IMG/VR virus record: IMGVR_UViG_3300037189_004982
Coordinates: 1-27,062 of that record
Source of the DNA: a virus
Direction: 5' to 3' (one strand)
DNA length: 27,062 nt
Positions 1 through 27,062 of this stretch are shown here, in pieces (the first letter of the stretch is position 1; every line of letters starts with the position of its first letter). Under the pieces are notes generated by a model. That model was not told where the DNA came from. It saw nothing but the letters and a program-made list of their open reading frames with translations, and searched no databases. Both the position numbers and the translations under genes were made by a program.

Positions 1-76
1 CATGCCGCCAAGAGTGGCGTGTTTGGAAGGTGTAGTCGAGCCCCTGCCCCCAGGTTTTGATAGCTGAATCAGCCAT
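1..76 (-). CDS. Hypothetical protein, N-terminus only (cut by window edge)
   Basis: An ATG at 76-74 opens a frame that runs without a stop to the left edge, giving 25 residues beginning MADSAIKTWGQG. The start overlaps the last 8 bases of the winged-helix gene (ATGGCTGA), the same overlap used between thyX and its follower. AAGGA lies 8 bases upstream as a ribosome binding site. The visible part is rich in aromatic and basic residues (W, Y, F, R, H). That is too little to assign a family; the N-terminus of a recombinase or another early enzyme is possible, but this is a guess. Confidence 0.6.
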   Translation of the reverse strand, partial: MADSAIKTWGQGLDYTFQTRHSWRH

Positions 77-410
77 TGAGGATGTCCTTGATTTGATTGA
101 TGACCATCTCACCCTTAGGTGTTAGGTAAAGCAGCCTGTCACGTTGATCTAGGTAATCTTTTTTCTTTACAATGAGGTCCATGCCGGGTTTGCCTAATCG
201 GTGGTAGTCCGAGAGCCAGTCAGTGCAACGGCTTGCGCTACTTGTGGAATAGCCCAACGCACTAGCTAGCTGCTTGCTACGGCACCCATTATGGCCTGCT
301 ATGTAAAAAAAGGTTGAGATTACTTGAGCCGGAACCTGTCGGTCAAATAGACGAAGGATGTCTATTATCTTCCTCAGTTTCTCGATCTCGGGATCTGTAA
401 CTGGAGCCAT
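69..410 (-). CDS. MarR-like winged-helix DNA-binding protein
   Basis: A 113-residue protein starting at ATG 410. The frame stays open to a TTG at 452, but no ribosome binding site supports the longer forms. Residues about 25-60 read as helix-turn-helix (RSKQLASALGYSTSSASRCT), followed by a basic stretch and a wing-like segment (RDRLLYLTPKGEMV) typical of MarR-type folds, in which 'LTPKG' is a hallmark. It probably binds DNA as a regulator of phage or host transcription. It overlaps the next gene by 8 bases, so the two are probably translationally coupled. About 100 bases of non-coding DNA lie upstream. Its target is unknown; the repeated TCACGATCG motif elsewhere in the early region is one candidate. 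Confidence 0.7.
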   Translation of the reverse strand: MAPVTDPEIEKLRKIIDILRLFDRQVPAQVISTFFYIAGHNGCRSKQLASALGYSTSSASRCTDWLSDYHRLGKPGMDLIVKKKDYLDQRDRLLYLTPKGEMVINQIKDILNG

Positions 411-473
411 GACTGAACGCCTGGATGACTGGCCATTCACAGTGTAGCTCAAAGGAGCCGCACGAATAGCCTA

Positions 474-504
474 TGTATAAGCCAGGTAGGTAGATTAGCG
501 TCAA
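474..504 (-). promoter_or_regulatory. Weak sigma70-like promoter candidate before the winged-helix gene
   Basis: On the minus strand TTGACG (504-499) is followed after 19 bases by TATACA (479-474). Both hexamers are close to consensus but the spacing is longer than the preferred 17. It lies in and beside the roughly 100-base gap between the 61-aa gene and the winged-helix gene, at a sensible distance from ATG 410. It may be chance. Confidence 0.25.
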
Positions 505-513
505 GGTGCTGCG

Positions 514-699
514 TTACTTGCTGTGTGGAAGCTCCTTCATAGTAGTACATCCGTACAAGGGGTGCAACTGCTGCTTGACCCTATATGTATCAGCATGTAC
601 CTGCTGCCGCATCAGGTGAGCCAGCTCCCTGCGGTGGGGATGGCTGGCTACCTCCTCAACAAGCTGCTCCACGCGACGATTGAATGTAGCCCGTGTCAT
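514..699 (-). CDS. Small hypothetical protein (61 aa)
   Basis: ATG at 699 overlaps the stop of the upstream 81-aa gene (TGATG), indicating coupling. The product is strongly helical and rich in R, H, E and Q (RRVEQLVEEVASHPHRRELA), with no membrane segment or cysteine cluster. I do not recognise a family. It is the last gene before a roughly 100-base gap that precedes the winged-helix regulator. Confidence 0.6.
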   Translation of the reverse strand: MTRATFNRRVEQLVEEVASHPHRRELAHLMRQQVHADTYRVKQQLHPLYGCTTMKELPHSK

Positions 700-944
700 C
701 AGCCTTCTTCCTGCTCAGGAGCTTGGTATTCGTAGGCGTAACCAGTTGCAGATACGATGTCCCTGATGGCTTCGACCATCTGCTCGCTAAGATCGGCAGC
801 ATCGTTGTTGACCAGCACCTGAGAGATCAGCTTGAAAGCCTCAGGAAGGCGCATGAGTTCCTTCTTGACAGGAGCCAATGTCTTTTTCACAGCAGGAGCT
901 TCTTCAGTTGTAGCAGCAGGAGCGGTCACTTTGTTGGTAGCCAT
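699..944 (-). CDS. Small hypothetical protein with A/T/K/P-rich N-terminus (81 aa)
   Basis: ATG at 944 gives a product starting MATNKVTAPAATTEEAPAVK. The frame extends upstream to 1019, but that extension runs through a copy of the repeated regulatory motif (946-965), so ATG 944 is preferred. The N-terminal 30 residues are disordered and Ala/Thr/Pro/Lys-rich. The rest is predicted helical (residues 35-70, LPEAFKLISQVLVNND), ending in an acidic tail. No family recognised. It is coupled to the 61-aa gene by a TGATG overlap. Confidence 0.6.
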   Translation of the reverse strand: MATNKVTAPAATTEEAPAVKKTLAPVKKELMRLPEAFKLISQVLVNNDAADLSEQMVEAIRDIVSATGYAYEYQAPEQEEG

Positions 945-945
945 G

Positions 946-965
946 TTGTTGTTGACGATCGTGGT
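946..965 (-). promoter_or_regulatory. Repeated motif, copy 5 (variant)
   Basis: The minus strand reads ACCACGATCGTCAACAACAA, sharing CACGATCGTCA with copy 1. It sits directly upstream of ATG 944. If it is a promoter, the transcript would have almost no leader; if it is an operator, it would block initiation. It is the most divergent of the well-placed copies apart from the core. Confidence 0.35.
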
Positions 966-991
966 AATGGTGGAAGGATCGAAAGAGGGAA

Positions 992-1219
992 TCAGCCGAC
1001 GATTGCAGTCAGTAGACACACAAGGTCTTTGTCGTAATCGACATCGGCAGCAGCAAGAAATCCCTCAATGAAGCCAGCTTTGAATGAAGCACCAGCAAGG
1101 GAGGAACCATGCTCTTCCTTGTAGGCTTCGATGGCCTCAATGGTTGCATCGACTTGATCTTGATACTCTTCAGCAGTCACACCTTCGGGTGCTTCAAGGA
1201 CGAGTTGAGCGTTGATCAT
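992..1219 (-). CDS. Small acidic hypothetical protein (75 aa)
   Basis: ATG at 1219 (MINAQLVLEAPEG) is preferred over the TTG at 1273, because the longer frame would span an intrinsic terminator at 1231-1256. The product is acidic and mostly helical (TAEEYQDQVDATIEAIEAYK), with a hydrophobic Ala/Phe/Gly stretch near the middle (SFKAGFIEGFLAAADVDYD) and a short hydrophobic C-terminus. There is no clear Shine-Dalgarno sequence. It is the first gene after the terminator, followed after 47 bases by the 81-aa gene. No family recognised. Confidence 0.6.
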   Translation of the reverse strand: MINAQLVLEAPEGVTAEEYQDQVDATIEAIEAYKEEHGSSLAGASFKAGFIEGFLAAADVDYDKDLVCLLTAIVG

Positions 1220-1230
1220 CTTAGAAGTAC

Positions 1231-1256
1231 AAAACAAAGGACACAGAAGTGTGCCC
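1231..1256 (-). terminator. Intrinsic terminator T1
   Basis: On the minus strand GGGCACA, loop CTTC and TGTGTCC form a 7-bp stem with one G-U pair, followed by TTTGTTTT. It closes the chain of short genes ending at 1295 and ends 11 bases before the next start codon (1219). Confidence 0.7.
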
Positions 1257-1294
1257 CCAGAAAACCAACCCAAGAGGGAATGGCTATTTGGGAG

Positions 1295-1459
1295 CTACCA
1301 GTCATCAACTGTTAGGCATGAAAGGAGAGTAGACTTATGGCCAAGAAGTTCAAGGCCATTTAAGATGGCATCCCTCAATGAGAAGGCCCCAACAATGATG
1401 GAGCCCGTTGTAGTAGTTACCTTGTAGAATCTCAGTGCCTGTTTAATTTGTACCCCCAT
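1295..1459 (-). CDS. Micro-gene, hypothetical (54 aa)
   Basis: ATG 1459 to TAG 1295-1297 encodes 54 residues starting MGVQIKQALRFYKV. It contains a hydrophobic middle (SIIVGAFSL) and a helical, leucine-rich second half (DAILNGLELLG). GAGGA sits immediately before the ATG, which is closer than optimal. It overlaps the preceding 49-aa ORF by 28 bases out of frame and is followed by terminator T1. The protein-like composition and stop-to-start packing argue that it is real. Function unknown. Confidence 0.5.
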   Translation of the reverse strand: MGVQIKQALRFYKVTTTTGSIIVGAFSLRDAILNGLELLGHKSTLLSCLTVDDW

Positions 1460-1581
1460 TCCTCACATAGAGAGTTGGCATCCTTCTCCTTTCCGTATTG
1501 GCAGAGGAAGTTGACCCTTGAGTGTACGTCTTTTGGCATGGGTTGCCTATCCTCAGGTGGCCTACTAAGTGTTGCTGGCAT
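1432..1581 (-). CDS. Micro-gene, hypothetical (49 aa)
   Basis: ATG 1581 lies two bases after the stop of the 37-aa ORF (TAACCATG) and runs to TGA 1432-1434. An internal in-frame ATG at 1539, with AGG nearby, would give a 35-aa form. The product is charged and has two cysteines (FLCQYGKEKDANSLCEEWGY), with a helical look. No family recognised. The packing between neighbours is the main support. Confidence 0.45.
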   Translation of the reverse strand: MPATLSRPPEDRQPMPKDVHSRVNFLCQYGKEKDANSLCEEWGYKLNRH

Positions 1582-1583
1582 GG

Positions 1584-1697
1584 TTAGATTGACGAAAAAC
1601 GTTGAAGTTCCATCTGCAGGGCATGAAGCTCTCTCTCACAGTGACGCTCAATATCGAGGGTTTTTGCCCTGTTCCTGAGTTGCCTGTAGTGGGACAT
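1584..1697 (-). CDS. Micro-gene, helical charged peptide (37 aa)
   Basis: ATG 1697, preceded by AAGG at 5 bases, runs to TAA 1584-1586. It starts inside the 62-aa gene and overlaps it by 50 bases in another frame. The peptide is an almost continuous charged helix (DIERHCERELHALQMELQRF) with Leu and Phe spaced as in an amphipathic helix or short coiled coil. Overlap with a membrane-protein gene recalls nested spanin pairs, but no lipobox is visible. Function unknown. Confidence 0.45.
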   Translation of the reverse strand: MSHYRQLRNRAKTLDIERHCERELHALQMELQRFSSI

Positions 1698-1836
1698 GCG
1701 AACCTTGATCCAGTTGATGTGGGCGTACATATTTGTCATAGGGATCCTGGTAACCGAGAAGAAGTCCGAGAAGGTACAACATTGGAGCCAGCCAGAGAGG
1801 TAGACTGGCAGTGAAGAGAAGTGGGAGCCACTTCAT
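1648..1836 (-). CDS. Small membrane protein (62 aa)
   Basis: ATG 1836 overlaps the stop of the 67-aa gene as TAATG. Residues about 3-28 form one or two tightly spaced hydrophobic segments (LPLLFTASLPLWLAPMLYLL), followed by a hydrophilic tail rich in Q, H, P and K. It is probably a small inner-membrane protein made early in infection. A longer ORF in another frame (1736-1972) overlaps it but lacks the coupling signal. Family not recognised. Confidence 0.55.
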   Translation of the reverse strand: MKWLPLLFTASLPLWLAPMLYLLGLLLGYQDPYDKYVRPHQLDQGSHVPLQATQEQGKNPRY

Positions 1837-2039
1837 TAGCGAGCGTTCTGTAAAGAACCAGAAACAATGTCAATGCGACTGTGGGGATACCTATCACACC
1901 AGCGGTCCAAATGTGCATCAGCCTGCTCATAGGTTGGAAATGTAGCCAATATTTCCCATTCGCCTGCATCATCTAGAGCAGCGATATGGTATTGAGGCTT
2001 GAATTTAGACGTTTGCCTGAAGAATGTGGGATGAGCCAT
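1836..2039 (-). CDS. Small hypothetical protein (67 aa)
   Basis: ATG 2039 follows the stop of the 108-aa winged-helix gene by two bases, and its own stop forms TAATG with the 62-aa gene. The product has alternating beta-type and helical segments (YHIAALDDAGEWEILATF, then YEQADAHLDRWCDRYP). This suggests a small compact alpha/beta domain with aromatic and acidic residues. No family recognised. Confidence 0.6.
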   Translation of the reverse strand: MAHPTFFRQTSKFKPQYHIAALDDAGEWEILATFPTYEQADAHLDRWCDRYPHSRIDIVSGSLQNAR

Positions 2040-2041
2040 AA

Positions 2042-2368
2042 TCAGTACGCAACCTGTGGGAATTGGAGCAGTGAAGTAATGAATGCCATGATTCGATCAC
2101 GCTTCCTGACACGAACCTCAGTCAAGATGTGGAAGTGGCGATACTTACGCTTTGACAAAGTACCATCAACATTCAGAGTTGATGCACTTACTGCATAAAT
2201 TAACTTCTCTTCGATCATCCTGTTAAGGACGCAATGAGTGACCCAATCATTATGTTGGGGGAAACTAAGTTCCTTACTGATCTGATACTGACGAAGGCCA
2301 TCCTCTTTAGAGAGGATTTTAACAATCTGAGCCGCAGTCTTGCGGTAGGCTTGTTGCTTGGAGTCCAT
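2042..2368 (-). CDS. Winged-helix-like protein (108 aa)
   Basis: ATG 2368 gives 108 residues. Residues about 8-60 resemble a winged helix: helix 1 (TAAQIVKILSKEDG), a helix-turn-helix (RQYQISKELSFPQHNDWVT), a recognition-type helix (HCVLNRMIEEKLI), then two strands with basic residues (TLSKRKYRHFHIL). It may be a transcription factor or a small DNA-binding inhibitor. It is the first gene after motif copy 1 and terminator T2, heading a chain of short genes that ends at T1. No Shine-Dalgarno sequence is visible before the ATG. Confidence 0.6.
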   Translation of the reverse strand: MDSKQQAYRKTAAQIVKILSKEDGLRQYQISKELSFPQHNDWVTHCVLNRMIEEKLIYAVSASTLNVDGTLSKRKYRHFHILTEVRVRKRDRIMAFITSLLQFPQVAY

Positions 2369-2401
2369 GATTTTAGAGAGAATGAGTGAAGAAAGTCCCT
2401 G

Positions 2402-2421
2402 CTGATTGTGACGATCGTGAT
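2402..2421 (-). promoter_or_regulatory. Repeated motif, copy 1
   Basis: The minus strand reads ATCACGATCGTCACAATCAG. It begins 5 bases after the T-run of terminator T2 and lies 33 bases before ATG 2368. The core ATCACGATCG is identical in copies 3 and 4, and ACARTCAG recurs at the 3' side. The position suits a promoter or operator. Confidence 0.5.
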
Positions 2422-2426
2422 TTCAC

Positions 2427-2456
2427 AAAAAAAAGAGGGAGGTTGTTAGCCTCCCC
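2427..2456 (-). terminator. Intrinsic terminator T2
   Basis: On the minus strand GGGAGG, a 7-base loop and CCTCCC are followed by CTCTTTTTTTT. It lies 6 bases after the stop of the 55-aa gene and directly before motif copy 1. Confidence 0.8.
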
Positions 2457-2462
2457 TTTGTG

Positions 2463-2630
2463 CTATGCCCTTGCCTCTTTTAGTACGAGGTTGAAGAGTT
2501 CACCCTTGAAGAATCGAATTGCCCTGTAGTAGGCATGGCTTTCTGAATCAGTCTTGATTGAAAGCGTAGTCCTATCAGCACCCCTGAAGACATAATGAAT
2601 ATCAGGGGGATTGTCGTTTCGATTCTTCAC
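2463..2630 (-). CDS. Small hypothetical protein with GTG start (55 aa)
   Basis: GTG at 2630 overlaps the stop of the 203-aa gene (GTGA), and the frame ends at TAG 2463-2465, just before terminator T2. The 55-residue product starts MKNRNDNPPDIHYVFRGA and is basic and helical toward the C-terminus (YYRAIRFFKGELFNLVLKE). Exact stop-start overlap plus a terminator immediately downstream make it a credible gene despite its size. It probably works with the coupled upstream protein. No family recognised. Confidence 0.65.
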   Translation of the reverse strand: MKNRNDNPPDIHYVFRGADRTTLSIKTDSESHAYYRAIRFFKGELFNLVLKEARA

Positions 2631-3238
2631 TTTCTTACACCCCTATAGAGGTTGCGGTGTGTGACCCATGTGATAGCTTGCACCTGATAGGATGTATAGT
2701 TTGTGCCCATAATTCGGTTGATAATCGCAGTAGCCTGACGATAATCAGATGCGATCTCTTGATACAACTTCGCACTAATCTTAGGCGTATCAGTTGTAGA
2801 AACTCTCTTGCCAATCCAGATAGAGTAAGCATGGCCATCGACACAAACATCATCCTGATGGAGAATGCAGCGATAAAATGCTTGCTGCTTTCGACCATTC
2901 AATATGTCACCAATCGTTTCCATATCACCATTACTTGAAAGGATCTGAATCGCCTTCCGTTTGTTAGCACCGAACGTGCCAACCTTAAGATCATCTACTG
3001 ATGATGGATCTATTGAATACAGTTTCACCATATTCTCAGCATCCTGAACATTACGTTCCCACGGATTCTGTGGTGAAAGGGCGGAAATAACACCTGCAAC
3101 TTTCAATATGCTGATGTTGTAATCACGAGCGATTCTGCATGTGATTAGATTAGCTAGTCGATACCAATCCAATCCCTCTTGAATCTCACCGGCAGACGCT
3201 AGAAAAAACGTGCCGAGAATAGGCGTAGGCGTTGACAT
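2627..3238 (-). CDS. Conserved phage protein, DUF7178-like (203 aa)
   Basis: ATG 3238 is preceded by GGAGG at 5 bases, so it is chosen over the longer frame (3271), which reaches the T-tract of T3. Conserved-looking motifs are ALSPQNPWERN (residues 53-63), FGANKRKA (89-96), VCVDGHA (131-137) and QAITWVTHR (187-195). I recall this arrangement from a family widespread in phages and annotated DUF7178. The mostly helical pattern with a conserved Asp-x-His might indicate a nucleic-acid enzyme, but no activity is assigned. It forms a two-gene unit with the 55-aa gene, between T3/motif copy 6 and T2. Confidence 0.6.
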   Translation of the reverse strand: MSTPTPILGTFFLASAGEIQEGLDWYRLANLITCRIARDYNISILKVAGVISALSPQNPWERNVQDAENMVKLYSIDPSSVDDLKVGTFGANKRKAIQILSSNGDMETIGDILNGRKQQAFYRCILHQDDVCVDGHAYSIWIGKRVSTTDTPKISAKLYQEIASDYRQATAIINRIMGTNYTSYQVQAITWVTHRNLYRGVRK

Positions 3239-3253
3239 TGAAACCTCCAAGAA

Positions 3254-3266
3254 TGACGATTGTGAG
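3254..3266 (-). promoter_or_regulatory. Repeated motif, copy 6 (short)
   Basis: The minus strand reads CTCACAATCGTCA, one base different from copy 1 over TCACGATCGTCA. It follows the T-run of terminator T3 by 7 bases and precedes the Shine-Dalgarno sequence of the 203-aa gene. Confidence 0.35.
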
Positions 3267-3272
3267 AGCATT

Positions 3273-3302
3273 AAAAAGAGGGGAAACTATCAGCCTCCCC
3301 CT
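3273..3302 (-). terminator. Intrinsic terminator T3
   Basis: On the minus strand AGGGGGA pairs with TTCCCCT (7 bp, one G-U) around a 10-base loop, then C and TTTTT. It lies between the 187-aa gene (stop at 3325) and the 203-aa gene. Confidence 0.75.
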
Positions 3303-3324
3303 TATCTATTGTCAGGTGCAATGA

Positions 3325-3888
3325 TTAGCTGAAATGTTTATCGATCGCACTGCAGAAAGTATCGATGCACGCAATCGGCAAGATTACAATTTTCTGGTGA
3401 ACACCTAGACCCTGCACAAGGGCCGCCGCAGACTGTAGGACAACCTCAGAAAATAGGATCTGTTTGATATAGTTAGGGCACTTACCCTTAAAATAGTTTT
3501 GAGCTGATCTAACCATTTCACGGTAGGTATTCAGCTCGCCAAGCATACTAAAATCAGAATGAGATTGGAGATGCGCCCAATCATGAATGGCGCGAAACTT
3601 CAAATTGTCTTGGTAGTCGATAATTGCGGGACTTCCGCCAGTAAATACTCTAATTCTCCCCAATTGTGTTGCTTCAAGTTTCATCTGAGAGAATGAAGTG
3701 TAAGGATCATCCTTTGACCACTCAATTCCGATAGGCAGATCATAGAATCGGCGGATCAAGTAAGACCTATAAAGGTCGATTGCAGCACTACTAAAACATG
3801 GTCTATCAACCGTCATACATTCAGACGATTCATAGACTAGATTAAGGTCGAAGATAATATCCTTTTGTTTGTTAGTGAGTGTTGCCAT
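3325..3888 (-). CDS. Hypothetical phage protein with HDxxH motif (187 aa)
   Basis: ATG 3888 has GGAGG 7 bases upstream, so the longer frame (3990) is rejected. The product is mostly helical. The segment RAIHDWAHLQSH (residues 99-110) followed by GELNTYREM resembles an H-D-x-x-H pattern I have seen in uncharacterised phage proteins. The histidines and the following Glu could bind a metal, but this is inference. There are three cysteines in the last 55 residues. It is the first gene after the long non-coding stretch, so it would be the first early gene if the genome end lies there. Confidence 0.6.
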   Translation of the reverse strand: MATLTNKQKDIIFDLNLVYESSECMTVDRPCFSSAAIDLYRSYLIRRFYDLPIGIEWSKDDPYTSFSQMKLEATQLGRIRVFTGGSPAIIDYQDNLKFRAIHDWAHLQSHSDFSMLGELNTYREMVRSAQNYFKGKCPNYIKQILFSEVVLQSAAALVQGLGVHQKIVILPIACIDTFCSAIDKHFS

Positions 3889-3931
3889 GATTGAACCTCC
3901 TGTGGGTGATACCTTTTGCCAGGTGAAATGA

Positions 3932-3955
3932 TGGAGAGAAAAAAAATACTCTCCA
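3932..3955 (-). other. Hairpin with T8 loop in the leader of the 187-aa gene
   Basis: On the minus strand TGGAGAG and CTCTCCA form a perfect 7-bp stem around TATTTTTTTT. It lies in the leader between motif copy 2 and ATG 3888. The T-run sits inside the loop rather than after a stem, so it is not a normal terminator. It may be a leader RNA structure. Confidence 0.4.
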
Positions 3956-3970
3956 ATTATGGACACAAAA

Positions 3971-3987
3971 GACTGTGAGATCGTGCC
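3971..3987 (-). promoter_or_regulatory. Repeated motif, copy 2 (one base shorter)
   Basis: The minus strand reads GGCACGATCTCACAGTC, matching copy 1 with one base missing in the middle. It follows a 7-bp hairpin (3992-4012) and lies 83 bases before ATG 3888. Confidence 0.35.
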
Positions 3988-4258
3988 CACAAGTTAGCTG
4001 ACGAGGCTAACTAATTACGACGCTAAGTGATAGGATCCGAGCCTATCTTTGTCGGTGCTAATGTTTGCCTGTTTATGTAATGTTTGCCCGACCCGCCACT
4101 TCGCCGTAGGTTGTCACACTGACCCATTGGCTGTTTGCTGTCTGCCCGTGCCAAACCACGCAAACCAAGGGGCCAGACCTACCGTGTGCGGGTCTGCCGT
4201 TGGCGATTATGCGATTTTCAAGGTTCCCGGCCGGTTCCCCGTCCGATGAAGTAAGTAT

Positions 4259-4274
4259 GCATCGGATCCGATGC
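4259..4274. repeat. 16-base perfect palindrome
   Basis: GCATCGGATCCGATGC is self-complementary and has no loop, so it suits a dimeric protein site better than an RNA hairpin. Its centre GGATCC is shared with a 14-base palindrome at 26004-26017. Confidence 0.6.
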
Positions 4275-4288
4275 TAGGTGGATAGTTA

Positions 4289-4314
4289 GTGTGCCGATTT
4301 TTTTGCTGGCACAC
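4289..4314. repeat. Inverted repeat around a T7 run
   Basis: GTGTGCC and GGCACAC (7 bp, perfect) flank a 12-base loop containing seven T on the plus strand. No gene is attached. Confidence 0.5.
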
Positions 4315-4379
4315 CAGACTAGACAGGATGGCAGGCTAAGTGCTAAGAGCCCGATCAGCAGGAGATGCGATAGACTATA

Positions 4380-4403
4380 CTGACTGTTTGCGCCGATCGT
4401 GAT
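4380..4403 (-). promoter_or_regulatory. Repeated motif, copy 3
   Basis: Matches copy 4 at 22 of 24 positions. On the minus strand the core is ATCACGATCGG, followed by AACAGTCAG. It lies 122 bases downstream of copy 4 in the transcription direction, inside the non-coding region. Confidence 0.5.
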
Positions 4404-4501
4404 ACCAACATGCCAAGGATTAGGCCAGCTTAAATGTATCTATCCGTGCTGTACACTTCAGGGTAAGCAACTGGGGATACACTTGAGCAGGTTGAGTGAT
4501 G

Positions 4502-4525
4502 CTGACTGTTGGGGCCGATCGTGAT
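4502..4525 (-). promoter_or_regulatory. Repeated motif, copy 4
   Basis: The minus-strand core ATCACGATCGG begins at the very base after the T-run of terminator T4 and ends with AACAGTCAG. The terminator-then-motif order repeats that of copies 1 and 6. Confidence 0.5.
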
Positions 4526-4553
4526 AAAAAAAGGGGTGCAACTTCGGTCGCAC
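4526..4553 (-). terminator. Intrinsic terminator T4
   Basis: On the minus strand GTGCGAC, loop CGAA and GTTGCAC (7 bp, one G-U) are followed by CCC and TTTTTTT. It has no gene within 320 bases upstream, so it would end read-through from thyX/84-aa or a short non-coding transcript. Confidence 0.75.
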
Positions 4554-4873
4554 AGACAGCGAAACTAACACAAACTAACGAGGGTAGGGTATAGCTTACT
4601 GATCGGATCGGTGAGCATAGCCTATCGGTGCCAGGATGCGGCAGGATGCTAGGGAGTACGACTAGACTTCACAACTAGCGCGGCAGTTTGACGGCTCAAT
4701 AGGCTATAACGACGACCCCAATGGGGGGATAGCGTCCATCATCGAGCGTTAGGATGGACTTCACATTTTTGCTCCAAAATGTCAGACCCCTCTAGGATGC
4801 CCTAGAAGCCCCCAGAAACGGCTGGAGGCTAGGAGCACACCTTAGGTCGGTCATAGGCGGCTTAACGGGGCAG

Positions 4874-5128
4874 CTAGGAAGGTCTGGTGACGTTCTGAAT
4901 CGATCCGTCCAGCTCGGCGGCGATCAAATCCAGGAAATGCGCTGCAGCAAGAACACCTTCAGTGAACTTCGGGTGTTCCGTGTCGCCAATCAGGTCTTCA
5001 GCTCGATCCGCAGCAGCTCGCAGAGCGGCGCCAAGTGGTTGACCCATATCTTCTAGCGGCCCTTGGGCTTCGTAGGCATCGTTCCAGGCGTCCCAGATTG
5101 CCTGCGCGGCGGGGGAAAGGTCAGCCAT
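4874..5128 (-). CDS. Small cyanophage-type protein, SPAAQA family (84 aa)
   Basis: ATG 5128 overlaps the thyX stop by 8 bases (ATGGCTGA). The product begins MADLSPAAQAIWDAWNDAY and contains ALRAAADRAEDLI at about residues 35-47. I recall small proteins with SPAAQA near the N-terminus and an ALRAAAD helix from marine cyanobacteria and their phages. It is acidic and all-helical, with no catalytic motif. Function is unknown; coupling to thyX suggests co-expression with nucleotide metabolism or simply late expression. Confidence 0.7.
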   Translation of the reverse strand: MADLSPAAQAIWDAWNDAYEAQGPLEDMGQPLGAALRAAADRAEDLIGDTEHPKFTEGVLAAAHFLDLIAAELDGSIQNVTRPS

Positions 5129-5852
5129 CAATCAACGACCTCCACGCTTCCTTCACACGACCCCAGAAGGTCAACGGTGGAGCGATGTTGAAGTGGACTG
5201 GTGGAGCTACCCATGTCGGCCACATGGCTTCATAGACATTAGGAAGCATCTCCTTGATGATCATCTTAACCTGCTCAGCGATAAGCCGATGTTCAAGTTG
5301 AGTTTCAGGACCAGACCGAAGATCACAATAATGCAACCAGGAACGGATGGAACCAGTCATATACATCCTGGTGTTCTGACAGCCAGGTAGTACACGACGA
5401 GCACACTCTTTAGCGACACCCAACTGAAGGAGTTCACCATAGAATCGTTGGCCATAGTTCAGGTAGGCTTCTACCCTGTCGTAAAGATCTTGAGGATACT
5501 CAACCAAGAGAGAGCTTTGTCGGTTGTCAGGATCTTGACCACGTAACTGTGGAAGTGTGTAACCAAGCTCACTAGCATCTGCATAACGTTGACTGAACTC
5601 CTGGAAGGTAAAGCTCCTATGACGAAGGATCTGAGCTGCAATATCTCGTTGAGTATTGATCTCTACACACATAGACACCATCTCAAAGGGAGACCAGTGT
5701 TTATGCTTGATGAGGTATCTGATAAGTTTAGCACTGGTATCAGTGTTGTCTTGATTAGCTGGGCAAGATACCCTAGCCATATTAGTAATCAGAAACTCAG
5801 CATCAGGAGTGATGTGCTTGAGAATGGTAGAAGATGAAGAAGGAGAAGACAT
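5121..5852 (-). CDS. thyX: Flavin-dependent thymidylate synthase ThyX
   Basis: Makes dTMP from dUMP using FAD, NADPH and methylene-tetrahydrofolate. The 243-aa length is usual for the family. The signature RHRx7S is present (R78-H79-R80 to S88, within RHRSFTFQEFSQR). HWSPFEM (52-58) matches the substrate-binding HxSPFEH-type loop with the last His replaced by Met. The C-terminal half has a TGSIRSWLHYCDLR segment and a Gln/Glu/His-rich helix typical of cyanophage ThyX. It boosts thymidine supply for phage DNA. It lies downstream of terL, after a 446-base structured gap, and has no clear Shine-Dalgarno sequence. Confidence 0.93.
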   Translation of the reverse strand: MSSPSSSSTILKHITPDAEFLITNMARVSCPANQDNTDTSAKLIRYLIKHKHWSPFEMVSMCVEINTQRDIAAQILRHRSFTFQEFSQRYADASELGYTLPQLRGQDPDNRQSSLLVEYPQDLYDRVEAYLNYGQRFYGELLQLGVAKECARRVLPGCQNTRMYMTGSIRSWLHYCDLRSGPETQLEHRLIAEQVKMIIKEMLPNVYEAMWPTWVAPPVHFNIAPPLTFWGRVKEAWRSLIDG

Positions 5853-5894
5853 TAACTACTTTGGTGGGAAGAGTAGGTTGGGTTGGTTAGGTCG

Positions 5895-5930
5895 GTTACT
5901 AAGGTTATTAAGATTACTAAGATTGAAAAG
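5895..5930. repeat. Four 9-bp tandem repeats in the thyX leader
   Basis: Plus-strand units are GTTACTAAG, GTTATTAAG, ATTACTAAG and ATTGAAAAG (the last is degenerate). They are head to tail without gaps, inside an AT-rich stretch. They resemble iterons in size and phasing, but direct duplication in a leader is equally possible. Confidence 0.6.
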
Positions 5931-6043
5931 TTAAAAGGTTATGTCGGTTGTTTATCTCTATCTAAATAAGAAGAACTATCAACAGTTAATATTAGTTATG
6001 TCTGTTTGAGAACCTCAACAACATACTTAACTTATTTAGGCGT

Positions 6044-6084
6044 GGTAATCGGTGTCTTGGCTTCGCCCCAAGACTTATATTACC
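6044..6084. other. Two-tier hairpin upstream of thyX
   Basis: Outer stem GGTAAT/ATTACC (6 bp), symmetric 4x4 internal loop, inner stem GTCTTGG/CCAAGAC (7 bp) and a 7-base loop CTTCGCC. No T-run follows on the minus strand, so it is more likely an RNA processing or stability element than a terminator. Confidence 0.5.
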
Positions 6085-6298
6085 GTCTTGTCAGTTTAAC
6101 TGTTTAATATTAATAGTCCCTGTGTCGGTGGATTGTCTCCTTGTGCCTCCCCCGAAGGGGTGCCGGTTAGGGATCGAGTCCACCCTCTCTTTCCCCTCCC
6201 GGCCTACGTGTCTGGCTGAAACTAGCCCCTACAAGCCCCAGGAATGCCCCTCTAGGCATCCTTGCGTGGTAGGACACCCCTGGAGCCTTGGAGGCGGC

Positions 6299-8041
6299 TT
6301 AGCGGCGCACAGAGGCCCATGCTGGGAGTCTTCCAGACTTGGTGATTCCCCTAGCTTGTCGTCGCTGGTCGATGTCGAATCCGAGTGCCAGGTGGTTGCA
6401 AGCCTGCTTAGGATCGTCCAGCCAAGAATCGAGCTGATCCTGCCAGTCTTCCTGCTTCCGTACCTTGACCTGTTCGTGAGCTGAGAGACCCAGACTCTCG
6501 ATGAAGAACTTGACCCCTTGGGCGATAACGTCAATCCTGTCGTCGTGTCTGACTGCCCCTTTCTCTCTACACATCCGACTCATCTGGTAGAAGAGCATAT
6601 ACATCAGACGCTCCTCTGACGGGAGGTTAGGATTACTTTCGTAGTCCCACTCGATTACACTGCGGTCAAACACCAGCCGATGTTGGTTCATAATCGGCTC
6701 AAGAGCGTCAATGATACGATCTTCCTTGCGGACAGTGGCTCTTGTCTCTTGAATATCGATGCCTAGTTTAAGCTGAAGAATGTGCTTCCTGAAGAGTTCA
6801 GAGACTGTACCGTCGCCAAAGTTCGATTCAATCAACAGTGTGGTAGCTTTGTACTTCCGACACATCTTAAGAATCTCCAGAAGTGTCTTGTCGCTATAGC
6901 CATCCTGCGTGGCGTACATCTTTGGGATGTAAATGTAGCCATGCTTCTGTCCCATGATCGCTGCGGTTGTCTCGTCCTTGCCTCTACCGGAGGGATCGAC
7001 CGAGCAGATGACCTGCTGATAGGGGGTCCATTCACCCTGGATGACCATGGGGGAGTAGAAGCGGTCGCCTGGGAGGCCAACAGCAGGCAGATCCTTGATG
7101 ATGTTGCGAGGATCAGAGCACCAGACGATGCCGTCAGGGGCCAATTCTGGGTTGACTGAGGTGACAATAAGGTCTTCAAACTTCAGTGGGAACTTCTCAG
7201 CATCACTAAGGCTGGTATCCAGCATGAACTGGAGCATGAAGTTCGATCTACCCTTGCTGGCCTCACGCTGAAGGAGGTCATCATCGGTGAATCGGTCAGG
7301 ATCGGTAGGTGTCCAAAGAGCAACACCCTTGTCAAGATCAGCCTGAAGCTGTGGAGCCAGCAGACCTTCGTAGCCGTGAAGAGATTTTGGGTATCGAGCT
7401 GGCCAAACGAACGGACGATAGTTACGCTCTGCCAGTTTCCGGTAGATTGTAAAGGTCGTCTGTGGCGTTCCAAGGTAGATGATTCGGCTATCTTCCCGTG
7501 GAGTGAGAAGATCCTCCGCTTCAGTGCAGAGTTGAAGCAATCTCTCTCTCATCAGCTCGGTCATCGAGTTACCTGGAACCTCAATGTCGTCCATCAGGAT
7601 GATGTCAGCACGGGAACCAGTCATCTGTCCGGTAATACCGACTGATTTGACCGAAGGATCCTTACTTGGTCGGCAGTTCACATCGAACTTGATCATCGAC
7701 CATAGGCCATCCTTTGGTTTGAGGTGAACCAACCAGGCAGTTTCCTCAATTAGACGCTGGATGAACTTACTGTGGTCGTCAGCAAGGCTCTTACTGGCCG
7801 AAACGATCAGGATCTTCTTCTCTGAGTTGTTGAAAAGGTTCCAGATCACGAAGGCATCTGTGATCCAGCTCTTACCTACACCACGGAAGGCTTGAATCTG
7901 GATACGCTTGGGACCATGCTGGAGGTAATCGGCGATGGCAAGCTGTGCCCTGGTCGGCGGGGGTAGTCCTAATGTTTTCCAGATAGCTGATAGGAAGACT
8001 TTGAAGTCCTCCTGCATCAAAGTGAGGGAGTCTTTTTGCAT
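6299..8041 (-). CDS. terL: Terminase large subunit (T7 gp19-like)
   Basis: ATP-driven motor and nuclease that cuts concatemeric DNA and packs it into the prohead. The 580 aa match the T7 gp19 family closely in order and spacing. Walker A is FRGVGKSW (52-59). Walker B is IILMDDIEVP (147-156). SVKSVGITGQMTGSRAD leads into it, and YLGTPQT (189-195) follows. Nuclease-domain residues are D349 (SVDPSGRGKDET), E405 (ESNFGDG) and the HDDRID cluster (499-504). The start is ATG 8041 or possibly ATG 8017, which gives the usual MQEDFKVFL beginning. Terminator T5 ends at the base before ATG 8041, so expression depends on read-through or a start elsewhere. Confidence 0.97.
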   Translation of the reverse strand: MQKDSLTLMQEDFKVFLSAIWKTLGLPPPTRAQLAIADYLQHGPKRIQIQAFRGVGKSWITDAFVIWNLFNNSEKKILIVSASKSLADDHSKFIQRLIEETAWLVHLKPKDGLWSMIKFDVNCRPSKDPSVKSVGITGQMTGSRADIILMDDIEVPGNSMTELMRERLLQLCTEAEDLLTPREDSRIIYLGTPQTTFTIYRKLAERNYRPFVWPARYPKSLHGYEGLLAPQLQADLDKGVALWTPTDPDRFTDDDLLQREASKGRSNFMLQFMLDTSLSDAEKFPLKFEDLIVTSVNPELAPDGIVWCSDPRNIIKDLPAVGLPGDRFYSPMVIQGEWTPYQQVICSVDPSGRGKDETTAAIMGQKHGYIYIPKMYATQDGYSDKTLLEILKMCRKYKATTLLIESNFGDGTVSELFRKHILQLKLGIDIQETRATVRKEDRIIDALEPIMNQHRLVFDRSVIEWDYESNPNLPSEERLMYMLFYQMSRMCREKGAVRHDDRIDVIAQGVKFFIESLGLSAHEQVKVRKQEDWQDQLDSWLDDPKQACNHLALGFDIDQRRQARGITKSGRLPAWASVRR

Positions 8042-8068
8042 AAAAAAGGCCCCCAGCTAGTGAGGGCC
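8042..8068 (-). terminator. Intrinsic terminator T5
   Basis: On the minus strand GGCCCTC, loop ACTAGCT and GGGGGCC (7 bp, one G-U) are followed by TTTTTT. The T-run directly touches the terL start codon. Confidence 0.85.
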
Positions 8069-8089
8069 GTTATTTGCTAGTTAGGAGGA

Positions 8090-9313
8090 TTACTTCTTAC
8101 GCTTTTTCTGGTCAGGGATAGCCAAGGAGCTGCTGTAGTCCGAAGTCATATCGAAGCCTCGCTCAGATGGCACGGACTTGGAGAAGTTGGTTGTGCCGAC
8201 AATCTTTTTACCCAGTGGGTTCATGTCGGTACGGAACTTGGCTACACCAGTCCGAGGGGCGTTAAACAGGTTCTGCTGTTCGGGAGCTTTAGCTGCTGGC
8301 TTAGCTGCTGCTGGAGGAGCTTTAGGTGCCGAAGTAGGTGCAGAAGGTCGGCCAGTTGACGGACGAACCGAGGGACGGGCCACCGATGCAGACGGACGCT
8401 CACGGATGATGTCGCTGCCACCAGATACTGGATTGGGGGAACCACCACCACGATTGTCTGCCGCTGGAGGCTTGGAGGTCGGCTTGTTCCGATTGGGCAG
8501 ACCCTTGGGAACTGGCGGGCCAGCTTTCTCATTAGTGATCCCCCGACTACGGTTCCCGAGGTCGGCACCAGCAGATTCACCGGAGTAGGGACGACGATTA
8601 TCCTTACCGTTGACTTTGTTTTCAATAGCAATACCGAGATTGCTCAAGTCATGGATAATGTTGTCTTTAGGGTTAAGGATCTTTTGAGCCTCTGCTCCTG
8701 CAGCGAGTGCAGTCATCCCAGCACCAACTACTGAACCAGCTCCACGCAGGAACCGGCCAACGCGACCAACACCTTTAGCAGCCGTAGCTAGCGCCTCACC
8801 CTTTGCTCCAGCAGGGCCGGCAGGGCGGCCTCCGCTAGGTCGATCAGCTCCAGGATACCCAGTCCGAACACTGGATTTAGATGACCCCCTAGAGGCCGCA
8901 TCCTTCTGGCCAGCCTTAAAGAACGACGGTGCATTGGGGTCCATCCGTGTACCCACCGCTCCTCCAGCCTTACCAGCAGGAAGAGAAGACCGACTATTGC
9001 CAAGATCCCTTACCTTTACCCGTTCAATAGGTGGATCCACCTTGCCACCAGGGGATTGGCTAATAGCACCACCCTTACGACCCGCAGGAAGAGTAGGACG
9101 ATTGCTACCAAGATCCCTTACCTTTACCCGTTCAATAGGGGCAGTTGGCCTACCCCCAGGTGAGCGTGAAGCAGGGCCACCCTTACGACCAGGAGGGAGG
9201 ACATTTGAAGAAGTGGGAGGAGTAGCAGCACGACGACCAGCTTGCTGTGCAGCCACTTTCTGACGACCACGGGTATTGAACGATCCCCGTTGCGGTCTAT
9301 TTTTAGGAGCCAT
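8090..9313 (-). CDS. Repetitive basic Pro/Gly/Ala-rich protein (407 aa)
   Basis: Mostly low-complexity and basic. Near the N-terminus a unit of about 36 residues is repeated: LPxGRKGG, then SPGG, then PIERVKVRDLG, with a third partial LPAGKAGGA. A central hydrophobic, Gly/Ala-rich segment (FLRGAGSVVGAGMTALAAGA) could insert into a membrane or pack as a helix. The remainder is Pro/Ser/Ala-rich and ends in a lysine/arginine run. No enzymatic motif. The position between the HNH gene and terL and the basic character suggest a virion or DNA-associated protein, but this is inference. Terminator T5 follows its stop. Confidence 0.7.
   Translation of the reverse strand: MAPKNRPQRGSFNTRGRQKVAAQQAGRRAATPPTSSNVLPPGRKGGPASRSPGGRPTAPIERVKVRDLGSNRPTLPAGRKGGAISQSPGGKVDPPIERVKVRDLGNSRSSLPAGKAGGAVGTRMDPNAPSFFKAGQKDAASRGSSKSSVRTGYPGADRPSGGRPAGPAGAKGEALATAAKGVGRVGRFLRGAGSVVGAGMTALAAGAEAQKILNPKDNIIHDLSNLGIAIENKVNGKDNRRPYSGESAGADLGNRSRGITNEKAGPPVPKGLPNRNKPTSKPPAADNRGGGSPNPVSGGSDIIRERPSASVARPSVRPSTGRPSAPTSAPKAPPAAAKPAAKAPEQQNLFNAPRTGVAKFRTDMNPLGKKIVGTTNFSKSVPSERGFDMTSDYSSSLAIPDQKKRKK
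9000..9139. repeat. 32-bp exact direct repeat (108-base period)
   Basis: The same 32 bases, starting CCAAGATCCCTTACC, occur at 9000-9031 and 9108-9139. The 108-base period equals 36 codons, so the repeat encodes the duplicated PIERVKVRDLG block of the 407-aa protein. Confidence 0.85.
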
Positions 9314-9317
9314 TTGA

Positions 9318-9647
9318 TCAGTTGATCCAAGAAAGAATTAGTTGTTCACGCTGGGGGCGATACCCAAACGTTTGTCTCATCCATGTCAGCCAATTATCAC
9401 TACCTTTCGATTTATTGCACGAAGTACATGCAGGAATCAGATTCTGAGTGCCATCATCACCACCACGACACTTAGGAGTTACGTGATCTATGGTGAGCTG
9501 ATCAGAAAGGAACTGCCGCTCACAGTAGGCACAAGTGCAGTTCCAATGATCTTTGATAGCTTGCCTTCTTAGTCTCTTGGCTTCTGGAGAAGTCATAGCC
9601 AACAGGTTGTAGAGGTAATCGTCAGTTGTAGGTAGTAAGGGAGTCAC
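9318..9647 (-). CDS. HNH endonuclease
   Basis: Small HNH nuclease of 109 aa. CAYC (39-42), LTIDHVTPKCRGG with the catalytic His after Asp, NLIPAC, and CNKSKGS form the zinc-supported beta-beta-alpha metal fold. The start is GTG 9647, overlapping the 99-aa gene stop (GTGA); ATG 9596 is an alternative. HNH proteins next to terminase genes often assist the terminase in cutting packaging DNA, but it could also be a free-standing homing-type nuclease, which would sit in just such a gap. Confidence 0.9.
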   Translation of the reverse strand: MTPLLPTTDDYLYNLLAMTSPEAKRLRRQAIKDHWNCTCAYCERQFLSDQLTIDHVTPKCRGGDDGTQNLIPACTSCNKSKGSDNWLTWMRQTFGYRPQREQLILSWIN

Positions 9648-9943
9648 GCACGTTTCTTGACTTTTCTGTTGAGAGCTGGAGAGCCGATTTTCAGAGAAGT
9701 ATTGTTTGCCTTCTTGTAGGCATAGTCAGAGGGTCTACCTCCGTAACGTTTGGCAGCTCGATCATTAGACCTCTCACCAGGAGTCATCTTTCCACGCCTC
9801 AAACCCTTGGCTGTAGCATTACCAGAGCGATCTACGTTGCCAGATTTGAAGAGGGAAGACTGAGCTATAGCGTATGCACTGGCCTGACTGTGGCCGTTTG
9901 ATGTGAGCTGGCTGATGAGCCTACGCTTGATTGCTGGAATCAT
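9644..9943 (-). CDS. Small basic phage protein (99 aa)
   Basis: ATG 9943 to TGA 9644. Rich in Lys, Arg, Ser and Asn. The segment MTPGERSNDRAAKRYGGRPS followed by DYAYKKANN looks like a short motif I recall in other phage proteins near terminase genes. No catalytic residues stand out. It is coupled to the HNH gene by GTGA and follows the 94-aa basic gene after two bases. The likely role is DNA- or virion-associated, by composition only. Confidence 0.65.
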   Translation of the reverse strand: MIPAIKRRLISQLTSNGHSQASAYAIAQSSLFKSGNVDRSGNATAKGLRRGKMTPGERSNDRAAKRYGGRPSDYAYKKANNTSLKIGSPALNRKVKKRA

Positions 9944-9945
9944 GG

Positions 9946-10230
9946 TTAGACGATCTTCAATCGGCCGTTATTACCATGCCCATTTCTAGCTCGATTCTTC
10001 TTTGGGTTCTCAAGGACGAGCGTACCTTTGCTGGTATGGGAGAGATCTGGGCCGCCCTTACCGTCAATCCCTCGTTGACGACGGGCAGTTTTCAGCTCAG
10101 ATCGGTACTTGATCTGCTTCGGTCTAGCGTTCCGCTTGCGATCATACTTGAGCTTCTTTGCGTAGGACTCAGGGTGGTCTGCATAGTAAGAAGCGGACTG
10201 TCCTGGATTACTTGAACGCTTGGGTGCCAT
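9946..10230 (-). CDS. Small basic phage protein, 'GKGGPDLSH' type (94 aa)
   Basis: ATG 10230 overlaps the stop of the upstream gene (TAATG). The N-terminus is rich in Tyr/Lys/Arg (SYYADHPESYAKKLKYDRK). ELKTARRQRGIDGKGGPDLSH followed by LVLENPKKNRARNG matches a pattern I recall as widespread in phages, including cyanophages, with no known function. It is very basic and probably binds nucleic acid. Confidence 0.7.
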   Translation of the reverse strand: MAPKRSSNPGQSASYYADHPESYAKKLKYDRKRNARPKQIKYRSELKTARRQRGIDGKGGPDLSHTSKGTLVLENPKKNRARNGHGNNGRLKIV

Positions 10231-10484
10231 TATCCGTTCACTCGTTTACGGATGTCCTCGTAATCGACCATAGGAATGACCTTCCTGAGTTTGTCCAGCT
10301 CATTGCCCTCTACGGCAACTCCGCTGATGTTGTTCTTGTGCAGCCACTCGATTGCGGCCTTGAGGTCAGCAGTGGAGCAGCTCTCACCCATGCTGACTCG
10401 ATTAACCAGCTCAGTAGTGACCGCTTTGTGGAGCTGATTGAATTGAGCTTCTGTGCCCTTTTGACTTTCTGTTGAATCTGTCAT
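10230..10484 (-). CDS. terS: Putative terminase small subunit (T7 gp18-like)
   Basis: Small protein of 84 aa with the look of T7-type maturase A: FNQLHKAVTTELVNRVSMGE, then ADLKAAIEWLHKNNI (a helical DNA-recognition segment), GVAVEGNELDKLRKVIP and a C-terminal VDYEDIRKRV. It would recognise the packaging site and load TerL. As in T7 it follows a small membrane protein gene, overlapping it by 4 bases (ATGA). Unlike T7, four genes lie between it and terL. The assignment rests on recalled family patterns and position. Confidence 0.65.
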   Translation of the reverse strand: MTDSTESQKGTEAQFNQLHKAVTTELVNRVSMGESCSTADLKAAIEWLHKNNISGVAVEGNELDKLRKVIPMVDYEDIRKRVNG

Positions 10485-10708
10485 CTCTGTTGCTTGAGGA
10501 ACTCATCGAACTTGTTCTCGATACGGACGAGGTGGTCTTCCATACGAGTGATGAGGGTATTGAGATCTTCTTTGTGAACGTATTTCTCTGCCATCTTCAG
10601 TTCGACAGCAGCGAGACGATCCTTGAGGTTGACATTAGAGACAAATACACCACCAGTGGCACCTACAATCGCTGAGAGGACGGCACCAATTAGGACTTCA
10701 GGGATCAT
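10481..10708 (-). CDS. Small membrane/coiled-coil protein (holin- or spanin-like, 75 aa)
   Basis: ATG 10708 shares a base with the peptidase stop (TGATG), so the longer frame from 10765 is rejected. Residues about 4-25 are one transmembrane helix (PEVLIGAVLSAIVGATGGVF). The rest is a charged coiled coil (LAAVELKMAEKYVHKEDL, then MEDHLVRIENKFDEFLK). One membrane anchor plus a long coiled coil fits an XhlA-type accessory, an i-spanin or an unusual holin. Position between the peptidase and terS matches the T7 holin slot. Confidence 0.65.
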   Translation of the reverse strand: MIPEVLIGAVLSAIVGATGGVFVSNVNLKDRLAAVELKMAEKYVHKEDLNTLITRMEDHLVRIENKFDEFLKQQR

Positions 10709-11259
10709 CACATCGCGTTCCGAAAGGTGAGCATGTAGCCATGACCAGGGCCTTCCGGTTGCCATCGTTTGAGCCAGTTCTTCCAGGTGTACTTGATTGC
10801 CTTGCCGTATGGGCCAACTTTGATGTACCCACCGTTGACCATATCTGCTTCTCCATAGGGATCGTGGCAGATGATGTAATCCTCGTCGTAGCCGATGGCA
10901 AGCATCCAGTGCCCACCAGTTGGGTTGCTGGCACTTCCATGATGGAGAATGCCAACACCTACTGGATAGCCAGCGTCGATCTCTCGGATAATGTCAGCCT
11001 TAGATCCGTTCACACGGTAGTTGGCATCTACCTTGTAGAAATGGAGAGCACGGATTTGGCTATCAGCATAGGTGGTGTCTCCATACATATTAACCCGTTT
11101 AAGATAAACATCATCAGCGTTATAGCCAATGAGCGATTCAGGACGGATGTATTTGAGCGCCATTGCACAGGTAGACGAAAAGCACATCCTGTATCCTTGC
11201 CAGGTTGCGCTGTCGGTCTGTGTGTAATATTGATCAACTGGGAGTTGTTTTGTTGTCAT
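10708..11259 (-). CDS. C39-type cysteine peptidase, candidate lysis enzyme
   Basis: The 183-aa product carries a papain-like C39_2 pattern: the catalytic cysteine region RMCFSSTCAMAL (C26, possibly C31), the histidine in GGHWMLAIGYDE (H117) and the aspartate in CHDPYGEAD (D133). There is no signal peptide. It lies between a small membrane protein and a coiled-coil membrane protein, where a phage would place its endolysin, and no lysozyme or amidase gene is visible nearby. It probably cuts peptidoglycan peptides or processes a protein late in infection. It starts 26 bases inside the upstream gene. Confidence 0.75.
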   Translation of the reverse strand: MTTKQLPVDQYYTQTDSATWQGYRMCFSSTCAMALKYIRPESLIGYNADDVYLKRVNMYGDTTYADSQIRALHFYKVDANYRVNGSKADIIREIDAGYPVGVGILHHGSASNPTGGHWMLAIGYDEDYIICHDPYGEADMVNGGYIKVGPYGKAIKYTWKNWLKRWQPEGPGHGYMLTFRNAM

Positions 11260-11443
11260 CAGCGGTAGTGGTTGAAGATTCTTGTCGTTTACGGAGATAC
11301 GCCTTCAAAGGTGTCAATGGGGATTCAAACAACCACCCAATTACCATCCCCCACCGAGCGTCACAGTTTCGCCAGGCATCAGGCGCTCTAGCTTCACATG
11401 AGATGATGTAGCCAGAAATTACAATGGCTAGAAATATTTGCAT
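11234..11443 (-). CDS. Small membrane protein, possible lysis component (69 aa)
   Basis: ATG 11443 lies 12 bases after the tail-fibre stop. Residues 1-15 are hydrophobic and end in IISC (Cys16), loosely like a lipobox, though no basic residue precedes the hydrophobic stretch. A second moderately hydrophobic stretch (WGMVIGWLFESPLTPL) precedes a basic and polar tail. It could be a spanin-like or holin-like protein. It overlaps the peptidase gene by 26 bases. Confidence 0.5.
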   Translation of the reverse strand: MQIFLAIVISGYIISCEARAPDAWRNCDARWGMVIGWLFESPLTPLKAYLRKRQESSTTTADDNKTTPS

Positions 11444-11455
11444 TGTAAGTGCTGA

Positions 11456-13237
11456 TTATGAAGAGAGGGCAGCAGTGGCGCAGTAGCCAGTGACAACTTG
11501 ACCAGTGGTACTACCTACCAGGGAAACATTGTAAGACGCATCCCATGAATACAAATTACCATTCTCAAGGTGATAGAACTGGTTGGAAGTGAACTTTGAA
11601 AGCGCAAGAACGCCAACAAAGGTGCCATTAGAAGCAACAGCAGTGATGGCAGCACCGTTAAAGGTAAAGAGCTTGCTTCCATTAGTTTGTGCAACCAGGA
11701 TTTTTGTATTATCTGGCCATCTAAGCGTAAGCCCCCCACCACCTGACTGAGTTGTTAGTAGGCTATAGCTGGATCCAGATCTAGAGTAGATGTTAAGATA
11801 CCCACCAGAGGTCGCAAAGGCATAGAAGCTATCATCTGGACTAAACGCAGAGGTGTTGATGCTGTCATTTGCATAGCTTGCCGTAGGTCCAGTCATCTCC
11901 GTAAAGGTATCACCAGAGCGAGCAAACAATCTAATTTGTGATCCACCAGGAGGCTGGGCAAAAGGGCCTGCGTGATTGTTGAGAGCAAGGTAATTGCCAG
12001 AATCAGACCAAGTAATGTGCGTTGGTCCGTAGGTATTGAATGCCGTAGCAAACGATTTAGTGGTGAGGAGGCTGTAGACAGTCCTGGTACTATTGGCCTT
12101 GTAGATCCAGAATGACGTTGTCAAATCTCTTGACACTACGGCAAGGTAGTTTCCATCAGGGCTCAAGGCAGTAGCAGTCGCAGGGACCGCAGAAACCAAT
12201 GCCGGAGAAGTAGTGATAAGGCTGAAGGAATTACCACTCTTCTTCCAGACAAAGACATTCTGACCAGAAGTATTTGAACTTCCAGTGGTCAACAACGTGC
12301 CGTCTGCAGAGAAGGATGTACCGCTCGTTCCTGGGTTGTTGCCGTGAAAACCAAAGATCAGGCCAGTACCACCAGTGAAGGAAAGTGTAGCAGTTACATT
12401 TAAGGCATCTACAATCCACCCAGCCATAGTGGTAGTGTCTACAACTTTGGCAAAGATCTGTCCAGGACCAGATGTCCTTGAACCATACTTAATGAATGGG
12501 TGGTAGTTAACATCAGCGAATGGATTGATAAGATTGCTCTCTAACGGAAACCCAAAAGTGGTGGACCCATCGCCTACGCCATAAGCAGTACCGATCTCAT
12601 TGAATAGAGCATTATATTGATTCCTCTGCTTATCAACTCCGTTGCAGTACAAATAGCCAGAAGGTGGTGATGCAATAGGCTGTTTAAGCCAAACAATCGT
12701 ACCAACTGGAGTGCTTGAGTTAGCCGCAATGGCAGCAAAGGAGGCAGCGGTATAGTTGCTAGTAGTAGATGTCGATCCGCCACTACCAGTTGTTGCTGCC
12801 AGCAAGGCAGTATTAGCCGTGCTTTGGGCTGTATTGGCAGTAGCAAGTGCCGTGTTAGCTGCAATCTGAGCTGCAGTGGCAGTAGCCAGGGCTGAGTTTC
12901 CAGTCGTAGTAGTGAGGCCGAGATTCGTCTTCAACTCCTGAACGATATTCAGATTCTGTTGAAGGTCAAGTTCCAGGTCTTGTTCGCGCAATGCAGAAGC
13001 TGGGGTGAAGTCAGCCAGCAGAGCCGAATCAGGAGTTTCCCTATAGATGACAATCGCCGCCCCGGTAGCTGGAGCGGTATTGAATCTGACTGTGGTGGAG
13101 TTGAAGAATGTGAAGCTAGTGACTGCCACGTTATTGACAGTTACATAGACATGGCTCCGATCCAAGTAGGCAAAGCCGATACTAAAATCAGTAGAAGAGC
13201 CGTTTCCCGTGTAGGTATTTCTGGTGATAACCGTCAT
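11456..13237 (-). CDS. Tail fibre: gp17-like N-terminus, collar domain, beta-propeller-like tip
   Basis: Receptor-binding protein, 593 aa. Residues 1-105 resemble the T7 gp17 virion-anchoring domain (TGNGSSTDFSIGFAYLDRSHV, then an acidic helix DLELDLQQNLNIVQELK). Residues 112-150 are an Ala/Thr/Asn repeat likely to form a trimeric coiled coil. Residues 178-232 are a tail-collar domain (VGTIVWLKQPIASPPSGYLY, CNGVD, GDGSTTFGFP). Residues about 290-590 contain repeated WD40-like blades: SADGTLLTTG, SPDGNYLAVVS, SDSGNYLALNN, SPDDSFYAFAT, WPDNTKILVAQ, each followed by a strand ending in VFVWKK-, FWIYK-, IRLFAR- or LNIYSR-type segments. The start overlaps the upstream gene stop (ATGA). Confidence 0.9.
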   Translation of the reverse strand: MTVITRNTYTGNGSSTDFSIGFAYLDRSHVYVTVNNVAVTSFTFFNSTTVRFNTAPATGAAIVIYRETPDSALLADFTPASALREQDLELDLQQNLNIVQELKTNLGLTTTTGNSALATATAAQIAANTALATANTAQSTANTALLAATTGSGGSTSTTSNYTAASFAAIAANSSTPVGTIVWLKQPIASPPSGYLYCNGVDKQRNQYNALFNEIGTAYGVGDGSTTFGFPLESNLINPFADVNYHPFIKYGSRTSGPGQIFAKVVDTTTMAGWIVDALNVTATLSFTGGTGLIFGFHGNNPGTSGTSFSADGTLLTTGSSNTSGQNVFVWKKSGNSFSLITTSPALVSAVPATATALSPDGNYLAVVSRDLTTSFWIYKANSTRTVYSLLTTKSFATAFNTYGPTHITWSDSGNYLALNNHAGPFAQPPGGSQIRLFARSGDTFTEMTGPTASYANDSINTSAFSPDDSFYAFATSGGYLNIYSRSGSSYSLLTTQSGGGGLTLRWPDNTKILVAQTNGSKLFTFNGAAITAVASNGTFVGVLALSKFTSNQFYHLENGNLYSWDASYNVSLVGSTTGQVVTGYCATAALSS

Positions 13238-16200
13238 TGTGGCGTTTCAATTAGTTTGTTGAGATAGTATTGCTGCTGCCCAACATCCCCATTCTTCCCT
13301 GCCTTCTTAACCATGTTGGAGATCTGAGCACGGGACATCGGGCCACCGGAACGTTCTTCTTCTAAGCGAGACTTAGTCATTGCATACCGCTTGGCATCAG
13401 CGACAACCTTCTCGATTGCGTTGATGTGAACCATAGCTTCAGGTGGGGCCATCTCCTTACTTCCACCCTTGTTGAGGTATTCCTGGTAGGCATCGAAAGA
13501 CTTCTTGAAGGAATCCTTCTTCACCTCTGCGTCGAGTGCCTTCTTGATCCGACCACCTTCAGTTGCATAGAGAATCATCTTCTCTCGCTCCTTTGGATTT
13601 AGATTCTCACCGTCCGGTCCTTTGCGGAATGCAAGGGATACATCAAACCCACTCTTGTAGATGATCTGCTGAGTCTTGTCCCAAGTGTGGTTAATGTTGA
13701 CAGGTAGGGAAGCGTTGATCAGGCGAGTCATCGGATCATTGATCCTCAGGGGCTCACCAGTGATCCAGTCACGTTGAAGCGGCAGTGCATCCTTCAACCC
13801 AGGATTGCGATTCATAAACCTCTGACCGAAGTCATTGTCTAATTCACGCTTACCAGGACTAAACACCTGGGCCATCCAGTTCCTAGCACCACCAAAGGGG
13901 ATAAGGTTGTTGGCTTGGTTAGCTAGGTATGTTGGGCCGAACGATTCAGCATTACCATTCACAAGATCAGTGAGTTGACCGATACCAGCCAAGAAAGACT
14001 TGTTGGTTAGGTTGGCAGCTACAAAGAAGCCTACCTTGGCATACATGGTCTCCTGGTCTTCAGGGTCAGCCTTCTCTCCAATATCAGCGACCATAGAGAG
14101 GATCGAGGCCATAGGCTCAAAGGCGTCGTAGCTGACCCACTTGTCGCCGAACAGGATTGACCTCGGAGGAGGTGCCCCATTGAGGGTGGTACGAAGACGT
14201 TTACCTTCGTCACCAACAGCGAGGTTTCCAGTGATCTTCCCATTGAGGTAAAGCCCAATCGCTGAGCCAACAGTGATCATCCCCAGCCCGACTCTCCCTT
14301 CATACATAGCCCTGGCACCTTCAAGATCAGTGATGCCGTACTTCTGCATAATGGCAGGAGCAGACTCCATGGTGCAATTCATCACCTCGTCGATCTCTTT
14401 GAGGGATTTGTTCAAGATAGGGGTGTACGAAGCTACATACCGAAGAGCGTTGGTAGCTGTCCGTGGAAACATGAAGAATGGGCGAGCCAGCGGAACTGCC
14501 TTAATGAAATCATCAAACTTCTCTGCTTGACCACTGAGCGGAGTAGTGAGCGTAATTTCTTGAGCTGCAAGATTAGCTGCTTTATCAGTGATCACACCAT
14601 CCTTGTCAAAGATACTGTCACGTAGCTTTTTCTCATAGCTTTGTACAAGATCGTTGGTTACCTTACCACCAGACTCAATCCACGCCTCATCAAAAGCGCG
14701 GGACTTTAACTCCATTCGACCTAGGATAGTGCGAGTTACAGTATCCCCCATTTCCATCAGACCCATGCCATAGTTTACAAAGGGTGAAGAGTTAAATGCA
14801 GAGATATGGTAAGCGGAGTTGATAGCAAACTTGTCACCAAGACTTCCCTTTAACTCTGCCCATGCCTGATAGTTCTTGAACTCTTCCGTCTTGTGAAACG
14901 GTAGATAGTTCTCGTCAGTACCACGCATGATCATCGGGTTTGGGTCACCAGATAGCCATGCTTTCCGTGCCTTATCAGCCATGGTAAGGGCTTCACCGAA
15001 GGCTTCAAAACCCGCTTGCATCTGGTGTAGAGACTTTGACATCAAACGAGCATCACCTTTCATCGCTCCACCCACTAGAAGGTCGAGAGGACGGAGTGCA
15101 GTTAGGACAGCATTACCAGTCCAAGCGCGAAGTACTGTCCTTGGGCCACTAAGGACGCTATTGAAGAAGCTGGAAAGCATTGACCGGAGGAGGTAACCTT
15201 GCTCGCCTGAACTAGCATTGATCCAACCATTCATGCCGATCTTCTTCCTAGCGAAGGCTGCAAGATCAGACATAGTACGAACGTCACCATTACTAATAGA
15301 CGCAGCATCCATGAAGATGTTAATCAGCCGCCTATCCTCACCAGTAGTAGTGATCTCACGGAGAGTGCCGACAACACCCTTCACCTGATCATCAATCAGC
15401 TTGCTCACATCGTCAGCGGTTGAAGCTTCGGGATAGAACATCCTTGCCCAGTTGCCTGTTCGCTCTTGCAGCTTCTTACCGGCAACGTAGGATGCTTCCT
15501 TGTTCAGTCGAAGGAGAGTCTCAAAACGAGCAAGGAACATAGCATCTTGTGTAGCAGTATCGACCTGACCACGCACTGAGCGTTCTACCGTTGCAAGGTC
15601 AGCCATTTCTCCACCAAGAGAGCGGAGTAGGATCTGAGTAGCAGCCGCATTGACACTATTCATAGTCTCAAACTTCTTGCCAACGACAGTGTTGACATCG
15701 GCATCTACCAATAGAGCCTTTCGCAGCTCCTCTGGGTTCATGCCATCAAGACCCTCAAGTGTATCGAGAGCTTTAGCTGCCACCATGCTGACAATTTCCT
15801 GCCTGGTATAACGCTGCCCAGCTATGAAAGTCTCAAGATGAGGATCTTTCATCAACCGCTTGGACATTTCTTCGATGACCTTACGAACGCCAGTCGAGCT
15901 ACCGGAGATCTTATCTACGTTGGCATCTGTGATGACGCTACCAATCCGACCATCACGTTGGATGGGATCAGTGTCAATTTGGATGTGATTTCTCAGGAGA
16001 GTCTTGACATCCGTATCGGGAACGAACTTAGCCTTTTCCTGGGTATCGAGTAGATCTGGGTGACTGGTCCTTACGTTCGGTCCATTCTGAAACTCAGGAT
16101 CCTTCTGATAGAAGTGGACAGCATTCTCACTATCAACTTTCTCAGAGAGTTGAGTATGTTTCTTGAGTGAGGATTCGTAGGTCTTGGCTGCAACCTCATC

Positions 16201-17298
16201 TGGTGTCGGAGGCTTCCGAGCAATGGCATCATCAGCTTTGAGCTTTGCTAGCCTCTGACCAGCCTTTTCTACAGCAGCAGCACGGGCTTGACGTTCCTGG
16301 AGGACTTTGAGCTGGGCCTCATCGACTACTCCACCAGCCTTCTTCGCTTGACTCTTCAGAGCATTTACTTCTGCCTGAATCTTAGAAGAGGTAACCGTAG
16401 CTCCGTTGTTCTCAGCTACCCACTGGTTCCTCAGACCCTCGTACTCGACTTTTGCAGCATCGATGCCAGCCTTCCTAGCCTGCCCTTGAGCGAGGCTCTC
16501 GACACGGGGTACGAGTGTTTTACGGAGGGCTTCGTTGTCGATTGCACCTTGAGCAGCCTTCTTCGCCTTGAGTGCGTTAGCGGTAGCACCTACAGCCCCG
16601 AAAACAGCGTCGAATCCAGCCCCCTCCAGGGTACTCTTGACCCTCTTCATCATGGGAGAATCAGCGTCCGTGACAGCCAGAGGTGTAGGGACAAAGGGGA
16701 AAGTCTCGTGAATGATGTTGCTGAAGTTCTTGCCTTCTGCACTAGAGCTGAGGTTACCGACGATGGCTCCCCTCACCAGTTCATTCTTGATGCCTTCAGA
16801 CGCAAGTAGTTTACCTGCACCTCCAGGGAGCTTCCCACCGACCTTGCGGGTGACTAGACCAAGAACGGCATACTCACCGATACTGCGGATAGCATTGCCC
16901 CACCAAGTCTTGTTCATCGGCTCCACCTTGTCATCGACCTGGAGCCAGGTAGGGGTGAAGTTCTTGTCGTTGACCTTGCCAGTCAGGACACGCTCAGCAG
17001 TTGCACCAATCCCCTCAGCGGCATCGATACCAGCACCGACTACAGCAGTGCCGAGTTCAGATGCAACCTTAGCTACACCGTTTGATTGCTGCTTCGACTG
17101 CAGCATATCGTCTTGACGTTTGTTAGCAGCGGCAGCCTCCTTGGGAGCATCAGCTACTTGCTGCTGTTTCTCATTCTTAATCTGTTGCTGTTGCTGGTTG
17201 TTAGCCTGTACGGGGGCTTCAATGGCAGCAGCAACCCCTTTACGCTGCTCATCAGTTAGAGCAAGTTCTTCTTCTAGGGCTTTACGTGGATCAATCAT
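13234..17298 (-). CDS. Internal virion core protein (gp16-like, 1354 aa)
   Basis: Close in size to T7 gp16 (1318 aa) and in the matching position, just before the tail fibre. It has a Gln/Asn/Ala-rich N-terminus (residues about 25-75), then hydrophobic Gly/Ala-rich segments (AVVGAGIDAAEGIGATAE; AVLGLVTRKVGGKLPGG) that could help it cross or line the cell envelope on ejection. Long helical stretches follow, with membrane-like pieces in the C-terminal third. No transglycosylase motif is visible; that activity lies in the 1012-aa neighbour. It probably forms part of the ejected core and DNA conduit. It is coupled to the upstream gene by TAATG. Confidence 0.8.
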   Translation of the reverse strand: MIDPRKALEEELALTDEQRKGVAAAIEAPVQANNQQQQQIKNEKQQQVADAPKEAAAANKRQDDMLQSKQQSNGVAKVASELGTAVVGAGIDAAEGIGATAERVLTGKVNDKNFTPTWLQVDDKVEPMNKTWWGNAIRSIGEYAVLGLVTRKVGGKLPGGAGKLLASEGIKNELVRGAIVGNLSSSAEGKNFSNIIHETFPFVPTPLAVTDADSPMMKRVKSTLEGAGFDAVFGAVGATANALKAKKAAQGAIDNEALRKTLVPRVESLAQGQARKAGIDAAKVEYEGLRNQWVAENNGATVTSSKIQAEVNALKSQAKKAGGVVDEAQLKVLQERQARAAAVEKAGQRLAKLKADDAIARKPPTPDEVAAKTYESSLKKHTQLSEKVDSENAVHFYQKDPEFQNGPNVRTSHPDLLDTQEKAKFVPDTDVKTLLRNHIQIDTDPIQRDGRIGSVITDANVDKISGSSTGVRKVIEEMSKRLMKDPHLETFIAGQRYTRQEIVSMVAAKALDTLEGLDGMNPEELRKALLVDADVNTVVGKKFETMNSVNAAATQILLRSLGGEMADLATVERSVRGQVDTATQDAMFLARFETLLRLNKEASYVAGKKLQERTGNWARMFYPEASTADDVSKLIDDQVKGVVGTLREITTTGEDRRLINIFMDAASISNGDVRTMSDLAAFARKKIGMNGWINASSGEQGYLLRSMLSSFFNSVLSGPRTVLRAWTGNAVLTALRPLDLLVGGAMKGDARLMSKSLHQMQAGFEAFGEALTMADKARKAWLSGDPNPMIMRGTDENYLPFHKTEEFKNYQAWAELKGSLGDKFAINSAYHISAFNSSPFVNYGMGLMEMGDTVTRTILGRMELKSRAFDEAWIESGGKVTNDLVQSYEKKLRDSIFDKDGVITDKAANLAAQEITLTTPLSGQAEKFDDFIKAVPLARPFFMFPRTATNALRYVASYTPILNKSLKEIDEVMNCTMESAPAIMQKYGITDLEGARAMYEGRVGLGMITVGSAIGLYLNGKITGNLAVGDEGKRLRTTLNGAPPPRSILFGDKWVSYDAFEPMASILSMVADIGEKADPEDQETMYAKVGFFVAANLTNKSFLAGIGQLTDLVNGNAESFGPTYLANQANNLIPFGGARNWMAQVFSPGKRELDNDFGQRFMNRNPGLKDALPLQRDWITGEPLRINDPMTRLINASLPVNINHTWDKTQQIIYKSGFDVSLAFRKGPDGENLNPKEREKMILYATEGGRIKKALDAEVKKDSFKKSFDAYQEYLNKGGSKEMAPPEAMVHINAIEKVVADAKRYAMTKSRLEEERSGGPMSRAQISNMVKKAGKNGDVGQQQYYLNKLIETPQ

Positions 17299-20200
17299 TA
17301 GCTATGGAGGATGTACTGCATTGCCCCGCCTTGGCGAGATGGTTTTAGGAGAACTCCATTTCGGTCGCGCTCTTCCAGATGAAGGTGAGGGCCTGTTGCT
17401 CCACCAGATTTTCCGCTCAGTGCGACACCAGTGCCGGGTTCGATCATCATCCCTTTCTTGAACCCCTTAGGTACTTGAGAAAGGTGAGCTTTCAGGACTC
17501 GATTCCCATTGGGAAGCTCATACTCAGCCCAAAGTCCCCAGCCGCCTGGGTCAGTGCCAGAATCGACAAACTTAACTGGAACATTGAATGCAAGGGTTGT
17601 GCCCTCCTTAGCGTTGAGGTCATCCCCATTGTGAGGGCGAACTTTCCCAGTTATCGGGTGAAGTCGTGCTGGATCCATGCGGGAGGTGATGTCGCCACCG
17701 GCACTAGAATCCCTATTGATGAATGGCTTGAGAGCTGGATGGACTAGAGCTTCACGATTCATACCAGCACCACCGTATCCATAGATAGCAGCTTCTCTGA
17801 GAACAAGACCAGGATAGAGTTGCGCTTGCTTTTTCTTTCCACCTGGGTAGCGTTGCGTGTATCCTGCACCTTGGTTGTAGGCACGGAGACCTAACTCGAC
17901 ATTACCCCCAAACGCATCTAACTGCTGCCTAAGATATTTAGCAGCTCCAAAAATGGACTGCTTAGGGTCAAATGGATTTGTGATGCCCACTTCCCTGGCT
18001 GTACCATCAAGGTGTTGGCCAAGACCCTTAGCCTGATCAATAGAAGGCATCCCTTTGTTACTACGTGCATAAGGATCCCACTGAGACTCATGCTTGAGGA
18101 GACCAGCCAATAGTGCAGGATCTAGCCCGTACTTCGATGCAGCCTCTTCGACCAAGCCACCCCAACCATTCGGAACCTTAGCCTTTGACCACGGCATCGT
18201 TGCGAACCCACGTTGGGTACGACGAGCAGATGGGTAGTTAGTGAAGAGAGCACGGATAGCCGGAGAGTTAGCTGAATCAATCAGAGCTACACTTTCTGGC
18301 TTGCGGAAAGACTTGCCTGGAAATGCCGCACCATATTGCCCTTCCATAACATCCCAGATACTCACCTTTTTTCCTTGTTTGTGTAGGATGCTAGTGAGAA
18401 CCTGGATCGATGCAGGCGGCGGAAGGCTCGGATCTTTGGCTATCTTTTCGATGTACAAAGCGTCTTCTTTAGGGATGAGTAAGGTACTTGTTAGTGCATT
18501 GCCGTCATTTTTAATAATGGAGGCCATGCTGTTTAACCTGTCTAATGCCTGTGCATAGCCAGCAGAAGCATTACCTTGTGGGAACATCTTGACGAACCCA
18601 GAGTTAACTTCTCTGGATAAGGCAAAATCACCAACACCAACTTTCTCAGTTGCCAAAGTAGGCTTACCGAGTTGAATCTCATTCATCACAAGGTCAAAGG
18701 CACCCTGTCTAGCGGTGTCTGGATCCTTACCAGAAAGAACTAAAGCGTTGTACTTCTCAATAAACTTCTGCCGTGCTTTAGATTTAGCTACCTCAAGGGT
18801 GTAGTGAGGAATTTGGGTGGTTGAATTGGCAGTAAGGTTACCCTTTAAGGCAAGATCAAAGGAGGCAAACTTGCTCTGAACATCAGGATTTTTGACAATA
18901 TCTTCGTTAAACTTTCTGATCCTAGGACGATACTCATTAACGACTTCAGGTGGATAACCACGGAGGTCTTCCTCAGTAATCAGCTCACCGTTTGCCAGTT
19001 TACGGTCAAGTATCTTAACTGCTACTTCTTTCTGAACCTGCTCCTTAGTCGTATAGTTAGTGATTGCATTCGGAAGCGGCCTAGCACCAAACTTCTCCTT
19101 CCACTGGTCTTTGAACTCCTTAACTTCTAGCTCTGAGAAACCGCCCTTCTGCTCACCAAGCTTGACGAAGTTGTTGGCAATCTCTTCAGCACCTTGATCC
19201 TCTAGTTCCTTATCCCTAGCAAGATCAGCCCGCTGAGCATTTCTGACATCATTGGAGAGCCCAAAGAAAAGATCAGGGAATCGTTCACCCCAAGTCTTCT
19301 TACCGTCAAGGTCTGGAGAGTTCTTGATTTTTTCAAGTGTGTCGAGGGTTATACCCTGCTCACGGCCATCCTGGATCGCTGCTTTGAGAATCTTGATAGC
19401 GTAATCTCTCGCACCACCTGGACCGTAGAAGTAACCAGTCTCAGGATTGGTGACTGAGGCTAATCTACGGTTGAGATTATTGAAGGCATTTCCAGGATCA
19501 GTCTTAAGCTCAGAGACATACATTCCAGTATAGTCGCGGGTCTCCTGATCTCCCCGCTCCCGATTAGCCTGATCAGTGACTCTCGCCATGACTTTAGCCT
19601 CTCCCTCCCGCATGAAGGGTATCAGCTTGTCATTCAGCATCGCCAGGTTAGCCCCCTGGAGGCCATTCTGACGCACGTATTCAGCCCTGGCCCAGGTAGC
19701 CACCGCCTCAGCCTCAGGACCGCCTTTACGGGCATCTGCGGGGGTTAAGACGCGACCATTACCTAGGTCGATCTGGGTCTGATCATCAGTGGCGATCAGG
19801 TTGTCGAGCCAGGTTCCATAGCCAGCCCCCTTGTCCTGGGTCATAGCCATCAGGTAGCCAGCCTTCTGATCCCCAGAGAGCTGCTTGAGACGGGAGACAG
19901 CCCAAGGCTCTGCGCCCTCAGCAGCTAGTTTCCGTGCTGCATCGGCTGTAGTAGAGCCAACTGCGGCTAGTTTGGCCTTGTTCTCCTCGTACTTCTGGAT
20001 CTCGGCAGGATCACCTTGACCCATCCAGTATTGATGGAAGCCGATATTGAACTGATTCTGTCGATAGTCCTTCTGGACCTCAAGGAGATTATCAGTGAGG
20101 GTCTTCGACATACCAGCCAAGGTCCGAAGATCTTGATCCTGGAGGTTGATTTGTAGGCGGTTGCGCTCGGCCATACCGGCAGCGACATTCCGCCTTGATT

Positions 20201-20336
20201 CGATCTGTGATTGATTATCTTCCCTCATCCACTGAATACGTTGATTCAGTTGCTGCTGCTCAGCTTGTGTCTGATCAGGAGCACGGAGAGGGCTGAAGGG
20301 AATGCTCTTAGCACTGCCCTGAAACTCTACTGGCAT
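17298..20336 (-). CDS. Internal virion protein with lytic transglycosylase and M23 peptidase domains
   Basis: 1012 aa. Residues 1-700 are helical, charged and coiled-coil-like, as in gp15-type core proteins. Residues about 726-835 are a lytic transglycosylase: catalytic Glu at 750 in LLKHESQWDP, then DQAKGLGQH and LRAYNQGAGYTQRYPG. Residues about 892-1000 are an M23 (LytM) zinc peptidase: HNGDD (902-906; HxGxD), KAHLSQ (951) and GPHLHLE (984 and 986). It would cut both glycan strands and peptide bridges to let DNA through the cell wall. AGGG lies 8 bases before the ATG, and its stop overlaps the next start (TAATG). Confidence 0.9.
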   Translation of the reverse strand: MPVEFQGSAKSIPFSPLRAPDQTQAEQQQLNQRIQWMREDNQSQIESRRNVAAGMAERNRLQINLQDQDLRTLAGMSKTLTDNLLEVQKDYRQNQFNIGFHQYWMGQGDPAEIQKYEENKAKLAAVGSTTADAARKLAAEGAEPWAVSRLKQLSGDQKAGYLMAMTQDKGAGYGTWLDNLIATDDQTQIDLGNGRVLTPADARKGGPEAEAVATWARAEYVRQNGLQGANLAMLNDKLIPFMREGEAKVMARVTDQANRERGDQETRDYTGMYVSELKTDPGNAFNNLNRRLASVTNPETGYFYGPGGARDYAIKILKAAIQDGREQGITLDTLEKIKNSPDLDGKKTWGERFPDLFFGLSNDVRNAQRADLARDKELEDQGAEEIANNFVKLGEQKGGFSELEVKEFKDQWKEKFGARPLPNAITNYTTKEQVQKEVAVKILDRKLANGELITEEDLRGYPPEVVNEYRPRIRKFNEDIVKNPDVQSKFASFDLALKGNLTANSTTQIPHYTLEVAKSKARQKFIEKYNALVLSGKDPDTARQGAFDLVMNEIQLGKPTLATEKVGVGDFALSREVNSGFVKMFPQGNASAGYAQALDRLNSMASIIKNDGNALTSTLLIPKEDALYIEKIAKDPSLPPPASIQVLTSILHKQGKKVSIWDVMEGQYGAAFPGKSFRKPESVALIDSANSPAIRALFTNYPSARRTQRGFATMPWSKAKVPNGWGGLVEEAASKYGLDPALLAGLLKHESQWDPYARSNKGMPSIDQAKGLGQHLDGTAREVGITNPFDPKQSIFGAAKYLRQQLDAFGGNVELGLRAYNQGAGYTQRYPGGKKKQAQLYPGLVLREAAIYGYGGAGMNREALVHPALKPFINRDSSAGGDITSRMDPARLHPITGKVRPHNGDDLNAKEGTTLAFNVPVKFVDSGTDPGGWGLWAEYELPNGNRVLKAHLSQVPKGFKKGMMIEPGTGVALSGKSGGATGPHLHLEERDRNGVLLKPSRQGGAMQYILHS

Positions 20337-20341
20337 TTAGA

Positions 20342-21052
20342 TTACCCTATTTTTGCTGAATAAGCTGAATAGCCTGTTGAAACTGCATTGGCAACCACAT
20401 TACCGATAGTGAGTAGTGGGTTGGTTGAGCCTGTTGCTGATGGCCTAGAGATAGGCTTTGGTGGAGTGGGTGGAGCAATCGGTGCAAGTCCTAGTCGGGA
20501 GTACGCATCGAAGTTTGCCTGCTGACGCTGCAGCTCAATATCACCCAGATCGTACTGATGTTGACGAACTGCACTAACAAGGTTCTCAGCCATCACCGCA
20601 TTATCACGACCAAACTGAGACAAAGCATCTCGCTGCAGACGGACAGTTGACCTGCCGGAACTTTCCATGGCATTGGCCTTACCACTTGCCTGCATCATAT
20701 TGAGGAAGAGATCCTGCTTCTGGAATGCAAGACCCTGCAGGTATTCGTTCATCTTCCTGCTTTCAGCCTCAAATGAGCGGCCAGCAGCAGTATCATTGAA
20801 GCCTAAGTTTCTCTGATAGACTTCTTTTGACTTATCGTAGATCTGAAGCTGCTGGTTATACTCATAATCACGTAGCTGCTTGGAGTATTCCCAGTTTTGA
20901 AGATCGGTGGCGTTCTCGTAGGCAGTTAGCTTCCTGGCTGCATCATTCTGCTGCCGCTGCTGTTTAGCCTGACTTGCAGCTCCAATGCCCCCAGACAGGA
21001 GACTGAGACCACCACTTAAGAGGCCAGCAGCTAACGCTGGTGCAATGATCAT
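20342..21052 (-). CDS. Internal virion protein (gp14-like, 236 aa)
   Basis: Starts with a hydrophobic Gly/Ala/Ser-rich segment (residues 1-30, PALAAGLLSGGLSLLSGGIG), then a long Gln/Tyr/Arg-rich helical region (DLQNWEYSKQLRDYEYNQQL). A Pro-rich linker (APPTPPKP) precedes a short C-terminal segment. The small size, glycine-rich N-terminus and position after tail tubular B match T7 gp14-type proteins, which form the outer-membrane part of the ejection channel. The start is ATG 21052, 3 bases after the tail-tube stop. Confidence 0.75.
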   Translation of the reverse strand: MIIAPALAAGLLSGGLSLLSGGIGAASQAKQQRQQNDAARKLTAYENATDLQNWEYSKQLRDYEYNQQLQIYDKSKEVYQRNLGFNDTAAGRSFEAESRKMNEYLQGLAFQKQDLFLNMMQASGKANAMESSGRSTVRLQRDALSQFGRDNAVMAENLVSAVRQHQYDLGDIELQRQQANFDAYSRLGLAPIAPPTPPKPISRPSATGSTNPLLTIGNVVANAVSTGYSAYSAKIG

Positions 21053-21055
21053 GGT

Positions 21056-23449
21056 TTATTTACGGGTGTAGAAACGATTTGAGTAGTGACCCTCCCAGGT
21101 GTAGGAATTAAGTGCCACCGGAAACGGACTGTCAGAAGTGATCAGTACAGTGAAGTTCTCAGATCTCTGATGTACTGGTAAGGTGTATGTCGTATTGATG
21201 GTAAACGGAGCATCGTTTAGCTTGTAATAGTTGACCTTCTTACTAGCAGCGGATGTGCTCCAGTCTGACCTGCCCGCTGCCTTGACAGTAAACCCAACAT
21301 CACCAGACAAACCAAAGTCGAACTTGACTCTTGATACAGCCAAGTAGCTGGAATATTGAGTGACAGCCAAGTTATCCCCAGTTCGGTAGTAGAACGTAGG
21401 AAGCTCGACACTGAATGTATAGTTATACCCAACAACAAGTGTATCGTTGGTAAGATCCCTGCTCTCGACGACGACGTAGTACCCACCAGCATCGAGTTGG
21501 GGTGAAGCAAATTGGAAAATGGTGCCAATATTTGGTGAGTTTTGACCAGCCAAGGTCGAGTTAGTTACAAGGATATTTACCGCAAAAGTCGAGTCATGGC
21601 TATAGGGGAGATATATTTTAGTATCGTCACCATTGATGAGCTGCTTGGTGGTGTTTGTAGTCCACATATCGAGCCTAGGCTCAAGTGCTAGCCCACTGGA
21701 GGTAGTGATGGATCCAGTGTTAGGGCTTTGGACTAAGTTAATCTTCTGCAGGACATAGCCCTTCTCCTGAGCAGTGAGGCACCAGTAAACGTCACCATCA
21801 AAAACTTGGTAGTTGACCTTACCAGAAAGAACCCACCTTGACCATCCTTCAAGTAGCCTCTTTTGTCCGTCAGACATATAGGAGAATAGATGGACTGTGC
21901 TGGTACTACTGCTTGCCAGTGCCATCATCGAGTTCTGACCCGAAGCCGAGATTTGATCAATGTTGGCTGGAATCCACTCAGGAACTTGTTTCGTCAAGTC
22001 CTGAACAAAGGGTGAAAAGTTAGACCCTAATGTCTCAAGTTCAAAGACCCTTGTGTAAGCAGACCCTTTTGCGATAAAAGCAGTTGTGACTCCAAGATCG
22101 GCAAGATCGTTATTAGAGTCAACTTGGTATCGAGAAATAGAAGTGATTGATGTGGTAGATGGAGTGAGACTATCTGTCGATGTGGTTAGGATGAACTGCT
22201 CAGTAGATCCAAAGATAAGCAAACCCTGAGTGGACGGCTGGACGGCCAACATAGAAGTCGGGCGTACAGAGGAGATGTTCAAATCGATGGGATCTGAATC
22301 GACAGTTGACAGGGCGGACTGACCGTAAAAATTAAGGTAGTCCCCACTCTGACTCATCGCAATACTACTGCTAGTCAGAACTCCCAATCTATTCCTGTAG
22401 AAAAAGAGTTGACGGATGGGCACACCAACGAAGGATGGCTGTGGATTCGACTTATCGTCACCAACGAGCCTATCCTCCCAAGTGGCAGGTCCAAAGGTAA
22501 ATGTACCGTCACTGTTTCTTACAAGCTGATGCGGCATTGTTGAAGTATCCACACCAGGACTTGCAAGTGGGCCTCTAGTCTCTTGCCAGATACCAGGGCC
22601 AGCCCCACCGCTATCAGATACAAAAGTCACATAGTAGTCATCTTCTTCTCCTGAGGTATTGCTTACCAGGACTGTATAGCCATTGACACACTGGCTGGGC
22701 AGCTTGCTGACATTGGGGACTGATTGTTGGAAGACTTCCAACGCATCACCAGCTTGGCCACCAGCTACAACAATGGAAAAGGCTGAAGTACCAGTAACGA
22801 ATACACCGGCACCAACATTATAGGCAGCCAAGCCTCCACCGATGCCGTTGATTGCGGTAACAATCCCATTGGTGACATCTGCAATCTTTAGCGATCCACT
22901 AGCGCCAGTAGAGTAGGATACGGTCGTGGAATTGATTGTTATGTTGTAACTTGAGTTGTAGACAATCGCCTTAACTGAGATGAATGCTCGATTGCGTACC
23001 CAACTAGATGGAGCAGTCTGAGCACTAACAGTCTTTTTCCTGTTGGTGATGAATGTGTAGTCGTTAATCGATAGAACGCTATAATCCCTCGGACTGGTGG
23101 TACCGGTAAGGTAGCTGGACCCTGAGCCAGTGTAGGTGACAGTCTTAGGCGTACCAGTCAGAAGATCCCAAACGTAAATGCTGCCAGACTTGATACAGCA
23201 GAGATATTTCTCGGTCTCGTCTCTTAGGATAGAGAACCACTTTGCACCAGCCAGGCTAGCTTGAGAGTAGAGGACTTGGTTAGACGTTTTGAGTTCAAAT
23301 ACAAACTGACAGCCAGGCCGCTTAATCAGACCAAAGGTAGGATCTGAGAAAGAGTTTTGAAGATCTCTAAACTGATTGGGAAACTTCTTGGAATCTGATT
23401 GCTGAGAGACACCACCAAGCAGACTAGAGATTCGCTGTGATACAATCAT
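21056..23449 (-). CDS. Tail tubular protein B (T7 gp12-like nozzle)
   Basis: 797 aa, matching T7 gp12 (794 aa). It opens with the family-typical ISSLLGGVSQQSDSKKFPNQ and QNSFSDPTFGLIKRPG. It continues with NDYTFITNRKK, the mid-protein block FYRNRLGVLTSSSIAMSQSG followed by DYLNF, and the C-terminal beta-rich repeats. It forms the tail nozzle below the portal and adaptor and contacts the fibres. It is coupled to the upstream gene by TAATG. Confidence 0.95.
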   Translation of the reverse strand: MIVSQRISSLLGGVSQQSDSKKFPNQFRDLQNSFSDPTFGLIKRPGCQFVFELKTSNQVLYSQASLAGAKWFSILRDETEKYLCCIKSGSIYVWDLLTGTPKTVTYTGSGSSYLTGTTSPRDYSVLSINDYTFITNRKKTVSAQTAPSSWVRNRAFISVKAIVYNSSYNITINSTTVSYSTGASGSLKIADVTNGIVTAINGIGGGLAAYNVGAGVFVTGTSAFSIVVAGGQAGDALEVFQQSVPNVSKLPSQCVNGYTVLVSNTSGEEDDYYVTFVSDSGGAGPGIWQETRGPLASPGVDTSTMPHQLVRNSDGTFTFGPATWEDRLVGDDKSNPQPSFVGVPIRQLFFYRNRLGVLTSSSIAMSQSGDYLNFYGQSALSTVDSDPIDLNISSVRPTSMLAVQPSTQGLLIFGSTEQFILTTSTDSLTPSTTSITSISRYQVDSNNDLADLGVTTAFIAKGSAYTRVFELETLGSNFSPFVQDLTKQVPEWIPANIDQISASGQNSMMALASSSTSTVHLFSYMSDGQKRLLEGWSRWVLSGKVNYQVFDGDVYWCLTAQEKGYVLQKINLVQSPNTGSITTSSGLALEPRLDMWTTNTTKQLINGDDTKIYLPYSHDSTFAVNILVTNSTLAGQNSPNIGTIFQFASPQLDAGGYYVVVESRDLTNDTLVVGYNYTFSVELPTFYYRTGDNLAVTQYSSYLAVSRVKFDFGLSGDVGFTVKAAGRSDWSTSAASKKVNYYKLNDAPFTINTTYTLPVHQRSENFTVLITSDSPFPVALNSYTWEGHYSNRFYTRK

Positions 23450-24069
23450 TAGCGAGCGAGAGTTTGGAACGGTTGATAAGAGTAGTAGTAATCCTCACCA
23501 GTGCTATAGCCGAGCATTGAATAATTAGCTTGATTACAGTCGGCTTCAAGAAGGCAAGCTCTGGTAGATTTCTCTCGATCCTGGAGAAGGAGATACTGAT
23601 CCTTATCCCCAATCATCTTGATAGAAGCAAGAACGGAAGCCTTGGCAACAATGTAATCTTGGAAGACCTGAGGGCAGGAGGCGAAATCAATCAGCCAAAC
23701 AATGTCACACTTGTAAGACTTGGTAGTAGGCCATACAAAAGTATGATCCGTCTTGTTGTATAGTTTACCGTCACGTTGAGTAACTTGATACCCTCTGTTT
23801 TCTGGAAGATCACTGAGGTCAATTCCAAGCATGGAACTGGTCACGTAGATGAATCCAGAAGTATCAGGAGTAAGTGGGTACTCATTCTCAGTATTGAAGT
23901 TCCACCCTTCTGCTTGGACTGATCGACTTACATCAATAAGAGTTGTGTAAGCGATGTCAACATCGGGGTTTGTCTGATCAAGAGTCTGAATAGGAGCCTG
24001 ACCAACCGCACCCAAAATCTGGTTGACTGCGGATAGTTCTGTATCGGTCAGAGAAGTTGGGTACGACAT
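23449..24069 (-). CDS. Tail tubular protein A (T7 gp11-like adaptor)
   Basis: ATG 24069 (MSYPTSLTDTELSAVNQILG) gives 206 aa, near the T7 gp11 length (196). The longer frame to 24162 would run through terminator T6 and is rejected. Family features are AVNQILGAVGQAPI, the VQAEGWNFNTE block typical of gp11 (Q-x-x-GW-x-F), and a C-terminal helix FQDYIVAKAS. It forms the ring joining portal and nozzle. Its start codon lies 1 base after the T-rich tail of T6, so much of its transcript must come from read-through or a new start. Confidence 0.93.
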   Translation of the reverse strand: MSYPTSLTDTELSAVNQILGAVGQAPIQTLDQTNPDVDIAYTTLIDVSRSVQAEGWNFNTENEYPLTPDTSGFIYVTSSMLGIDLSDLPENRGYQVTQRDGKLYNKTDHTFVWPTTKSYKCDIVWLIDFASCPQVFQDYIVAKASVLASIKMIGDKDQYLLLQDREKSTRACLLEADCNQANYSMLGYSTGEDYYYSYQPFQTLAR

Positions 24070-24108
24070 ATTAAAAGAAAAGGGGCCAGCCTTTATTAAG
24101 GCCAGCCC
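24070..24108 (-). terminator. Intrinsic terminator T6
   Basis: On the minus strand GGGCTGGCCTT, loop AATA and AAGGCTGGCCC form 11 pairs including a tandem G-U/U-G, followed by CTTTTCTTTTAAT. On the plus strand the two wobble positions become mismatches, so only the minus-strand RNA folds fully. It separates the capsid block from the tail block. Confidence 0.85.
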
Positions 24109-24118
24109 GATTGAAGGT

Positions 24119-24328
24119 TCAGTTGATACCGGAGATATTACCTTCCACGTTGGGGTAGGCAATACGGAGGTTTTTGGTCAGGGAACGCACAGCCGACACT
24201 GCGATGGGAGTACCACCGGGCAGAGAGCGACGAGTACGGGAAGGAGAGAGACGAGAAGCGTCAGTCGAGGAGACTCCCAGAGTGAGAGCACCGGACACAA
24301 CGACCCCATAGGAATTGGAGGTTGCCAT
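24119..24328 (-). CDS. Small putative structural protein (69 aa)
   Basis: ATG 24328 lies 5 bases after the stop of the 202-aa gene. The N-terminus is Ser/Val/Gly-rich and beta-like (SYGVVVSGALTLGVSSTD). A basic middle (SRLSPSRTRRSLPGG) and a short C-terminal domain (SLTKNLRIAYPNVEG) follow. It sits in the capsid block and just before terminator T6, so it is probably a late virion component. Family not recognised. Confidence 0.6.
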   Translation of the reverse strand: MATSNSYGVVVSGALTLGVSSTDASRLSPSRTRRSLPGGTPIAVSAVRSLTKNLRIAYPNVEGNISGIN

Positions 24329-24333
24329 ATCAA

Positions 24334-24942
24334 TTAGAATTGGAGAGCGGTTACAGAAGCAGTCACTGGGGTAGAGCCACCAGATCCCGTCACGGTGATG
24401 ATGTCTCCGATCCTGTAGTTACGACCCTCACGGCCGGTGACTGCAGAGATAGCGGTAGCGATACCACCAGCACCAGTGATGTTCACCAGGAGGCCATTAG
24501 GACCACTACCACCATCAGCCGTAGTTGCAATAGAGGACTGGGTGGTTGCACTAGCAGTTCCGTTCTGAAGGATGCTGAGGATGTTCACACCACCAGTGGC
24601 ACTTACATCATCAACACGGAACTCAACAACACCAGTAGCGGTCGTACCGACAGCACGAACACGTTGACCGATGTAGTAGCCGGAACCAGCCGTAGAAACG
24701 GTAGCTGCAGTCACAACACCACCGGAGGCAGTGAGGCTGAGTACCAGACCGGAGGAAAGAATACCTCGCTCGCAGGTCGTAGCCAGGCTGGTCTGGGTTG
24801 TAACACCAGAGGTGCCAGTACCGATGAGGCTGAGAGTCAGAACGCCACGATTTCGGCCTTCCTCCACAGGACGATGGGGGAAGAACGTGAGCGTTTTGCT
24901 GAGCTTACTGCCGAGAGAAGCAGACGATTGCTGAACAGGCAT
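24334..24942 (-). CDS. Putative capsid decoration/structural protein (202 aa)
   Basis: ATG 24942 has a strong AGGAGG 8 bases upstream, one of the best ribosome sites in the window, suggesting high expression. The protein is beta-rich and Gly/Thr/Ser-rich. Two copies of a unit of the form GG-hydrophobic-TA, then GxGY/NYxxGxxV or I, appear: SGGVVTAATVSTAGSGYYIG and AGGIATAISAVTGREGRNYR. I recall such GG...GSGY repeats from cyanophage virion proteins. Position directly after the major capsid gene supports a decoration role. Confidence 0.7.
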   Translation of the reverse strand: MPVQQSSASLGSKLSKTLTFFPHRPVEEGRNRGVLTLSLIGTGTSGVTTQTSLATTCERGILSSGLVLSLTASGGVVTAATVSTAGSGYYIGQRVRAVGTTATGVVEFRVDDVSATGGVNILSILQNGTASATTQSSIATTADGGSGPNGLLVNITGAGGIATAISAVTGREGRNYRIGDIITVTGSGGSTPVTASVTALQF

Positions 24943-24957
24943 GGATTGACCCTCCTA

Positions 24958-25971
24958 TCAAGCAGCCGCTTGCAGTTCGATTGCAGCAGCGGGATTAAGG
25001 TGACCACAGCCCATAGCCATGCGGCCAACAATCAGGTCGCCCTGATACATCACCTTGACATCGCCAGAGGTGGTCTGCACTTGGGGACCGATAGCTTCAA
25101 CCACACCAGCGGCTTCCTTGTAGTAGATCAGACCGCAGCTAGTCGAGAAGTCGCCAGAGTAGTCGTTGTTCTCACCGGAGACGGTGGAAACAGTACCAGC
25201 CAGGAAGGGCAGGTTGTTCGACACTTTGATCTTGATACCGGCGATCTCGTAGAGACCTTGACCGGAAGTCAGGCTACCGCTGGAGTTACCAAAGTCGCGG
25301 TTCAGGATGTTGGTGTCAACCTGAGAAATAAGTGCGTAGTATTGACGGGGGTTGAGTACAGCGACTCGACCGTCCTTGGGAATATTCTTTTCATCCAGGA
25401 TAGCAGCACCTTCAAAGAAGGCATCCACCAAAGCCTGAGCGTTGTACTGGTTGTTGGAACCAATACGGATGATCGAACCGCCGGGTTCAGGACCAGGAGC
25501 AGCGGTGATCGGGTGAGCCTGACGAGCAGCCAGAGCGATCACACGGAAGATCTTCTTGTCGTAAGATTCGGCAAGAGCATAGCCAATCTTCTTGGCGATC
25601 TCGCTACGAAGATCATAATGAGAGAGAGTCTCATCGAGATCGTAGACGAAAGCAGAGCTGATCAGAAGGTCATCGCAGATGATAGTCTTCTCAGCCACCG
25701 GGGGATCACCGGAACCGAGGATGGGAGTACCAGGAGTGTGGTACGCCGCCTGCATCCGGCCAGTGAAGATGAACTGCATCGACTTGCCGTTCTTCAGGGT
25801 CCGCTTCATCACGGTGTCACGGGCCACACAGGTAGCCTCGTAAGCCTTGAAGAGTTCGCCAGAGAACAGCTTGAGATAGGTGCCGTACTTAGTATCGTAG
25901 GCACGGGAGCCAGCGGTATCAGGTACAGCCTTATTGATTGTACCGAGAACTGACTGAACAGTATTAGCCAC
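24958..25971 (-). CDS. Major capsid protein (T7 gp10-like, HK97 fold)
   Basis: 337 aa, near T7 gp10A (345). Features include YLKLFSGELFKAYEATCVAR, SMQFIFTGRMQAAYHTPGT (like T7 AQFPVLGRTQAAY), EKTIICDDLLISSAFVYDLD, SHYDLRSEIAKKIGYALAES and RVAVLNPRQYYAL (T7-like). The start is GTG 25971 with no evident Shine-Dalgarno sequence, unexpected for the most abundant virion protein. The roughly 130-base leader after terminator T7 contains a palindrome and other structure that may drive expression. Followed by the strongly translated 202-aa gene. Confidence 0.95.
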   Translation of the reverse strand: MANTVQSVLGTINKAVPDTAGSRAYDTKYGTYLKLFSGELFKAYEATCVARDTVMKRTLKNGKSMQFIFTGRMQAAYHTPGTPILGSGDPPVAEKTIICDDLLISSAFVYDLDETLSHYDLRSEIAKKIGYALAESYDKKIFRVIALAARQAHPITAAPGPEPGGSIIRIGSNNQYNAQALVDAFFEGAAILDEKNIPKDGRVAVLNPRQYYALISQVDTNILNRDFGNSSGSLTSGQGLYEIAGIKIKVSNNLPFLAGTVSTVSGENNDYSGDFSTSCGLIYYKEAAGVVEAIGPQVQTTSGDVKVMYQGDLIVGRMAMGCGHLNPAAAIELQAAA

Positions 25972-26003
25972 GTTGAAAGAGGAAAGAAATGTGTTGGTTC
26001 TTC

Positions 26004-26017
26004 CTCTGGATCCAGAG
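26004..26017. repeat. 14-base perfect palindrome in capsid leader
   Basis: CTCTGGATCCAGAG, 33 bases upstream of the capsid GTG. It shares the GGATCC centre with the palindrome at 4259-4274. It could be a protein site or an RNA hairpin with a tight loop. Confidence 0.5.
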
Positions 26018-26103
26018 TATTAAGTTTTTGCTAGCATTAGACGGGTGTCGTCTTTCCGACTGTCAAAGCGGCCAAGGGTGTCCGTCGTAACGGGCCAAGG
26101 CCA

Positions 26104-26137
26104 AAGAAAAAGGAGTCCTACTCTGAGGTGCTCCTTT
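26104..26137 (-). terminator. Intrinsic terminator T7
   Basis: On the minus strand AAAGGAG pairs with CTCCTTT. An inner CCT/AGG pairing lies within a 15-base apical region, and TTCTTT follows. It separates the 164-aa gene (stop 26149) from the capsid gene. Confidence 0.7.
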
Positions 26138-26148
26138 AACAAAAATGA

Positions 26149-26643
26149 TCAGATGTAGGTGCCGGTAAGGAAGGAACCAGCACGGACAGTTGTGTTCACC
26201 GCAGTAGCAGCGTTCTGAGCAAAGCTGAGCTGAACGATGCCTGCAGTTGCACCATTCTGGATGATACCAGTGCCACGGGCAAAGCCATCAGTACCGGATG
26301 CACAGGTGATGGTCCGGTTGGTCGTACCGTCAATCGTGATGTCCAGGCCAGCAACAACAGCAGTCAGGGCATCAGGTGCAACGTGCTCCCGAAGTAGACG
26401 ACCCTGAGTCAGGGTGCCGGGGATTGTCAGCAGGTAACGGAAGCCAGCGGCAGCGGTGGTGGTGAACCAGAGTTCGTAGTTGAACTCCACACGTTGATAC
26501 TTGGCAAGCGTGAACTGCAGTTCAGGTACAACGACCACAGTGGCACTATTGTTGACCGTCTGATCAGCAGAAAGGAGGTTGTAGAACGGCTCACTGGAGG
26601 TGTACTCAACAGCAGAGTTCTGAGGGTTAATCTTAAATGGCAT
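26149..26643 (-). CDS. Putative virion protein, beta-rich (164 aa)
   Basis: ATG 26643 gives 164 residues with strand-like, Thr/Ala/Val-rich sequence. A pattern of the type LSADQTVNNSATVVVVPELQ, then VEFNYELWFTTTAAAGFRYL, recalls jelly-roll-like domains of phage fibre or head-decoration proteins. There is no coiled coil or charged helical look, so a scaffolding role (expected at this site in T7) seems unlikely. No clear Shine-Dalgarno sequence. It lies between a weak hairpin (26678-26692) and terminator T7. Confidence 0.6.
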   Translation of the reverse strand: MPFKINPQNSAVEYTSSEPFYNLLSADQTVNNSATVVVVPELQFTLAKYQRVEFNYELWFTTTAAAGFRYLLTIPGTLTQGRLLREHVAPDALTAVVAGLDITIDGTTNRTITCASGTDGFARGTGIIQNGATAGIVQLSFAQNAATAVNTTVRAGSFLTGTYI

Positions 26644-26677
26644 TGCTTTTGTTACACTTAGTAAAGTAAAATGATTG

Positions 26678-26692
26678 TCGTCAGATTGACGA
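26678..26692 (-). other. Short perfect hairpin, possible weak terminator
   Basis: On the minus strand TCGTCA, loop ATC and TGACGA form 6 bp, followed by CAATCATTTT. The T-run is short and displaced, so at most it is a weak terminator between the two rightmost genes. Confidence 0.35.
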
Positions 26693-26705
26693 GATGTTTA
26701 GCCTA

Positions 26706-27062
26706 TCAGGCACTTGTAGCGCCCTGGACAATCGCAGAGACTTGATCAACAGTGGCCTTAACTGCAAGCTGTGAATCGAGGTTGGCATTGGCCATACCCA
26801 TGGCTGAACGTACCGTGGCAGCGGTTAGGACTGCAGTGCCGACTGTGTTATCTGTAGCAACGCCCAACGCAACGCTTGACGGCGAAGGAACGGCAAGAGT
26901 GCCAGTGAACTCGCTGCTGGGACCGTAAACCGTGGACTGGCGAACATTGGCAACAACGGGATAACCGCCGGTTGGCATGTTGTCTGCGGTGTAGAGATTA
27001 CGCTTGGTGCTACCGCCAGACGTTGGCACTTCCATGTAGGTGGGGATTTGTGTTGGCGCCCA
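26706..27062 (-). CDS. Virion/tail-type protein, 5' part missing (window edge)
   Basis: The frame is open from the right edge to TGA 26706-26708. An ATG at 27035 exists but lacks a ribosome site, and the nine codons before it are open, so the gene probably continues beyond the window. The segment VYGPSSEFTGTLAVPSPSSV followed by ALGVATDNTVGTAVL is a pattern I recall from structural proteins of diverse phages. It ends with a helical NANLDSQLAVKATVDQVSAI. It is probably a virion or tail-associated protein. Confidence 0.6.
   Translation of the reverse strand, partial: WAPTQIPTYMEVPTSGGSTKRNLYTADNMPTGGYPVVANVRQSTVYGPSSEFTGTLAVPSPSSVALGVATDNTVGTAVLTAATVRSAMGMANANLDSQLAVKATVDQVSAIVQGATSA

Follow-up and report, generated by a model that had tools for sequence, protein, structure and literature searches.

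The early region of a T7-like cyanopodovirus carries a short motif that recurs on one strand, and the locus raises the question of whether this motif acts in DNA, as a promoter or an operator, or in RNA, as part of the leaders of early messages. The DNA analysed, referred to as the window, was a fragment of 27,062 nucleotides spanning the joined genome ends of such a phage (PHROG and Pfam matches).

The early region and its motif copies

The minus strand of the window encodes capsid, tail, internal virion proteins, fibre and terminase, and then ThyX (PHROG/Pfam), with the order late genes, terL, thyX, a non-coding gap and early genes. A matching order was found in S-CBP1, S-CBP3, S-CBP4, S-SRP01, DSL-LC07, S-TIP37, Syn5 and P-SSP7. 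In relatives terL was followed by thyX (in most), a non-coding gap and small early genes, then the RNA polymerase (RNAP) gene, and several had a MarR-like regulator and an integrase among the early genes ahead of RNAP. Because the gene order is shared with relatives, the motif region is the early region just past the joined genome ends. The RNAP gene was absent from the window and would lie past the contig's left end. A search for relatives of a 106-aa ORF found none, and Rfam and tRNA scans of the motif region gave nothing useful. The features of the region, with terminators called by a terminator scanner, were:

4536 to 4553, minus strand: intrinsic terminator before copy 1
4502 to 4525, minus strand: copy 1, ATCACGATCGGCCCCAACAGTCAG, in the non-coding genome-end region, directly 3' of the terminator T-run
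4380 to 4403, minus strand: copy 2, ATCACGATCGGCGCAAACAGTCAG, no gene directly 3'
3971 to 3987, minus strand: claimed copy 3, GGCACGATCTCACAGTC, weak
3325 to 3888, minus strand: 187-aa early protein, weak phrog_7806 match, homologue at L084 7955-8470
3279 to 3301, minus strand: intrinsic terminator before copy 4
3254 to 3266, minus strand: copy 4, CTCACAATCGTCA, a leader box with GGAGG at 3244-3248 and the ATG of the DUF7178 protein at 3238-3236 (layout TCACAATCGTCA-N-GGAGG-N-ATG)
2627 to 3238, minus strand: 203-aa early protein, DUF7178 / phrog_3842
2436 to 2456, minus strand: intrinsic terminator before copy 5
2402 to 2421, minus strand: copy 5, tandem boxes, 3' of the terminator (layout ATCACGATC-GTCACAATC-AGCAGGGAC), L084 counterpart at 8541
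2042 to 2368, minus strand: 108-aa early protein 3' of copy 5, without a family match
1237 to 1258, minus strand: terminator-like hairpin closing the 108-aa unit
946 to 965, minus strand: copy 6, ACCACGATCGTCAACAACAA, abutting the ATG (944-942) of an 81-aa ORF
69 to 452, minus strand: MarR-like regulator (phrog_9665; P-SSP7 gp0.7 family), one of two proposed winged-helix proteins

The core YCACRATCGKC matched exactly five times in 27,062 bases (4514-4524, 4392-4402, 3255-3265, 2410-2420 and 954-964). All five matches were minus-strand and confined to the early 4.5 kb, against an average of 0.12 matches, and never more than 1, in dinucleotide shuffles of the window; although the pattern was chosen post hoc, its margin over expectation was large. 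The long form ATCACGATCGKCNCMAWCAG, allowing up to 3 mismatches, matched copies 1, 2, 5 and 6 only (0.01 expected), and copy 4 matched the motif in its core only. The repeated early-region motif of the original prediction was thereby borne out, with five of the six proposed copies fitting the core and copy 3 failing the ungapped pattern. Its pairwise figures were right but attached to the wrong copies, the 22/24 identity belonging to copies 1 and 2 and the 11/12 over the core to copies 5 and 6. The late genes, described as free of the motif, indeed held no core match, and one match with a single mismatch (ATCACGATTG, 26331-26340) was inside an ORF. An exact IMG/VR search with the long motif returned 5 stretches, and the matches examined in context fell within ORFs of 60 aa or longer.

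Copies 4, 5 and 6 were just 5' of start codons, copy 6 having its ATG directly 3' and no Shine-Dalgarno (SD) sequence. Three copies stood behind T-runs, as had been proposed, at distances from the T-run end of 0, 6 and 5 bases (copies 1, 4 and 5) in place of the claimed 0, 5 and 7. The proposed series of motif, gene and terminator units was partly real; copies 1 and 2 had no gene directly after them, and no terminator lay ahead of copy 6. The site of copy 3 was not kept in the relative L084, though the stretch just upstream (3994-4064) was 79% identical. Two tandem hairpins, GATAGGCTCGGATCCTATC and GTTAGCCTCGTCAGCTAAC, were found at 4029-4047 and 3993-4011 (minus strand) and at L084 7118-7170 (79% identity across 71 nt); they precede the first early gene by about 100 nt and possibly form a structured leader.

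A family box in related cyanopodoviruses

In many cyanopodoviruses, early genes carried the sequence TTCACAATC[AG]NC on their coding strand. Its link with the window form came from L084, whose DUF7178 protein was 56% identical to that of the window. A terminator in L084 was followed by AATCACGATCATCACTATCAACTCAGGGAC / AAAAAAATCACGATCATCACTATCAACTCAGGGAC, which aligned with copy 5 (AATCACGATCGTCACAATCAGCAGGGAC), and the gene 3' of the L084 element was unrelated to the 108-aa gene of the window. Both phages had DUF7178 and phrog_7806-like neighbours, in swapped order (window 2627-3238 and 3325-3888; L084 7277-8470). From L084, copies 4 and 5 and the shared position, we infer that the ATCACGATCG form of the window is a version of the family TTCACAATC form, and copies 4, 5 and 6 fit this class of box. 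In L085, a contig of 59.6 kb that also encodes a DUF7178 protein, an inverted-repeat element, GATCGTGA-N about 20-TCACGATC, recurred at 6377, 7060 and 7355 (minus strand).

Permuted words of the same composition as TTCACAATC served as controls for strand, region, terminator and SD enrichment. In terL-matched loci (690 kb), all 22 occurrences of TTCACAATC were on the coding strand and none on the opposite one, against means of 3.3 and 3.9 for permuted 9-mers; 21 matches lay after terL (260 kb) and 1 before it (444 kb). A hairpin with a T-run lay at most 20 nt ahead of the box in 9 of 61 copies (1.4% for permuted words), an ORF started just 3' of it in 27 of 61 (19%), and an SD sequence was within 12 nt in 10 of 61 (2.5%). 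Where an SD existed, the box was 5' of it, mostly by 3-5 nt. The loci share descent, and therefore p-values overstate independence.

A cassette of intrinsic terminator, TTCACAATC, AAGGA and ATG was often seen ahead of unrelated proteins, several of which were preceded by the same leader, and a search behind T-runs recovered TTCACAATC[AG]NCACAAGGACGCACC-ATG in other cyanopodoviruses. Boxes without a terminator, directly 3' of an upstream stop codon, also occurred. Among homologues (L016, L032 and L055) the 9-mer box was fixed and its flanks had diverged. The tie to terminators and to the starts of early units was supported and reached into relatives.

Raw counts of TTCACAATC were inflated because some matches were conserved coding sequence, namely the primase zinc finger VHNH and the C-terminal FTITEN before RNAP; matches before primase or RNAP in several phages, considered as leaders, were coding and thus left uncounted. 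Of 83 non-redundant matches, some of them in loci retrieved through the motif pattern itself, only 41 fell outside any ORF of 60 aa or more. Another word enriched upstream, GAATCCACC, was rejected as a signal, being the conserved RNAP C-terminus, and so was HIP1 bias as a source, since CGATCG showed no excess in the window, with 5 copies where 6.5 were expected.

The exact 9-mer was absent from P-SSP7, S-TIP37 and S-CBP4, and the box is therefore not universal or essential among cyanopodoviruses. Outside the group, the first 50 kb of the T4-like phage S-PM2 had a single non-coding-strand TTCACAATC, and the pelagiphage HTVC011P had none. When the genome collection was searched with the 19-nt leader, no cyanobacterial sequence matched, and a search of the freely accessible literature found no paper on the box.

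Promoter, operator or leader

The phage RNAP promoter of the group was sought, in each relative, as the best repeat shared by the post-terL stretch and the remaining locus. In 13 loci this was a repeat of 17-20 nt that ended in TATACAGGGAGA or a similar sequence, with one copy a short way past terL and the other within the RNAP gene (for example L035 11741/16662, L078 5563/12873 and L144 44441/5064). The pair, of RNAP promoter type (CCCACCCGTATACAGGGAGA in relatives), co-varied within each genome, and the start GGGAGA...GGGTGGAC was conserved. It agreed with Syn5, where promoters number only two and are of the ATTGGGCACCCGTAAGGG type (PMC3950665). The window has a similar site about 100 nt after terL:

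6167 to 6219, minus strand: candidate promoter, with start, for the phage RNAP, ACACGTAGGCC-GGGAGGGGAAAGAGAGGGTGGACTCGA, which aligns with the promoter after terL in relatives

Its ACACGTAGGCC followed by GGGAGGGGAAAGAGAGGGTGGACTCGA aligned with the conserved start region GGGAGAAGGGAAGGGTGGACCCGA. We regard 6167-6219 as the probable, not certain, counterpart of the relatives' promoter because its upstream half matches less well. The co-varying pair is directly usable for promoter prediction genome by genome.

The original prediction had offered the motif as a promoter of the phage single-subunit RNAP or as an operator of a winged-helix protein, and neither fared well. That the phage is T7-like, and that TCACWATC by eye faintly resembles a segment of the T7 promoter (TCACTATAG), speaks for the polymerase; against it, the repeat found in the 13 relatives and near 6200 in the window is a different one, the early motif is neither similar to that pair nor present at its post-terL and RNAP sites, Syn5 has two promoters of that other type only, and all boxes lie in a region read before phage RNAP exists, so that this reading is very improbable. 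Hardly better placed is the idea that the motif serves the 108-aa protein or the MarR-like regulator (69-452) as its operator. In temperate T7-like phages, MarR-like proteins have been proposed to bind near the RNAP promoter (PMC10134795), and a palindrome, ACGATCGT, is present in copies 5 and 6; the palindrome was found in these two copies only, and neither copies 3 and 4 nor the family box TTCACAATC have it. Operators do not usually keep so strict an orientation, and the box was not tied to the regulator gene, as P-SSP7 and S-TIP37 have a MarR-like gene and no box, and Syn5 and DSL-LC07 a box and no MarR-like match. Local duplication could relate only copies 1, 2 and 5, which a repeat finder grouped in one family, and the likeness of the rest to a wider leader box would then reflect in part A/C-rich, SD-poor leader composition; many early leaders are A/C-rich. 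Permuted 9-mers of the same composition showed none of the strand, region, terminator and SD ties, and we consider this account improbable, if a little less so than an operator.

The main rival is an early promoter of which the box is part, with polymerase starting just 3' of it and re-initiating after each terminator. It ranks as such because several copies are behind terminators, so that restart or read-through is needed, and because no gene follows copies 1 and 2; these two, 122 bp apart, lie in the genome-end gap, where T7 has its tandem host promoters A1-A3 (498, 626 and 750). Orientation was also fixed, and in L084 the element persists ahead of a different gene. On the other side, no conserved -10 or -35 hexamers were found at the copies, promoter-like sites occurred at chance rate, only 9-12 nt are conserved, boxes 12 nt from an ATG without SD (copy 6, L016 and L032) would give leaderless mRNA, and the phage RNAP promoter of the group is a different sequence at different sites. 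An early promoter is, to us, a serious but minority possibility.

A proposed leader box on terminator cassettes

The observations to be explained are the recurrence of the box, its strand and early-region bias, its ties to terminators, SD sequences and starts, and the differing genes downstream. The layout of terminator, box, SD and ATG, together with the boxes after stop codons, is fitted best by an mRNA leader signal. We put at about even the chance that the motif is the local version of an early-gene leader box, TTCACAATC[AG]NC, carried on terminator cassettes and acting in mRNA. The box would lie on the coding strand just 5' of the ribosome-binding site or start codon, and terminator, box, SD and start codon would form a small cassette ahead of unrelated early genes. 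The terminator or 3' hairpin would close the upstream message and the box would begin the leader of the next gene, where it may aid ribosome loading, mRNA processing or stability. Action would thus be in RNA rather than DNA. Copies 1 and 2, without SD or ORF directly 3', fit a DNA-level element better; they may be remnants of cassettes, or they may serve some other purpose. As the cassette is independent of the gene behind it, it could help to swap early genes.

Comparable signals are known in other phages. The SAS/ESAS of cluster K mycobacteriophages are short conserved sequences just 5' of the start codons of several unrelated genes. The box likewise stands before unrelated starts, including or beside the SD, its sequence is unrelated to theirs, and SAS/ESAS are not known to have a fused terminator. 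A fixed short distance 5' of SD or starts of unrelated genes was found for copies 4-6 and not for copies 1-2. The T7 early region has host promoters A1-A3 and messages with their own leaders, and the hairpins between its early genes are RNase III sites, whereas those of the window are intrinsic terminators with T-runs and a conserved box. The Syn5-type RNAP promoter ATTGGGCACCCGTAAGGG is also a conserved signal in the same phage group, at two sites only and with another sequence.

The promoter early stem-loops (PeSLs) of T4-like phages (Arbiol 2010 and Comeau 2014, as cited in PMC4503421), as far as that source describes them, also combine a stem-loop or terminator with a short conserved signal between small early genes and are linked to shuffling. 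The window likewise had stem-loop terminators adjoining a repeated conserved signal between early genes. The same cassette occurred before unrelated genes, and gene order was swapped in L084. By the same account PeSLs hold a host-type early promoter, whereas no such promoter was found in the cassettes of these T7-like cyanophages: sigma70-type hits were at chance level and none was placed consistently at the copies. The constant part of the cyanophage cassettes is instead the 9-12 nt box beside the SD.

A more specific form of the leader box reading is tentative and rather unlikely as it stands: in T7-like cyanophages a dedicated 9-12 nt signal before the SD, recognised by a factor of phage or host, would mark early messages and travel with the terminator as a swappable cassette. 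If this is true, new early genes could be inserted already insulated and ready for translation. The early regions of cyanophages contain many small genes of little-known function that come and go, and a shared terminator-leader cassette would explain how these are plugged in and expressed. The cassette would also mark early genes in metagenomes and provide a testable signal where early transcription has been little mapped.
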